Source: an uncultured Pelagibacteraceae bacterium
Lineage (GTDB): Bacteria > Pseudomonadota > Alphaproteobacteria > Pelagibacterales > Pelagibacteraceae
Reading direction: 5' to 3'
Assembly: GCA_902598655.1 (NCBI GenBank)
Contig: CACKCQ010000001.1
Span: 1 to 64,000 of the forward strand
Length of the DNA stretch: 64,000 bases
Part shown: piece by piece, positions 1 to 64,000 of the stretch
How the letters are laid out: each line of letters starts with the position of its first letter
How positions within the stretch are numbered: position 1 is the first letter of the stretch
Translations under genes and position numbers: made by a program
Notes under the pieces: generated by a model
The model's input: the letters and a program-made list of their open reading frames with translations, nothing else
Told to the model about the DNA's origin: nothing
The model's database searches: none

Positions 1-504
1 TAATTTTTCAACAGTTGACTTTGGAAGACACGTATAATTTCCAAATTTTATCGAATGACCAGTAAATACATATGTAATTATTTTATGTAAATGATAACAA
101 GTTTTAAAAATAATATTTTCAGATCTTTTTACTCTTTCTCCTACGATTGGTTTTCCTTCGTCATATTTTATGTATTCTAGAAAACTTTTGATTTCTTCAG
201 GTCTATCTTCACCATCCGAATCCATTGGAATTACGTAATCAAATTCTTTATTTTGAAATATATGTTTAAGTCCTGTTGCAATACATCTTCCATGTCCTTG
301 ATTGTTTTTAATATTTAAAATTTCAATCGATAATAAATTTTCTGTATTGGAGATAGAGGTTGGTTTTTCTTCAGTTGATGCATCATTAACAATGACAAGA
401 GAAAATTCTGCATCTAAGTCTTTTACAATTGTATTTATTTCTTCAATTAATTTTGAAGCTGATTTCCAGTCATTATAAACTGGTGTTAAAATAGTAATTT
501 TCAT
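1..504 (-). CDS. Glycosyltransferase family 2, C-terminus cut by window edge
   Basis: This is the N-terminal 168 residues of a GT-A fold glycosyltransferase. The protein opens with MKITILTPVYNDWKSA, the usual first strand and loop of GT2 enzymes. The nucleotide-binding aspartate lies in VNDAST, and the metal-binding motif appears as DSDGED near residue 93. This form resembles the dolichol- or undecaprenyl-phosphate sugar synthases (DPM1/ArnC type), which load a sugar from a nucleotide donor onto a lipid phosphate. It is the last gene seen of a minus-strand operon with the GT39-type enzyme upstream, so an ArnC/ArnT-like pair is a reasonable inference. The sugar and acceptor cannot be told from the sequence. 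The rest of the gene lies beyond position 1. Confidence 0.85.
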   Translation of the reverse strand, partial: MKITILTPVYNDWKSASKLIEEINTIVKDLDAEFSLVIVNDASTEEKPTSISNTENLLSIEILNIKNNQGHGRCIATGLKHIFQNKEFDYVIPMDSDGEDRPEEIKSFLEYIKYDEGKPIVGERVKRSENIIFKTCYHLHKIITYVFTGHSIKFGNYTCLPKSTVEKL

Positions 505-508
505 TAAT

Positions 509-613
509 TTAACTTGCAAGCAACCTCAGTAATGAGGCTACAATTCCATGTCCAGATAACTCTATTATTACAACAATAAAGACGATGAATAGTATGTTTT
601 TATTGAATTTCAT
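509..613 (-). CDS. 34-residue single-span membrane peptide
   Basis: A short reading frame of 34 codons fits between the two glycosyltransferase genes. It starts 2 bases after the stop of the GT39-type gene, and its stop is 4 bases before the GT2 start. Translation gives a short basic head (MKFNKN), one hydrophobic segment of about 20 residues, a HG turn, and a second hydrophobic stretch ending in LLRLLAS. That is the shape of a small inner-membrane peptide. The exact fit into an otherwise overlapping operon argues that it is translated. No family is recognised. It could be a small partner of the flanking enzymes, or a spacer that happens to be open. Confidence 0.5.
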   Translation of the reverse strand: MKFNKNILFIVFIVVIIELSGHGIVASLLRLLAS

Positions 614-615
614 AA

Positions 616-1941
616 CTATGACCCAACGCAAATCTTATCAATACACATATATTTATCAAATGAATTCAATTTTTCCTTTGTAACAAAGCCTTTCCAAATA
701 GGCCTTGAATTAATGTGATATGATAAATTTCCAGCTGTCCATTCATCGCCAAGCACGTATTTAATAGGTTCATCATGTTGTTCGTGCCATGCCATTTGAA
801 CTTTTATAGCTATATCTCTTCCAGGATAATCAGTCCTCTTATCAGTCTGAGATATTGAGACATAACCGTACAAAATTGGAGATAATAAAAATAAAAATAT
901 AAATCCTATTAAAAAAGAATTTAGTTTCTTAATATTTATTTGATTTTTCAAAATGTAAATAAACAAAGTTCCAAAGAATAGGTAAAAAGGGGTCATCCAC
1001 ATAGTTCTAATTTTTGATCCAGTTATTAAAGCTGTCATAAAAACTAAAACAATTGGGACCATATTGATAAATATTAAAAATAAAAGTTTTTCATCTTTTA
1101 AATTAAATTTTTTTGGAATTTTTTTTATTAGTAGCCAGACTAGAATTAAAAATGGCATTAAAATACCAATTTGTTTTAATGTGAATAGTAACGGATATTT
1201 AAAATGATTTATTATTTGTCCTTCATCCAAACCTGCTCGGGCAAAACCATATTTAATAGTAATAAAATCATTATTGAATAACCAAATTATATGTGGAATT
1301 AAAATTACAAAAAATACTTCTAAAGAAACTAAATATTTAAAATCAAATTTTTTTGATTTTTTAAAAAATATTAAATATGCAAAGAATAAATCTATTGTGA
1401 CTAATAAATAAATAAAAAGATATTTAGATAAAATACCAAAAGCTGCTACAGCTCCTAACAAGATACAATCATAAAGCTCAATTTTTTTACTAATGTATAT
1501 TTTCCAAGTATAATAAACTGTCAAACACCAAAAAGGTAATTGGCAAACATTTACATTAAATTCTGGAGTTGTAAAATTATAGAAGTATATCCCTTCAATA
1601 AGAAAAACTGATAACAAACTCAAAGTGCCATCATTAAGAATTTCCTGTGATAGTTTAAAAATGATGAAAAAAGATGTCACTACAAAAATTTGACTTAAAA
1701 AATAATAAGCCCAATCTTGTGGTCCAAATATTTGAAAAAAAACTTCTGGAAAAAATGCACTTAATGGAGGATGTTTGTTAAATCCCCAATCTAAATTACT
1801 ACCCCAAGCCAAAGCTTCAATTGTATCCAAGGGTAAATTTGGGTTTGTTATAGTTGGAACAACTGTCCATAGAATTAAGTGAGTCGTTACAAAAATATAA
1901 AAAATATTATTTATATTTCTTTTGTTTAAGGCCATTTTCAT
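616..1941 (-). CDS. GT39/ArnT-like membrane glycosyltransferase
   Basis: This large integral membrane protein looks like a PMT_2-type (GT39/GT83) glycosyltransferase, which moves a sugar from a polyprenyl-phosphate carrier onto an acceptor on the periplasmic side. The first periplasmic loop carries the family pattern: PLDTIEALAWGSNLDWGF followed by NKHPP, with the acidic residue thought to act as base. About ten hydrophobic segments follow, then a soluble tail. The reading frame is open upstream to 1971, but a strong dksA promoter occupies 1965-1992, so I prefer the ATG at 1941 (MKMALNKRN). The ATG at 1935 is also possible. It heads an operon with the 34-residue peptide and the GT2 gene. The substrate is unknown. 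Confidence 0.85.
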   Translation of the reverse strand: MKMALNKRNINNIFYIFVTTHLILWTVVPTITNPNLPLDTIEALAWGSNLDWGFNKHPPLSAFFPEVFFQIFGPQDWAYYFLSQIFVVTSFFIIFKLSQEILNDGTLSLLSVFLIEGIYFYNFTTPEFNVNVCQLPFWCLTVYYTWKIYISKKIELYDCILLGAVAAFGILSKYLFIYLLVTIDLFFAYLIFFKKSKKFDFKYLVSLEVFFVILIPHIIWLFNNDFITIKYGFARAGLDEGQIINHFKYPLLFTLKQIGILMPFLILVWLLIKKIPKKFNLKDEKLLFLIFINMVPIVLVFMTALITGSKIRTMWMTPFYLFFGTLFIYILKNQINIKKLNSFLIGFIFLFLLSPILYGYVSISQTDKRTDYPGRDIAIKVQMAWHEQHDEPIKYVLGDEWTAGNLSYHINSRPIWKGFVTKEKLNSFDKYMCIDKICVGS

Positions 1942-1964
1942 TAATCTATATGAATAAACCGTTC

Positions 1965-1992
1965 TTGACACTCATTTATTCATGAATATATT
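1965..1992 (+). promoter_or_regulatory. Sigma-70 promoter for dksA
   Basis: A perfect -35 box TTGACA (1965-1970) and a -10 box TATATT (1987-1992) are separated by 16 bases. Transcription would begin near 1999, giving a leader of about 16 bases before the dksA ATG at 2015. The -10 box lies inside a perfect 12-base palindrome, TGAATATATTCA (1983-1994). Read from sequence only. Confidence 0.6.
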
Positions 1993-2014
1993 CACCAACT
2001 CAAAATAGCTAGGT

Positions 2015-2431
2015 ATGGTAAGAATTTCAAAAACTTATACTCCAAAAGAAAAAGAGAAATATATGTGCGCTAAACATTTAGCGTATTTTAAGATGAAATT
2101 AATGGAGTGGAAAAAAGATTTAAAGAGATCTAATAACGAGGCGATTTTTCAAGCGTCCATGGATGATAATAGTGCATCAGCTGACATAGTTGATCAAGCG
2201 AGTTCATACACTGAAAAGAATGTAGAGATGAGAGCTATTAATAGACAAATCAAATTAATTTCTAAAATAGATGGCGCATTAAAGAAAATTCAGGATGGAA
2301 CATATGGTTTTTGTGAAGAAACTGGTGAACCTATTGGTTTAAAAAGATTAATGGCAAGACCAGTTGCAACTCTTTGCATTGCAGCTCAAGAAAAACACGA
2401 GAAAGACGAAAAAGTTTACGCTGACGATTAA
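2015..2431 (+). CDS. dksA: RNA polymerase-binding regulator DksA
   Basis: DksA inserts a coiled coil into the RNA polymerase secondary channel and, with ppGpp, alters initiation at rRNA and amino-acid promoters. The coiled-coil tip motif DxxDxA is present (D57, D60, A62). The C-terminal globular part carries the zinc-finger fold, but only C100 and C121 of the four usual ligands remain. The other two positions are T103 (CEET) and A124 (CIAA). I recall this pattern from alphaproteobacterial DksA, where the fold persists without a complete zinc site. Its length of 138 residues is normal. The gene stands alone with its own promoter and overlaps the convergent GST gene by 4 bases. Confidence 0.95.
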   Translation: MVRISKTYTPKEKEKYMCAKHLAYFKMKLMEWKKDLKRSNNEAIFQASMDDNSASADIVDQASSYTEKNVEMRAINRQIKLISKIDGALKKIQDGTYGFCEETGEPIGLKRLMARPVATLCIAAQEKHEKDEKVYADD

Positions 2432-3051
2432 GGAAGATCTATTTCAGCATCTTTATTTAATGCTTTAAACCCTTTTACTACTGCTGGACGTTCAGCAATT
2501 TCAACAAACCACCTAGATAGATTTTCAAAATTATTTAAACCAATGTCGTGTCTTTTATGTCTTGCAATCCATGACCATGTAGCAATATCAGCAATAGAGT
2601 ATTTATCATTTGCTAAAAATTTACTTTGAGCCAATCTAGCTTCAAGATCTTCATAAATCTTTCTGGTGATTTTGAAGTATCTTTCCTCACCCCACTCACT
2701 TTTTCCTTGGTGATAATAATGAAATTGGTGATGTTGGCCTATCATTGGACCTACGATAGCCATTTGAGCCATCAACCACTGATTTATCTCTAGCCTGTCT
2801 GCTTCAGGATAGAGTTTCTTGCTTTTCTCACCTAAATACATAAGTATAACTCCAGACTCGAATACGGTCTTATTATTCTCGTGATCTATAATTACAGGAA
2901 TTTTATTAAAGGGACTTATTTTTTTGAATTCTGGTTTAAATTGATCTCCACTCAAATTAACTTTTGTTAGTTTGTATTTAAAATCAATTTCCTCGAGCAT
3001 TATGCTAATTTTCCACCCATTAGGAGTATCAGCAGTAAAGAGTTCGATCAT
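2428..3051 (-). CDS. Glutathione S-transferase family protein, YfcG-like
   Basis: This has a thioredoxin-fold N-terminal domain (residues 1-80) and an all-helical C-terminal domain (about 86-200). The start MIELFTADTPNGWKISIMLEE and the segment FKKISPFNKIPVIIDHE match the YfcG/nu-class GSTs, which use a TPNG loop in place of a catalytic Tyr or Cys. Enzymes of that class reduce disulfides with glutathione. FESGVILMYL supplies the glutathione gamma-glutamyl contact. It is the last gene of the ferredoxin-reductase operon; its ATG overlaps the fnr stop by 4 bases. A redox-repair role linked to that operon is an inference. It ends in a 4-base convergent overlap with dksA. Confidence 0.88.
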   Translation of the reverse strand: MIELFTADTPNGWKISIMLEEIDFKYKLTKVNLSGDQFKPEFKKISPFNKIPVIIDHENNKTVFESGVILMYLGEKSKKLYPEADRLEINQWLMAQMAIVGPMIGQHHQFHYYHQGKSEWGEERYFKITRKIYEDLEARLAQSKFLANDKYSIADIATWSWIARHKRHDIGLNNFENLSRWFVEIAERPAVVKGFKALNKDAEIDLP

Positions 3052-4064
3052 TCTTTAACACCCAATCTATCTTTGATAGTACTGGATGCAGTTGTAAATT
3101 CAAATCTATATTTTTCATCAGGTCTTGCATATTTAAAGCAGCCTCTTGCAGCTAAAGCTCCTTCATGAAAACCTGAAAGTATTAACTTTAATTTGCCTGG
3201 ATAAGTGCAGATATCCCCAATTGCAAATATTCCATTTTTATTTGTTTCAAAATTCTCAGTATTTACGGGAATTGTTTTTTTATCTAAATTTAAACCCCAC
3301 TCCGCGATTGGTCCTAATTGCATTATTAATCCAAAAAAACCTAATACATAATCAGCTTTTATAACTTTACTTTCACCTGATTCACTTTTAATTTCTACAC
3401 TTTCTAATGAGCCATTTCCTTTTACATCTTTGATTGAATATTTAGTAATTAAATCAATAGTTTTATTATCACTTAATTCTTTTATTTTTTGAACACTTGC
3501 GGGAGCTCCTCTAAACTCATCTCTTCTGTGAACAAGTGTTACTTTTGATGAATTAGATAACTCTATAGCCCAATCAAGAGCACTATCTCCACCTCCAAAA
3601 ATAACTACTGATTTATCTTTAAAAATAGTTTTGTCTTTTATTGAATATAAAACTGATTTTCCATCATACTTTTCAGCACTTTTAGTTGGGAATTTTCTTG
3701 GTTCAAAAGAACCTACGCCACCAGCTATAACAATATTAGGTGTTTCAAATTCTTTACCATTTAATGTTTTAACAAACCACTTATTGTTTTCATTTTTTAA
3801 TTCTTGAACTCTATCACTTAAATGAAAGTTAAAGTTAAAAGGTTTTATTTGTTCAATTAAATTATTTGTAAGCTCTTCTCCTGTACATTTAGGAACTGCA
3901 GGAATATCATAAATTGGTTTGTCTGGATAAAGCTCAATACATTGTCCTCCAATTTTATCTAAATTGTCTACAATTTCACATTTTAATCCGATTATCCCTA
4001 ATTGGTGTGCACAGAATAAACCTGTGGGTCCTGCTCCAATAATGACTACATCTGTTTTAATCAT
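3048..4064 (-). CDS. Ferredoxin--NADP reductase, thioredoxin-reductase-like type
   Basis: This 338-residue flavoprotein moves electrons between NADPH and ferredoxin. An FAD-binding GAGPTG motif sits at residues 10-15. IGGQCIELYPDKPIYDIPA is the hallmark of the YumC/type 2 ferredoxin-NADP reductases. The second Rossmann motif is FGGGDSALDWA near residue 155, followed by HRRDEFR for NADP phosphate. A C-terminal FAIGDICTYPGK completes the FAD site. The redox CxxC of true thioredoxin reductases is absent; the genuine trxB lies at 52386. Its partner is probably the ferredoxin encoded just upstream, whose stop codon overlaps this start (TAATG). It acts in the cytoplasm. Confidence 0.92.
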   Translation of the reverse strand: MIKTDVVIIGAGPTGLFCAHQLGIIGLKCEIVDNLDKIGGQCIELYPDKPIYDIPAVPKCTGEELTNNLIEQIKPFNFNFHLSDRVQELKNENNKWFVKTLNGKEFETPNIVIAGGVGSFEPRKFPTKSAEKYDGKSVLYSIKDKTIFKDKSVVIFGGGDSALDWAIELSNSSKVTLVHRRDEFRGAPASVQKIKELSDNKTIDLITKYSIKDVKGNGSLESVEIKSESGESKVIKADYVLGFFGLIMQLGPIAEWGLNLDKKTIPVNTENFETNKNGIFAIGDICTYPGKLKLILSGFHEGALAARGCFKYARPDEKYRFEFTTASSTIKDRLGVKE

Positions 4065-4387
4065 TAAACTTGTTTCTCCGGCATATGGACTGTCAATCCA
4101 TCTAAATCATCAGAGACGATTAATTGGCAACTTAATCTGCTATTAGATTTGGGTTCAAAGGCTTGATCTAACATATCATCTTCACCCATTTCTTTTTCTG
4201 GGAGTTTTCTGAACCATTCGTCATCATTAATATATACATGGCAAGTTGCACACGACATACCACCTCCACAATCTGCATCTATACCTGGAATATCATTTTG
4301 TATAGCGCCTTCCATTACACTAAGACCGTTTGCAACATCAGCCTCGTGTTCTGTACCATTGAATTCAATATATTTGATTTTTGCCAT
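4064..4387 (-). CDS. [2Fe-2S] ferredoxin, adrenodoxin type
   Basis: This 107-residue electron carrier has cluster ligands C40, C46, C49 and C87, the CX5CX2CX37C spacing of adrenodoxin and bacterial Fdx/FdxE proteins. The motif DADCGGGMSCATCHVYI is very close to the consensus. The acidic stretch after it (EKEMGEDDMLD) is where partners usually dock. It is the first gene of a three-gene unit with the reductase and GST, and sits 138 bases downstream of proteorhodopsin. Isc-type ferredoxins usually lie in isc clusters; this one does not, so a role as electron donor to an oxygenase or P450-like enzyme, or a general redox role, is possible. The final acceptor is unknown. Confidence 0.94.
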   Translation of the reverse strand: MAKIKYIEFNGTEHEADVANGLSVMEGAIQNDIPGIDADCGGGMSCATCHVYINDDEWFRKLPEKEMGEDDMLDQAFEPKSNSRLSCQLIVSDDLDGLTVHMPEKQV

Positions 4388-4402
4388 ATTAAATAAATAA
4401 TT

Positions 4403-4430
4403 CTTATAAACTAATTTGCGACTGCGGCAA
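4403..4430 (-). promoter_or_regulatory. Putative promoter for the ferredoxin operon
   Basis: On the minus strand TTGCCG (4425-4430) and TATAAG (4403-4408) are 16 bases apart. Transcription would begin near 4396, leaving a leader of only about 9 bases before the ferredoxin ATG. Because it lies downstream of the proteorhodopsin terminator, the ferredoxin operon could be expressed on its own. Confidence 0.4.
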
Positions 4431-4433
4431 ATT
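4413..4433. repeat. Inverted repeat over the ferredoxin -35 box
   Basis: Perfect 7-base arms AATTTGC (4413-4419) and GCAAATT (4427-4433) are separated by 7 bases. The repeat covers the -35 box of the putative ferredoxin promoter, the usual place for a repressor operator. It has no T-tract, so it is not a terminator. The regulator is not identified. Confidence 0.5.
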
Positions 4434-4464
4434 TTTGAAATTTAGCATTTTCTATTTTTAGGTC

Positions 4465-4499
4465 AAAAAAAAAGGCAGGTATGTTTTAGCATACCCGCC
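4465..4499 (-). terminator. Rho-independent terminator after proteorhodopsin
   Basis: On the minus strand a 10-base-pair stem (arms 4490-4499 and 4474-4483, one G-U pair), GC-rich at its base, closes a 6-base loop. It is followed directly by nine T (4465-4473). It lies about 26 bases after the proteorhodopsin stop. It is the clearest intrinsic terminator I could find in the window. Confidence 0.9.
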
Positions 4500-4525
4500 C
4501 CTTTTTAATATTAAAAGCTAATTAT

Positions 4526-5299
4526 TTAGCCTCTAGCTCTCGCTCCACCTTGTGAAACTGCTGCTGACCAGATTACTAGACCAAAAGCAATTTTGTTGAT
4601 GAAGTCTGCTAAGTTGTAAATCACGTTCAATGAGTTAGCATCTACTCCACCTACTAGGTAACCAAAAATGTAACCTAATGGGTAAATAGCCCAACCGATT
4701 GTTACGATCATTCTCATAGCACCCCATGCAGTTGCTAATGGTTTGTTTCCAGTTTTAGCTGCAATTTTTCCAGCTTCACCAGAGAATACTTCATATAATA
4801 TGTAGATCCATCCAGCCATACCGACTATGAAACCAAGCATAGCATTGATGTAACCTGCTTCTCCTAAGTATCCACCAATTAACATCACAAGCGAACCAAT
4901 TAATAATCTCCAGAAGATTGCTCCTGGGATTTTCTTAACTGCTGCTAGAATTAAGTAAAACTCGATCATCTGTAATGGTACAGTGATTAACCAATCAATA
5001 TATCTATATACTGTTGGTGAATCTCCAGTCATTACCCATACATCTCTCATGTACATGTAGTGAATGAATGCAACACCAGTTACAAGACCAGCTACTGTTA
5101 CTGAAGTTTTCCAGCCTGCTGCAACAGTATTTCTTTCCATGAAGAAGAATACTGTAGCTGCTGCCATACCCATTGCGATCACCCAAAAGGAAATCCCAAC
5201 GAAGTCGTCAGAAGCTAACATAGCAGTTGCTGCGTTTGCTGCACCAGTAAGACCAAATAGAGCCACTGCTGCTAATGCAAACATTTTAAGTTTTTTCAT
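4526..5299 (-). CDS. Proteorhodopsin, blue-absorbing form
   Basis: This is a light-driven outward proton pump with retinal bound as a Schiff base. A signal peptide ends at about ANA (residue 23), followed by seven membrane helices. All key residues are visible: H80, proton acceptor D102 (RYIDW), spectral tuning residue Q110, proton donor E113 and Schiff-base K236 (DFINKIAFG). These match positions 75, 97, 105, 108 and 231 of the reference proteorhodopsin with an offset of 5. Glutamine at the tuning site is known to shift absorption to blue, the form typical of open-ocean SAR11. No carotenoid or retinal genes are in this window. It has its own promoter, strong ribosome site and terminator. Confidence 0.98.
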   Translation of the reverse strand: MKKLKMFALAAVALFGLTGAANAATAMLASDDFVGISFWVIAMGMAAATVFFFMERNTVAAGWKTSVTVAGLVTGVAFIHYMYMRDVWVMTGDSPTVYRYIDWLITVPLQMIEFYLILAAVKKIPGAIFWRLLIGSLVMLIGGYLGEAGYINAMLGFIVGMAGWIYILYEVFSGEAGKIAAKTGNKPLATAWGAMRMIVTIGWAIYPLGYIFGYLVGGVDANSLNVIYNLADFINKIAFGLVIWSAAVSQGGARARG

Positions 5300-5305
5300 A
5301 AAAAA

Positions 5306-5314
5306 CTCCCTCTC
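5306..5314 (-). promoter_or_regulatory. Strong ribosome binding site of proteorhodopsin
   Basis: GAGAGGGAG on the minus strand lies 6 bases before the ATG. Strong Shine-Dalgarno sequences are rare in this window (others precede ftsZ and the MazG-like gene), so this suggests high translation of the pump. Confidence 0.7.
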
Positions 5315-5327
5315 GTTAGTTTTTTTT

Positions 5328-5343
5328 AGTTTAAATTTAAACT
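5328..5343. repeat. 16-base perfect palindrome in proteorhodopsin leader
   Basis: AGTTTAAATTTAAACT is self-complementary over its whole length. It lies between the putative promoter (5362-5390) and the ribosome site (5306-5314), so it would be in the 5' leader. It may be an operator-like site or a leader structure. Made only of AT-rich steps, it could also arise by chance in this genome. Confidence 0.45.
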
Positions 5344-5361
5344 ACGGACAGACCACTAAGG

Positions 5362-5390
5362 TTTATCCAAAGTTAGGGGCTTAATATCAA
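5362..5390 (-). promoter_or_regulatory. Putative proteorhodopsin promoter
   Basis: TTGATA (5385-5390) and GATAAA (5362-5367) on the minus strand are 17 bases apart, each matching the sigma-70 consensus in at least four of six positions. The leader would be about 55 bases. Confidence 0.4.
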
Positions 5391-5401
5391 ATTAAATTAG
5401 T

Positions 5402-5430
5402 TTGTTGAAGACTTTTTGCCGCGTTATAAG
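5402..5430 (+). promoter_or_regulatory. Putative prpE promoter
   Basis: TTGTTG (5402-5407) and TATAAG (5425-5430) are 17 bases apart, giving a leader of about 78 bases before the prpE ATG. A second weaker pair (TTGATT with TTAAAT) follows. The 214 bases between the divergent proteorhodopsin and prpE genes hold these promoters and no gene. Confidence 0.35.
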
Positions 5431-5513
5431 TGTTGATTTTACTGACTTTTTAAAATTAAATACAACCTGTTGCATAAATTCAATAGAAAAATGACACCAA
5501 ATAGCAAATCAAA

Positions 5514-7409
5514 ATGAATAGAAATTACAAAGAAATTTACGACGAATCTCTAAAAAATCCTGAGGAATTTTGGCAGAAAGTTTCTGAAGATGTGTTTTGG
5601 TTCAAAAAACCAACTAAGATTTTAAAAAAAGACAACCCTCCTTTCTATAAATGGTTTGAAGATGGTGTTACAAATACATGCTACAACGCCTTAGACCTTC
5701 ACATTGATCAAGGAAGGGGTGATAAAACAGCTTTAATCTATGACAGTCCCATAACAGGTAATAAAGCAAAGTTTACTTTCAAAGAATTAAAAGAAAAAGT
5801 TTCAAAATTTGCAGGCGCTTTAGATAAGCAAGGAGTTAAAAAAGGAGATCGAATAATAATTTATATGCCGATGATACCAGAAGCGGTAGTTGCGATGCTT
5901 GCATGTGGGAGAATTGGAGCAATTCACTCTGTTGTATTCGGTGGTTTTGCTTCAAATGAATTAGCTAGCAGAATTGATGATAGTAAAGCTAAAATTTTAA
6001 TCACAGCATCATGTGGTTTTGAACCTGGAAGAACAGTTGAGTATAGACCACTTGTAGATGGAGCTTTAAAATTAGCTAAACACCAAATTGAAAAAGTAAT
6101 TCTATTTCAGAGAAAAGATCACGAAGTAAAATTAAATAAGCCATTAGAAATAAGTTGGGATGAGGCGCTATCTGGAGCTAATGATAAAGATTGTGTTGAG
6201 ATGAGTGCCAATGATTATGCTTACATCCTTTACACTTCAGGGACCACAGGTATTCCGAAAGGAATAGTTAGAGATATTGGTGGTCACATTGTTGCTCTTA
6301 AATGGACAATGAAAAATATTTATAACATTGATCAAGATGATGTATGGTGGTCAGCAAGTGATATTGGGTGGATAGTAGGACATTCCTATATTGTTTATGC
6401 TCCATTATTCAAAGGTTGTACAACTCTTTTATTTGAAGGTAAACCTGTGGGCACTCCTGATGCTGGAGTATTTTGGAGAATAATATCAGAATATAAGATT
6501 AAGTCTTTATTCACAGCGCCAACTGCATTTAGAGCAATTAAAAAAGAGGATCCAGAAGGTAAGTTTTTTTCTAAATATGATTTAAGTTCATTTGAGTCAT
6601 TATTTTTAGCAGGTGAAAGAGCAGACCCTGATACTATTAAATGGGCTGAAAATTTACTTAAGGTTCCTGTAATTGACCATTGGTGGCAAACTGAAACTAG
6701 TTGGGCGATAAGTTCAAATTGCACTGGAATTGAAATGCAAGAAACAAAGTATGGATCTGCTTGTAAAGCAGTTCCAGGTTATGATGTAAAAATAATTAAA
6801 CCAGATCAAACAATAGCTAAACCAAATGAGATGGGAGATATTGTAGTTAAACTTCCACTTCCTCCAGGTACCTTTCCAACTTTATGGAATGCAGATGAGA
6901 GATATAAAGAAAATTATATGTCAAATTATAATGGATACTATCAAACTTACGATGCAGGGCATATTGATGATGATGGATATATTTGGATTATGTCAAGAAC
7001 AGATGACATAATAAATGTTGCAGGTCATAGACTTTCAACAGGTGCAATAGAGGAAGTTTTGTCTGAACATCAGTCTGTTGCTGAATGTGCAGTGATAGGA
7101 ATAAAAGATCAACTAAAAGGACAATTACCAATTGGATTAATTGCTCTAAAAGCAGGAGTTTCTAAGGATAATGAGACTATTTCAAAAGAATGTGTGCAAA
7201 TGGTTAGAGATAAAGTCGGACCTGTTGCTGCATTTAAAATAGCAATAGTTGTTAAAAGATTGCCAAAAACTAGATCTGGAAAAGTTTTAAGAGGAACAAT
7301 TAGAAAAATTGCTGACAAAGAAGAATATAAAATGCCTGCAACAATTGATGATCCTGCGATTCTTGATGAGATAAAAGAAGACTTATTAAATAGCAATATT
7401 ATAAAATAA
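5514..7409 (+). CDS. prpE: Propionate--CoA ligase (AMP-forming)
   Basis: This ANL-superfamily enzyme activates short-chain acids: acid, ATP and CoA give acyl-CoA, AMP and pyrophosphate. The N-terminal ACS domain is followed by the P-loop-like motif TSGTTGIPKG at residues 241-250. The run GIVRDIGGHIVALKWTM and the site WWQTETSWAI are more like PrpE than Acs, as is the C-terminal PATIDDP. The adenylation lysine is K590 in KTRSGKVLRG. Its length of 631 is usual for the family. Propionyl-CoA is the likely product, but acetate or DMSP-derived acrylate may also be used; the sequence cannot decide. The next gene starts inside its stop codon (TAATG). Confidence 0.9.
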   Translation: MNRNYKEIYDESLKNPEEFWQKVSEDVFWFKKPTKILKKDNPPFYKWFEDGVTNTCYNALDLHIDQGRGDKTALIYDSPITGNKAKFTFKELKEKVSKFAGALDKQGVKKGDRIIIYMPMIPEAVVAMLACGRIGAIHSVVFGGFASNELASRIDDSKAKILITASCGFEPGRTVEYRPLVDGALKLAKHQIEKVILFQRKDHEVKLNKPLEISWDEALSGANDKDCVEMSANDYAYILYTSGTTGIPKGIVRDIGGHIVALKWTMKNIYNIDQDDVWWSASDIGWIVGHSYIVYAPLFKGCTTLLFEGKPVGTPDAGVFWRIISEYKIKSLFTAPTAFRAIKKEDPEGKFFSKYDLSSFESLFLAGERADPDTIKWAENLLKVPVIDHWWQTETSWAISSNCTGIEMQETKYGSACKAVPGYDVKIIKPDQTIAKPNEMGDIVVKLPLPPGTFPTLWNADERYKENYMSNYNGYYQTYDAGHIDDDGYIWIMSRTDDIINVAGHRLSTGAIEEVLSEHQSVAECAVIGIKDQLKGQLPIGLIALKAGVSKDNETISKECVQMVRDKVGPVAAFKIAIVVKRLPKTRSGKVLRGTIRKIADKEEYKMPATIDDPAILDEIKEDLLNSNIIK

Positions 7410-7741
7410 TGCTTAAGACATATCTTTTTTTAGTAGGAGCAATCATTTTTGAAGTTTGTGGAACAATGCTTCTTCCTGTTACTCAAAACTTTACAAAAGT
7501 AACACCAACAGTATTTTTAGCTGCATTTTATTTATCAGCTTTTTATTTACTTACTTTTGTTGTTGACAAGCTACCTATTGCAATTGTTTATGGAACATGG
7601 AGCGGACTTGGTATTTTTACTATTGCAATATTGGGTTATATATTTTTTAAACAATCCTTGAGTTGGCAGGCTATATTGGGTATGTTTCTAATTGTTGTTG
7701 GAGTAACACTTGTAAACATGTATTCAAATAAAACTATATAA
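7409..7741 (+). CDS. SMR-family small multidrug transporter
   Basis: This 110-residue protein has four hydrophobic helices, the size and layout of the EmrE/SugE family. The essential membrane-embedded glutamate of helix 1 is E15 (AIIFEVCGT). Helix 3 contains AIVYGTWSGLGIF, matching the conserved YAxWxGxG signature, and helix 4 GMFLIVVGV. Such proteins work as dimers that swap protons for cationic compounds or guanidinium. It overlaps the prpE stop by one base, so the two are co-transcribed. A link to acyl-CoA metabolism is not evident. The substrate is unknown. It ends one base from the convergent dihydroorotase gene. Confidence 0.88.
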   Translation: MLKTYLFLVGAIIFEVCGTMLLPVTQNFTKVTPTVFLAAFYLSAFYLLTFVVDKLPIAIVYGTWSGLGIFTIAILGYIFFKQSLSWQAILGMFLIVVGVTLVNMYSNKTI

Positions 7742-7742
7742 C

Positions 7743-9053
7743 TTAATCAAAAAGGATTGGTTTGCCAGATGGGTCTCCTAAAATTTCATCTTCTTTCATT
7801 TTTATATCCCCATTAATAATTGTATAAACTGGCGAACCTTTAAATTTATAACCATCAAATGGGCTCCATCCACATTTACTATGAATATTTTCGTTTTTAA
7901 TTTCAATCGTTCGGTTCATATCTATTATTGTAAAGTCAGCATCATAATCTTTTTTGATAAATCCTTTATTTTTAATACCAAATACGGAAACTGGATTTTC
8001 ACAAAGAAGTTTAATTAGCTGATCTAATTTAAGTTTTTTATCATTCACATGATTTAGCATAACCGGTAATAATGTTTGTACACCTGGCATACCAGATGGC
8101 GACTGGGGATATTCTTTTAATTTATTTTCCTTTAAATGAGGCGCATGGTCTGAACCGATAGTATCATTATAGTTATTTCTAATAGCATACCACAATCTAT
8201 CATAATGAGACTTATCTCTTAAAGGAGGGTTCATTTGCGCAAAGGTTCCGAGTTTGTCATAACAATCTGGTGCATATATTGTTAGATGTTGTGGAGTAAT
8301 TTCAAAAGTTATGTTTCCTTTATTTTGAGAGAGGAAATCTACTTCTTCTTTTGTTGTTACGTGCAATATATGTGCTTTTTTATTAAGTCTTTTTGCAATC
8401 CTAACAATCCTTCTTGTGGATGACATTGCACATTCTTCATTCCTCCATACAGGATGGGTATGAACATTACCTTTTTCAATTAATTTTTTTCTCAAATTAA
8501 TTATTTCTTCATCTTCAGAATGAACTGCGACTATTTTTGAGGTATTTTGAAAGACCTTTTCAATATCTTCTTCTTTATCAACCAAAAGATTTCCAGTTGA
8601 CGAGCCAGCAAAAAGTTTTACGCCACAACAACCATCTAAACCTTTAAGTTTTGCTAAATCTGTTGAATTATCTGGGGTTGCTCCAAAATAAAATGCATAA
8701 TTTGAATACATCCTATTTTTAGCAAGATTTAACTTATTATTAAATTCTTTCATATTTGCTGTTGGAGGATTTGTATTTGGCATCTCAAAAACACTCGTAA
8801 TACCTCCAGCAATAGCTGCTTTACTTCCAGTATGTAAGTCCTCCGCATTAGTTGAACCGGGCTCACGGAAATGAACTTGAGTATCCATACAACCGGGTAA
8901 AACTACTAAATTGCTTGCATCAATGGTTTCTTTGCTTTGTTCATTATTTAAATCACCAATTATTGAGATTTTTCCATTTTGAATTCCAATATTAGTTTTA
9001 CTAATTTTTTTGTCGATATAACACTCTCCATTTTTTATAATAAGATCTAACAT
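7743..9053 (-). CDS. Dihydroorotase, alphaproteobacterial DTQVHFREPG type
   Basis: This amidohydrolase should close carbamoyl-aspartate to dihydroorotate in pyrimidine synthesis. TIM-barrel metal-site motifs are visible: HFREPG with H61, the carboxylated lysine in CGVKLFAG, HSEDEE, HILHVTT, and GSDHAPH. The first motif reads DTQVH instead of the common DxHxH, so one usual metal ligand is glutamine (Q59). I recall this variant from alphaproteobacterial dihydroorotases. The partner genes carA and carB are 37 kb away, and no aspartate carbamoyltransferase is next door. Allantoinase or hydantoinase activity is a less likely alternative. It is a single gene, divergent from ygfZ over 43 bases. Confidence 0.85.
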   Translation of the reverse strand: MLDLIIKNGECYIDKKISKTNIGIQNGKISIIGDLNNEQSKETIDASNLVVLPGCMDTQVHFREPGSTNAEDLHTGSKAAIAGGITSVFEMPNTNPPTANMKEFNNKLNLAKNRMYSNYAFYFGATPDNSTDLAKLKGLDGCCGVKLFAGSSTGNLLVDKEEDIEKVFQNTSKIVAVHSEDEEIINLRKKLIEKGNVHTHPVWRNEECAMSSTRRIVRIAKRLNKKAHILHVTTKEEVDFLSQNKGNITFEITPQHLTIYAPDCYDKLGTFAQMNPPLRDKSHYDRLWYAIRNNYNDTIGSDHAPHLKENKLKEYPQSPSGMPGVQTLLPVMLNHVNDKKLKLDQLIKLLCENPVSVFGIKNKGFIKKDYDADFTIIDMNRTIEIKNENIHSKCGWSPFDGYKFKGSPVYTIINGDIKMKEDEILGDPSGKPILFD

Positions 9054-9096
9054 TTAATAAAATATTTACTATATTATTATCTAGAACCAATCAATA

Positions 9097-9987
9097 ATGA
9101 AAAAAAATAATGTTTACATTTTAGAGGACAGAGGACTTTTGTACGTTTCAGGTGAAGATTGTAAAGAATTTCTACAAAATATAATCACAAATAATATCAA
9201 CAATGTGGACGAAAAAAATTCATGTTATTCTGCTTTGCTTACTCCACAGGGAAAATATCTGTATGACTTCAATATATTAAAACATAAGTCTGGATATTTT
9301 TTAGATTGTGAAAAAAAAAATATCGGTAATTTATTTAATCAATTAAATTTATACAAACTTAGATCAAAAGTAGAAATATTAAATTTAAGTAATGAATTTG
9401 TAACTGCAGTTATTAGCAAAGAAAGATTTTTAGATATGGAAAATTCAAGTGTTAATGCTGGTTGTACAATTAAATTTAGAGAGGATAGTATTTTTTTAGA
9501 TCCTAGAAATATAAAACTTGGTGCAAGAATAGTGACTAATTTGGAAAAATTATATTTATCATTAAAAAAACTTGGGCTTCAAAGTGCAGATAAAAATGAA
9601 TATTACAAATTAAGTCATGAAATTGGTATTCCACAAAAAAATACTGATAAACTTCAAAATAAACTTTTTGGTATTGAATGTAACTTTGATGAATTAAATG
9701 CAATAGATTTTAAAAAAGGTTGTTACGTAGGCCAAGAAAATACTGCCAGAATTAAGTTGAAAGATAAATTAAATAAACGTCTTTTACCAATTGAAGTAAT
9801 AGATGGTAATTTGGAAAATGAAATTATATCAGTTGAGAATGATGAAATAGGAAAAGTATTAATAAATGATGATTATCCCTATGCTCTTATCAAAGTTAAG
9901 AATGAAAAATTTGATTTTGGGAAAACTTTTAATTGTGGTACCGCTAAAATTAAAATCAGGAAACCTGATTGGTTACAAATTACTTAA
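9097..9987 (+). CDS. ygfZ: Folate-binding Fe-S cluster repair protein YgfZ/Caf17
   Basis: This 296-residue protein has the aminomethyltransferase (GcvT-like) fold. It carries the diagnostic motif KKGCYVGQE near residue 206, with the conserved cysteine. YgfZ proteins bind tetrahydrofolate and help make or repair Fe-S enzymes such as MiaB; the mitochondrial homologue is Caf17/IBA57. The N-terminal segment DRGLLYVSGEDCKEFLQNIITNNI is typical. It stands alone between divergent dihydroorotase and a convergent MazG-like gene that it overlaps by 8 bases. Confidence 0.92.
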   Translation: MKKNNVYILEDRGLLYVSGEDCKEFLQNIITNNINNVDEKNSCYSALLTPQGKYLYDFNILKHKSGYFLDCEKKNIGNLFNQLNLYKLRSKVEILNLSNEFVTAVISKERFLDMENSSVNAGCTIKFREDSIFLDPRNIKLGARIVTNLEKLYLSLKKLGLQSADKNEYYKLSHEIGIPQKNTDKLQNKLFGIECNFDELNAIDFKKGCYVGQENTARIKLKDKLNKRLLPIEVIDGNLENEIISVENDEIGKVLINDDYPYALIKVKNEKFDFGKTFNCGTAKIKIRKPDWLQIT

Positions 9988-10351
9988 TAAATTTAGATAA
10001 ATCTGGTTTGTAATAATTTGGACCTTTCATTACTTTACCTTGATCATTATAAATAGGTTTTCCGTCATTTCCTAATTTACTCATATTTGAATTTTGGACC
10101 TCTTCGAAACAAGAATCTAAATTTATTCCAAAAGCATGGCCAGCACCATATGTAACGTACAGTATATCAGTTAAAGCATCAGCTGCTTCTAAAAGATCAT
10201 TATTGTCTAAAGCCTGTTTAAACTCATCTAATTCTTCTTTAATTAAATTATATCTTAGCTCATTGATTTTCTCAGAGCCAAAAGATGGTCTTGATTTAAC
10301 TTCTTGACCAAAAGTCTCCATAAATTTTTTTACTTTTTGAAAATTTGTCAT
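9980..10351 (-). CDS. MazG-like nucleotide pyrophosphohydrolase
   Basis: This all-alpha protein of 123 residues belongs to the MazG/phosphoribosyl-ATP pyrophosphatase superfamily. The metal-binding pattern EELDEF, then EAADALTDILYV about 13 residues later, gives the ExxE...ExxD motif that holds magnesium. The GAGHAFGI and KLGNDGKPIYNDQGKVMKG segments match a known subfamily of stand-alone enzymes that may clean the nucleotide pool. The true substrate is unknown; it is not histidine HisE by context. A clear Shine-Dalgarno AGGAGT (10355-10360) precedes the ATG, unusual in this window. Confidence 0.82.
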   Translation of the reverse strand: MTNFQKVKKFMETFGQEVKSRPSFGSEKINELRYNLIKEELDEFKQALDNNDLLEAADALTDILYVTYGAGHAFGINLDSCFEEVQNSNMSKLGNDGKPIYNDQGKVMKGPNYYKPDLSKFIK

Positions 10352-10412
10352 TTTACTCCTGTAAGATTAATAAAAACTAGTATATAAATTATTCAGTTAA
10401 TTTTTCAAATAA

Positions 10413-11801
10413 ATGAAAACAAGAAAAGAATTTGATAGCATTGGTGTTATTGATGTACCTAATGACAAATATTGGGGTGCATCCACCCAAAGATCAAAAA
10501 AATTTTTTAATATCGGCAAAATACTAGTGCCAGAGTCCATTATAAAATCTATAGCAATAATCAAGCGAAGCGCTTCTATAGTTCACGAAAAAGATGGGTT
10601 GATTTCACATAAAATTTCAAGAGCAATAATTAAAGCATCAAATGAAGTTATAAAAGGAAAAATGAATGAAAATTTTCCTTTGAAAGTTTGGCAAACAGGT
10701 TCTGGAACACAAACAAATATGAATGTTAATGAAGTAATAGCAAATAGAGCGATAGAAATATTAAAGGGTAAAAAGGGATCAAAAAAACCTGTTCATCCAA
10801 ATGATCATGTTAATAAATCACAATCAACTAATGATGTTTTTCCGACCGCAATGCATATCTCAATAGCAGTGGAAACTATAAATAAACTCTTACCAAGTTT
10901 AAAATTATTAGAAAACTCATTATCAAAAAAAATTAAAGAATTTAAAAATATAGTAAAAATTGGTCGAACACATTTACAGGATGCAACACCTCTTTCATTA
11001 GGTCAAGAATTTTCCGGGTATCACGAACAAGTAAAAAAAAGTATAGAAAGAGTAAAATATTGTCTAAATGATATTTATTATTTAGCACAAGGAGGGACTG
11101 CGGTAGGAACTGGTATAAATTCGAGAAAAAATTTTGATAAAAAGATAATCAAAGAAATTAAAAAATTCTGCAAGGTTAATTTTAAACCTGCACCAAATAA
11201 ATTTTCTGAGTTAGCAGCTCATGATGCAATCGTAAATTTTTCTGGATCTTTAAATTCATGCGCTGTTGCTCTAATGAAAATTTCAAACGATATAAGATTT
11301 TTAGGATCTGGACCAAGGGCAGGATATGGAGAACTTTTGCTTCCAGAAAATGAACCTGGGTCATCAATCATGCCAGGAAAAGTTAATCCAACACAATGTG
11401 AGGCGGTTACAATGGTTTGCGCAAAAGTTATTGGAAATCATACTGGTATAACTGTTGCAGGAAGTCATGGGCATTTTGAATTAAATGTATTCAAACCTTT
11501 AATTGCTTATAACATATTACAATCTATTGATATTTTAGCAGACAGTGTAAAAAATTTTAGCTTGTATTGTGTTAAAGGAATAAAAGCTAATAAAAAGAAA
11601 ATTAAAGAACACCTAGATAATTCGTTAATGCTTGTAACCGCCTTGGCTCCAAAAATTGGTTATGATAATGCTGCAGAAATTGCAAAAAGAGCTCTAAAAA
11701 ATAATACCAAACTAAAAGATGAAGTAATAAAATCAGGTTTGATTAAAGAAAAAGATTATGATTCAATAATAAATCCTATGAGGATGACAAGACCAAGCTA
11801 A
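10413..11801 (+). CDS. fumC: Fumarate hydratase class II
   Basis: This enzyme of the citric acid cycle adds water to fumarate to make (S)-malate without an iron-sulfur cluster. It is 462 residues, the standard length. The superfamily signature GSSIMPGKVNPTQ lies near residues 316-328 and supplies the catalytic serine loop. The upstream substrate segments TGSGTQTNMNVNEV and GRTHLQDATPLSLGQEF are well conserved. It ends in a 4-base overlap with the convergent AsmA-like gene, and divides from the MazG-like gene over 61 bases. Aspartase and argininosuccinate lyase belong to the same fold, but the TGSGTQTNMN form is FumC-like. Confidence 0.96.
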   Translation: MKTRKEFDSIGVIDVPNDKYWGASTQRSKKFFNIGKILVPESIIKSIAIIKRSASIVHEKDGLISHKISRAIIKASNEVIKGKMNENFPLKVWQTGSGTQTNMNVNEVIANRAIEILKGKKGSKKPVHPNDHVNKSQSTNDVFPTAMHISIAVETINKLLPSLKLLENSLSKKIKEFKNIVKIGRTHLQDATPLSLGQEFSGYHEQVKKSIERVKYCLNDIYYLAQGGTAVGTGINSRKNFDKKIIKEIKKFCKVNFKPAPNKFSELAAHDAIVNFSGSLNSCAVALMKISNDIRFLGSGPRAGYGELLLPENEPGSSIMPGKVNPTQCEAVTMVCAKVIGNHTGITVAGSHGHFELNVFKPLIAYNILQSIDILADSVKNFSLYCVKGIKANKKKIKEHLDNSLMLVTALAPKIGYDNAAEIAKRALKNNTKLKDEVIKSGLIKEKDYDSIINPMRMTRPS

Positions 11802-13165
11802 TCTATAACTTTTCTAATATGAGATCTAAGATTTTGAATATTTTTTACTAAAAAAATTTCATCTATTTGATTTGTATTTTTTTTATTATTAATTTTAATA
11901 TTGGAAATAATAAAATCTGTCTGACCAGAATTTTTCTCTAAATCAAAGTAGATTTTTTTAATATTCTTAATTTTTTTTGTACCAATTTGAAAAATTTTAG
12001 CAAACTCAATATGATTTTCAATATTAAGCTCATTTTTTGATATAAATTTTGTTGATCCATTATTTTCTTCAAAACTCAAATTACTTTTAATATATCCAAT
12101 CTTGTCCAGGATAAATTTGGCTTTTTTTACTTCAATTTTCTTTTGGGTTATATTAAAATTTATTTCACCTTTTTTTATTAATTTATTGTTAAGTTTATCA
12201 AATTTAATTTTAAATTTACCAGTCAAATTACCTAAATAATCTTCATCATATGCTATCAAATTGAATAAAATATTATCAATTATATTTTCAATTTTTTTAT
12301 TTTTTATAACCAATACTCCCTCAAAAAAAAACGGATTAAGTTGAATTCTGCTTTTAATATTAAAATTTGTTTTATTATTATTAGGCGAGGAAATGTCGAT
12401 TATCCCGTTCTGAAATTGAATATTATATTCCATTTTATCTTGTGCAGATAAAATATTACTGTGTATTTTAAAATTTTTTTTTTCGATAAATTTTAACTTA
12501 TTTTTTAATTCAATATTTGGATTGTAAAAATTCAATTGATGAAGGCTTATATTGGGAGTATCATAATTTCTTTTCCACTCAGATTTATAATTTAATCCAA
12601 AAATTTCTCCAACGATTGCAAACTTTTTAATTTTACTTTTATTATTAATTTTGTATAAGATTTTTTTTACTGGTGAGATTAAAATTACCTCATTATTTTT
12701 GTTTCTTATAAAAATTTTACAATTATTAAAAAAAATTGGTTTATTAATATTATAGTAAAAATGCTTTCTCACTTCATCTAAGTCTGAAATTTTTAACTCT
12801 AGATTTGAGTCTGAAATTGTGGTTGAGACTAGATTGCTGAATGATCTTAAATATAAATCTCTTAAAGATATATTTATTTTTAAATTCGATGTATTTATAA
12901 AATCAGTTCCTCCCTTAGATTTTGATAAATTAAGTGTGGCATTTTCTACTAATAAGTGTGGTTTTGGAAATGGTTTATACGTAATTTTCCCAGATGAATT
13001 TAATAAAACTTTAAAACTTTTGTAAAAATTTTTTTCTAAAAGTGTAACTTTACTTTCATAATTAAATAAAACTGGTAAAGATAAAATAGATATTGAAGAA
13101 AAAATTATTACTAAAGAAACTAAAATTATTGTGAAAGTTATTTTATTTTGCTTAATTTTATTCAT
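11798..13165 (-). CDS. AsmA-like inner-membrane-anchored protein
   Basis: A 455-residue protein with one N-terminal membrane anchor (residues 10-33) and a long periplasmic part rich in beta strands, lysine and asparagine. The segment YKPFPKPHLLVENATLNLSKSKGGTDFINTSNLKI followed by LRDL resembles the start of AsmA/YhdP/TamB-like domains. Those proteins form hydrophobic grooves thought to carry lipids between membranes. The rest is poorly conserved, so the family call rests on overall shape and this segment. It is a single gene, convergent with fumC and divergent from uvrD over 30 bases. Confidence 0.65.
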   Translation of the reverse strand: MNKIKQNKITFTIILVSLVIIFSSISILSLPVLFNYESKVTLLEKNFYKSFKVLLNSSGKITYKPFPKPHLLVENATLNLSKSKGGTDFINTSNLKINISLRDLYLRSFSNLVSTTISDSNLELKISDLDEVRKHFYYNINKPIFFNNCKIFIRNKNNEVILISPVKKILYKINNKSKIKKFAIVGEIFGLNYKSEWKRNYDTPNISLHQLNFYNPNIELKNKLKFIEKKNFKIHSNILSAQDKMEYNIQFQNGIIDISSPNNNKTNFNIKSRIQLNPFFFEGVLVIKNKKIENIIDNILFNLIAYDEDYLGNLTGKFKIKFDKLNNKLIKKGEINFNITQKKIEVKKAKFILDKIGYIKSNLSFEENNGSTKFISKNELNIENHIEFAKIFQIGTKKIKNIKKIYFDLEKNSGQTDFIISNIKINNKKNTNQIDEIFLVKNIQNLRSHIRKVID

Positions 13166-13195
13166 TAAAATAATAAGACTTATACAATAAAAAAA

Positions 13196-15216
13196 ATGTT
13201 AAATTCAGATTATTTGTTAAATTTGAACGAAAAGCAACTAGAAGCAGTAAAACATCTTGAGGGACCATTGCTCATAGTTGCGGGAGCTGGGTCAGGAAAA
13301 ACTAAAGTATTGACTTCTAGAATAGCTCATATTATTCGCAGCCATAAAGCTTTTTCTAATCAAATATTGGCAGTTACATTCACAAATAAAGCCGCTAAAG
13401 AAATGCAAACTAGAGTATCCAAGCTTCTTGGAAGGCAGGCTACAGGTTTACCATGGCTTGGTACATTTCATTCTATTAGTGCAAAGATTTTAAGAAAACA
13501 TGCAGAAGCTGTAGGTTTAAAATCTAATTTTACAATTATAGATCAGGATGATCAAGTAAGATTAATAAAAAATATTTGCAAAGGTGAAAATATAGATATC
13601 AAAAAAATATCCCCAAGGTATATATTGATAGTAATTGATAAATGGAAAAATAAAGGATTATATCCTGAGGATGTAATATTAAAAAAAAAAGAAAATCTTG
13701 AAAAAAATTTTTTGAAAATTTATCAGATTTATCAAAATAAATTAATTGATTTAAATTCAACCGACTTTAGTGATTTAATTTTACATACAGTTAAAATTTT
13801 TAAAAAAAATGAAGATATCGCATCAATGTATTCAAAAAAATTTAAATATATTTTGGTTGATGAATATCAAGATACAAATTTCATACAAAGTGAGTGGCTT
13901 AAATATTTATCTAAAATTAATAAAAATCTATGTTGTGTTGGAGATGATGACCAGTCAATTTATAGCTGGAGAGGAGCAGAAATAAAAAATTTTTTAGATT
14001 TTGACAAAATTTACAAAGATACCAAAATTATTAGATTAGAGAAAAACTACAGATCTACTCAAAATATTTTAAATGTTGCTTCAAAATTAATTGAAAACAA
14101 TCATAATAGAGTAGGCAAAACTTTGTATACAAAAGAAGAGGACGGTGAGCTAGTTTCTCTAGATTGTTTTAGAAATGTAAAAGATGAGGCAACCGAAATA
14201 AGTTCCACAATAGAAAACTTTAAAAAAAAAAATTCACTAAATGATATTGCTATTTTAGTCAGAGCAATTTTTCAAACTAGAGAATTTGAAGAAAGATTTT
14301 TAAAAGTTGGGATTCCATACAGAATTATTGGAGGTACTAAATTTTATGAAAGAGCAGAAATAAAAGATTGTATTGCATATTTAAGATGTATCCATCAACC
14401 AATGGATGATTTATCGTTTGAAAGAATAATAAATGTGCCAAAGAGATCAATAGGAGATACAACTTTAAAGAATATATCTGAATATGCAAAAAAAAATAAA
14501 TGTTCTTTAGAAGTTGCTTCAAAAACTTTAATAGAATTAAATTTAATTAAACCAAAAACTAAAATAGGTCTGAACTCATTACTTAACTTTTTAAATAAAT
14601 GGCGCGATTCATTTCAGAAAAAGATAAATCATATCAAACTTTTACAAATCGTCTTGGATGAATCTGGCTATAGCGAAATGTTAAAAAACAAAAAAGATTT
14701 AGAAAATGAAAATAGGCTTGAAAATATAAAAGAACTATTAAATGCCATGAAAGAATTTGATAATTTGGAAAGTTTTTTGGAACATGTTGCTTTAGCAACA
14801 TCATTAGATCAAGATTGGGAAAGTGAGAAAGTTAATTTAATGACACTCCATGCATCAAAAGGATTGGAATTCAATATAGTCTATTTACCCGGATGGGAAG
14901 AAGGACTCTTCCCTCATCAAAAAAGCATTGAAGAAAAAGGAGAAAGTGGCTTAGAAGAAGAAAGAAGATTAGCTTATGTTGGAATAACGAGGGCAAAGAA
15001 AATAGCTAAAATATCATTTTCTATGAATAGATTTTATCAAGGTGATTGGATGGATAGTATTGCATCAAGATTTGTGGATGAGCTTCCGGATGAATTTATA
15101 AAAAAAAATAATAGCTTTATTGAGCAAGAAGAAAGTGACTTTGATTTTAATCAAGATACAGAATTTGAAAACGAGATTAGAAGTCCTGGGTGGTTGAGAT
15201 ACCAGAAAAAATTAAA

Positions 15217-15220
<4 letters not shown>
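13196..15220 (+). CDS. uvrD: UvrD/PcrA-type DNA helicase
   Basis: This superfamily 1A helicase unwinds DNA 3' to 5' in nucleotide excision repair, mismatch repair and replication restart. The N-terminal Q motif (LNEKQLEAV) is followed by Walker A GAGSGKT at residues 30-36, motif II VDEYQDTN near 221, motif III DDDQSIYSWRGA, motif IV-type LEKNYRST, motif V LMTLHASKGLEF and motif VI RRLAYVGITRAK. It is 674 residues; a somewhat short C-terminal tail is all that differs from E. coli UvrD (720). Rep is a possible alternative. The pepP gene follows with an ATGA overlap. uvrB and uvrC are elsewhere in this window. Confidence 0.94.
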
Positions 15221-18894
<3,674 letters not shown>

Positions 18895-18904
18895 TTAAAT
18901 TAGA

Positions 18905-19741
18905 TTATTCAAAAAGTTGTTTAAATTTTTTTATAATAGTTTTTTTTTCATTTTTACTATTGATTTTTCTTTTTTCGTAATCTTTATTTAAAATTTTGTA
19001 ACTAGCTTCGTACCACTCACTAGATTGATAATTATAGCCAAGCAAAGATGCATATTTTCTTGCTTCATTGTCAAGGCCAAGTTTAAAATGTAGCTCCACT
19101 AATCGGAAAAGTGCTTCCTCAACATATATTGTTTCTTCATAGTCATTTATAACTACTTTATACCTGTTAATTGCTGGTATCCATTTCTCTCTTTGAATAT
19201 AATATCTAGCTAGATACATTTCTTTAGATGCCATAATTTCAATAATTAATTCTAATTTATACTTTGAATCTATCGCATAGTCAGAATTTGGATAATTTTT
19301 AATAACGTAATTAAAATATTTTTTAGATTGTAAAATTTCGTATAAGTCTTTTTTTTCATCAATAATTTGATCATAGTGACATAAGGCTAACAAATAGTAT
19401 GCATAATCGGAATTTTTATGGTTTTTATATTTAACAATAAATCTCTCTAAATCATTAATAGCGTTTGAGTAATAGCCTTGAGAAAAATAACCATAAGCAG
19501 ACATTAAAACTGCTCTTGGAGCCCATACAGACTGAGGGAATAATAATTCAGCTTCACTAAATTTTTTTCCTGCGAATATTACGTCACCTCTCTCAAATTC
19601 TTTCATTGCCTGATTATAAGTTTCAATCATTTGAGTTTCTAAATTTTTTTCTTTAAGTATTGAATTTTTTTCCTCTTTTTTTGAACAGGAAAATAATAAG
19701 AAAAAAATTATTAAATAAGATAATTTTACAAAAAATTTCAT
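18905..19741 (-). CDS. bamD: Outer membrane assembly lipoprotein BamD
   Basis: BamD is the essential lipoprotein of the BAM complex that folds beta-barrel proteins into the outer membrane. The signal peptide ends with a lipobox LLFSC, placing the lipid-modified cysteine at residue 19. Five TPR-like helical hairpins follow (MIETYNQAMKEFERGDV, then FPQSVWAPRAVLMSAYGYFSQGYYSNAINDLERFI). The length of 278 residues is usual. It lies between lpxC and ligA, as in other alphaproteobacteria (lpxC-comL-recN-ligA), with recN missing here. Confidence 0.93.
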   Translation of the reverse strand: MKFFVKLSYLIIFFLLFSCSKKEEKNSILKEKNLETQMIETYNQAMKEFERGDVIFAGKKFSEAELLFPQSVWAPRAVLMSAYGYFSQGYYSNAINDLERFIVKYKNHKNSDYAYYLLALCHYDQIIDEKKDLYEILQSKKYFNYVIKNYPNSDYAIDSKYKLELIIEIMASKEMYLARYYIQREKWIPAINRYKVVINDYEETIYVEEALFRLVELHFKLGLDNEARKYASLLGYNYQSSEWYEASYKILNKDYEKRKINSKNEKKTIIKKFKQLFE

Positions 19742-19779
19742 CTTATTGTTTTAACAGATAATTTTAAAATATGTAACTT

Positions 19780-20700
19780 TTATGCGATTGATTTAAGATT
19801 ATGATAATTTGCAAATGAGTGGGGTAACTCTTTACCTTTAATTTCTATCAGTGAATAATTTGTTTTATCTTCAAAAACTCTTTTTAATATTTCATTAGTT
19901 AAGCTATGTCCTCCTTGAGAGCATTTTATTGAACCAATTATCTTGTAGCCAGATAGAAAAAGATCTCCCATACAATCAAGTATTTTATGGTTCACAAATT
20001 CTTTTTTATTTCTTAGACCACCGCTATTCATAACTTTATTGTTCTTAATTACGATTGCATTACTTAAGTCTCCACCTTTACCAAGGTTTAACTTTTTTAA
20101 CTTTTCAATATCTTCATATAAACAAAAAGTTCTTGAATTAAAAATATTATTTAAATCATCTTCAAAAATATTAACTTTATTTTTCTGTTTACCAATTAAC
20201 TTATTTTTGTATTTAATTTCAAATTCAATTTCACCTGTAATATTTGATTTATCAATGCTTATATATTTTTCACCTTTCGAATAACTAATTTTTTTATTAA
20301 TTTTAATAATTTTTATTGGCTTATTACTAAATTTTAAACCAACATTATTTATTTCTTCCACAAATATTTTTGCGGAACCATCTAGAATTGGAACTTCTTG
20401 AGAATCTATTTCTATTATAGCATTATCTATTCCTACCCCATATAAAGCTCCCATAAGGTGTTCAATTGTTGAAACTTTGGTACCGTATTGATTGGTAATT
20501 GTTGTGCATAAAGTAGTGTCTGTTACATTATTATATAAAGCATGCACAGTGTTATTTATTTTTAAATCTTTTCTTTTAAACAAAATTCCTGTGTCAGGCT
20601 CTGCTGGAAGTATATCTAATTTTGATTTTATACCTGTGTGTATTCCTATACCTTCAAAAGATATTTTTTCTGATACAGTCTTTTGAGATAATATAGACAC
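19780..20700 (-). CDS. lpxC: UDP-3-O-acyl-N-acetylglucosamine deacetylase
   Basis: LpxC is the committed, zinc-dependent step of lipid A synthesis. Zinc ligands H81, H238 and D242 (HKILDCMGD) are in place, with general base E80 (STIEHLMGALYG) and catalytic H265 (SQGGHSLTN). It is 306 residues, the normal size, so this organism should make lipopolysaccharide. It follows ftsA by 62 bases, the position where ftsZ would usually sit between them. Confidence 0.97.
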   Translation of the reverse strand: MSILSQKTVSEKISFEGIGIHTGIKSKLDILPAEPDTGILFKRKDLKINNTVHALYNNVTDTTLCTTITNQYGTKVSTIEHLMGALYGVGIDNAIIEIDSQEVPILDGSAKIFVEEINNVGLKFSNKPIKIIKINKKISYSKGEKYISIDKSNITGEIEFEIKYKNKLIGKQKNKVNIFEDDLNNIFNSRTFCLYEDIEKLKKLNLGKGGDLSNAIVIKNNKVMNSGGLRNKKEFVNHKILDCMGDLFLSGYKIIGSIKCSQGGHSLTNEILKRVFEDKTNYSLIEIKGKELPHSFANYHNLKSIA

Positions 20701-20762
20701 AGATAGGTTATATAAAAATAAGGTCTAATTAGACATTCAAGAAATATTACAAGAAAATACAA

Positions 20763-21926
20763 TTATTTACTGAAATAATTAAAAAATTTTTCAAATATGC
20801 CTTGTTTTTTTGATAATAATTTGGGTACTTGGTGTCTGTTTAAGTAGTAGTTTAAGCCTGACTTACAAATTTCATTATCATTTTCTTTAAATATGCTTAC
20901 GGACTTAAATCCAAATTTGTCTTCTAAGTTAAAAGTATTACTTTCAAATAATTTAGAACCCTCTCCAATTAAAAAAAGGTCGGAATTATTTAGATGTAAA
21001 TTGTATTTACTTATATTGGATTTTATAAATGACAAATCAAAAATTTCCTGAATTCTGTATAAGATTACTTTCTTTAAGGTATTGATTGATATGCCCTTAT
21101 TTAAAATTATGTTTGTGGAGTTAGAATTATTTTTTGAATCATCATCGTATGAAAATTCCGTATCGGAATTATTAAATAATTTTTTTATTTCCTCAGCCTC
21201 TTGGATGCTAATTTTAAAAATTTTTGAGATATCTTTTGTTATATGAAAACTTCCTACTGGTATCGAATAGATTAATTTTAAGACATTTTTCTCATATATT
21301 ACAATAGTTGTTTTATTAAATCCTATTTCTAAAAAAGAAGTATTTTCATGATTCAGCTTCTTTAAATAAAATAAGGTTTTTGTATATGTTGAACAAAAAA
21401 TATTTTTAATATTTAAGTTTATTTTTTGGAAATTCTCTTTAATTTTAATATTAATATTTTTAGGAATACAAATAATTTTGGAGTCAACTTTAATTTCATC
21501 AATTTTTTTTATATGAAAAGGAAATTCACTAAAAACTTCACCATTAATTATAAACTTATTAAAAATGATGTGCGAAATATCAAAAGAGTTATAATTTGAC
21601 TTCATTATTTGGTGTAATTCTAATAGGAGTGAATTATATATTTTGTTTGTAGATGATTTTTCGTTTATTAAATTATTCAAAGAAATATCAATTTCGAATA
21701 AATACTGGGGATTATGTATTAAAATAATATCTTTGATATAAAATGAATTTTTTTTTTCAGATCTTTTTATAATATTTTTTATTTCCTGAAAATGATTTGA
21801 GTATTCAGAGTCTAACACAACAGGTATTGTTTCTGAAAAATTTTCATTAAGGTCATTATCAAAAGTTGAAAATCTTATTTTCGATGAACCAAAATCTAAA
21901 ACATTAAATAAATTTTGATTATCCAT
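20763..21926 (-). CDS. ftsA: Cell division protein FtsA, divergent
   Basis: FtsA is an actin-like ATPase that tethers FtsZ to the membrane and recruits the divisome. The phosphate-1 loop is recognisable as VLDFGSSKIRFSTF near residue 10. Phosphate-2 is weak (FLEIGFNKTTIVIYE where IDIGGGTT is usual), and the adenosine motif reads LIGEGSKL. The C-terminal GIFEKFFNYFSK forms the expected amphipathic membrane helix. The call depends partly on its place after ftsQ (8-base overlap) and before lpxC. At 387 residues it is slightly short. Confidence 0.88.
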   Translation of the reverse strand: MDNQNLFNVLDFGSSKIRFSTFDNDLNENFSETIPVVLDSEYSNHFQEIKNIIKRSEKKNSFYIKDIILIHNPQYLFEIDISLNNLINEKSSTNKIYNSLLLELHQIMKSNYNSFDISHIIFNKFIINGEVFSEFPFHIKKIDEIKVDSKIICIPKNINIKIKENFQKINLNIKNIFCSTYTKTLFYLKKLNHENTSFLEIGFNKTTIVIYEKNVLKLIYSIPVGSFHITKDISKIFKISIQEAEEIKKLFNNSDTEFSYDDDSKNNSNSTNIILNKGISINTLKKVILYRIQEIFDLSFIKSNISKYNLHLNNSDLFLIGEGSKLFESNTFNLEDKFGFKSVSIFKENDNEICKSGLNYYLNRHQVPKLLSKKQGIFEKFFNYFSK

Positions 21927-22608
21927 TTGTTAAAACTAAACGATTTTCTATTCTAAGATCAATTATTGTATCTGGTCCAATCTTATTTTCTGCTTCAAAC
22001 TTTTTATATAGGGTTATTGCTTTTGTAATATTTTTGTTAGGAAGCATGATAATTTTGTTATTTGGATAATATAAATCCCATCTTTTATTTTTATGAAAAA
22101 AATATTTAAGTATAGAGCTTTGATCAATATTTTGATTATTCAATTCGTTTTGGAGATCTATAAATTCTGAAATATTAAATTTACCAAAAATAGTTGGAAG
22201 ATTTTTGCTGATATTTATATCCTCAGCCAAGATAAATTGATTATTTTCACCGATATAATACTTTTTTTGATTTATAAAAGTAGATGCAAGTAGTTTAGTT
22301 TTATTTGCACTAAATATAATTGTTGAGGGATAATTTTTTTCTATTTTAATATTTTCTAGATAATTAATGCTGCTTATATTAGTCAAAAAATTTTTTTTAT
22401 TTAAAAATAAAATATTCTTGTCAATTAAATAATCTAAATTCAACAATATTTTGTTGTTCAATTCAGGTTTATTTAAATTAATATTTATCTTTTTTATTAA
22501 AAACAATTCCTTGAAATTACTTAGTATTTCTTGATTACTTATTGATGTTATTAAAAATAAGCAAATAATATAAAAGTAAATTCTTTTTTTATTTATTGAT
22601 AGATGCAT
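21919..22608 (-). CDS. ftsQ: Cell division protein FtsQ
   Basis: FtsQ is a bitopic divisome protein that links early and late division proteins. It has a short cytoplasmic N-terminus, one membrane span at about residues 10-27, then a POTRA domain (ELFLIKKININLNKPELNNKILLNLDYLIDKNILFLN) and a beta domain (YYIGENNQFILAEDINISKNLPTIFG). At 229 residues it is short. Sequence identity in this family is always low, so gene order (ddl-ftsQ-ftsA) carries much of the weight. It overlaps ddl by 20 bases. Confidence 0.88.
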   Translation of the reverse strand: MHLSINKKRIYFYIICLFLITSISNQEILSNFKELFLIKKININLNKPELNNKILLNLDYLIDKNILFLNKKNFLTNISSINYLENIKIEKNYPSTIIFSANKTKLLASTFINQKKYYIGENNQFILAEDINISKNLPTIFGKFNISEFIDLQNELNNQNIDQSSILKYFFHKNKRWDLYYPNNKIIMLPNKNITKAITLYKKFEAENKIGPDTIIDLRIENRLVLTNG

Positions 22609-23509
22609 CTTTTAAAATTTTTCTTATCAAATTTTTAAAAGTAATGTTATTAAATTTTGCTATTTCAGGTACTAGTGATAACGAGGTCATTCCAGGTTGT
22701 GTATTTGTTTCTAGTAAATAAAACTTATCTTCAAAAAATCTAAAGTCTGAACGAGAAACTCCTCTACATTTCAATAATCGATGAGCTTTTTGGGCTATTT
22801 TTGTCACTTCATTATATTGACTTTTGGAAATATTGACTGGGATTAAATGCTCAGTTTTAGCTTTAGGGTTATATTTAGCCTGATAATCATAGAATTTCCT
22901 TTTTGGTTTTAGTTCAATTGCTCCTAATACTTTCCCCGATAAAATCGCAACTTGAATTTCTCTTCCAGGTATATATTTCTCAAAAAGAATTTCACCATAC
23001 TCTTTGAGCCTGTTTATGTTTCTAAACACATTTTTTTTGTTACAAATGAATACGTTTACACTTGAGCCTTCATTTAATGGTTTAATGATTAAGGGAAACC
23101 CAAGTTTATTTTTTAATTTTTTTAGAATTTTTTTTTTATTAAGAGAGTATTTAAAAGAATATTTCAAAAATTTTGGTGTAAGAATTTTATTTTTTATATA
23201 TATTTTTTTTGATAATTCTTTGTCGATTGCTAAAGATGAAGATAGTACTCCCGAATGAGTATATTTAACTTTCTCCGATTCTAAAATTGCTTGAATGTAA
23301 CCATCTTCTCCATATCTTCCATGCAACAAATTTAATACTACATTTGGTTTAAACTTTCTTAATATTTTAATAAATTGTCCATCAGGATTTACAACTTTAA
23401 GTATACATTTTTTATCTTTATTTAATTCATAAAGAACGCTTTTTGCAGTTTGTATACTTATTTCTTTTTCTTTTGAATAACCGCCAGCTAAAATTAGAAT
23501 TTTTTTCAC
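22589..23509 (-). CDS. ddl: D-alanine--D-alanine ligase
   Basis: Ddl makes the D-Ala-D-Ala dipeptide that MurF adds to the cell-wall precursor. ATP-grasp features are present: N-terminal AGGYSKEKEISIQTA, LHGRYGEDGYIQAILE, the central PLNEGSSVNVF and the C-terminal metal site LLETNTQPGMTSLSLVPE. The last motif has Thr where most have Val (EVNTxPG), a mild change. It is 306 residues and is overlapped by murB at one base (TAATG). Confidence 0.96.
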   Translation of the reverse strand: MKKILILAGGYSKEKEISIQTAKSVLYELNKDKKCILKVVNPDGQFIKILRKFKPNVVLNLLHGRYGEDGYIQAILESEKVKYTHSGVLSSSLAIDKELSKKIYIKNKILTPKFLKYSFKYSLNKKKILKKLKNKLGFPLIIKPLNEGSSVNVFICNKKNVFRNINRLKEYGEILFEKYIPGREIQVAILSGKVLGAIELKPKRKFYDYQAKYNPKAKTEHLIPVNISKSQYNEVTKIAQKAHRLLKCRGVSRSDFRFFEDKFYLLETNTQPGMTSLSLVPEIAKFNNITFKNLIRKILKDASINK

Positions 23510-24417
23510 TATTCTATAATTTTAATTTCCAAGGTAATATTAATACCAGTTTTGTCTTTAACATTTTTTTTCACAAAATTGATTAATGAATTCATTTCAT
23601 CAAAAGATGCATTATTTTTATTAACAAAAAAATTTGAATGTTTTTTCGATATGCAGGCATCTCCAAAATTTATGTTTTCAGGAACTGACTCTTTTATAAG
23701 TTCCCAAGCTTTTTTTTTTGTTTGCTCAATTGGATTTTTAAAAGTACTTCCTCCAGTCTTAATTTTTGAAGGTTGAGAATTATTTTTTTTTATAGTTAAT
23801 TCTTGCATCAAATTTTTTATTTTATTTTTATTTGATAAATCACCTTTAAATGTAGCACTTAAAAAAATTAAACTTTCATTTAATTCTATCTTTCTGTATT
23901 TAAATGTAATTTTGTTAGATGGTATGACTTTAATATTTCCATTTGTATCAATACATTGCAACGAGATTAATCTGTCTTTAAATTCTGTTCCAAAGCAACC
24001 AGAATTCATTTGAAGACCACCTCCAACCGAACCAGGAATACAGTACATAAATTCAAAACCACTTATTCCATTCTCTAGTGCAAATTCTGAAAGTTTTTTC
24101 TGTGGGCAAGCAGAGCCTGCTACTATCGTGTCTGGTTTTAATTTTGATAATGTACTAAAATTTTTGCTAAGTTTGATTAATACTCCTTCATAAGTATTAT
24201 CTTTAAATAACACATTTGAACCCATACCCAATATAAACATTTTTCCTCTATTATTATACAGTTTTAGGAATTCTTTTAACTCTATTAGATTTTTTGGTTT
24301 AAAAAAGATTTTTGATTTACCTCCTATATTAAACCAATTGAATTTTTTGATATCAGTATTAAAAAACAATTCTGCTTTATATTTATTTTTAAAATCTTCA
24401 ATATCTTTTAATTCCAT
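23509..24417 (-). CDS. murB: UDP-N-acetylenolpyruvoylglucosamine reductase
   Basis: MurB reduces enolpyruvyl-UDP-GlcNAc to UDP-MurNAc with NADPH and FAD. FAD-binding parts are GMGSNVLF, GSACPQKKLSEFALENGISGFEF and IPGSVGGGLQMNSGCFG. The catalytic serine lies in KTGGSTFKNP, and the second acidic residue near LEIKII at the C-terminus. It is a type II MurB of 302 residues, lacking the type I loop. It sits between murC and ddl with 1-base gaps. Confidence 0.96.
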   Translation of the reverse strand: MELKDIEDFKNKYKAELFFNTDIKKFNWFNIGGKSKIFFKPKNLIELKEFLKLYNNRGKMFILGMGSNVLFKDNTYEGVLIKLSKNFSTLSKLKPDTIVAGSACPQKKLSEFALENGISGFEFMYCIPGSVGGGLQMNSGCFGTEFKDRLISLQCIDTNGNIKVIPSNKITFKYRKIELNESLIFLSATFKGDLSNKNKIKNLMQELTIKKNNSQPSKIKTGGSTFKNPIEQTKKKAWELIKESVPENINFGDACISKKHSNFFVNKNNASFDEMNSLINFVKKNVKDKTGINITLEIKIIE

Positions 24418-24418
24418 A

Positions 24419-25801
24419 TCAGTTAAGATTTCTTACCCAATTTGTTATAGATCCTGCGCCCATAGCAATAAAAATTTTATTTCCAAAGGCAATATTTTTA
24501 GTAATTTTTTTTAAATCTATTTCATTTTTAAGCATTATCAAATTAACTTTAGAATTTTTTGCAATTAATTTTGCAAATGAAGTATATGAGAATCCTAACT
24601 TTATAGTTTCACTAGCTTTATAAATTGGACAAAGTAAAACTGTGTTTGCATTTTTAAAACATTTAGAAAATTCGATTTTTAAATTTTTTACTCTTGAAAT
24701 TCTATGCGGTTGAAAAATACAAACTATTTCTTCTTTATTATATACTTTGCTGACACCATCTAATACCGATGAAATTTCAGTTGGATGATGTGCATAATCA
24801 TCAAAAAATGGTACTTTATTAATTTCAAATAAGAAATTAAATCTTCTCTGTACACCATTGAAGTTTTTTAAACCCAATTTAATTATTTTATCTGATACAC
24901 CAATTGAAAACGCTACTGCTAATGCTGATGTTGCATTTTTTATATTATGCAAACCTAACAAAGGTATTGAAATATTTTTTATAATTTTTGTCTTTCCTGG
25001 TATTTTTATTTTAATATTAAATTTTGAATAATCTTTATACTGATTTATATTGAAAATATGAAAATTTGATTTCTTATTTAAACCAAATGTATAGTAATTG
25101 TTATTTTTAATTTTTGGTAAAATATTTTTTACATTTTTGTCGTCTAAACACAAAAAAGCCTTCCCAAAAGAAGGAGTTTTATCAATAAATTCTATAAATT
25201 TGTTTTTTAAGTTTTTCATAGTTTTGTAATAATCCAAATGTTCATTGTCAATGTTGGTTATTATTGAATAATTAAAAGGTATTTGAAGAAAACTTCCATC
25301 TGACTCATCTGACTCAACTAAACTCCAGTCACTTTTTCCTAATTTTGCCGAACTTCCAATTGAATTCAAAACACCTCCATTTATTATTGTGGGATCTAAT
25401 TTTGCGTAATTCAAAATGTTTGACAGAATTGATGTCGTTGTTGTTTTGCCGTGTGATCCAGTGACAACAATATTTTTCATTAAAGAAACTATATGACCTA
25501 ATAGCTCTCCTCTTTTATATATTGGCAAGTTTAATTTTTTAGCATGCCTATATTCTGGATTTGATTTTTTTATAGCTGATGAAACTACTAATACAGTGCA
25601 ATTTTTTATATTTTGCTTATTATGATTTAAATGAATTGGAATTTTTCTTTTTCTTAGTAAATTAAGATTTTTATTATCTGATTTGTCACTCCCTTGTATT
25701 TTAAAGCCTAAACTATCCATTATTAATGCTAAGCCACTCATACCAATGCCACCAATTCCAACAAAATGAATTAGTTCAGTTTTTCCAATATTAATTTTCA
25801 T
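24419..25801 (-). CDS. murC: UDP-N-acetylmuramate--L-alanine ligase
   Basis: MurC adds the first amino acid, L-Ala, to UDP-MurNAc. The N-terminal Rossmann motif is HFVGIGGIGMSGLA, the ATP loop is GSHGKTTTTSIL near residue 115, and the ESDESDGSFL and DDYAHHPTEI motifs match the family. Its length of 460 is usual. It overlaps murG by 11 bases. Confidence 0.97.
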   Translation of the reverse strand: MKINIGKTELIHFVGIGGIGMSGLALIMDSLGFKIQGSDKSDNKNLNLLRKRKIPIHLNHNKQNIKNCTVLVVSSAIKKSNPEYRHAKKLNLPIYKRGELLGHIVSLMKNIVVTGSHGKTTTTSILSNILNYAKLDPTIINGGVLNSIGSSAKLGKSDWSLVESDESDGSFLQIPFNYSIITNIDNEHLDYYKTMKNLKNKFIEFIDKTPSFGKAFLCLDDKNVKNILPKIKNNNYYTFGLNKKSNFHIFNINQYKDYSKFNIKIKIPGKTKIIKNISIPLLGLHNIKNATSALAVAFSIGVSDKIIKLGLKNFNGVQRRFNFLFEINKVPFFDDYAHHPTEISSVLDGVSKVYNKEEIVCIFQPHRISRVKNLKIEFSKCFKNANTVLLCPIYKASETIKLGFSYTSFAKLIAKNSKVNLIMLKNEIDLKKITKNIAFGNKIFIAMGAGSITNWVRNLN

Positions 25802-26867
25802 CTATAATTTCTATAATCTTATTATTTATATTATTCCAAGTATTTTTTTTAGCAATTTCCTCAAGATTTTTAAATTTTTCATTGTAATTTTGATAATCAG
25901 TAAATATTTCAAATATCATTTTCGAAAATTTTTTAGTTTCGAATTCCTTTTGATTTATTAACCAACAACAATTTTTTTTATAGTAAAATTCTGAATTATA
26001 GAATTGGTGATTATCTCTAGCAGACGGGAGAGGTATTGAAATAAACGGTATATTTAAGTATGAAAGTTCACTTAATGTACTCGCTCCTCCTCTAGTAATT
26101 GCCAGATCTATACCATTATAGAGTTCACGACTATCACTGGTAAATTCAATAAATTTATATTTTATATTTGATTTGTCATATTTATTTTTTATCGAAGATA
26201 AATTATTCTTATTTGATATTTGTTGTATAACTTCTAAATTTTGTTTTTTTGAAATTTCGATAATTAATTCAGTAATATTTTCATCAAAAAACGATGCACC
26301 TTGACTGCCACCAATGATAAGAATTTTTTTTATTTCCTTTTTTAAATTAATTTTATTTTTTTCTAAGTTATATATCTCTTTTTTTAAAATAGGTTTGACT
26401 ATAACTTTTTTAGAATCATATTTAATTGGAAAGTTTCTTAAATTTTTATCGTAACAAAATATTTTTGTTGAGAATTTCAAAGCAAAACGGTTAGATCTAC
26501 CTAAAACACTATTAGGCTCAAACAAGAAAACTTTTTTTTTTAATATAAATGCAGCTAAGCAAAATGGGAATGTCATATACCCACCAGTACTAATTACAAT
26601 ATTTGTCTTATTATTTTTTAAAAAACTAATAGATTGAAAAATGTTTAGAAAATATTTAAAAAAATTTATTGGAAGTAAATAAGGTTTTAAAAATAAATTA
26701 GGTACATCTATTAATTCATATTTAAAATATTTGGTATTTATATATTTACTTCCTCTTAAATCAGATACCATTTTTACTGAAAATTTGTTTTTCAAATGTT
26801 CAAACAAAGAGATAGATGGCACTACATGGCCACCAGAACCACCTGTTACTATCAGTATATTTTTCAT
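25791..26867 (-). CDS. murG: Undecaprenyl-PP-MurNAc-pentapeptide GlcNAc transferase
   Basis: MurG converts lipid I to lipid II on the inner face of the membrane by adding GlcNAc. It is a GT-B enzyme (GT28). The glycine-rich loops are VTGGSGGHVVPSISL near residue 8 and GGSQGASFFDENI near 190. The donor site is TRGGASTLSELSYLNIPFISIPLP. It has 358 residues, one base from ftsW. Confidence 0.97.
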   Translation of the reverse strand: MKNILIVTGGSGGHVVPSISLFEHLKNKFSVKMVSDLRGSKYINTKYFKYELIDVPNLFLKPYLLPINFFKYFLNIFQSISFLKNNKTNIVISTGGYMTFPFCLAAFILKKKVFLFEPNSVLGRSNRFALKFSTKIFCYDKNLRNFPIKYDSKKVIVKPILKKEIYNLEKNKINLKKEIKKILIIGGSQGASFFDENITELIIEISKKQNLEVIQQISNKNNLSSIKNKYDKSNIKYKFIEFTSDSRELYNGIDLAITRGGASTLSELSYLNIPFISIPLPSARDNHQFYNSEFYYKKNCCWLINQKEFETKKFSKMIFEIFTDYQNYNEKFKNLEEIAKKNTWNNINNKIIEIIDEN

Positions 26868-26868
26868 A

Positions 26869-27978
26869 CTAATTTAATTTTCTCTTCGTCAAATTTAATA
26901 TTATTCCAGTTAAAATTGATGTTCCAACTATTGAAGAACCGCCATAACTAATAAATGGCATAGTCATGCCTGTAGTAGGAAGCATTCTTATATTTACACC
27001 AATATGAATGAAAGATTGTAATAGAATTATTGAAATGCTTCCAACTAATATAAGTTTAAAATTATTATTTTTTGTAAAATTTATTTTTTTTAAAACTCTA
27101 TAAGATAAGACTAAATAAAGTAATATTATACCTAATAAGATAATTACTCCAAATTCTTCTGCAATTACAGAAATTATATAATCTGTATGTGCTTCTGGTA
27201 TTCTTGAATTTAAAGTTCCTTCACCTATTCCTTTTCCAAAAAAACTTCCGCTGGATATTGCATCGCTTGCTTTATCAGCCTGGTAATTATTGCCGCTAGA
27301 ACTATCTAAAAATGACATTAATCTTATTCTTATGTATTCGAATTTTGGTACGAGAAAGACTAAAAATAGAGTTAATGAACTCACAGCTAATAATGAGATT
27401 GCGAAAAGTAATAAATTTATTCCTGAGACAAAAATTATAGCAAGCCAAACAGAGATTATTAATAATGTTTGTCCTAAGTCAGGTTGAGATAAGAGTAAAA
27501 TTATAATTGGCACTAAAATGACTGAACTCAAGAGATATTTTATATAAAGGTTTTTTTTTTCTAATGAAATTATTAGTGAAATAACAATAACAAAAAAAGG
27601 TTTTAAAGTTTCAATGGGTTGAAACCTTGGTAATGAGCCAATATCTAACCATCTCTTTGACCCTTTGATCTCCACTCCTATTAAGGGAACTAAGAATAAA
27701 CTTATAAATGTAATAATAAATAATACGACTGATAACCTAATTAAAATTTTTTGATCTAGTAGGGATAAAAATAAAATTAAGAATATTCCTATTGAAACAA
27801 AAATTAAATGTTTTAAAAAAAAATAGTAAGAATTTGTGTTTAATTTATCTGATGCAATTATTGAAGTTGAAACTAAAGAAAAGAACAATCCTAGTGAAAA
27901 TAACAGACTTATTATCAAAAAAATTGTTTTATCGATGTTTTTCCACCAATCATAAAATGTATCAAAATATTTATTCAT
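26869..27978 (-). CDS. ftsW: Septal peptidoglycan polymerase FtsW
   Basis: FtsW is the SEDS glycosyltransferase that polymerises lipid II at the septum with its partner FtsI, encoded four genes upstream. About ten membrane helices are seen. Conserved segments include GSKRWLDIGSLPRFQPIETLKPF, LSQPDLGQT, SGIN and, near the end, TTGMTMPFISYGGSS. The catalytic aspartate of the family is expected in the loop with FFGKGIGEGTLNSRIPEAHTDYIISVIAEE. It overlaps murD by 4 bases. Confidence 0.96.
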   Translation of the reverse strand: MNKYFDTFYDWWKNIDKTIFLIISLLFSLGLFFSLVSTSIIASDKLNTNSYYFFLKHLIFVSIGIFLILFLSLLDQKILIRLSVVLFIITFISLFLVPLIGVEIKGSKRWLDIGSLPRFQPIETLKPFFVIVISLIISLEKKNLYIKYLLSSVILVPIIILLLSQPDLGQTLLIISVWLAIIFVSGINLLLFAISLLAVSSLTLFLVFLVPKFEYIRIRLMSFLDSSSGNNYQADKASDAISSGSFFGKGIGEGTLNSRIPEAHTDYIISVIAEEFGVIILLGIILLYLVLSYRVLKKINFTKNNNFKLILVGSISIILLQSFIHIGVNIRMLPTTGMTMPFISYGGSSIVGTSILTGIILNLTKRKLN

Positions 27979-29264
27979 TCAATTGGTAAATATCTTTTAA
28001 TTAACATATTGAATTGTCTACCTCTTTCTTCAAAATTTTTGTATTGATCAAATGATGCAGCCGATGGGCTAAATAAAACTGTAACTTTTGTTCTTATATC
28101 TTTAAGGTTTGGAATTAATTTAAGAGTATTTCTCAGATCTTTTGATAGATTAACTTTAATTTTATTTTTAAATAGTTTGAGGAAAACTTGTCTATCTTTT
28201 CCGTAAATATATGCTTCTAAATTTTTAAAATACTTTTTATTTAAATTAAATTTATCACCCTTTTTAAATAATCCTCCTAAGATCCATAAAATTTTTTCAT
28301 TAGACTCTAAAAATGGAACAGTAGATGATAATGTTGTTGACTTAGAGTCATTTATTATTTTTAAATATTTTGATTGATGGATCACTTCCTGTCTAAATTT
28401 CAAAGGTTTAAATTTATTAATAGTTTTTATTACAGTTTTTAAATTAAGTTTCATATGTTTCGATAGCTCAAATAAAAAATTCAAATTTTGAAAATTTGTT
28501 GAACTTTTAAAATTATCATTACTTAATTTACTTTTTAAATATGCATACTTATTTTTACTTATATATATTATTTTAGATTTTATATTTTTAGTTCTTAATA
28601 AGTCTTTCAATAAATTCGTGTTCGTTATTATTGCTAAATCATTTTCGTTTTGTCTTATTACACATTTTAATTTTGATAATACATAATTTTTCATTGTATT
28701 ATGCCTTTCTAAATGATCTGGGGAAATATTAATGATTATAGAAAATTTTGATTTGAAATATTTACTATAAGCCAGCTGATAAGAAGAAGCCTCAATAACA
28801 AAGATAGTATTTTTGGTAACTCTTTTTTCCTCTAAAATAGGATTTCCAATATTTCCAACTAACCTGGTATCATAATGGTGATTCTTTAAAATATTATAAA
28901 GCAACTTACTTGTAGTTGACTTTCCGTTCGTACCAGTAATCGTAATTGTTAAAACTTCAGGGTTAAATTTATAAAAAATATCAAAATCAGTAATAACTTT
29001 TTTTTGGTTCTTTTTTAAATAATTTGATAACTGGCATCTATTTATATTAATACCGGGACTTATAACTATATAATCAAAATTGTTATTTAATAATTTTGAT
29101 TTAGAAATAAAAAATTTTTTATATTTATTTTTAATTTTTTTCTTGTCATCATCGAAAATAAAACACTTATTTTTCTTTTTTAAATATTTTAATGATGAAA
29201 TTCCAGATTTTCCAAAACCATAGATTAAAAAATTTTTACTTAACGTTTCATTTTTTAATTTCAT
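27975..29264 (-). CDS. murD: UDP-N-acetylmuramoyl-L-alanine--D-glutamate ligase
   Basis: MurD adds D-Glu to the growing precursor. Its N-terminal part reads FLIYGFGKSGISSLKYL, a nucleotide-binding motif. The ATP loop is GTNGKSTTSKLLY near residue 110, and VGNIGNP and NDSKSTTLSSTVPFL are family motifs. At 429 residues it is normal. It is lysine- and asparagine-rich like its neighbours. One base overlaps mraY. Confidence 0.95.
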   Translation of the reverse strand: MKLKNETLSKNFLIYGFGKSGISSLKYLKKKNKCFIFDDDKKKIKNKYKKFFISKSKLLNNNFDYIVISPGININRCQLSNYLKKNQKKVITDFDIFYKFNPEVLTITITGTNGKSTTSKLLYNILKNHHYDTRLVGNIGNPILEEKRVTKNTIFVIEASSYQLAYSKYFKSKFSIIINISPDHLERHNTMKNYVLSKLKCVIRQNENDLAIITNTNLLKDLLRTKNIKSKIIYISKNKYAYLKSKLSNDNFKSSTNFQNLNFLFELSKHMKLNLKTVIKTINKFKPLKFRQEVIHQSKYLKIINDSKSTTLSSTVPFLESNEKILWILGGLFKKGDKFNLNKKYFKNLEAYIYGKDRQVFLKLFKNKIKVNLSKDLRNTLKLIPNLKDIRTKVTVLFSPSAASFDQYKNFEERGRQFNMLIKRYLPIE

Positions 29265-30349
29265 TATCTAAGTTTCAAAGTTGCTAATCCAATCATCGCT
29301 AAAATAATAGAAATTATCCAAAATCTAATTACAACTGTTGACTCTGGCCATCCTTTTTTTTCAAAATGATGGTGTATTGGAGCCATTTTAAATATTCTTT
29401 TACCTGTTAATTTATAGGAAATAACTTGAACTATTACAGAAACAGCTTCTAAAACAAACAATCCACCTGTTATTGCTAACACAATTTCGTGCTTAGTTAT
29501 TATACCAACCGCTCCCAGTGAACCACCTAATGATAAAGATCCAGTGTCTCCCATAAAAATTTTTGCCGGTGGTGCATTAAACCATAAAAAACCTAAACAA
29601 GCCCCAATTATTGATCCACAAAAAATCGAAGCTTCTCCTACACCTTCTATATATGCGATCTGAAGATAATCAGAAAAAATTATGTTACCAGATACGTAAC
29701 TAATAAATGCAAAACAAGCAGCAACTAACATAACAGGAACTGTTGCTAATCCATCTAAACCATCTGTTAAATTAACTGCATTTGAAGCTCCAACTAATAT
29801 GAACATATAAAAAGGTATAAAAAACCAGCCAAGATTAATTACTAAGTTTTTGAAAAAAGGAAAATATAGATTGTTTATTTGATCAGAATTACTTGTAGTA
29901 TAAAGTATAAATATACCAATTAAAGCCAAAATAATTTGTAGAGAGAACTTTAGTTTAGAAGAAATTCCATGCGAACTTTTTAACTTTATTTTTTTATAAT
30001 CATCATAAGCTCCCAATAATCCAAAAGAAGCTGAAATAAATATTAAAAACCAATTGTATGGATTTGATAAGTCTCCCCATAGCAATACTCCAGAAAAAAC
30101 ACCTAGTAATATTATTAATCCTCCCATTGTAGGTGTTCCAATTTTTCTGATTATATGATCGCTAGGTCCATCTTCTCTGATTGGATTATGAATTTGTTTT
30201 GAAGAAAAAAAATTAATTAATGGGTTTCCAACTAAAAAAACAACAACCATAGCTGTAAACATAGAAAGACCAGTTCTTACTGTTAAATATTTAAAAACAT
30301 TCAAAAAACTAAATTGATCTACTAAAATTGAAAAAAGTTCAAACAACAT
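29264..30349 (-). CDS. mraY: Phospho-N-acetylmuramoyl-pentapeptide transferase
   Basis: MraY attaches UDP-MurNAc-pentapeptide to undecaprenyl phosphate, forming lipid I. About ten membrane helices are visible. The magnesium and substrate motifs are present: GTPTMGG near residue 72, DDYKK near 116, NLTDGLDGLA near 193, FMGDTGSLSLGG near 270 and APIHHHFE near 330. It has 361 residues. Its start overlaps the stop of the murE-murF fusion by one base. Confidence 0.98.
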   Translation of the reverse strand: MLFELFSILVDQFSFLNVFKYLTVRTGLSMFTAMVVVFLVGNPLINFFSSKQIHNPIREDGPSDHIIRKIGTPTMGGLIILLGVFSGVLLWGDLSNPYNWFLIFISASFGLLGAYDDYKKIKLKSSHGISSKLKFSLQIILALIGIFILYTTSNSDQINNLYFPFFKNLVINLGWFFIPFYMFILVGASNAVNLTDGLDGLATVPVMLVAACFAFISYVSGNIIFSDYLQIAYIEGVGEASIFCGSIIGACLGFLWFNAPPAKIFMGDTGSLSLGGSLGAVGIITKHEIVLAITGGLFVLEAVSVIVQVISYKLTGKRIFKMAPIHHHFEKKGWPESTVVIRFWIISIILAMIGLATLKLR

Positions 30350-33177
30350 TAAGATTTTGATCGAATTTGTTTAATTATTTGATTAAGTCCTGTAGAATTT
30401 GAGCCCTTTATCATTAAAAAATCACCATTATTTAAATCTTTTTTTATTATATTAAGAATTTCACTAGTTGATTTAAGTATTTTTCCTCTTTTTTGTGTTC
30501 TAATTTTGTTAAATGTTTCTGTGATATAACTCCCATAAACAAACAACTTTTTGAACTTTGCCTTATTGATATCTTTTGCAGCCTCAATATGAAGTTTTTT
30601 TGAAAATTTTCCTAATTCTAACATGTCACCTAGTAGCATAAACTTTTTATTTGGATTTACTTTTAAATTATCAAATTTCTTAATTGAGAAATTCAGGGAT
30701 AATGGATTTGAGTTATAACTTTCATCTATTATGTTAACTTTTTTAGAACCGACATTGAATTTTTTTATATTTCCTCTACCACTTGGTATTTTATAATTAG
30801 AGAAAAAGTTACTTTTTATTTTATCGATGATATTTAAACTTTTACAAACTGCTATGGAAGCCAATATATTATCCAAATAAGGTAATAAGTTATTATTAAT
30901 TTTAAAACTAAAAGTTTTAGAAGCTACGTCAATATAAATGATATAAGATTTCATAGTTTTTTTTAATTTAGATAATCTAATATTAGAATTTTTATGTTTA
31001 CCGAAAGAAATGATATTTAAATTATTTTTATTTGCTAAATTTGAAAAAAATTCAAAAAATTTATCATCTTTATTCAATACAATTGTACCATTTTTTCTTA
31101 CGTTGAAAATAATTTCTGATTTGGCTTTAGCTATATCCAATAAAGATTTAAAATTTTTGGCGTGCGCATAACTAATATTTGTAATAACTCCAACGTCTGG
31201 TTTAATTATTTTTGATAAATAGTCTATTTCTCCCTTTTTATCCATTCCAATTTCAAATATTCCATAAGTCGTATCCTTATTTAAATTAATTAATGAAATC
31301 GGTAAACCGAATTTATTATTGAATGAATTTTTTGAAAATGTTGTGGAATAATTTTTTTGAAGACATTGTCCTAACAATTCTTTCAGCGAAGTTTTGCCTG
31401 AGGATCCTGTAATTGCAACTTGAGATGCATTAGAAGAAATTCTTATCTTCTTAGAAAATTTAATTAATAATTTTAGAGTACTTTTAACATTAATCTTTTT
31501 TTTACTATAATTTTTGTTATTTTGAAGTATTGCTAATTTCGCTCCATTTTTTAGAGCTTCGTCTGCAAAATCATTTCCATTAAAATATTTCCCCTTAATT
31601 CCAAGGAAAATTTTACCTTTATTTTTTTCTTTCGAATTAGTGCTAATTTTTAAATTTTTTATTCTATCTAATTTTTTGTTATTTATAATTTCTTTAAGTA
31701 TATTTAATTTCCAATCATTTGATAGAATTCTATTTTTTAAAATTATTGATTTTTTTATATTATCTTCATCAGAAAATTTATTTTTCTTAATATATTCTTG
31801 AGTGTTTTCATGTCCCTTTCCTGCAATAATTAAAACCTCATCAGACTTACTGTTTAAAATTGCTTTTTTTATTGCTAATTTTCTTGATGATATTTCAATC
31901 ATTTTAGATGGTAAAATTGATTTCTTAATACTTGCTCTGATATTTTCTGGATTTTCACTTCTAGGATTATCGTCTGTAAGATAAATATAATTACATAGTT
32001 TGTTAGTAATTTTGCCCATTATTGGTCTTTTTTCTTTATCCCTTTCACCGCCACATCCAAATACAATATTAATTTTTCTTAAACCAAATTGTTCTTTAAT
32101 ATTTTCTATACTTGTTTTAAGAGCCTCTGGAGTATGAGCATAATCTAAAATAAAAATTGAATTATCTTTGGTTTTTCCGATTATCTCGAGCCTGCCTTTT
32201 GCAGGTTTAATATACTTAAGTTTTTTAACAATATCATCAATTTTTATATTACTTTTAATTGCTGCTGCAATAGCCATCATCAAATTCTTAATTTGTATTT
32301 TTCCAATTAGCCTTGTTTTAAATTGGTATTCCTTTTTTTTAAAAGTAAACTTTATATGTTGGTAGTTATTTAAAATTTTAATTGAATTAATTTTTAAATG
32401 ACTATTTGATTTACCGATGTTTAATAAATTTAATTTTTTTCTTTTGGCTATTTTTTTAAGGATTTGTGAATATTTTAAATCATTATCAAATATCAAATTT
32501 CCATTTTTCTTTGTCAAATCATTAAATAAAATTAATTTTGAATTAAAATAATTTTTATAATTTTTGTGATAATCTAAATGATCTCTGCTTAAATTAGTGA
32601 ATATAGATGTGCTAAATTTAATACCATGTAATCTTTTTTGATGAAGGCCATGACTTGATGCTTCTAAAATTACATTTTCAATTTTTTTATTCTTTAAATT
32701 TGCAAGTATTTTATTAATTGTAATAGCATCTACAGTTGTATTATTCAGTTTTAAGCTAACGCCACTCGATTTGACGCCTAAAGTTCCAATTGAGGCTACG
32801 CTTTTTTTATTAAGTTTTAATATCTGGTAATAAAAATTGACTATAGATGATTTACCGTTTGTACCAGTTACAGCAATTATATTATTAGGTTTTTTATTAT
32901 AATATTTATTTGCAAAATTTGATAAGGCTAATCTAGGATCGCTTACTTTTATATATAATACACCTTTATTGATTCCAGTTTTAAATTTATTTGATACAAT
33001 TATTCGAGCTCCTCTTATAATGGCATCATTTATGAAATTATTTCCATTAAATTTACTACCCTGTATTGCAAAAAATATATAATTTTTTTTTATTTTTTTT
33101 GAATTAAATTCAAATCCATTAAAACTTTTATTATTAAAATCTTTTTTAAGATTTTTAAAAAAGCTTTTTAATATCAT
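30349..33177 (-). CDS. Bifunctional MurE-MurF fusion ligase
   Basis: One 942-residue frame holds two Mur ligases in pathway order. The MurE half spans about 1-475, with ATP loop GTNGKS at 105-110 and the DNPR motif (DDNPRSENP, near 401) that marks meso-diaminopimelate as substrate. The MurF half runs from about 490 and repeats the N-terminal fold (STNSKEKNKGKIFLGIKG), then has its ATP loop GSSGKTS near 591 and DESYNSNP. It should add DAP and then D-Ala-D-Ala. The two usually are adjacent genes; I see no internal stop and no obvious restart. A short linker joins the halves. It precedes mraY. Confidence 0.95.
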   Translation of the reverse strand: MILKSFFKNLKKDFNNKSFNGFEFNSKKIKKNYIFFAIQGSKFNGNNFINDAIIRGARIIVSNKFKTGINKGVLYIKVSDPRLALSNFANKYYNKKPNNIIAVTGTNGKSSIVNFYYQILKLNKKSVASIGTLGVKSSGVSLKLNNTTVDAITINKILANLKNKKIENVILEASSHGLHQKRLHGIKFSTSIFTNLSRDHLDYHKNYKNYFNSKLILFNDLTKKNGNLIFDNDLKYSQILKKIAKRKKLNLLNIGKSNSHLKINSIKILNNYQHIKFTFKKKEYQFKTRLIGKIQIKNLMMAIAAAIKSNIKIDDIVKKLKYIKPAKGRLEIIGKTKDNSIFILDYAHTPEALKTSIENIKEQFGLRKINIVFGCGGERDKEKRPIMGKITNKLCNYIYLTDDNPRSENPENIRASIKKSILPSKMIEISSRKLAIKKAILNSKSDEVLIIAGKGHENTQEYIKKNKFSDEDNIKKSIILKNRILSNDWKLNILKEIINNKKLDRIKNLKISTNSKEKNKGKIFLGIKGKYFNGNDFADEALKNGAKLAILQNNKNYSKKKINVKSTLKLLIKFSKKIRISSNASQVAITGSSGKTSLKELLGQCLQKNYSTTFSKNSFNNKFGLPISLINLNKDTTYGIFEIGMDKKGEIDYLSKIIKPDVGVITNISYAHAKNFKSLLDIAKAKSEIIFNVRKNGTIVLNKDDKFFEFFSNLANKNNLNIISFGKHKNSNIRLSKLKKTMKSYIIYIDVASKTFSFKINNNLLPYLDNILASIAVCKSLNIIDKIKSNFFSNYKIPSGRGNIKKFNVGSKKVNIIDESYNSNPLSLNFSIKKFDNLKVNPNKKFMLLGDMLELGKFSKKLHIEAAKDINKAKFKKLFVYGSYITETFNKIRTQKRGKILKSTSEILNIIKKDLNNGDFLMIKGSNSTGLNQIIKQIRSKS

Positions 33178-33188
33178 TATTAAATTTC

Positions 33189-34820
33189 TTAATATTTTAT
33201 GGCTAAAATAGGCCCAATTTTTTCTATTATTTTTTTAGTAACCTCAACAGAAGTCCAACCAGCAGTATTAAAAGGTGTACCTATTATCTTCCTTTTTTTA
33301 CCATCATTATATTCGTAAATATAAGTTTCACTCAATTTTGGTTCATCTAATAAAACAATTAAAACATATTTTGGAGAAGATATTGGAAAAATTGAAGCAA
33401 AAGTATTTATTTTTTTTTTAGAATATTTACCCTTTATAGATTTTTGAGCTGTTCCTGTTTTTCCAGCAATTTCATAACCAGCAATATTTGCTAAATTAGC
33501 TGTACCCTCTTCGGATGTTACAATTTTTCTCAATATTTCATTAATTATTTTCGAATTTTCTTGTGTTATTATTTGCTCACCTCTTTTTAAATTTTTCTCT
33601 TTTTTAATTAAAGTTGGTTTTATTTTGTATCCACCATTTGCAATTATTGCATAGGCTTTTGCAAGTTGAAGTGGTGTGGTTGTTATACCATGACCATATG
33701 CAGATGTAGCTAATTTACATTTTCCCCATTTAAATGGAATTGGATTTCCAACTTCCTCTATATCAAATTGTATTTTGTTTAATAAATCTAAATTTTCTAG
33801 AAAATCTTTAAAATTTTCTAAACCGACTTTCTGAGCAATTTTGATTGAACCAATATTTCCAGATCTAATTAATATTTCTTCAGCGGTAAGACTAGACGGA
33901 ATATCCATATCATATTCAGAGATTGACCTTCCAGCACATTTTATTTTTTTTGGTAAATTTTTAAAAAGGGTATCTTCTTGGATAACATTTTGTTGAAGTC
34001 CAGCAGCAAATGTAAATGTTTTAAAAACTGATCCAAGTTCATAGACACCTTTTGTGGATCTGTTTATAAATTTTTTATCAGAAATATCTTCTCTTTTATT
34101 TAAATCAAAATCTGGTAAAGAAAGCATTGAAAGAATCTCACCACTGTTAACATTCATTAAAATAGCTGTACTTCCATAACTATTAAAAATTTCTTGAAAT
34201 TTTACCAATTCCTCTCTTATCAAATATTGTATTTCAGTATCTAAAGAAAGCTTTAATGGCTTGTTTGAAGTTGTTAATTCATAGTCAAAAGATTTTTCTA
34301 TACCAGACACACCATTGTTATCTGTATCAATCTGTCCCAATATATGACTGAAAAGATTACCGTTAGGATAAACACGAGCAATGTTTTCTTCCTCTTTAAA
34401 CGATTTTTCTCCCAGTAATTTTATTTTTTCTAGTTTTGATGGGGATATTTTCTTTTTGACATAAAAAAACTTTTTTCCGTTGATTTCTTTTTCAAAATTC
34501 TTGTCAGGAAATATTAATTTTAAAGAAATTAATAATTTTTCTTTGTTAATTAGTTGATTTGGATTTATGCCTAAATTGGTCACGCGTACTGTTTTAGCAA
34601 TAATATTTCCATTTCTATCCATGATAGATGCTCTATATTTTTCTTTTTCTTTTAAAGTTTGAGTTTGGTTTGTTTTTTTAAATCCTAAATAGATAGTTTT
34701 AGAGGTAAAAATTATTGTAATTATAAAAAAGATGAAGAAAATAAATGATATACGTTCAAAAGATATTTTTAAATTTGATCTGTTTGCTTCGAATTTGAAA
34801 TTTTCGTCAATATTGTTCAT
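33189..34820 (-). CDS. ftsI: Septal transpeptidase FtsI (PBP3)
   Basis: FtsI is a class B penicillin-binding protein that cross-links septal peptidoglycan. A single N-terminal membrane span (about residues 22-45) is followed by the PBP dimerisation domain (YRASIMDRNGNIIAKT) and the transpeptidase domain. The three active-site motifs are SVFK (in ELGSVFKTFTF), SGN (RSGNIGSIKIA) and KTGTAQK. It has 543 residues. It overlaps ftsL by 14 bases, and murE-murF follows after 11 bases. Confidence 0.97.
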   Translation of the reverse strand: MNNIDENFKFEANRSNLKISFERISFIFFIFFIITIIFTSKTIYLGFKKTNQTQTLKEKEKYRASIMDRNGNIIAKTVRVTNLGINPNQLINKEKLLISLKLIFPDKNFEKEINGKKFFYVKKKISPSKLEKIKLLGEKSFKEEENIARVYPNGNLFSHILGQIDTDNNGVSGIEKSFDYELTTSNKPLKLSLDTEIQYLIREELVKFQEIFNSYGSTAILMNVNSGEILSMLSLPDFDLNKREDISDKKFINRSTKGVYELGSVFKTFTFAAGLQQNVIQEDTLFKNLPKKIKCAGRSISEYDMDIPSSLTAEEILIRSGNIGSIKIAQKVGLENFKDFLENLDLLNKIQFDIEEVGNPIPFKWGKCKLATSAYGHGITTTPLQLAKAYAIIANGGYKIKPTLIKKEKNLKRGEQIITQENSKIINEILRKIVTSEEGTANLANIAGYEIAGKTGTAQKSIKGKYSKKKINTFASIFPISSPKYVLIVLLDEPKLSETYIYEYNDGKKRKIIGTPFNTAGWTSVEVTKKIIEKIGPILAIKY

Positions 34821-35088
34821 TATTAAATTTAAAAATTTTTAAATCTGTAATTTCCTTTCTTTTTAATTCTTTATCAAAATATATTTTTGAATATTCCATT
34901 AATTTATTTGGTGATGTAAGATAATTATAATCAAATAAAACTAACTCATAAATATCATTGAGTGCTCTGATATCTTCTTGAATTTCAAAAATTTGTTTAT
35001 CAAGTTTTTTTGTCGAATTTTTTGTAAACGCAGTTGAAATTATAAGGATAATAATTGGGATAAATAAAAGAATTTTTTTATACATCAA
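34807..35088 (-). CDS. ftsL: Cell division protein FtsL-like
   Basis: This 93-residue bitopic protein has an N-terminal membrane span (residues 4-22) and a helical periplasmic part suited to a coiled coil (KKLDKQIFEIQEDIRALNDIYELVLFDYNYL). LTSPNKLMEYSKIYF resembles the LxSPxRIExxA motif of FtsL. In other bacteria FtsL joins FtsB and FtsQ and activates FtsWI. Assignment depends on size, shape and its place between rsmH and ftsI. It overlaps both neighbours. Confidence 0.85.
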   Translation of the reverse strand: MMYKKILLFIPIIILIISTAFTKNSTKKLDKQIFEIQEDIRALNDIYELVLFDYNYLTSPNKLMEYSKIYFDKELKRKEITDLKIFKFNNEQY

Positions 35089-36070
35089 AGTTTAAATTTT
35101 CTATATCTTGTAAGTAATTAAAATTACTAACAAATTTTTTAAAGCTACATCCATTCTCTATTTTGTATGCAAATCTAAGTTTTGCGGACCTTGAGGGAGG
35201 ATTAATATTAATCTCACTGGATGATGGGGTTATTGGTTTTTTTTTGGTTAAATTGAAATACTTTTTAGTTGAAATACTTTTTGGTAAATACCTGGAAGAA
35301 TTTTTTACTTCTGAGTACTCTTTAAAAAAAAACTTTACTATTTTATCCTCGATAGAATGAAAAGTAACAACTGCTATTACTCCACCAACTGGCAAAATAT
35401 TATAGGCTTTTATTAAACCATATATTAACTCGGTTATCTCTTTATTTACAAAAATTCTTAGAGCTTGAAAAACTTTAGTGGATTTATTTTTTCCACTTTT
35501 CTTTTTTTTTACACTTTCAATAATTTCTACTAAATTTTCAGTTTTAATTTTTTTATTTTTTCTTAATTGTACTATTTTTTTTGATATTGGTTTTGCATAT
35601 TTTTCATCCCCAAAATATTTGAAAATTTTAAAAAGACTTTGTTGACTCATTTTTGATATTACATCATCACAAGAAAAATCATTTAATCCCATTCTCATAT
35701 CTAGTTTGCCTTTGCTATTAAAAGATATGCCTCTATTTAGATCAGAAATCTGATTTAATGAATATCCAAGATCAAAAATAATTGCTTTAATATTATTTTC
35801 CTTTATTAGATCGATATCCGAAAATTTTTTGTTATAAAATTTAAATCTTTTTTTATACTTTGTGAGGAATTGATTAGCTATACTATTGACAGAATTATCT
35901 CTATCTAGTGCTACTATATTATTTAATTTATTCTCTAATATTTTTTTTGAATATCCGCCTGCACCAAATGTGCAATCGATAAATGTGCCACCATAAAGAG
36001 GGGAAATAATACTAACTAATTCGTTTAGTAATACTGGAAAATGTTTTTCCAGATTTATGGTGGCATTCAT
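35078..36070 (-). CDS. rsmH: 16S rRNA m4C1402 methyltransferase RsmH
   Basis: RsmH (MraW) methylates the N4 of C1402 of 16S rRNA using S-adenosylmethionine. The start HFPVLLNELVSII, the SAM loop FIDCTFGAGGYSKKIL near residue 31, FDLGYSLNQI and the segment VTFHSIEDKIVKFFF are diagnostic. KPITPSSSEININPPSRSAKLRFA matches the conserved tail. It has 330 residues and lies 18 bases from ftsZ, which interrupts the usual mraZ-rsmH adjacency. Confidence 0.97.
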   Translation of the reverse strand: MNATINLEKHFPVLLNELVSIISPLYGGTFIDCTFGAGGYSKKILENKLNNIVALDRDNSVNSIANQFLTKYKKRFKFYNKKFSDIDLIKENNIKAIIFDLGYSLNQISDLNRGISFNSKGKLDMRMGLNDFSCDDVISKMSQQSLFKIFKYFGDEKYAKPISKKIVQLRKNKKIKTENLVEIIESVKKKKSGKNKSTKVFQALRIFVNKEITELIYGLIKAYNILPVGGVIAVVTFHSIEDKIVKFFFKEYSEVKNSSRYLPKSISTKKYFNLTKKKPITPSSSEININPPSRSAKLRFAYKIENGCSFKKFVSNFNYLQDIENLNFDV

Positions 36071-36088
36071 TTATTTTTTTGAAGACCA

Positions 36089-37534
36089 TTAATTCTTTTG
36101 TCTTCTCAAAAATGCTGGAATTTCTAAATCTTCTTCTTCCTCAGAGTTTATCTCTTGTGGTGAAGTAGATAGCTCCTCGTTAGCATCTGAATTAAATAGC
36201 TCTGGGGCATCATCATCACTCAACTCAAAATTCTCCAAGCCATTATTTTCAGATACTTGCTCATCTATATTGCTTTCAAATTCTGAGTTTACTGAGCTAG
36301 CTACAGGTGCTTCAGTTTGAACTAAATCTTCACCATTTAGAGAGATTGATGACTCATTTACATAATTAGTATCTATACTTTTAGAACTCAATTCTTCATT
36401 TTTCTCTTCTTCCTCTATTTTAAGAGCGTTAGCTCCATTAGTAATAATTGAATTATTATTTGTAAATTGGAAAGATTGAGTTGATGCAGAATTTGAAAAC
36501 TCAGAATAACCAGGATTTCTATTTTGAATTCTATGCACCATATTTATTACTGATTTAGGCTCGGGTTGTTGTCCGTCTAATGCAGTAGCAACAATAGAAA
36601 CTCTCATTAATCCATCCAAACCATCATCTGTTATAGCTCCTATAATTAATTCTGCCTCTGGATCGACTTCGGCTCTTACTTTATTCACTGCTTCATCTAC
36701 TTCAAATAATTTTAAATCTTTACCTCCAGTAATATTAACTAAAAGTCCTTTTGCCCCTTTTAAAGAATAATCGTCAATCAATGGATTATTAATTGCTGAT
36801 TCAGCAGCTTTGACAGCTCTTCCTTCTCCTTCAGCTTGACCTGTGCCCATCATAGCTTTGCCCATTGAACTCATTACAGTTTCAACATCAGCAAAATCAA
36901 GATTTATGAGCCCTGGTCTAACCATTAAATCAGTTATACTTTGAACACCATGAAGCAAAACATCATTTGATAAAGCAAAAGATTCTTCAAAAGTTGTTTG
37001 TTCACTTGCAATCTTAAATAAATTTTGATTTGGAACAACTATAATAGTATCAACATGTTTTCGAAGTTCTTCTAAGCCTTGTTGAGCTTTTCTCATTCTA
37101 GATGGACCTTCGTATAAAAATGGAAGTGTTATAACCCCAACTGTTAAAATATTTAATTCTTTTGCTGCTCTAGCGATAACATGAGCAGATCCAGTTCCAG
37201 TTCCACCACCCATTCCGGCTGTAATGAAAACCATATTTGCACCCTGCAATATATTTACAATTTCATTTAAAGACTCGTCTGCAGCAGCTTGACCTATATC
37301 TAATTTTGCACCTGCTCCTAGCCCTTTAGTTAAATTTAATCCCATTTGTATTTTTGTTTGTGCCTTACTTAATCTTAAATCTTGAGCATCTGTATTGACT
37401 GCAATAAACTCTACACCCTGAAGACCAGCATCAATCATTCCATTTATTGCATTTCCTCCAGCTCCCCCTACGCCTAATACTAGAATTCGTGGTTTAAGTT
37501 CTTTTATATCTGGTGTTTTAAAGTTTATTGTCAT
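36089..37534 (-). CDS. ftsZ: Cell division GTPase FtsZ
   Basis: FtsZ is the tubulin homologue that forms the division ring. The GTP-binding motif GGGTGTGS is at residues 109-116, with N-terminal [12 protein letters not shown] and the synergy loop region intact. The globular part ends near 320. An acidic, Ser/Asn-rich linker of about 140 residues follows, then the C-terminal peptide [12 protein letters not shown], which binds FtsA. A strong Shine-Dalgarno (GGGGAG, 37538-37543) overlaps the mraZ stop region, rare in this window. Its place directly after mraZ rather than after ftsA is unusual. Confidence 0.98.
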
Positions 37535-37545
37535 TTTCTCCCCTT

Positions 37546-38001
37546 TTAGTTATTAAATTGTTTTTCCCATTTAAGACTTGCTCTGTTAATATTTGATTTT
37601 TTTCTAGCGTTTGCCCTAAATTTTTCAAAAAGTGTTGGTTCCCAGATTTGAAATGTTTTACCTTGACCAACAAATAACATGCTATTCTTAATTTTTGCAT
37701 GTTTTAATAATTTTGTAGTTATTTGAACCCGTCCTTCACTGTCAAATTGTAAATTTATACTTTCAGATAATATAGAAGTTGCAAAATAATCTTTTTTTTC
37801 TTCAAAAGGGTTGAGAGAGTCAATTGCATTTGAAATTTTTTCTATTCGATCTTGAGGCCATGCCTCAATACACTGATTATTAAAAGATGGATAACAAATT
37901 ACTCCATTGTAACCTATATTTGACAAATATGATCTATATGATGCAGGCACTGAAACCCTTCCCTTTTTGTCCAATTTGTTTTCGTAGGTTGATAAAAACA
38001 T
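37546..38001 (-). CDS. mraZ: Transcriptional regulator MraZ
   Basis: MraZ has two AbrB-like half domains and in other bacteria represses its own division-cell-wall operon. Each half shows the typical signature: [14 protein letters not shown] near residue 11 and [14 protein letters not shown] near 87. It has 151 residues. It is the first gene of the long cluster. Three TGGG repeats with 10-base period (38022-38045) lie upstream over the putative -10 box, as expected for autoregulation. Confidence 0.96.
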
Positions 38002-38021
38002 AAACCATATTATCCCTAATT

Positions 38022-38045
38022 TGGGTATTTATGGGATATTATGGG
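38022..38045 (+). promoter_or_regulatory. MraZ-type operator: three TGGG repeats, 10 bp period
   Basis: TGGG occurs on the plus strand at 38022, 38032 and 38042, so the repeats are exactly one helical turn apart. E. coli MraZ is known to bind TGGGN repeats separated by 5 bases, the same period. Here they are read on the strand opposite to mraZ and cover the putative -10 box. Binding is inferred, not shown. Confidence 0.65.
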
Positions 38046-38064
38046 TTTTATTTGTTAGCGTCAA
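38036..38064 (-). promoter_or_regulatory. Putative promoter of the mraZ division cluster
   Basis: TTGACG (38059-38064) and TAATAT (38036-38041) on the minus strand are 17 bases apart, about 35 bases before the mraZ ATG. The -10 box falls between two TGGG repeats, consistent with repression by MraZ. A CATAAT alternative overlaps with 15-base spacing. Confidence 0.5.
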
Positions 38065-38128
38065 TAGCTAATATTGTGGAACTCCAATGTAAAAAATTAA
38101 TAATTATTTGGATTTATTTTAATGAAAT

Positions 38129-38484
38129 GCCAGATAAACTATAAGCCGGGTTCTGTCATTTAAACTTATCATTTATCTAGGCTTTAAATCACTTTAAAGC
38201 TCAAGCAACTAACCCTGATGACTAGCCAAAGACTGCTTTTAGTTATTGCTAACAATGTCATCTCTACTCAGTCTTGCTCCCAGTGGGGTTTTCCATGCGC
38301 TAGCTGTTACCAACTTAGCCGGTGTGCTCTTACCACACCTTTTCACCCTTGCCTTGATAAGGCGGTTTATTTTCTGTGGCACTATCCCTGGGGTTTCCCC
38401 CGCCAACTGTTAACTGGCACTGTGTCTTTGTAGAGCCCGGACTTTCCTCTTTAATAAATTAAAGCGATAAGTCATTTATCTGGC
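38129..38484 (-). ncRNA. rnpB: RNase P RNA, bacterial type A
   Basis: This is the catalytic RNA that trims the 5' ends of pre-tRNAs. On the minus strand the 5' part contains the universal core GAGGAAAGTCCGGGC, and the 3' end contains ACAGAACCCGGCTTATAG; these pair as P4 and neighbouring core. The ends are set by a perfect 10-base P1 helix: GCCAGATAAA (38475-38484) with TTTATCTGGC (38129-38138). The length of about 356 bases is right for type A. An upstream TTGAAA and AATAAT pair may be its promoter, with weak spacing. It lies between the amidase gene and the mraZ promoter, both on the same strand. Confidence 0.96.
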
Positions 38485-38534
38485 AAATAAAGAATTATTC
38501 TATTTTTATTAAATTTCAACTATTATTAATTCAA

Positions 38535-39233
38535 TTAAACCAAGGATTTTAAAATTATATAAGTCTCTTGATCAACGATGCTGCTAATTAATTGTGGTCT
38601 AAACCTTCTTTGAAAATTTTTATAAATTTTAATTTTCTCATTTTTATCATTTGTAGATTTATAACCAAACTTAAATAATAACTGAAAAAAATTATCACTA
38701 TTTTTTAGTTTTATGCCTCTTAATTTTTTACAATTTTTTTCACTTAAATTATGCCATAAACATATTTTTTTTTTATTTAACAATTTCCATGGGAATTTTT
38801 CTCCAGGATCTTTTTTTCTTAAAGGAGCAATATCTGAATGTCCTAAAATATTTTCTTTTTTGATTTTATATTTCTTTTTCAAATTTTTTGACAAATCGAT
38901 AATCGAGGTAATCTGATTTTGACTAAAGTTCTTGTATTTATAATCATGTCCTGGGTTGGAGATCTCTATTCCTATAGAATTTGAATTAAGAAATTTATCT
39001 TTTTTCCATGACGAAATTCCAGCATGCCATGCTATATATAAATCTGGAACAATTTTTATGATTGCTCCATTTTTTTTGATTAAATAATGACAACTTACTT
39101 TTGAGCTTTTACTTGTTAGTCTTTTTATTGCAGCATTTTCTGATCTCATACCTGTATAATGAAAAATTAAGTACTTCACCTTTGAACTAGTCCTTTTTTT
39201 TAAATCGAAATTAGGAGAGTAATTTATTGACAT
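38535..39233 (-). CDS. AmiD/AmpD-like N-acetylmuramoyl-L-alanine amidase
   Basis: This zinc amidase (Amidase_2 domain) cuts the bond between MurNAc and L-Ala of peptidoglycan or of recycled muropeptides. Zinc-site motifs are YLIFHYTGM near residue 24, the central AWHAG and the GHSDIAPLRKKDPGEKFPW segment near 140. The C-terminal 70 residues look like a peptidoglycan-binding domain (FFQLLFKFGY and IYKNFQRRFRP). No signal peptide is visible, so a cytoplasmic AmpD-type recycling role is favoured. The frame is open to a TTG at 39266 and an ATG at 39254; I chose the ATG at 39233 (MSINYSPNFD), closest to where homologues begin. Confidence 0.9.
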   Translation of the reverse strand: MSINYSPNFDLKKRTSSKVKYLIFHYTGMRSENAAIKRLTSKSSKVSCHYLIKKNGAIIKIVPDLYIAWHAGISSWKKDKFLNSNSIGIEISNPGHDYKYKNFSQNQITSIIDLSKNLKKKYKIKKENILGHSDIAPLRKKDPGEKFPWKLLNKKKICLWHNLSEKNCKKLRGIKLKNSDNFFQLLFKFGYKSTNDKNEKIKIYKNFQRRFRPQLISSIVDQETYIILKSLV

Positions 39234-39312
39234 TTTTTCAACATTTTTGCGCATAATTTCAGACAATTTATCTTTATATTAATATTAATTATAATATACT
39301 TAAACTAATTCT

Positions 39313-40113
39313 ATGAGCAAACTACTTTCAATTCTAATTGTAATTTTATTTTCATCCATAAGCAACGTTGCAATAGCTGGAGATGACGGAAAGCTTAAAT
39401 TAAATGGAAATAATAATAATGGATACAAGGAAGTTGGAGATTGTTTTGAAAAAGTTAATAGAGGGGTTTTTGCATTTAATCAAGCTTTAGACAAAGTTAT
39501 TTTTAAACCACTAGCTAAAGGATATAGAATGTTTCCTCAACCTATAAGATCTGGAACAAGCAATGCATTAAACAATCTAGGCAATGTTGTAACAATTCCT
39601 AACAACGTTCTTCAAGGTCAATTCAAAGATGCCGGGGTAAATTCTGCAAGATTTATAATTAATTCAACTTTAGGTATTGCGGGAGTTTTCGATGTTGCAT
39701 CTTATTATGGATTAAAAAAACGTGAAAAGGAGGACTATGGACAAACATTAGGTGTCTGGGGCGCTGGTCCAGGCTGCTATTTTGTTTTACCTGTTTTAGG
39801 ACCAACTACTGTAAGAGATTCTCTTGGTTCTGTAGTTAATTTGATTGGAGGAGATGCATGGTACAATGTGACTGTCGTTAATGATACTCAATATTTTTCT
39901 GAAGCAGATTATTATGCATCAAGATTACTAAGTGGAGTTGACTTTAGAGCGAAAAACTTAGAATCATTTGATAGTCTTGAAAATAATTCAGTTGATCTTT
40001 ATGCGTCCGTTAGAAGTCTTTATTTACAAGATAGATATAGAAAAATAAGAAATATAGATAAAACAACTGAAACACTTAGTGACGACGATTGGGAAGAATT
40101 AGATAGTCAATAA
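39313..40113 (+). CDS. mlaA: MlaA/VacJ family outer-membrane lipid transport protein
   Basis: MlaA removes misplaced phospholipids from the outer leaflet of the outer membrane and hands them to MlaC. The domain match is strong: EKVNRGVFAFNQALDKVIFKPLAKGY, then IPNNVLQGQFKDAG, FIINSTLGIAGVFDVAS and GPGCYFVLPVLGPTTVRDSLG. Usual MlaA proteins are lipoproteins, but here the signal peptide ends in VAIAG without a lipobox cysteine, so it seems to be a signal-peptidase-I substrate. It is followed 11 bases later by mlaC. The MlaBDEF parts are not in this window. A -10-like TATAAT lies at 39290-39295. Confidence 0.92.
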   Translation: MSKLLSILIVILFSSISNVAIAGDDGKLKLNGNNNNGYKEVGDCFEKVNRGVFAFNQALDKVIFKPLAKGYRMFPQPIRSGTSNALNNLGNVVTIPNNVLQGQFKDAGVNSARFIINSTLGIAGVFDVASYYGLKKREKEDYGQTLGVWGAGPGCYFVLPVLGPTTVRDSLGSVVNLIGGDAWYNVTVVNDTQYFSEADYYASRLLSGVDFRAKNLESFDSLENNSVDLYASVRSLYLQDRYRKIRNIDKTTETLSDDDWEELDSQ

Positions 40114-40124
40114 CTAATCTTTAA

Positions 40125-40715
40125 ATGAAATTAATTAAACACTTAGTTATTTTTTTATTTTTATTAAATTTAAATAATATTTTATACGCTAAAGACCCAA
40201 GTGCATTAATAAATGAAATAGTTGATAATGCAGCATCAATATTGTCTAGCGAAGATCCTGTAGAGTCAAAAATTATAAAATTAAATGCTATTGCGGAGAG
40301 AAGTGTCGATATAAATGGAATAGGTATGTACACACTTGGAAAATATAGAAAATCTATCAATGATGAGCAAAAATCTAAGTACCAAAAACTATTTAGAAGT
40401 TATTTTTTAAAAAGCTTTTCTAGTAGACTGGTCGATTATACAAACCCTAAAATTAATGTTGTATCTCAAAAAAAAATTAATGAAAAATATACAATAGTTA
40501 ATAGTATTTTAGAAGCTACATCAAAAAGACCACAAGTAAAAATAGATTGGAGAATTTATACGAAAAATCCCGATAGACCCCTAATAAGAGACCTTATAGT
40601 AGAAGGGTTAAGTTTAGCAAGAACACAAAAAGAGGAATTTAACTCAATTATACAAAATAATGACGGAGATATAAACGCATTATTTAAAACACTCGAAGAA
40701 TTTTTAATTAAATAG
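40125..40715 (+). CDS. mlaC: Periplasmic phospholipid-binding protein MlaC
   Basis: MlaC (Ttg2D, Tol_Tol_Ttg2 family) shuttles phospholipids across the periplasm. A signal peptide occupies residues 1-21. Conserved segments are YTLGKYRKSINDEQKSKYQKLFRSYFLKSFSSRL and the C-terminal YTKNPDRPLIRDLIVEGLSLARTQKEEF, ending with a helix (GDINALFKTLEEFL). It has 196 residues, and follows mlaA. Its stop is one base from the convergent CIA30-type gene. Confidence 0.92.
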   Translation: MKLIKHLVIFLFLLNLNNILYAKDPSALINEIVDNAASILSSEDPVESKIIKLNAIAERSVDINGIGMYTLGKYRKSINDEQKSKYQKLFRSYFLKSFSSRLVDYTNPKINVVSQKKINEKYTIVNSILEATSKRPQVKIDWRIYTKNPDRPLIRDLIVEGLSLARTQKEEFNSIIQNNDGDINALFKTLEEFLIK

Positions 40716-40716
40716 T

Positions 40717-41277
40717 TTAATAAAATCCAATTTCACTTAAGCAAATATCTGATTTAAAATCATCAAAACCTGCAACTAAACCGACTGATTTAATATTTTG
40801 TCCCAATATACTTTTTGGTTGATAGAAATTAGATTTCTTAAATTGTTCAAATGGTGCTTTAATTTCATTCCAATTTTTTGATGTAGCAAAAGTGTAACTA
40901 TAATATTGCCATGGTGCTAAAGTTAACCCTGTTCTTAAATGAAGATTATAATTTTTCTCATTACCATAAACTTTTACATATATTCCATCATACTCTTTAC
41001 TTTTAATTTCAGGATTTAATTTTGCTCTTATTTGAATAAATCCACCGTTATTTTTCGTGGATACATCCCCAATCATTCTATAACACATCACTCCGTCAAC
41101 TTTATCAACGGTAAATTTTCCAGTTGACACACCTCCCATTACTTGATCAGTAATAAAATTCCATTTCTGCAATTGATTTGTTAAAGTAGGGTTTTTTAAT
41201 TGATCTAAAATCATATTCTTAGAATTAGTGTTAGTTTGATATAATAAAAATATAAGTAAAAATATTATTTTTTTCAA
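40717..41277 (-). CDS. CIA30-family protein with signal peptide
   Basis: This 186-residue protein carries the CIA30 domain (complex I intermediate-associated protein 30; galactose-binding-like beta sandwich). Diagnostic parts are WNFITDQVMGGVSTGKF near residue 40, GGFIQIR, and DGIYVKVYGNEKNYNLHLRT. In mitochondria NDUFAF1 helps assemble complex I. A signal-like N-terminus (MKKIIFLLIFLLYQTNT) suggests periplasmic export here, which would be unlike an assembly factor working on the cytoplasmic side. Bacterial function is not settled. It is 6 bases downstream of a small membrane-protein gene, so they probably form an operon. Confidence 0.85.
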   Translation of the reverse strand: MKKIIFLLIFLLYQTNTNSKNMILDQLKNPTLTNQLQKWNFITDQVMGGVSTGKFTVDKVDGVMCYRMIGDVSTKNNGGFIQIRAKLNPEIKSKEYDGIYVKVYGNEKNYNLHLRTGLTLAPWQYYSYTFATSKNWNEIKAPFEQFKKSNFYQPKSILGQNIKSVGLVAGFDDFKSDICLSEIGFY

Positions 41278-41283
41278 AATTAA

Positions 41284-41739
41284 TTACTTTTTTTTTGCAA
41301 GTTGTTGTAGAAGATAAATTTCTTTTTCAGTAAGAGTATTTTTTTCTTCTTTGATTTGGTCATCTAAACTAAATAAAGTTATTAATGAAAAAAATGAGAC
41401 GGAGCCAGATAAAATAATAAAATAAATTGAGCTCAAATTAACAATTATTAGTATTACAAATACACTAGTCCATGCGATGAAAATACCTCTTAAAATCGTA
41501 CGATGACTTTTTAAATCGGGTATTTTTATAAACTGAATGAATAAAAGTATTAAAAGAAGCATTATTCCAGAAATAGAGGCTCTCAATAATACTAAAGTAT
41601 CCAATCCTCCACCGTACAATTCTCGATGGATTAAGTATGCAACAACTCCTTTATAAGCAAAATAAAAAAGAATTATAGTAGAGACAAATATTGAAATATA
41701 ATAAGAAATTTTTGGCTTAATTTTTATTTTAATTTTCAT
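41284..41739 (-). CDS. Four-helix membrane protein, unknown function
   Basis: A 151-residue protein with four hydrophobic segments at about residues 12-33, 46-68, 85-105 and 107-124. The N-terminus is highly basic (MKIKIKIKPK). A charged C-terminal helix follows (DDQIKEEKNTLTEKEIYLLQQLAKKK), likely cytoplasmic. I do not recognise a family. It precedes the CIA30-type gene on the same strand. Confidence 0.7.
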   Translation of the reverse strand: MKIKIKIKPKISYYISIFVSTIILFYFAYKGVVAYLIHRELYGGGLDTLVLLRASISGIMLLLILLFIQFIKIPDLKSHRTILRGIFIAWTSVFVILIIVNLSSIYFIILSGSVSFFSLITLFSLDDQIKEEKNTLTEKEIYLLQQLAKKK

Positions 41740-41815
41740 TTTAATTAAATGGATACTACAACTTTTATTAAAATTATAAAAAACTATAATTTATAAATCT
41801 TGATTTTACTAGATT

Positions 41816-41892
41816 TGGTGGGCCCGCCAGGACTCGAACCTGGGACCAATACATTATGAGTGTACTGCTCTAACCAACTGAGCTACAGGCCC
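41816..41892 (-). tRNA. tRNA with CAU anticodon (Ile2 or elongator Met)
   Basis: A full 77-base cloverleaf with encoded CCA. Acceptor stem GGGCCTG/CGGGCCC, D arm with GG, anticodon loop CTCATAA, and a normal T-loop TTCGAGT are all in place. The anticodon CAU leaves elongator Met or the lysidine-modified Ile2. C4-G69 and C5-G68 in the acceptor stem are known positive signals for TilS, so Ile2 is slightly favoured. It is not an initiator, as position 1-72 is paired. It lies downstream of rpoD and tRNA-Val. Confidence 0.95.
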
Positions 41893-41950
41893 TTAAGAGT
41901 CAATCTTGTATAACACTTTATTTAAATATTGAATAGTTATAAACTAATAT

Positions 41951-41970
41951 TCTTTCTCTCTCTCTTTTTC
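41951..41970. repeat. CT-rich tract between the two tRNAs
   Basis: A short pyrimidine tract (five CT units flanked by T) lies in the 139-base spacer between the tRNA genes. An imperfect inverted repeat with CTC/GAG centre occurs at 42001-42021. No gene is seen in the spacer. Confidence 0.4.
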
Positions 41971-42031
41971 TATTGTTTTTAAGATTCTATAATTTTGTCT
42001 ATTTATCTCAGAGATGTAAATATATTTAAAA

Positions 42032-42106
42032 TGGTGGGCCGTGTTGGTTACGCTCCAACTACCCCTGCAATGTCAATGCAGTACTCTACTATTGAGCTAA
42101 CGGCCC
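42032..42106 (-). tRNA. tRNA-Val (GAC) with altered D- and T-loops
   Basis: A 75-base cloverleaf with encoded CCA. The acceptor stem GGGCCGT/ACGGCCC, anticodon stem CTGCA/TGCAG and T stem GTTGG/CCAAC are perfect; the D stem has one G-U pair. The anticodon loop TTGACAT gives GAC, reading GTC and GTT valine codons. The T-loop is AGCGTAA rather than TTCRANY, so T54, T55 and A58 are all changed. The 7-base D-loop AATAGTA lacks the GG pair; only a G19-C56 contact remains possible. Perfect stems suggest it is functional. Its first base is the last base of the rpoD stop codon, so it is probably cut from the rpoD transcript. Confidence 0.85.
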
Positions 42107-43932
42107 TAGCTTTCTAAGAAACTTTTCAACTGTTTAGACCTACTTGGGTGTTTTAACTTTCGTAAAGCTTTCGCCTCTATTTGTCTTATTCTTTCTCTTG
42201 TAACTGAAAACTGTAAACCTACTTCTTCAAGTGTATGATCAGTATTCATACCAACGCCAAACCTCATTCTTAAAACCCTTTCCTCTCTAGGTGTAAGAGT
42301 TGATAAAATTTTAGTAGTTGCTTCACTTAAATTTGATTTAATAGCTTGTTCTAATGGTGCCAAAGCTTTTGTATCTTCTATGAAATCTCCAAGACTACTA
42401 TCTTCTTCATCGCCAACAGGTTTTTCCAATGATACAGGCTCCTTAGAAATTTTTAAAACTTTTCTTACTTTCTCTAAAGGCATTCTTAATTTTTTTGCTA
42501 ATTCTTCTGGAGTTGCCTCTCTTCCGAACTCACTTAAAATCAGTCTTTGAGTTCTAACAATCTTATTTATAGTTTCAATCATGTGAACTGGAATTCTTAT
42601 TGTTCTAGCTTGATCTGCTATAGATCTTGTTATTGCTTGTCTTATCCACCATGTAGCATAAGTGGAGAATTTATAGCCTCTTCTATATTCAAACTTATCA
42701 ACTGCTTTCATCAAACCTATATTTCCTTCTTGGATTAAATCTAAAAATTGCAGACCTCTGTTTGTATATTTTTTTGCTATTGATATTACAAGTCTTAGAT
42801 TAGCTTCTACCATTTCTTTTTTTGCTATTCGAGACTCCTTTTCCCCTTTTTGAACTCTGCTGACAAGTTTTTTGAATTCAGTTACAGATATACCTAGTTT
42901 ATTACTTATATCGATCAACCTTTCCTTAATGTTCTTAAATTCATTTTTATTTTTTTGAAAAAACTTTTTCCATACTTCATTTGTGTCTAAAAACTCTTTT
43001 AAGTTTGGATTGATTTCATTCCCAACGTAAAACTTTATAAATTCTTCTCTTGATATCTTTGACTCCAGAGCCAATCTTAAAAGATTTCCTTCTAATGATA
43101 CTATTTTTTTGTTTTCGATGTAATGCTTTTGGACAAGTTCCTCCAGAACTGATGGAGATAGTTGAAGTGACTTTATGAGCTCAAGTATATCATCTACAAT
43201 TTTTTTATAATTTTTTTCCTTAGATATGGAAAATTTACTTGCACTTAGGATGCATATTAACTTCTCTTTTTGATATTTAATAAGTTTATTGTATTCTTTA
43301 GTTAAATTATGGACTGTTTGTAAAACTTTAGGTTTAATTTCAGTTTCCATAGCTGCAAGCGTTGGATTAAATTCATCTTCATCAGCGTTATTATTTTCTT
43401 CCTGATTTTGATTATCATCTTGCTTTTTTTGCTTAGAACTGTTTGAATTTTCATCATCATCCATATAATTAGTATCAATATCTATTATCTCTCTAACTAA
43501 AATCTCATCATTCTGCAGTTTTGCATCCCACTCAAAAAATTGTTGGGCAGTTATAGGGCTTTGTGACAAAGCGTTAAGCATTACATCTTTTCCGGCTTCT
43601 ATTCTTTTGGCTATCGCAATTTCACCTTCTCTTGAAAGTAATTCAACTCCTCCCATTTCTCTAAGGTACATTCTTATTGGATCGTCACTTTTTTCTAATG
43701 ATTTGCCTTCCTCTTTTGAAGAAGCGTCTTTTTTTCTTAAAACTTTATAGTCAGATTTTTTTTCAACTAAAATAATTTTCTCATCTAAAATATGAATGAA
43801 GGCTTGTGCCAAATTCTCTGTTGATAAATTTCTTTTACCTAATGATTTATTTAACTCTTCATGAGTTATAAATCCTCTATGGATACCTCGACCCATTAAT
43901 CTTGCAAATGATTTTGTAATTATACGTTCCAC
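42106..43932 (-). CDS. rpoD: Primary sigma factor RpoD (sigma-70)
   Basis: RpoD directs RNA polymerase to housekeeping promoters. Regions are in order: a 1.1-like N-terminus ([23 protein letters not shown]), region 1.2 ([29 protein letters not shown]), an acidic non-conserved region, region 2 ([57 protein letters not shown]), region 3 and the helix-turn-helix of region 4.2 ([27 protein letters not shown]). It has 608 residues and starts with GTG. The order yqeY-dnaG-rpoD is the alphaproteobacterial macromolecular synthesis operon. Its TAG stop shares a base with tRNA-Val. Confidence 0.97.
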
Positions 43933-43938
43933 AATAAA

Positions 43939-43953
43939 AAGTCTGAAGGACTT
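43939..43953 (-). promoter_or_regulatory. Small hairpin just before the rpoD start
   Basis: On the minus strand AAGTC and GACTT pair around a CTTCA loop, followed by TTTATT and the GTG start. The 5-base stem with a T-run resembles a weak attenuator, or it may expose the non-ATG start. The 65-base dnaG-rpoD gap holds this and a TATATA -10-like box. Confidence 0.3.
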
Positions 43954-43997
43954 ATATAGTGTCTAATATGAAAAAATCTATGTGATTTTTTTTAATT

Positions 43998-45773
43998 TTA
44001 GTTGATTTTTTGTTGTTTTTTCAACTCTTTTATCTCATTAAATGTTTTCTCACTCATATCTTTTGAAAACTTCGATTCTAATTCAGATATTCTTTGCTCT
44101 AATTCATAATTTTTAAGATCTTGAATAATTTCAGTAAAAATACCTAAAATTTTTTCATCGTCATTTAAATTTTTAGCAATTATATGTTTAACTGAAGCAT
44201 AATTCATAACTCTATTTACAAGGTTTTTATCTACATTTAATTTTTGAAGATCTAAGTTTAACAAATTTTCCGATTGGTTTAAAATTTCAGCAAATAGTTG
44301 CTTATTTTCATCACTATATAATTTGACGTTATCTATTAGATATATATTTTCACGTATTAATTTAGGTTTAGAAAGTAATATATATAAAAAAGAAAATTCT
44401 TTAATTTCATATGATTTTAATGATTTAGTCTCATTATAATAACTTATAGTTTTAGCAAGTGATTTTGGAAATATTTTATAATTTCTATTAAATTTTGAAT
44501 TAATATTTGGTGTTAACTCTGAAAGTTTTTCGAGAAAATACTCTAGCGTATATTTTTTTATAAAACTGTCTTTTATATTTGATGCAATCTCTCTAAGTTT
44601 TTTTTCAAAGGTTGCTAGCGAGCTAGGACTTTCGGTTGTTTGACCCAAATAATGTTCAAAAATAAATTTATGTATAGGTATAGATTTCTGATTTGAAATT
44701 TCTAAAAATTTTTCTTTACCAAATTTATTTACATAATTATCTGGATCTAAATTATCTTCTAAAAGTAAAAATGAAATTTTTTTATCAGGTTTCAATTCGT
44801 CAATAATATTCTCTGCAGCTCTTAATGCAGCTTTATATCCACTTTGATCACCATCGAAACATATAATGATATGGTTATAGAATTGATTTAAAACTTGTAT
44901 CTGTTTACTCGTTAAAGCTGTTCCTAGGTTTGCAACAGTATTTTCTATTCCATTTTTTGATAAACCAATAACATCCATATATCCCTCTACCAAATAGATA
45001 TCTTCTAATTTGTTTGATAACTTTCTAGCTTTATCAAGATTATATAAGTTTGATCCTTTCTTAAAAAAAGGTGTTTCAGGTGAATTAATATATTTAGCTA
45101 AATTTTTATTATCTTCAACAATTCTTCCACCAAAACCTATAACATTTCCTGATATATTATTTATTGGAAAAATTATTCTGTTTCGAAATCTTGATATATA
45201 TTTTTTTTTCTTTTCATCATAGTAAAATAGGCCTGTGTCTTTAATAATTTCTTCATCAAAGTCTTTTTTTAGGATTTCATAGTAATCTAAATTCTCTGTC
45301 ACAAAACCTAGATTAAAATTTTTAACCTCAAGACCTGTTAATCCCCTAGCTTTAAGATAATTTTTTGCCTTTATTGAATTCTCATTTTTGAATAATTCTT
45401 TTTTGTAAAATTCAGAAAAATTATTGCATATAGATTTATATAATTTCCATTTATTCTCTCTCTCCTCATCTTGTTTTGAAAATGTATAAGGTTGCATACC
45501 TGCAAGATTTGAAAGCATTTTGACTGCTTCACCAAATCTAAGGTTTTGAGTTTTCATTACAAAGTCAAAAATATTTCCATGTTCACTTGTGCTAAAGCAA
45601 TGGTAAAATTCTTTTTCATCATTGACTGTAAATGATGGAGTTTTCTCTGTTTTAAATGGAGACAGACCAACAAACTCTTTACCTCTTTTTTTAAGTTTAA
45701 CAGTTTTAGAAACAACTGTTGAAACTTTTAATCTAGTTTTAATTTCGTCTAAATATTCTTTTGGATATTTCAT
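43998..45773 (-). CDS. dnaG: DNA primase DnaG with degenerate zinc motif
   Basis: DnaG makes RNA primers for Okazaki fragments. The N-terminal domain has the zinc-binding fold, but the CHC2 ligands are changed: S38 (for Cys), K41 (for His), C59 kept, T62 (for Cys), in LSPFKTEKTPSFTV and YHCFSTSEHG. The TOPRIM catalytic core is intact, with FGGRIVED, YLVEGYMDVI and FDGDQSGYKAALRA. A C-terminal helical domain for DnaB binding follows. It has 591 residues. Several alphaproteobacterial primases seem to share this zinc-less form. It overlaps yqeY by one base. Confidence 0.95.
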   Translation of the reverse strand: MKYPKEYLDEIKTRLKVSTVVSKTVKLKKRGKEFVGLSPFKTEKTPSFTVNDEKEFYHCFSTSEHGNIFDFVMKTQNLRFGEAVKMLSNLAGMQPYTFSKQDEERENKWKLYKSICNNFSEFYKKELFKNENSIKAKNYLKARGLTGLEVKNFNLGFVTENLDYYEILKKDFDEEIIKDTGLFYYDEKKKKYISRFRNRIIFPINNISGNVIGFGGRIVEDNKNLAKYINSPETPFFKKGSNLYNLDKARKLSNKLEDIYLVEGYMDVIGLSKNGIENTVANLGTALTSKQIQVLNQFYNHIIICFDGDQSGYKAALRAAENIIDELKPDKKISFLLLEDNLDPDNYVNKFGKEKFLEISNQKSIPIHKFIFEHYLGQTTESPSSLATFEKKLREIASNIKDSFIKKYTLEYFLEKLSELTPNINSKFNRNYKIFPKSLAKTISYYNETKSLKSYEIKEFSFLYILLSKPKLIRENIYLIDNVKLYSDENKQLFAEILNQSENLLNLDLQKLNVDKNLVNRVMNYASVKHIIAKNLNDDEKILGIFTEIIQDLKNYELEQRISELESKFSKDMSEKTFNEIKELKKQQKIN

Positions 45774-46234
45774 TAGCTATTAAATAAATTTTTAATAATC
45801 TGACCTGCCTTAGAAAAATCAATTGTATCAGCATGGTTTTTTTTTAATTCACCCATCACTTTACCCATATCCTTAATAGATGAAGCTCCAGAACTTTTTA
45901 TAATTTCTTCACATATCTTTTTTATATCTGCCTCAGATAATTGCTTGGGTAAATATTCGGATAAAACATCAAGCTCTCCTTGCTCAATTTCTAGTAAATC
46001 TGATCTGTTATTTTTTTTATATATTTCAATTGATTCGGATCTTTGTTTGATCATTTTTTTTAATAGTTTTTTAATATCCTGATCATCTGTCTCCTTTTTA
46101 TTTGGACCAGACCTATTGTTAATATCTAAGTCTTTAACACCAGATAAAATTAACCTATAAGTTGATATCTTATTTTTATCTTTAGATTTTAAAGCATTTT
46201 TGTAATCGATATCTATTTTATCTCTTAGGGACAT
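45773..46234 (-). CDS. yqeY: GatB/YqeY domain protein
   Basis: This 153-residue helical protein has the YqeY domain, which is also the tail of the GatB amidotransferase subunit and can bind tRNA. Motifs are MSLRDKIDIDYKNALKSKDKNKISTYRLILSGVKD, then EIEQGELDVLSEYLPKQLSE and DMGKVMGELKKNHADTIDFSKAGQIIKNLF. The frame is open up to 46396, but homologues begin at MSLRDKI (46234), and the longer form would run into the divergent carA. The role of stand-alone YqeY is not settled. Its stop overlaps the dnaG start (TAATG). Confidence 0.92.
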   Translation of the reverse strand: MSLRDKIDIDYKNALKSKDKNKISTYRLILSGVKDLDINNRSGPNKKETDDQDIKKLLKKMIKQRSESIEIYKKNNRSDLLEIEQGELDVLSEYLPKQLSEADIKKICEEIIKSSGASSIKDMGKVMGELKKNHADTIDFSKAGQIIKNLFNS

Positions 46235-46356
46235 ATTAGAATGTACTTCATAGACAAAATTGTTCAAAAGAAAAAATTGTATTTTTAAGAAATTATTATA
46301 GATCTGTTGCGGATAAATACGTTTTATTGTATTAACCTTTAACTTATGAGTTGTAA
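46235..46356. promoter_or_regulatory. Divergent yqeY/carA promoter region
   Basis: These 122 bases separate the yqeY-dnaG-rpoD operon from carAB and must hold promoters for both. A perfect TATAAT lies on the minus strand at 46296-46301 without a good -35 box. TTG-based -35-like boxes on the plus strand have short spacing, so no carA promoter can be named with confidence. No hairpin or attenuator for pyrimidine control is seen. Confidence 0.35.
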
Positions 46357-47550
46357 TTGACTTTAAAACGAAAAAACAAAACTTCACACCTCTCAAAATT
46401 TAATACAGCTATTTTAGTTCTAGAAAATAAATCAGTCTTTAAGGGTATTGGTCTAGGATATATTGGAGAGGCAACTGGAGAAGTATGCTTTAATACCTCA
46501 TTAACTGGTTATCAAGAAATCATATCTGATCCATCGTATGCAGGACAGATAATAAATTTTACATTTCCACACATTGGAAACGTTGGAGCTAATAAAGAAG
46601 ACATAGAGTCTGATAAAATATGGACAAGAGGAGTTATTTTTAATTCAGAGATAACAACTCCTTCTAATTATAGATCTCTTCAAAATTTAGATAAATGGCT
46701 TAAAAAAAATAAAATAGTAGGCATAACTGGTCTGGATACTAGAAGTTTAACAAATTTTATAAGAGATAAGGGTGCTCCAAAAGGAACTATATCAAACAAT
46801 AAAAACGGTAAATTTAATATCAATAAACTTTTAAATAAATCAATTAAATGGCCTGGTTTAAATGGAATGGATCTTGCTCAAGAGGTCACAACTAATAAAA
46901 CTTATATTTGGAAAGGATATAAAACTTGGAAAAAAAATAAGGGCTATGAAAAAAATAATAAGAAAAAATTTAGGGTTGTGGCGATAGATTATGGAATTAA
47001 AAAAAATATACTTAGGTATTTTTCCGACTTCGATTGTGAAGTCAAAGTTGTTTCCTGTAAAGAAAATGCAAATAATATACTGAATCTAAAACCTCATGGA
47101 ATATTTTTATCGAACGGCCCAGGTGATCCCGCGGCAACAGGAAAGTATGCAATTAAAGTTGTAAAAAATTTAATAAAAAAAAATATTCCATTATTTGGTA
47201 TATGTTTGGGTCATCAAATTTTAGCTTTAGCTTTAGATGCAAAAACCAAAAAAATGAAATTAGGACATAGGGGTGCAAATCATCCAGTAAAAAATTTAAT
47301 TACAAAGAAAGTAGAAATTACCAGTCAAAATCATGGATTTGAGGTTGTCAAGCAAAGCTTAAAAAAAAATACGGAAATAACGCATCTGTCATTATTCGAT
47401 AATTCTATAGAAGGAATAAGATTAAAAAATAAACCAGTTTTCTCAGTTCAATATCATCCTGAAGCTAACCCTGGACCCCAAGATAGTAAATATTTATTTA
47501 GTAATTTTATAAAAGACATAAAAAAATATGCCAAAAAGAAAAGACATTAA
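46357..47550 (+). CDS. carA: Carbamoyl-phosphate synthase small subunit
   Basis: CarA hydrolyses glutamine and passes ammonia to CarB for carbamoyl phosphate, used in pyrimidine and arginine synthesis. The N-terminal domain begins [17 protein letters not shown], and the class I glutamine amidotransferase domain has nucleophile C283 in GICLGHQ plus YHPEANPGP at the end. There is no ATG ahead of the conserved region; the best start is TTG at 46357 ([16 protein letters not shown]). It has 397 residues and overlaps carB by 23 bases. Confidence 0.96.
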
Positions 47551-50500
47551 AAAAATTTTAGTCATTGGAGCTGGTCCAATTATTATTGGTCAAGCTTGTG
47601 AATTTGATTATTCAGGTACACAGGCATGCAAAGCATTAAAAGATGAGGGTTATAAAGTAATATTAATCAATTCAAATCCAGCAACTATAATGACTGACCC
47701 TGGTGTTGCTGATAAAACCTATATTGAACCAATATCTTTAGAAGTACTAGAAGAGGTCATTAAAAAAGAAAGGCCCGATGCTATTCTACCTACAATGGGT
47801 GGTCAAACAGCATTAAACCTTGCAATTAATGCAGAAAAAATTGGTTTACTTAAAAAGTACAAAATTGAACTTATTGGAGCAAACTCCAAAGCCATAGCAA
47901 ATGCTGAAGATAGAAAAAAATTTAGAAAGAATATGTCTGACATTGGTATTGATTTACCAAAATCGGAAGTTCTTAATAAATTTTCAAACGCAAAAAAATG
48001 TTTAAACAAAATCGGTCTACCTGCAATTATTAGACCTTCTTTTACTTTGGGAGGATTAGGTGGTGGTATTGCGAGAACAACAAAAGATTTTTTTAAAATT
48101 GTTAAAGAAGGGATGAACGAGTCTCCTCAAAATCAGGTTTTGGTTGAGGAATGTTTAGATGGCTGGAAAGAATTTGAGATGGAGGTTGTCAGAGATAGAA
48201 ATGATAATTGTATAATTATCTGCTCAATAGAAAATGTTGATCCAATGGGAACTCATACTGGTGACTCTGTTACAATAGCCCCAGCTTTAACATTGACAGA
48301 TAAAGAGTATCAAGTAATGAGAAATGCATCTATTGCATGTTTAAAAAAAATAGGTGTTGAAACAGGAGGTTCAAACGTTCAATTCGCCATAAATCCAAAA
48401 AATGGAAGAATGGTAATTATTGAAATGAACCCAAGAGTTTCGAGATCATCTGCATTAGCTTCAAAAGCAACAGGTTTTCCAATAGCAAAAGTAGCTGCAA
48501 AATTAGCGGTCGGATATACTCTTGATGAATTACAAAATGAAATAACAAAAGTAACACCAGCTTCTTTTGAACCAACAATCGATTACGTTGTAACAAAAAT
48601 TCCAAGGTTTACTTTTGAAAAATTTTCTGACACAGAAGCAATTTTAGGTACATCCATGAGATCAGTAGGAGAAGCAATGGCAATTGGGAGAAATTTCAAA
48701 GAATCTCTTCAAAAAGCTCTGGTTTCACTTGAAACTGGCTTATCAGGATTAGATAATATTTTTAACTATTCAAAAAAAGAAATCCTAAAAAATTTAAAAA
48801 TCAATATTCCAAATAAATTGCTATTAATTGCTGAAGCTTTTAGAAAAAAAATTTCTTTAGATGTTATTTATAAATTATCAAAAGTAGATCCATGGTTTTT
48901 AAATCAAATTAAGGAGATAGTTGATGAAGAAAAAATATTAAATTCAAAAGGGCTGCCAAAAACTTTTGAGGAATTTAATAGAATAAAATCAATAGGTTTT
49001 TCTGACAAAAAGATATCTCAATTAACTGGTCAAAAAGAAGCGATTATCAAATCAAGAAGAAAAGGGTTAAAAGTTCAGCCTGTTTTCAAGAAAGTTGACA
49101 CCTGTGCTGCTGAATTCAAATCTTTCACACCTTATATGTATTCTACTTATCAAAGAAATTTCTCAATTAAAACTGAATGCGAAGCTGAGCCAAGTAATAA
49201 AAAGAAAATAATAATTTTAGGTGGAGGTCCAAACAGAATTGGTCAAGGTATAGAATTTGACTACTGCTGTTGTCAGGCTAGCTTTTCTTTAAAAGAAGCA
49301 GGTTTTGAAACAATAATGATAAATTGCAACCCAGAAACAGTTTCTACAGATTATGATACAAGTGATAGATTATACTTTGAGCCTTTAATTGAAGAGTATG
49401 TTGAGAATATAATTTTAAAAGAAAAATCAAAAGGAAATTTAATTGGGATTATTGCACAATTTGGAGGCCAAACTCCTATCAAATTAGCTAAATTTTTAGA
49501 TGAAAATAAATTACCTATTTTAGGGACACAATATAAATCAATTGATCTTGCAGAAGATAGAGACAGATTTAGAGAGTTGCTTATAAAGCTCAAATTAAAA
49601 CAAGCTGAAAGTGGAATAGCCTACAAATTTGATCAAGCTATTAATGTTGCTGAAAAAATTGGATTACCAGTAGTTGTGCGACCCTCTTATGTTTTGGGAG
49701 GAAGGGCTATGGAAATTGTTCATGACAAAAGTCAATTGAAACAATTTATTAATGAGGCCTTCAAAGCATCAGAACAAAATCCAATCTTAATTGATAAATT
49801 TATCGACAATGCAATGGAAGTAGATGTAGATGCAATTTCTGACCGAAAAGACGTGTATGTTGCTGGAATAATGCAACATATTGAAGAAGCTGGGATTCAT
49901 TCTGGAGACTCTGCTTGTTGCTTGCCACCAGTATCGATAAAAGCGAACCTTTTAAGAGAATTAAAAATACAAACAAGAAAATTGGCTTTGGCTTTAAAAG
50001 TCAAAGGATTTTTAAATATTCAATTTGCAATTAAAAATGATGAAATTTTTGTCATTGAAGTTAATCCTAGAGCAAGCAGGACCGTTCCCTTTGTTTCAAA
50101 AGCAAATGGTATTCCACTTGCAAAAATTGCATCAAGAATTATGTCTGGAGAAAAGTTAAGTAAATATAAGTTAAAATATAAAACTAACAAAAAATTTGCT
50201 GTTAAGGAAGCTGTGTTTCCATTTAATAAATTTCCAGATAGTGATTTATTGCTTGGTCCTGAAATGAAGTCTACTGGTGAAGTAATGGGTTTTGATGATG
50301 ATTTTGGAATGGCAGTTGCTAAAAGTCAGATAGCAGCTTCAAATTCTTTACCTACAAAAGGAATGGCATTCTTGTCAGTAAAAGACTCTCATAAACAAGA
50401 AATAATTGGTGTTGCACAAAGATTAATAAAACTTGGATTTACACTTTCTGCAACTAAAGGAACTTCAGAGATTTTAAAACAAAATGGAATGAAATGTAAA

Positions 50501-50752
50501 AAAATTAATAAAGTGAGTAGTGGTAGACCACATATAGTAGATGTTTTAAATTCTAAAAAAATATCTTTGGTAATAAATACTGGAGGTGGAAACTCTGAGC
50601 ATAGGATTAGTGATGCTAGAGCATTAAGAAGAGGTACACTTGCAAACAAAATTCCATATTGTACAAATATGTCTACAGCCTACTCATTCTTAGAAGCAAT
50701 AAAATCACTAAAAACGACAAAGTTAAGAGTTAAATCTTTGCAAGACAATTAG
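47528..50752 (+). CDS. carB: Carbamoyl-phosphate synthase large subunit
   Basis: CarB makes carbamoyl phosphate from bicarbonate, ammonia and two ATP. It has 1074 residues with two homologous ATP-grasp halves. The first begins [30 protein letters not shown]; the second begins [20 protein letters not shown] near residue 560. [11 protein letters not shown] and [11 protein letters not shown] are the ATP loops, and [16 protein letters not shown] with [16 protein letters not shown] close the active sites. A C-terminal MGS-like allosteric domain ([11 protein letters not shown]) is present. It ends 2 bases from a convergent oxygenase gene. Confidence 0.98.
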
Positions 50753-50754
50753 TT

Positions 50755-51417
50755 TTAATTAACTTTCCAATCCGTTTCGAATGTAACATAATTTACTTGA
50801 AGACATCTTCTCTCTTTAACTATTTCTTTTTTTTCCATTCCGTGCCAAGTATTAGGACCACTTGAAAAGAAATAACCATAATTATCTTTGTAAGGAACAG
50901 TTTTTGCTAATTTTAAATTTTCATCATAAAAATCTGTACCTAAATCTTCTTTTTCATTATGTTTGTTTACGAATAATAAACATGACATCAGTTTTTCTTT
51001 AATATCGCAATGTGGTTTTAACCAGAATCCTTTTCTATCACAGATAACTTCAACTCTTACATATGAATTAGAAAGATCTTTATTTATCATTTCAGAAATT
51101 TTTTTGTAAGTCGATGGATTTTGAAGTTCTTTAATAAATTCAACAAGATTAGGAAATTGATTTGAATTTTCTTTTGTAACAAAACATCTAAATTTTAATG
51201 CTTTGCCTCCGTCTGATATGCCTTCTCTAAACTTGCCTTCACCTCCATCAATTGCTCTTGTGCCATCATAGTTTAAATTATGTTCTATTGGATTAGCTAT
51301 ATCAGCATTTACAATTTCATGAACTTGGCCGTCTGTTAGCGGTTGATTTAATTCCCAATGCTCAAAAGGAGTTCTGTGATTTGACGAATTTTTTAATATT
51401 GAATTTAAAAAAGCCAT
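50755..51417 (-). CDS. 2-oxoglutarate/Fe(II) oxygenase-like protein
   Basis: A 220-residue protein with the jelly-roll iron site: H136 and D138 (KPHCDIKEK), H192 (NTWHGM) and R203/R204 (ERRCLQVNYV) for 2-oxoglutarate. The spacing of HxD, His and Arg is right for the prolyl-4-hydroxylase-like superfamily. The substrate is unknown. It is translationally coupled (TAATG) to the ELM1-like gene upstream, so it may modify a cell-surface or lipid product made with it. The N-terminal region (HWELNQPLTDGQVHEI) is typical of a subgroup found near glycan genes, as I recall it. Confidence 0.78.
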   Translation of the reverse strand: MAFLNSILKNSSNHRTPFEHWELNQPLTDGQVHEIVNADIANPIEHNLNYDGTRAIDGGEGKFREGISDGGKALKFRCFVTKENSNQFPNLVEFIKELQNPSTYKKISEMINKDLSNSYVRVEVICDRKGFWLKPHCDIKEKLMSCLLFVNKHNEKEDLGTDFYDENLKLAKTVPYKDNYGYFFSSGPNTWHGMEKKEIVKERRCLQVNYVTFETDWKVN

Positions 51418-52364
51418 TATAATTGAATTTTATCTTTAATGATATTTGCTACTCTATTCGTTTCATCTAATTTTTCATAGTTCCAATTTTCTAATTTTTC
51501 TCCTAATTCTCTAACAATTTTCATTTCTTGAAATAATTTTCTAAAATTTTTAAATCTTTTATCGCTTTTTTTAGGTGGAATAGTGGCAATATAAATTGGT
51601 TTACCTGTTAAAGCTGCCTCTGAAATCATAGAGCTTGAATCGCACGTAATAACTATATGTTTTGATATTGCAAGCGCACTTAAATAGGCCTTTTTATCAA
51701 CACCATCTAATACTAAATGATCGTTTCCAAAATATATTTTTGCATGTTCTATAGTTCCCTTTGGCGTTCTCAAAGAAGGGATGACTACTAAATTAAGATT
51801 ATTTTCTTTAACTAAATAATTTACTTTTGAAAAAATTTCTTGGATATTTCTATCTGAATAATCATAATACTGGGTAGGACCACCAATTATTAAAGAAATT
51901 ATATTTTTATCCCTCAATTTGCTTGAAATACTAAACAAATATTCTTTGTCTTTTTCAATTTCTTCACTTGTTAAATAATGAATAGCTCCTTTTGTTTTTA
52001 ATACATTATGTCCATCAAGATTATCGTGCTCAGGCACTACAACTAGATCAAAATTATCAAGTTTTATCTTCGGGTTTTGAATATGAATGTTAAATACTTT
52101 TTTCTTTGAATTTTTTTTTAAGAATAATGATGGAATAATACTTTTTCTTCCACATGAAATTATTAAATCAACATCTTCGCATTCAATTTTTTTAAAAACT
52201 GAGTCGGATATTGGAGTGAATTTTGGCGGTATAACTTTCCAGAAACCTTTTGTTTCAACTGTGTGGTGAGAATAATTTATATCTAAAGATTTAGCCAAAC
52301 CCTCTACTTGGCTAATCATCCCATGCATACCTTCTGTTAATAATATACCTTTCAATTTATTCAT
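51417..52364 (-). CDS. ELM1-like (DUF1022) glycosyltransferase-fold protein
   Basis: A 315-residue protein of the mitochondrial-fission ELM1 family, which has a GT-B-like fold. Family segments include LLTEGMHGMISQVEGLAKSL at the start, ISCGRKSIIPSLFLKK, IHIQNPKIKLDNFDLVVVPEHDNLDG and the C-terminal ITCDSSSMISEAALTGKPIYI. Plant ELM1 acts in mitochondrial division, but the bacterial role is not defined; a surface polysaccharide or lipid A role has been guessed from context. No signal or membrane segment is seen. It is coupled to the 2OG-oxygenase gene and divergent from trxB over 21 bases. Confidence 0.85.
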   Translation of the reverse strand: MNKLKGILLTEGMHGMISQVEGLAKSLDINYSHHTVETKGFWKVIPPKFTPISDSVFKKIECEDVDLIISCGRKSIIPSLFLKKNSKKKVFNIHIQNPKIKLDNFDLVVVPEHDNLDGHNVLKTKGAIHYLTSEEIEKDKEYLFSISSKLRDKNIISLIIGGPTQYYDYSDRNIQEIFSKVNYLVKENNLNLVVIPSLRTPKGTIEHAKIYFGNDHLVLDGVDKKAYLSALAISKHIVITCDSSSMISEAALTGKPIYIATIPPKKSDKRFKNFRKLFQEMKIVRELGEKLENWNYEKLDETNRVANIIKDKIQL

Positions 52365-52385
52365 TAATCATTATATAGCTTCCAT

Positions 52386-53330
52386 ATGAGTGAAAATCCA
52401 ACTAAACACACAAAAGTGTTAATAATTGGGTCAGGTCCCGCTGGATATACAGCAGCAATTTATGCTGCAAGAGCAATGTTAAAACCAATATTAGTTCATG
52501 GTATGGAACCTGGTGGCCAATTAACAACAACAACTGATGTTGAAAATTTTCCTGGATTTAAAGATGTAATACAAGGGCCATGGCTTATGGATCAAATGAA
52601 AGGTCAGGCAGAAGTAGTTGGAACTGAAATGATACAAGATCATATTGCATCAGTGGACTTAAAATCTAAGCCATTTAAAGCTGTTGGAGATAGTGGCCAA
52701 ATTTATGAAGCAGACTCAATAATTATTTCAACTGGAGCTCAAGCTAGATGGTTAAATATTGACTCAGAACAAAGCTTCAGAGGTTTTGGTGTATCTGCAT
52801 GTGCAACATGTGATGGGTTTTTCTTTAAAGACAAAACTGTAGCAGTTGTTGGAGGTGGAAATGCTGCAGTTGAAGAAGCTATGTTTTTAACAAAATTTGC
52901 TTCAAAAGTTCAACTTATACACAGAAGAGATAGTTTGAGAGCAGAAAAATTACTTCAAAAGAAATTAATGGAAAATAAAAAAATTGAAATAATTTGGGAC
53001 TCTGTTGTTGATGAAGTTATTGGGGATAATGATCCTAAAAATGTAACTGGATTAAAAATTAAAAATGTTAAAACAAATAAAATAGACGAACTAAAAATTG
53101 ATGGCTTGTTCATAGCTATAGGGCATGATCCAGCAACCTCATTATTTAAAGACCAACTGGAAATGGATAATGAGGGTTATTTAATAACAAAACCAGAGTC
53201 TACGGAAACAAATATACCAGGAGTTTTTGCTGCTGGTGATGTGAAAGATAAAGTATTTAGACAGGCAGTTACAGCAGCTGGTATGGGATGTATGGCAGCA
53301 TTAGAGGCTGAAAAACATTTATCCGAATAA
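52386..53330 (+). CDS. trxB: Thioredoxin reductase
   Basis: TrxB uses NADPH to reduce thioredoxin. The FAD motif is GSGPAGYTAAIYAARA near residue 16, with GGQLTTTTDVENFPGF. The redox pair lies in CATC at 139-142, the NADPH motif is VGGGNAAVEEA followed by HRRD, and AAGDVKDKVFRQAVTAAG ends it. It has 314 residues. The contrast with the CxxC-less reductase at 3048 supports separate roles. The next gene begins directly after the stop. Confidence 0.97.
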   Translation: MSENPTKHTKVLIIGSGPAGYTAAIYAARAMLKPILVHGMEPGGQLTTTTDVENFPGFKDVIQGPWLMDQMKGQAEVVGTEMIQDHIASVDLKSKPFKAVGDSGQIYEADSIIISTGAQARWLNIDSEQSFRGFGVSACATCDGFFFKDKTVAVVGGGNAAVEEAMFLTKFASKVQLIHRRDSLRAEKLLQKKLMENKKIEIIWDSVVDEVIGDNDPKNVTGLKIKNVKTNKIDELKIDGLFIAIGHDPATSLFKDQLEMDNEGYLITKPESTETNIPGVFAAGDVKDKVFRQAVTAAGMGCMAALEAEKHLSE

Positions 53331-54350
53331 ATGAATGAAACAGTATTGTTAACGGGTATAAGTGGATGGATCGCTAAACACACTGCAATTGAATTATTAA
53401 AATCGGGATATAAAGTTTTAGGCACTGTTAGAGATTCTAGTTTAATAGAGCAAACAAAAAAAACCATAAATGAATATGCATCAATTGATAAATTATCATT
53501 TGTCGAATTAGATCTTTTAAAAAACGAAGGTTGGGATGAGGCATTAAAAGGCTGTAAGTATGTAATGCATGTGGCTTCTCCTTTCCCTTTAAAGACCTCT
53601 AGAGATCGTGAAAGTCTTGTTCCTACAGCTAAAGATGGAACTATAAGAGTTTTAAAAGCTGCTGTTAATGCGGGAGTTGAACGTATTATTAAAACTTCTT
53701 CAATTGCAACAATGTTTAGAAAACCTAATAGGACAAATCCATATACATTTGGTGAAAATGATTGGAGTGATGCTAATTGGAAAGGTTGTAATGATTACTT
53801 TGTTTCAAAAATCAAGGCTGAAAAAGCAGCTTGGGAATTTATGGAGAATAAAGGTTTAAAGAATAAGTTGGTATGTATATGTCCTGGGGGTGTCTTCGGA
53901 GACGCTTTAGATACTAAAGAAAAAACTTCGATAAGTTATGTTAAATTATTTCTAGAAGGTAAATATCCAGGTGCTCCGGATTTTAGTATTTTAGTCTCAG
54001 ATATGAAAGATGTAGTGAAAGCTCACATCAACTCTTTAACAAGACCAGATGTTGGTGGAAGACGACTAATAATTGGCTCTGAGGTCAAAAGAATGATAGA
54101 TTTTTCTAATATTATGGCTGAAGCATTACCTAAATATTCAAAAAAACTTCCAAAAAGAGTGTTGCCAAATTTTTTAGTGAGAATAATTAGTCATCTGGAT
54201 ACGAGTGCAAAAATGATGGTTCCAGATTTAGGGATACAAATGCAAACTGATGCTTCGTATGCTGAAGATTTATTGGGATTTAAATTTCAGCCGGCTAGAG
54301 GATGTATTGAGGATGCAGCAAAATCAGTAGTTAGACTTGGATTAGTATAA
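53331..54350 (+). CDS. NAD(P)-dependent extended SDR, dihydroflavonol-reductase-like
   Basis: A 339-residue Rossmann-fold enzyme. The cofactor loop is LLTGISGWIAKHTAIELL at residues 6-23; the third glycine of TGxxGxxG is alanine. The catalytic tyrosine-lysine pair is YFVSK near 164, with SS upstream (KTSSIATMF). Overall it resembles the dihydroflavonol-4-reductase/aldehyde reductase subgroup of extended SDRs, which act on aldehydes or ketones. The substrate is unknown. It follows trxB with no gap and is probably co-transcribed. Confidence 0.82.
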   Translation: MNETVLLTGISGWIAKHTAIELLKSGYKVLGTVRDSSLIEQTKKTINEYASIDKLSFVELDLLKNEGWDEALKGCKYVMHVASPFPLKTSRDRESLVPTAKDGTIRVLKAAVNAGVERIIKTSSIATMFRKPNRTNPYTFGENDWSDANWKGCNDYFVSKIKAEKAAWEFMENKGLKNKLVCICPGGVFGDALDTKEKTSISYVKLFLEGKYPGAPDFSILVSDMKDVVKAHINSLTRPDVGGRRLIIGSEVKRMIDFSNIMAEALPKYSKKLPKRVLPNFLVRIISHLDTSAKMMVPDLGIQMQTDASYAEDLLGFKFQPARGCIEDAAKSVVRLGLV

Positions 54351-54416
54351 TATCAATAATTTACAAGGTATTTCAGTATAGAATAAAAAGTTATTTTAAA
54401 TTATAAAAGAAAGTAA

Positions 54417-54791
54417 ATGGAAAACATTGTAAAGCAAATCCAGCTTGTAGCATTAGTAATCATTTTAGTTAGTACGGTTATTGCTTTTGGGCAAGAAATG
54501 TACCAGATGATACTAGTGCAAAGAGTTACTTTAGCCGATCTGCTTTTACTTTTTTTATATCTTGAAGTGCTTGCAATGGTTAGAGTATTTTGGGAAAGCC
54601 AATCAATTCAAATTACACTGCCGTTATTTATTGCTATAACTGCACTTGCTAGATTTATTATTTTACAAGGAAAATCTCTAAATCCAGAGATATTACTATA
54701 TGAAGCAGGTGCGATTGTTTTAATTGCTTTAGCAATTGTAATTTTAAGATTTAGAAATTCTTCACTAATTGGACTAAATAAAAAAAAATAG
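54417..54791 (+). CDS. PsiE-like phosphate-starvation membrane protein
   Basis: A 124-residue protein with four hydrophobic helices. The segment ADLLLLFLYLEVLAMVRVFWES and the following ITALARFIILQGKS match PsiE-domain proteins (PF06146), named after an E. coli gene induced by phosphate shortage. Its function is unknown even there. It lies 66 bases after the SDR gene and ends 2 bases before the convergent aminotransferase. Confidence 0.8.
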   Translation: MENIVKQIQLVALVIILVSTVIAFGQEMYQMILVQRVTLADLLLLFLYLEVLAMVRVFWESQSIQITLPLFIAITALARFIILQGKSLNPEILLYEAGAIVLIALAIVILRFRNSSLIGLNKKK

Positions 54792-54793
54792 GT

Positions 54794-55981
54794 TTATCCT
54801 AAATCTTCACAAAACTTTTTAATTCTAGACATTGCTGTTTTAAGTTTTGCCATTGAAGTCGCATATGAAATTCTAAAATATCCATCTAAACCAAATGCTG
54901 AGCCCTGAACAGCTGCAACATTTTGTTTTTCTAAAAGCTTTTGGACAAAATCAGTATCTTTTTTAAGTTTAGTTCTCTTATTTAAAAGTTTTTTACAATT
55001 CGGAAATACGTAAAATGCACCATTAGGTTTTAAACAGCTAATACCATCAATATTATTTAAACTTTTCACAACAAAATCTCTTCTTTCTTTAAATGATTTT
55101 GCTCTTTTCTTAATAAAGTCTTGTTTTCCATTCAGAGCTTCAACGGCTGCTGCTTGACTAATTGAAGAGGGATTCGAAGTTGACTGAGATTGAATTTTTC
55201 TAATTGCAGAAATTATTTCTTTTGGTCCAGCTGCATAACCAATTCTCCACCCAGTCATTGCATATGACTTGCTCACCCCATTCATTGTTAATGTTCGAGA
55301 TTTTAATTTTGAAATTTGTGCAATAGTAAAGAATTTAAAATTATCATATTTAACATGCTCATAAATATCATCGCTCAAAATATGAACTTTTTTGTTTTTT
55401 ATTAAAACCTTTGCTAATTTTTGAATTTCTGATTTGCTGTATCCAGATCCAGTTGGATTAGATGGTGAGTTAAGGATTATCCATTTCGTTCTTTTTGTAA
55501 TTGCAGCTTTTAATTTTGCAGGTGTAATTTTAAATCCATCTTTTTCATCACATTTTACTATTTTTGGTTTTCCTCCTGCTAGGAGAACCATATCTGGATA
55601 TGAAACCCAGAATGGCGCAGGAATAATAACTTCGTCTCCTTTATTTAAAGTTGCCATAAAGGTGTTATAGAGAACTTGTTTCCCCCCAGTCCCAACTGTG
55701 ATTTCGTCTAGTTTATAATTTAGTTTATTTTCTCTTTTAAATTTTTTTAAAATTGCTTTTTTTAATGCTGGAGTTCCATCAACTGCAGTATACTTTGTAT
55801 CTCCGTCTCTTATTGCTTTAATGGCTGCATTTTTAACATTGATAGGAGTATCAAAATCTGGTTCCCCTGCCCCAAGTCCAACTACATCTTTTCCTGCAGC
55901 TTTTAATTCTCTTGCCTTTTGAGTAACTGCAATAGTTGGGGATGGTTTAATTCTTTTTAAATTATTAGATATTATGCTCAT
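54794..55981 (-). CDS. aspC: Aspartate aminotransferase, class I
   Basis: A PLP-dependent enzyme linking aspartate and oxaloacetate to glutamate and 2-oxoglutarate. The PLP lysine is in SKSYAMTGWRIGYAAGP near residue 239. The start SPTIAVTQKARELKAAGKDVVGLGAGEPDFDTP and ILNSPSNPTGSGYS mark the I-gamma (AspC/PatA) group common in alphaproteobacteria. The final arginine that binds the substrate carboxylate is in FRISYA. It has 395 residues. Related enzymes take aromatic or prephenate substrates, so exact specificity is inferred. It is divergent from uvrB over 36 bases. Confidence 0.92.
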   Translation of the reverse strand: MSIISNNLKRIKPSPTIAVTQKARELKAAGKDVVGLGAGEPDFDTPINVKNAAIKAIRDGDTKYTAVDGTPALKKAILKKFKRENKLNYKLDEITVGTGGKQVLYNTFMATLNKGDEVIIPAPFWVSYPDMVLLAGGKPKIVKCDEKDGFKITPAKLKAAITKRTKWIILNSPSNPTGSGYSKSEIQKLAKVLIKNKKVHILSDDIYEHVKYDNFKFFTIAQISKLKSRTLTMNGVSKSYAMTGWRIGYAAGPKEIISAIRKIQSQSTSNPSSISQAAAVEALNGKQDFIKKRAKSFKERRDFVVKSLNNIDGISCLKPNGAFYVFPNCKKLLNKRTKLKKDTDFVQKLLEKQNVAAVQGSAFGLDGYFRISYATSMAKLKTAMSRIKKFCEDLG

Positions 55982-56002
55982 TGAATTATGAAATTATTCA
56001 AT
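55980..56002. repeat. Inverted repeat between aspC and uvrB
   Basis: Perfect arms ATTGAAT (55980-55986) and ATTCAAT (55996-56002) with a 9-base spacer fill most of the 36-base divergent gap. It could be an operator for either gene. It does not match the GTTC or GAAC direct repeats of alphaproteobacterial LexA. Confidence 0.35.
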
Positions 56003-56017
56003 TACGTTGTTTAATAT

Positions 56018-58192
56018 ATGGAGAATACATATCAAGACCTAATTACAGACATTCAGAGTAAAAACCCAAAAATCGGTGGAAAACTCGAAGGTGGAAAAAA
56101 ATTCAAAATAAAGTCAGATTTTACCCCAGCTGGTGACCAGCCAGATGCAATTAAAAGGCTTGTCCAAGGAGCTAAAAAAAATGAGTTTAATCAAGTATTA
56201 TTAGGAGTAACTGGATCTGGAAAAACTTTTACAATGGCAAAAGTTATAGAAGCTACGAATAGACCAGCGTTAATATTGGCACCAAATAAAACTTTGGCAG
56301 CTCAACTTTACGGTGAGATGAAAACTTTTTTTCCAGATAATGCTGTTGAGTATTTTGTGTCTTACTACGATTATTACACTCCAGAAGCTTACGTGCCAAG
56401 ATCAGATACGTACATAGAGAAAGAGGCATCTATAAACGAGCAGATTGATAGAATGAGACACTCGGCAACAAGATCTCTTCTTGAAAGAGACGATGTTTTA
56501 ATTGTTGCAAGTGTTTCCTGTATTTATGGTTTGGGATCAGTTGAAGCTTACAGCAAAATGACTTTAACCCTACAGAAAAACTATGAATATAATAGAGAGC
56601 AAATAATAAAATCTCTTGTTGCTCTTCAGTATAAGAGAAATGATCAAAATTTTTTTAGAGGAACATTTAGAGCAAGAGGAGAATATTTAGAAATATTTCC
56701 ATCTCATCTAGAGGATAGAGCATGGAGACTAAGTTTATTTGGTGATAAACTAGAGAAGATTGAAGAATTTGATCCTTTGACAGGAGACCAGGTTAGAGAC
56801 CTTAGCCTTGTAAAAGTTTATGCTAACTCTCATTATATCACTCCTAAACCGACTGTAGAGCAAGCAATTATAAAAATAAGAAAAGAATTAGAAGAGACTT
56901 TAAAAAAACACAAAGCAGAAAATAAATTATTAGAAGCGCAACGATTAGAGGAAAGAACTAAATTTGATCTAGAAATGATAGAGGCAACTGGATCTTGTGC
57001 AGGAATTGAAAATTACTCAAGATTTTTATCTGGTAGAAAACCAGGAGAGCCACCACCTACCCTTTTTGAATATTTTCCTGATAACACATTAGTTTTTGTC
57101 GATGAGTCTCATGTTACAGTTCCCCAACTTAATGGGATGTTTAAGGGTGATAGATCTCGAAAAAGCACATTGGCTGAGTATGGCTTTAGATTGCCTTCTT
57201 GCATGGACAATAGACCTTTAAAATTTGAAGAGTGGGATTTAATGAGAACACAAACAGTATTTGTTTCAGCAACTCCTGGCCCGTGGGAATTGGAACAGAC
57301 TAAAGGTAAATTTATTGATCAAGTTATAAGACCTACGGGATTAATAGATCCACCAGTTGAGATTAGACCAGCTAAAAATCAAGTAGATGACCTTATGCAT
57401 GAATGTAAAAAAGTAGTTGAAAATAATTATAGAGTTTTGGTTACAACACTTACAAAAAAAATGGCAGAGGATTTAACCGAGTATCTTCATGAAAATGGTA
57501 TAAAAGTAAGATACCTTCATTCTGATATAGATACACTTGAGAGAATAGAGATTATGAGAGATCTTAGAATGGGTGTATTTGATGTTCTTGTTGGAATAAA
57601 TTTATTAAGAGAAGGTTTAGATATTCCAGAATGTGCATTAGTTGGAATACTAGATGCTGACAAGGAAGGATTTTTGCGATCAGAAACTTCACTAATTCAA
57701 ACAATAGGAAGAGCCGCAAGAAACGTAGATGGAAAAGTTATTCTCTATGCCGATAAGGAAACCAAAAGTATAAAGAAAGCAATTAAAGAAACTGAGAGAA
57801 GAAGAAAGATTCAATTAGAGTACAATAAAAAAAATAAAATCGACGCTAAATCTGTAAAAAAAGAAATAAGTGATATTTTAGAAAGTGTTTACGAGAAAGA
57901 TTACGTCAAAATAAGCGAAGGTTCCAATATTGGCGGTAACCTTAAAAAACATTTAAAAGGATTAGACAAAAAGATGAAGGAAGCTGCATCTAATCTGGAA
58001 TTTGAAGAAGCCGCTAAAATTAGAGATGAAATGAGAAAACTTCAAAGTACCGAATTAGAAATTACTTTAAACCCTAAGATTAGACAGTACGATGTTAAAA
58101 ATAAAATTTATCCTAAAGGTAGATCTACACTAGGTATGCCTGGTACAAGAGTTACAAAAAAAAGAGATAAAAAATGGAAGCACGGAAGATAA
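56018..58192 (+). CDS. uvrB: UvrABC excinuclease subunit B
   Basis: UvrB verifies DNA damage and presents it to UvrC. Walker A is GVTGSGKT near residue 64, the beta-hairpin is [20 protein letters not shown], and helicase motifs include [39 protein letters not shown] and QTIGRAARN. The C-terminal UVR motif ([22 protein letters not shown]) binds UvrC. It has 724 residues, slightly longer than E. coli because of an N-terminal extension. It is the first gene of an overlapping operon that also holds uvrC. Confidence 0.98.
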
Positions 58193-58929
58193 TAATTACT
58201 GGAGCAGCAACTCGAATGGGAGCTGCCATAGCTAAAAAATTATCTGGGCCTAATATTGAAATTGTTATCCATTATAACAAATCTAAGTCCAAAGCAGAAA
58301 GCCTTAAAAAAGATTTAAATAGAAGTGGTACAAAAATTTATTTGGTAAAGGCAGATTTAACTAAAGAAAAAGAAATAGAAAGAATGCTTAAATTTTCAAA
58401 ATCAAAATTGAAGTATTTTGATTGTTTAATTAATAATGCTTCATTATTTGAGAACGATAAAATTGAAAATTTTACAACAAAAAGTTGGGAAAGCCATTTA
58501 GAAGCCAATTTAAAAGCGCCAGCTTTATTATCAAAGGGTTTTGCGAAAAATGCTAGAGGCAAAAACAATAATATTATTAATATAATTGATCAAAGAGTAT
58601 TCAAGTTAACTCCATATTTTTTTTCATATACATTAAGTAAAACTGGTCTTTACACTTTAACCAAAACTAGCGCCATGAGTCTTGCCCCAAATATTAGAGT
58701 GAATGGAATTGCTCCAGGTCCAACTATTAAAAATAAAAGACAGTCTGACAAGCATTTTAAAAAACAATACATGGCAACACCTCTTAAAAGACAGACAAAT
58801 GTAGAAGAAATCTGCAATGCTGTTGACTTTTTTATTAAAAATAGATCTATTACCGGTCAAGTTTTAGCAATTGATAGTGGCCAAAACTTAAACTGGCAAA
58901 CTCCAGACATAATGGGTGGTAAGGAATGA
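58174..58929 (+). CDS. SDR oxidoreductase, FolM/pteridine-reductase-like
   Basis: A 251-residue classical SDR. The cofactor loop [12 protein letters not shown] has arginine where pteridine reductases bind the NADPH phosphate (TGAxxRxG). The active site has NNAS, then the tyrosine-lysine pair YTLSK near residue 150, and VNGIAPGPT. FolM makes tetrahydromonapterin or dihydrofolate. Its place two genes before folB supports a pterin role, which is otherwise an inference. It overlaps uvrB by 19 bases and the next gene by 4. Confidence 0.85.
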
Positions 58930-59936
58930 AAAAATTAATACTTACAATTTCAATATTTTTTACATTAATTTCTTTAGCAGAAGCTAGAGAATGTAAATCT
59001 GGAAATATCAAGGGAGACGCATTTATTTATAGTGATGGAAAAAAAGTAACTGTAATAAAAGGAACTGATATTCCAAATCCAGAAAATAAAATCATAATGA
59101 TCTATAATACAGGAGGATGGACAGTCAAAAAGAGTTGGGGAGAATGTAAAGATTTTCTTCCAAAACATTTAGGTCAAATATCTGGAACTAAAATTAAAGG
59201 TAAAGAACTGGTTTTAATGCTTAATAAAAGGTTACATAAAGCAGGTGGAGATGATGGATATGGTTGTGCATGGAAATTCAAAGGTGCATTTCACAAACCT
59301 TGGTATGATTGTGTTTTAGAAAATTGGGGAATAAGTAAAAGAGTCGATGTAAATAAAGAAATAATTGATGAATTAGTTTCAAAAGGAACTCCAAGAAATC
59401 AAATATTTATGTCTGGATTGTCTTGCGGAGGTATTGATACACTTAGACACAAAGGTCTCTATCCAGAGGACTTTAATGCAACTATTTCCTTCATGCCTAA
59501 TTGTTGGGATAGAAATCCAAACACTCCAATTAGAAAAATGCAAATTGACGAACTGAAAAGTTTTAAAAGAATAGATGCTCTAGTTTTTCATAGCCCCGTA
59601 GATGGTGAGGGAGATTGGCGTAGCAATAGTGTCTGGATGAAAAAAGATTTAGGAAATATCCCGGGTATAAAATGGATTGATACACCTGGTCACACAAATA
59701 GAAAAATTTTTGTCAATGGAAAAGATTGTAAAGTTAGAGAGAAAATGAAAGGTGGATGGGAAGAAGCTTGGCCAGAAGGTAAAGAAAAACTAACAAGTGA
59801 AAAAAAATTTGTAGTTCTTGATAAGAAATTACAGAAAGAAATGAAAAAGAGTGCTGCAGGCCATCAACTTGTTAAATATAGCTGTTTTAGTTATTACCAT
59901 CCAGAAATTATTAAATTTATAGAATCTAGAATGTAA
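58926..59936 (+). CDS. Secreted alpha/beta-hydrolase-like protein, unknown function
   Basis: A 336-residue protein with a clear signal peptide (cut near EA-RE, residue 20). A nucleophile elbow GLSCGG centres on S166, following a strand (NQIFMSG), as in alpha/beta hydrolases. Possible acids are D226 and D230 (FHSPVDGEGDW), and possible histidines H256, H313 or H325. Eight cysteines (23, 74, 114, 129, 167, 193, 268, 320) fit periplasmic disulfides. I do not recognise the family or substrate. It is translationally embedded between the FolM-like gene (4-base overlap) and folB (2-base gap), which is odd for a secreted protein. Confidence 0.75.
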   Translation: MKKLILTISIFFTLISLAEARECKSGNIKGDAFIYSDGKKVTVIKGTDIPNPENKIIMIYNTGGWTVKKSWGECKDFLPKHLGQISGTKIKGKELVLMLNKRLHKAGGDDGYGCAWKFKGAFHKPWYDCVLENWGISKRVDVNKEIIDELVSKGTPRNQIFMSGLSCGGIDTLRHKGLYPEDFNATISFMPNCWDRNPNTPIRKMQIDELKSFKRIDALVFHSPVDGEGDWRSNSVWMKKDLGNIPGIKWIDTPGHTNRKIFVNGKDCKVREKMKGGWEEAWPEGKEKLTSEKKFVVLDKKLQKEMKKSAAGHQLVKYSCFSYYHPEIIKFIESRM

Positions 59937-59938
59937 AT

Positions 59939-60364
59939 ATGAAAAAAAATAATCTCAAAGTTGTAAAAATAGATAAAAATAAAAGCCTATTTAACTATGA
60001 AAAGAAGGTCTTAATAAAAGAATTAGTGTTAAATTTAAAACTTGGTTATTTTGATTTTGAAAAAGAAAAGCCTCAAAAAGTAAAATTTAATTTAGAAGTA
60101 AATTATCAAGATAAACAACCCTCGAATGACAAAGACATTAAATCGATAGTTAACTATGCTAAAATAGTAAAATTAATAAAAAAACTAGTAAAAAACAAAC
60201 ATTACAATTTTCTTGAAACATTGGCAGAAGATGTTTTTGATGAGCTATTCAAAGATAAAAGAATAGATAAAATTACTCTTCAAATCGAAAAATTAGAAAT
60301 AATGAAGGATTGTAGCTCAGTTGGGATCCAAATTTCTAAAAAAAGAAGCCATGATCAGCTCTGA
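59939..60364 (+). CDS. folB: Dihydroneopterin aldolase FolB
   Basis: FolB splits dihydroneopterin to hydroxymethyl-dihydropterin in folate synthesis. Recognisable parts are [26 protein letters not shown], then [16 protein letters not shown] and [14 protein letters not shown], where the conserved glutamate binds the pterin, and the strand [22 protein letters not shown]. It has 141 residues, with a 25-residue N-terminal extension that is basic and not conserved. Epimerase activity is common in this family. It overlaps uvrC. Confidence 0.9.
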
Positions 60365-62186
60365 TATAGGTAAAGAAGTAATTAAAAAAGAATTGCCCTT
60401 GGTTCCTAAGCTGCCAGGTGTTTATAGGATGCTAAATTCAAAAGGAGAAATTCTTTATGTAGGTAAAGCAAAAAACCTTCCAAATAGACTTAAAAGTTAT
60501 GTTTCAGAGAAAAATCATATCATTAGGACTGAGAGAATGCTCTCTCAAACAAAAAGGCTCGAAATTACTACTACCTCAAATGAAAGTGAGGCTTTACTTT
60601 TAGAGGCAAATTTAATTAAAAAGTTTAAACCAAAATTTAATATTTTACTAAGAGATGACAAATCCTTTCCTTTTATTTTTATAGGCGACAAAGATAAATG
60701 GCCACAAATCAAAAGGCACAGAGGAAAAAAAGGCAAAGAAGGATTTTATTTTGGACCGTTTGCATCAGCTGGATCCGCAAATTGGACTATAAAAATGATC
60801 CAAAAAATATTTCATCTTAGAATTTGTGATGATACTGTTTTCAAAAATAGAGAGAGACCGTGCATACTTTATCAAATTAAAAGGTGCTCAGGACCTTGCG
60901 TTGGTTACGTAACTGAGAGTGATTATAAACAAACTGTTAATGATGCAATTGAGTTTGTGTCTGGCAAATCTAGAAAAATTCAGAAAAGCTTATCTAATCA
61001 AATGGAAAAAGCTAGTGAAGATTTAGACTTTGAAAAAGCGGCAATATTAAGAGATCGAATTAAATCATTAAATATTATCCAATCTTCTCAAAGAATTAAT
61101 GAAGCAAACTTAGTCGAAGCAGATGTTATCGCGGGATATAAAGAGTCTGGAAAAACTTGCATTCAAGTTTTTTTTTATAGGTCAAAACAAAATTGGGGTA
61201 ATCAAGCTTTTTTTCCAAAGCATGATCCAGAAGAAAATCTAAGTGATATTATTAATTCTTTTGTCTCTCAATTTTATGAAAATAAAAGTGTGCCTTCTTC
61301 AATAATTTTATCAAATGAAATTAAAGAAAAAGAATTAATTGAAAAAACACTTACACAAAAAGAAGGTAAACAAATCACAATTACTGTTGCAAAAAAAGGG
61401 ACAAAACTAAAAGTTATTAATCAAGCAATAAATAATGCAAAAGATAGTTTGAATAGAAAACTTTACGAGAGTCAGAATAATAGAGATCTTTTTGATGCAG
61501 TATCAAAAAAATTCAATCTTGAAACTAATATTAATTTAGTCGAGGTTTACGATAATAGCCATATTCAAGGCACAAATAGTGTAGGTGCTTTAATTACTTA
61601 TGGCGATGAAGGGTTTGTTAAAAAAAGGTATAGAAAATTTAATATAAAAATACAAAAAAATGCTCAAGATGATTATGGGATGATGAAGGAAGTTCTTAAC
61701 AGAAGATTTAAAAGAGCAGTTCAAGAGAAAGATAACTATCTAACTTTTCCTGATTTAGTCTTAATTGACGGAGGGAAAGGTCAATATTCAGTGGCAAGAG
61801 AAGTGATGAATGAGCTTGGTCTACATGAAATTCCTATTGTAGCAATAGCAAAGGGTAAAATGAGAAATAGCGGAAATGAAACATTTTTTCATAATGGAAG
61901 AGAGTTCAAGTTTGAGAAAAATGATCCTACATTATTCTTTTTACAACGATTAAGAGATGAATCTCATCGATTTGCTGTAAGTGCTCACAGAGCAAAAAGG
62001 AAAAAGGGCATAAGTAAATCATTATTAGATCAAATTGATGGTATTGGATCTATCAGAAAAAGGGCCTTATTAAATCATTTTGGTTCAGCTAGAGCTGTGG
62101 AATCAGCTAGTTTAGATGAAATAAAATCAGTTGATGGAGTTGAGGAAAAAGTTGCAAAAAAAATATATAACTTCTTTCACGAATGA
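60351..62186 (+). CDS. uvrC: UvrABC excinuclease subunit C
   Basis: UvrC cuts on both sides of DNA damage. The GIY-YIG domain for the 3' cut is at the start ([30 protein letters not shown]), followed by four-Cys-like CSGPCVGY, a UVR motif ([23 protein letters not shown]), the RNase H-like domain for the 5' cut ([18 protein letters not shown] and [12 protein letters not shown]), and C-terminal helix-hairpin-helix pairs. A TTG at 60321 is possible, but the ATG at 60351 ([10 protein letters not shown]) is closer to the usual N-terminus. It overlaps folB by 14 bases and pgsA by 4. Confidence 0.97.
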
Positions 62187-62767
62187 AATTTAAAATACCT
62201 AATTATTTAACAATTGGACGAATAATAATTGTTCCAATATTTGTTTTTACATTCTACCTTCCTGGATTTTATGGAGACGTTATACCATTTGCTCTTTTTT
62301 TAATTGCCTCATTTACAGATTTTTTAGATGGTCTTTTGGCGAGGATGTTTAAAGAAGAGTCTAAACTTGGTGAACTTTTAGATCCTATTGCAGATAAAAT
62401 TATTGTTGCAACTGCGTTAATTTTATTAGTTATGGACCAAACAATAAAAAATTACGAAGTTATCGCAGCTATTATAATTCTTACAAGGGAAATATTAATT
62501 TCAGGTTTAAGAGAATTTCTAGCGAAAGGAAAAATAAAGCTTCCAGTTTCTAATTTAGCAAAACTAAAAACATTCCTACAGATGTTTTCGATAGCAATTC
62601 TTTTGACTGGAGAGACTGGAAATAAATTAATTAATTTTCAAGATTATAATGCTCAAACAATTGGTATCATTATTTTATGGCTATCTGCGTTTTTAACACT
62701 TTATACCGGATATGATTATCTTAGAAAAGGAATAGACCATGCAATTTCTGAAGATAATAAGGATTAG
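62183..62767 (+). CDS. pgsA: Phosphatidylglycerophosphate synthase
   Basis: PgsA joins CDP-diacylglycerol and glycerol 3-phosphate to form phosphatidylglycerophosphate, the precursor of phosphatidylglycerol. The CDP-alcohol phosphotransferase signature [23 protein letters not shown] carries all conserved Asp and Gly residues (DGxxAR, G, D, D). The start [16 protein letters not shown] is typical. Five or six membrane helices and 194 residues are normal. The uvrC-pgsA order is common in alphaproteobacteria and gamma-proteobacteria. It overlaps convergent ilvE by 4 bases. Confidence 0.96.
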
Positions 62768-63645
62768 GCAGCTTTTTTTTGTCTAACTAACTGATCAAAG
62801 CTTTTTGATAATCCTAATATAACATCACAAATTTTGTATTTATGATCTGCTATGCTTGCAACAGGTGTTATTTCAGCTGCAGTACCGGTTAAGAAACATC
62901 CTTCAAAATTACCTAGTTCATCTGGAGAAATTTTTCTTTCATGAACTTTAATATTTTTTGATTTGGCTAATTCAATTACAGCTTGTCTTGTAATGCCATT
63001 TAAAAAAGAGTCCGGTGTTGGTGTATGTAATTCATTATTTTTATCTTTAAAAAAAATGTTTGCACTTGTTCCTTCTGCAACATTACCTTCAAAATCTAAC
63101 ATTAATGATTCAGAATACCCTTGTTGTTCAGCTTCGTGTTTTGAAAGAGTACAAATCATATATAATCCAGCTGCTTTTGCATCCCAAGGAATAGTATTTG
63201 GAGCCGGTCTTCGCCATTTAGAAATATTTAATCTTATTCCTTCAGCTTTTAATTTTGGATCAAAATACGCAGGCCATTCCCACGTGGCTATTGCTACATT
63301 AATTGTATTTTTCTGCGCAGACACACCCATCATCTCACTTCCTCTCCACGCAAATGGTCTTACATATCCATTTTGAATATTTTGAACCGCCACTATTTTT
63401 TTAGAAGCTTCATTTATTTCATCTTTTGTATAAGGAATATTAATGTCTAATCTTTTTGCAGAATAAAATAATCTATCTGTGTGCTCTTCTAGCTTAAATA
63501 TTTCTCCGTCATATACTCTTTCACCTTCAAAAACTAAACTTGCATAATGAAGTCCATGACTGATTACATGGCATTTTGCATCTTGCCATTCAACAAGCTC
63601 ATTATTGTACCAAATTTTTCCTGATCGTTTATCGAAAGGTATCAT
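62764..63645 (-). CDS. ilvE: Branched-chain amino acid aminotransferase
   Basis: IlvE makes valine, leucine and isoleucine from their 2-oxo acids using PLP (fold type IV). The PLP lysine is in WDAKAAGLYM near residue 158, with ISHGLHYASLVFEGERVYDG, EGTSANIFF and GTAAEITPV as family motifs. It has 293 residues. The near-leaderless promoter upstream is shared territory with the MarR-type gene. D-amino-acid transaminase is a related family, but the FEGERVY and RRPAPNTIP segments favour IlvE. Confidence 0.96.
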   Translation of the reverse strand: MIPFDKRSGKIWYNNELVEWQDAKCHVISHGLHYASLVFEGERVYDGEIFKLEEHTDRLFYSAKRLDINIPYTKDEINEASKKIVAVQNIQNGYVRPFAWRGSEMMGVSAQKNTINVAIATWEWPAYFDPKLKAEGIRLNISKWRRPAPNTIPWDAKAAGLYMICTLSKHEAEQQGYSESLMLDFEGNVAEGTSANIFFKDKNNELHTPTPDSFLNGITRQAVIELAKSKNIKVHERKISPDELGNFEGCFLTGTAAEITPVASIADHKYKICDVILGLSKSFDQLVRQKKAA

Positions 63646-63661
63646 TATTTAATTTTATAAA

Positions 63662-63690
63662 AAAATATATTTGTATATATAATATGTCAA
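63662..63690 (-). promoter_or_regulatory. Promoter of ilvE
   Basis: A perfect -35 box TTGACA (63685-63690) and -10 box TATTTT (63662-63667) on the minus strand are 17 bases apart. The transcript would start about 10 bases before the ilvE ATG. An imperfect AT-rich inverted repeat lies across it and may be the operator of the divergent MarR-type regulator. Confidence 0.55.
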
Positions 63691-63704
63691 TATAACTTAC
63701 CAAT

Positions 63705-64000
63705 ATGAAAAAACTTTTATATTTAAAAGATGATGATCTCAAACAATATATTGAAAAAATATTTCTTGGCTACAGAGAGACGGTCTCAGATGCTAGAAAT
63801 GTGTTGAATAAATACTCCATAGGTGTCGCACATAACAAGGTTATTCATCTAATTTCATTATATGAGGGTATCACAATATCAGAACTTTTAAGAAAATTAA
63901 AAGTTACAAAACAAAGTTTGAATAGAGTTTTGAAAGATTTAATAAATTTAAAAGCTATAAAATACGAAAAAGATCAAGTAGATACCAGAATAAAACATGT
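63705..64000 (+). CDS. MarR-family transcriptional regulator, cut by window edge
   Basis: The first 98 residues of a winged helix-turn-helix regulator. The start MKKLLYLKDDDLKQYIEKIF leads to the HTH with SLYEGITISELLRKLKVTKQSLNRVLKDLINLKAI, followed by the wing with DTRIKHV, the DxR motif characteristic of MarR proteins. It is divergent from ilvE over 59 bases, an order seen in other alphaproteobacteria. Control of ilvE or of itself is inferred. The C-terminal dimer part lies beyond the window. Confidence 0.88.
   Translation, partial: MKKLLYLKDDDLKQYIEKIFLGYRETVSDARNVLNKYSIGVAHNKVIHLISLYEGITISELLRKLKVTKQSLNRVLKDLINLKAIKYEKDQVDTRIKH

Follow-up and report, generated by a model that had tools for sequence, protein, structure and literature searches.

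The window, by which we mean the whole 64,000-nucleotide stretch of DNA that was analysed, carries a tRNA-Val(GAC) gene on its minus strand, directly downstream of an rpoD-like sigma factor ORF. The tRNA was called by both ARAGORN and Rfam (RF00005, 53.6 bits; gathering threshold 29). The features of the locus are as follows:

42106..43932, minus strand: rpoD-like sigma factor ORF of 608 aa, directly upstream of the tRNA (from the ORF list and the sequence; named from its sequence, with no family search)
42032..42106, minus strand: tRNA-Val(GAC) with an alternative elbow and an encoded CCA (ARAGORN, Rfam RF00005 and fold)
42087..42093, minus strand: D-loop AAUAGUA (A14 A15 U16 A18 G19 U20 A21), with A18 in place of G18 and with G19 kept (sequence)
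42072..42074, minus strand: anticodon GAC, expected to read GUC and GUU (ARAGORN)
42060..42064, minus strand: variable loop GGGUA, positions 44-48 (sequence)
42048..42054, minus strand: T-loop AGCGUAA (A54 G55 C56 G57 U58 A59 A60), with G55 in place of U55 and A54-U58 in place of U54-A58 (sequence)

Read 5′ to 3′, tRNA-Val(GAC) is made up of GGGCCGU, UA, GCUC, the D-loop, GAGU, A, CUGCA, UUGACAU, UGCAG, GGGUA, GUUGG, the T-loop, CCAAC, ACGGCCC, A and CCA, the last being encoded in the DNA at 42034-42032. The full cloverleaf was the minimum-energy fold (−28.6 kcal/mol, z −3.29, equalled by 0 of 200 shuffles), and all four helices were paired, with a single G-U wobble (G10-U25 in the D-stem). 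This bore out the first-pass annotation, which had described the acceptor, anticodon and T stems as fully paired. Its reading of the T-loop AGCGTAA as a change of T54, T55 and A58 was exact, the bases being A54, G55 and U58. Its statement that the D-loop AATAGTA lacks the G18-G19 pair held for G18, which is replaced by A18, and failed for G19, which is present. Both bases of G19-C56, a contact that it thought might remain, are in place, and the 54-58 pair is swapped from T-A to A-T (A54-U58), as it had said. In addition, A48 lies opposite A15, and the 15-48 pair is therefore also non-canonical. The score above gathering and the full cloverleaf place the gene in RF00005, and the G18-G19 and T-loop UUCRANY signature is absent (A18, A54, G55, U58). 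On its sequence and fold, tRNA-Val(GAC) is best described as a variant inside the tRNA family, not outside it.

The rpoD-like ORF ends with a TAG whose final base, 42106, is also base 1 of the tRNA, and this overlap makes it likely that the two are co-transcribed. A simple promoter and terminator scan found promoters near the chance level (4 found versus 2.4 expected) and no terminators. On the same strand of the window, an ordinary RNase P RNA of bacterial class A lies at 38126-38483 (288.7 bits), and ARAGORN called a tRNA-Met(CAU) with a GGGCCUG acceptor at 41816-41892. Three CAU tRNAs are present in G012, a complete one-contig genome of the same genus, and the window's tRNA, with its GGGCCUG acceptor, is of neither the initiator nor the GGCGGGG type; it may be a tRNA-Ile read with lysidine.

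The window's genome (86.6% complete) has 23 tRNAs, one of which has the anticodon GAC. G012 has 32 tRNAs, and its sole tRNA-Val(GAC) is the alternative-elbow one, beside one normal tRNA-Val(UAC). A count of tRNA-Val genes in a complete genome had been suggested in the first-pass annotation, which held that a second, normal tRNA-Val(GAC) would speak against its reading; no such gene was found in either genome. In the window ORFs of at least 150 aa, the Val codons were GUU (488), GUC (79), GUA (315) and GUG (79), that is, 567 of 961 were GUU or GUC, and the codons read by tRNA-Val(GAC) are common in the window. Among the tRNA matches retrieved from 27 genomes, tRNA-Val(GAC) was not seen in four (G055, G131, G081 and G033). 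These four genomes, together with the presence of tRNA-Val(UAC), suggest that tRNA-Val(GAC) may be dispensable beside tRNA-Val(UAC).

An identity search was performed in 41 genomes, 25 of the same genus and 16 of family f2. All 75 bases of tRNA-Val(GAC) were identical in 15 of the 25 same-genus genomes (its own included), and no match was found in the 16 f2 genomes. Furthermore, nine distinct Val variants from genera g1 (the window's genus), g7 and g8 were compared, all picked for the alternative elbow and two of them taken from the Val(GAC) genome survey. In these variants, every one of the 189 stem cells holds a standard pair, and both sides have changed in 11 of the 21 stem pairs. Meanwhile, A14, A15, A18, G19, A21, A54, G55, C56, U58 and A60 were constant, as was the variable loop GGGUA. 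A decaying or dead gene, or a sequencing error, would fit the Rfam score of tRNA-Val(GAC), which at 53.6 bits is the lowest of the 23 tRNAs in its own genome. However, decay was ruled out by the compensated stems under fixed loops and by the identity in 15 of 25 genomes. That identity makes a sequencing error very unlikely and led us to reject it as well, and of the 47 Val loci examined, 20 have the 3′ end of rpoD next to the tRNA (two of these with a canonical elbow). We regard the probability of decay or error as close to negligible, in agreement with the earlier impression that the gene did not look like decay: the broken stems and lack of conservation of a tRNA pseudogene were not found here.

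The loop-pair pattern AAUAGUA/AGCGUAA matched in 253 of 397 genomes of the order, whereas the reversed pattern gave no match in the same 397; conservation across the clade had been proposed as a check in the first-pass annotation, and the form is common in the genus. According to counts per group read by eye from the result table, the pattern was present in 220 of 271 genomes of g1, 2 of 5 of g7, none of 68 of the family's other genera and 31 of 53 of f2. Val, His and Thr were the isotypes with the loop pair among the matches listed, and, again among these, a second copy was carried by tRNA-His(GUG) in many g1 genomes. The 31 f2 matches were all tRNA-Thr(GGU), a form first seen in G025, whose tRNA-Val(GAC) is normal. 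One such tRNA-Thr(GGU), with a 4-base variable loop and AAUAGUA/AGCGUAA (L103, 51-124), was missed by ARAGORN and found by Rfam. A18/G55 combined with U54-A58 occurred in the tRNA-Phe(GAA) (L088) and tRNA-Thr(GGU) (L104) of G012 and in a tRNA-His of a freshwater Pelagibacteraceae genome (L516); the T-loops of this milder form in G012 are UGCGAAU (tRNA-Phe) and UGCAAGU (tRNA-Thr). The SAR11 label came from the first-pass annotation, and the genome's size, its AT-richness and L516 as a relative are consistent with it. Most other tRNAs of g1 have the canonical elbow. A looser pattern, run on a sample of 190 genomes of the window's class, matched in 3, namely the window and two genomes of a single family, and the reversed pattern gave 4 matches, indicating that the loop form is rare outside the group in this class. 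The two non-window matches both had UAGUA/AGCGUAA and the anticodon GGU.

Both elbow types were found at the Val locus of relatives. The survey of 27 chosen genomes covered 12 genera and yielded 23 Val(GAC) genes, of which 16 have the canonical and 7 the alternative elbow. In two g1 genomes, G069 and G067, the Val tRNA stands behind the same rpoD gene and shares the acceptor stem, with an elbow that is canonical (ACUGGUUA/UUCGAUU and ACCGGUUA/UUCAAUU, respectively). In a midpoint-rooted drawing of an rpoD protein tree with 19 rows (19 of the 20 rpoD-adjoining Val loci), G069 grouped with the window genome and G018 (98/94) and G067 fell in the other clade, so that the two canonical genomes lie in different clades among alternative-elbow genomes. 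The presence of both types at one locus in different branches points, as far as these sequences and the tree go, either to repeated exchange of the whole elbow as a unit or to movement of the gene by recombination.

Viral sequences allowed the coupling of the two loops to be counted. The exact loop pair was present in at least 120 stretches of IMG/VR; among the matches listed, 71 of 86 (80 loci, repeats kept) fit a cloverleaf and carried 17 anticodons, the other 15 rows having been dropped before the anticodon count. With the T-loop AGCGUAA fixed and the D-loop left free, 135 tRNAs in 27 D-loop types all had UAG, and with the D-loop AAUAGUA fixed and positions 54, 55 and 57-60 left free, G55 was present in 119 of 119. 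Because these pooled counts include loci earlier chosen by both loops, the tRNAs were recounted in loci new to each scan. All 72 distinct phage tRNAs in 24 D-loop types then had UAG, and G55 was found in 57 of 57 distinct tRNAs with 16 T-loop types. Rows that did not form a cloverleaf were dropped (13 and 24 in the pooled scans, 3 and 18 in the recount).

A cloverleaf scan blind to the loops, restricted to type I tRNAs with an encoded CCA, a 7-base T-loop and a variable loop of 4-5 bases, recovered 1714 distinct tRNAs from 302 viral loci, and the shuffled copies (one shuffle per locus, in two-base blocks) yielded none. Classed by bases 18-19 and 55-56, they were GG/UC (1148), AG/GC (416, a share inflated because the loci were chosen by elbow patterns), GG/GC (12, all with an AG readable as A18G19 and most of them ambiguous in this respect), AG/UC (4) and others (134). 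The others included 22 with GG and C55 and 11 with AG and U55 that lack C56 (9 UU, 1 UA and 1 UG). The 416 AG/GC tRNAs had 38 anticodons, all of which were also found with the canonical elbow. The 54-58 pair in the AG/G55 class was A-U in 215, U-A in 103, G-G in 70 and C-A in 22, with few others. Within the GG/U55 class, A54-U58 was seen in 54 rows. Exchanges at 19-56 are seen in phage tRNAs too, as in AGUGAUA with UUUGAUU (G18A19/U56).

As the loop-blind loci had been chosen by elbow, a second set was drawn by the Lys anticodon. In this set, the tRNAs with A18/G55 were 4 of the 76 for Lys and, across all isotypes, 16 of 485, after 34 of 111 rows had been dropped before the count. The unambiguous tRNAs were GG/U55 in 411, GG/G55 in 0, AG/U55 in 6 and AG/G55 in 16 (Fisher P 1.4e-24, which is only a guide, since related phages are not independent). 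The test left out 52 of the 485 rows: 39 with U55 and a D-loop AGG, readable as A18G19 or G18G19, 11 with other D-loops and 2 with C55. Two of the six AG/U55 rows have U56 and resemble G18A19 with U56.

The same scans bear on the possibility that the D- and T-loops are joined not by intercalation but by a Watson-Crick double helix (U16-A59, A18-U58, G19-C56). The window sequence can be drawn in this way. However, T-loops such as UGCGAUU, GGCAGAA, CGCAAAA and AGCGUUA occur with the D-loop AAUAGUA and break 18-58 or 16-59, and G55 is kept in every tRNA of both the pooled (119/119) and the new-loci (57/57) counts. The helix, rejected on this variation under a fixed D-loop, is extremely unlikely.

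Canonically, the elbow has G18 intercalating in the T-loop and making contact with Psi55 (excerpts of PMC4810234), and G18/Psi55 is treated as conserved in the accessible parts of reviews. A T-loop with G at position 2 is described as accepting an adenosine that intercalates and is contacted trans sugar-edge/Hoogsteen (accessible portion of PMC11363276). The coupling of A18 to G55 with G19-C56 kept is what an intercalation geometry of this riboswitch type predicts. In the sequence, A18 is combined with G55 in place of G18 with U(Psi)55, G19-C56 is retained and the T-loop is closed by A54-U58. In the mechanism that we propose by analogy with riboswitch T-loops, A18 would slide between G57 and U58 and contact G55 trans sugar-edge/Hoogsteen, and G55 would take over the role of Psi55 in the U-turn. 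A G55-type T-loop is defined by G at position 2, a purine at position 4 and a U-A closing pair; tRNA-Val(GAC) has G55 and R57, but its closing pair is A54-U58, whereas U54-A58 occurs in 103 phage AG/G55 rows. The geometry of A54-U58 is not obviously the same as that of U54-A58, and, judging by the set observed at 54-58 (A-U, G-G, C-A and U-A), the closing pair seems to retain its role with fewer constraints. We consider it highly probable that tRNA-Val(GAC) is a working valine tRNA for GUC and GUU that reaches its L-shape via a second self-consistent elbow.

Compared with canonical bacterial tRNA-Val(GAC), the window tRNA has the same cloverleaf, acceptor, anticodon and T-stem lengths, U8, A14, A21, G19-C56, G53-C61 and CCA, and it differs in A18/G55 for G18/Psi55, A54-U58 for U54-A58 and A15-A48 for R15-Y48. 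Steinberg and co-workers reportedly obtained E. coli suppressor tRNAs from D/T-loop libraries that were functional with changed D-T contacts, including 54-58; those were laboratory selections, whereas the A18-G55 elbow that we propose as a class, defined by A18 and G55 together with G19-C56 kept, is natural, and tRNA-Val(GAC) falls into it. The FMN riboswitch and other T-loops share with it the G at position 2 and an A that would intercalate between positions 4 and 5, but their contact lies within other structured RNAs (accessible portion of PMC11363276), and here it would form the elbow of a tRNA whose geometry is predicted. Eukaryotic tRNA-Ala with A54-A58 and R15-A48 is a further natural case of a 54-58 exchange with A48; unlike in the window tRNA, no 18-55 change is reported in the accessible part of PMC7566577. 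tRNA-Pyl likewise lacks G18G19 and T-Psi-C, but it has another secondary structure, a five-base D-loop and one isotype (excerpts of PMC7609411), whereas G19-C56 and a normal cloverleaf are kept here. In the open literature covered, no description of a natural A18-G55 elbow was found, and its novelty is provisional, as subscription papers lay mostly outside this scope; it included accessible parts of PMC7566577, PMC7912444, PMC4810234, PMC7609411, PMC5733544, PMC9023262, PMC6409571, PMC11363276, PMC6337575, PMC3937112, PMC11143913, PMC5309774 and PMC8704770.

The enzymes that modify positions 54 and 55 were searched for in related genomes. TruB was detected in 16 of 43 genomes, with 0 of 19 in g1, 0 of 8 in g8, g9, g10 and g12 together (g8 0/4, g9 0/2) and 16 of 16 in g5, g6, g7, g11 and f2 together (g7 5/5, f2 6/6 tested). 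The 19 g1 genomes in which it was undetected are G000, G012, G042 and 16 others, seven of them single contigs; in the controls, TruB gave a match in 14 of 14 genomes, 10 above the cut-off. TrmFO was not found above the cut-off in any of 13 genomes, five of them g1, and controls gave a match in 10 of 14. Its only matches were weak, partial and below the cut-off, the best lying in ORFs of 622-640 aa, the size of MnmG. TrmA (PF05958) matched in 1 of the same number of genomes (13; controls, 12 of 14) and was undetected in the five g1 genomes among them. From these searches, the g1 genus seems unable to make Psi55 or m5U54 by TruB, TrmFO or TrmA. The first-pass annotation had remarked that TruB and TrmA would lack their targets in this tRNA, a point overtaken by the finding that in the genus TruB was undetected in 19 of 19 genomes and TrmA in five of five, with TrmFO below the cut-off only. 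The proposed elbow would, with less certainty, be independent of T54 and Psi55 modification, a property that would suit a genus in which TruB, TrmFO and TrmA are undetected and also phages, in which host modification may not keep pace with the tRNAs.

The alternative elbow also occurs alongside TruB, in g7 (3 of 5 with the alternative Val) and in f2 (31 of 53 with the Thr form). The loss of TruB is thus at most permissive: it is neither needed nor enough for the alternative elbow, and as a sole cause it was rejected in view of the TruB-bearing g7 Val and f2 Thr cases. Relaxed constraint alone is a related explanation, in which U55 and U54 drifted after the loss of TruB, TrmFO and TrmA, and A18/G55 is neutral and brings no benefit. 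The undetected TruB (0/19 in g1, 0/4 in g8 and 0/2 in g9) and the lack of TrmFO above the cut-off (0/13) are in line with it. However, the elbow also arose where TruB is present (g7 and f2) and in phages, and the loops are constant over much of the genus, unlike what drift would give; we therefore consider this explanation unlikely. A phage elbow may instead have replaced the host version, given that the loop pair is common in phage tRNAs and that both alleles stand at one locus in distinct branches. No DNA-level match to tRNA-Val(GAC) was found in the INPHARED phage records, and this origin appears quite improbable to us; it is an account of where the elbow came from and does not compete with the mechanism.

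Cellular genomes outside the order also carry the elbow. When named species genomes were scanned for AAUAGNA combined with G55, using a pattern intended to omit G34 anticodons, 97 stretches were obtained, of which 53 loci had a cloverleaf at the match and 44 were dropped for having none. Initiator-like A18/G55 tRNAs (CAU, A11-U24, with the 1-72 pair missing in 6 of 7) were found in seven genomes, namely four WWE3, one Doudnabacteria, one Zambryskibacteria and L543, six of them Patescibacteria. With an initiator model built from three of the seven and the normal initiator of the window's genome, each genome gave one strong match (94.7-99 bits; next at most 61 bits), which in every case was the A18/G55 tRNA. 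On these model scores, the simplest reading is that translation starts with an A18/G55 tRNA in those seven genomes. Near-identical A18/G55 tRNAs with a UACAUAC acceptor and the odd anticodons CUA, AGU and AUU were also seen in Nostoc-type cyanobacteria (L455, L474, L480, L498, L506, L517 and L518).

These occurrences bear on whether the tRNA is kept for a non-translational job, with an elbow weakened to allow release by EF-Tu. One example of a non-translational tRNA is the tRNA-Gly that staphylococci use in cell-wall synthesis, with one isotype, extra copies and a dedicated pathway gene. The presence of tRNA-Val(UAC) and the four of 27 genomes in which GAC was not seen would agree with such a role. 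Against it, the same elbow is present in His, Thr and phage tRNAs (38 anticodons) and in initiator-like tRNAs, which can hardly all be non-translational; the loops are replaced by a matched pair instead of being randomly weakened; and GUU and GUC make up 567 of the 961 Val codons in the window. The tRNA-Gly pattern was not seen, as the elbow spans many isotypes and GAC is a single copy in G012. A purely non-translational role was rejected in view of the many isotypes and the initiator-like tRNAs, and a role of this kind is very unlikely overall.

Judged from sequence comparison, the change in the D-loop is compensated by that in the T-loop, and the two recur together in many types of tRNA. The compensation of A18 by G55, together with this recurrence, suggests that the contacts were replaced and not merely lost, and the gene, far from looking broken, seems to represent another route to a working tRNA. 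More broadly, tRNAs might have two interchangeable elbows, the second of which (A18-G55, with a free 54-58 pair) would be independent of modification, present in phages, in the sole initiators of Patescibacteria and in SAR11-like chromosomes, and switched as a unit; we give this wider view an even chance.

Finders of tRNAs, studies of their modification and tRNA engineering all build on G18-Psi55, a contact regarded as near-universal. The coupled alternative seen in phages, in start tRNAs and in bacteria abundant in the ocean would mean that the elbow has a second evolvable solution. With the alternative elbow, the reasons for keeping Psi55 and T54 could be studied in a natural experiment, and it may help to explain tRNAs missed by finders, such as the Thr one missed by ARAGORN. 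A18-G55 could also provide a two-base handle for the design of orthogonal tRNAs.
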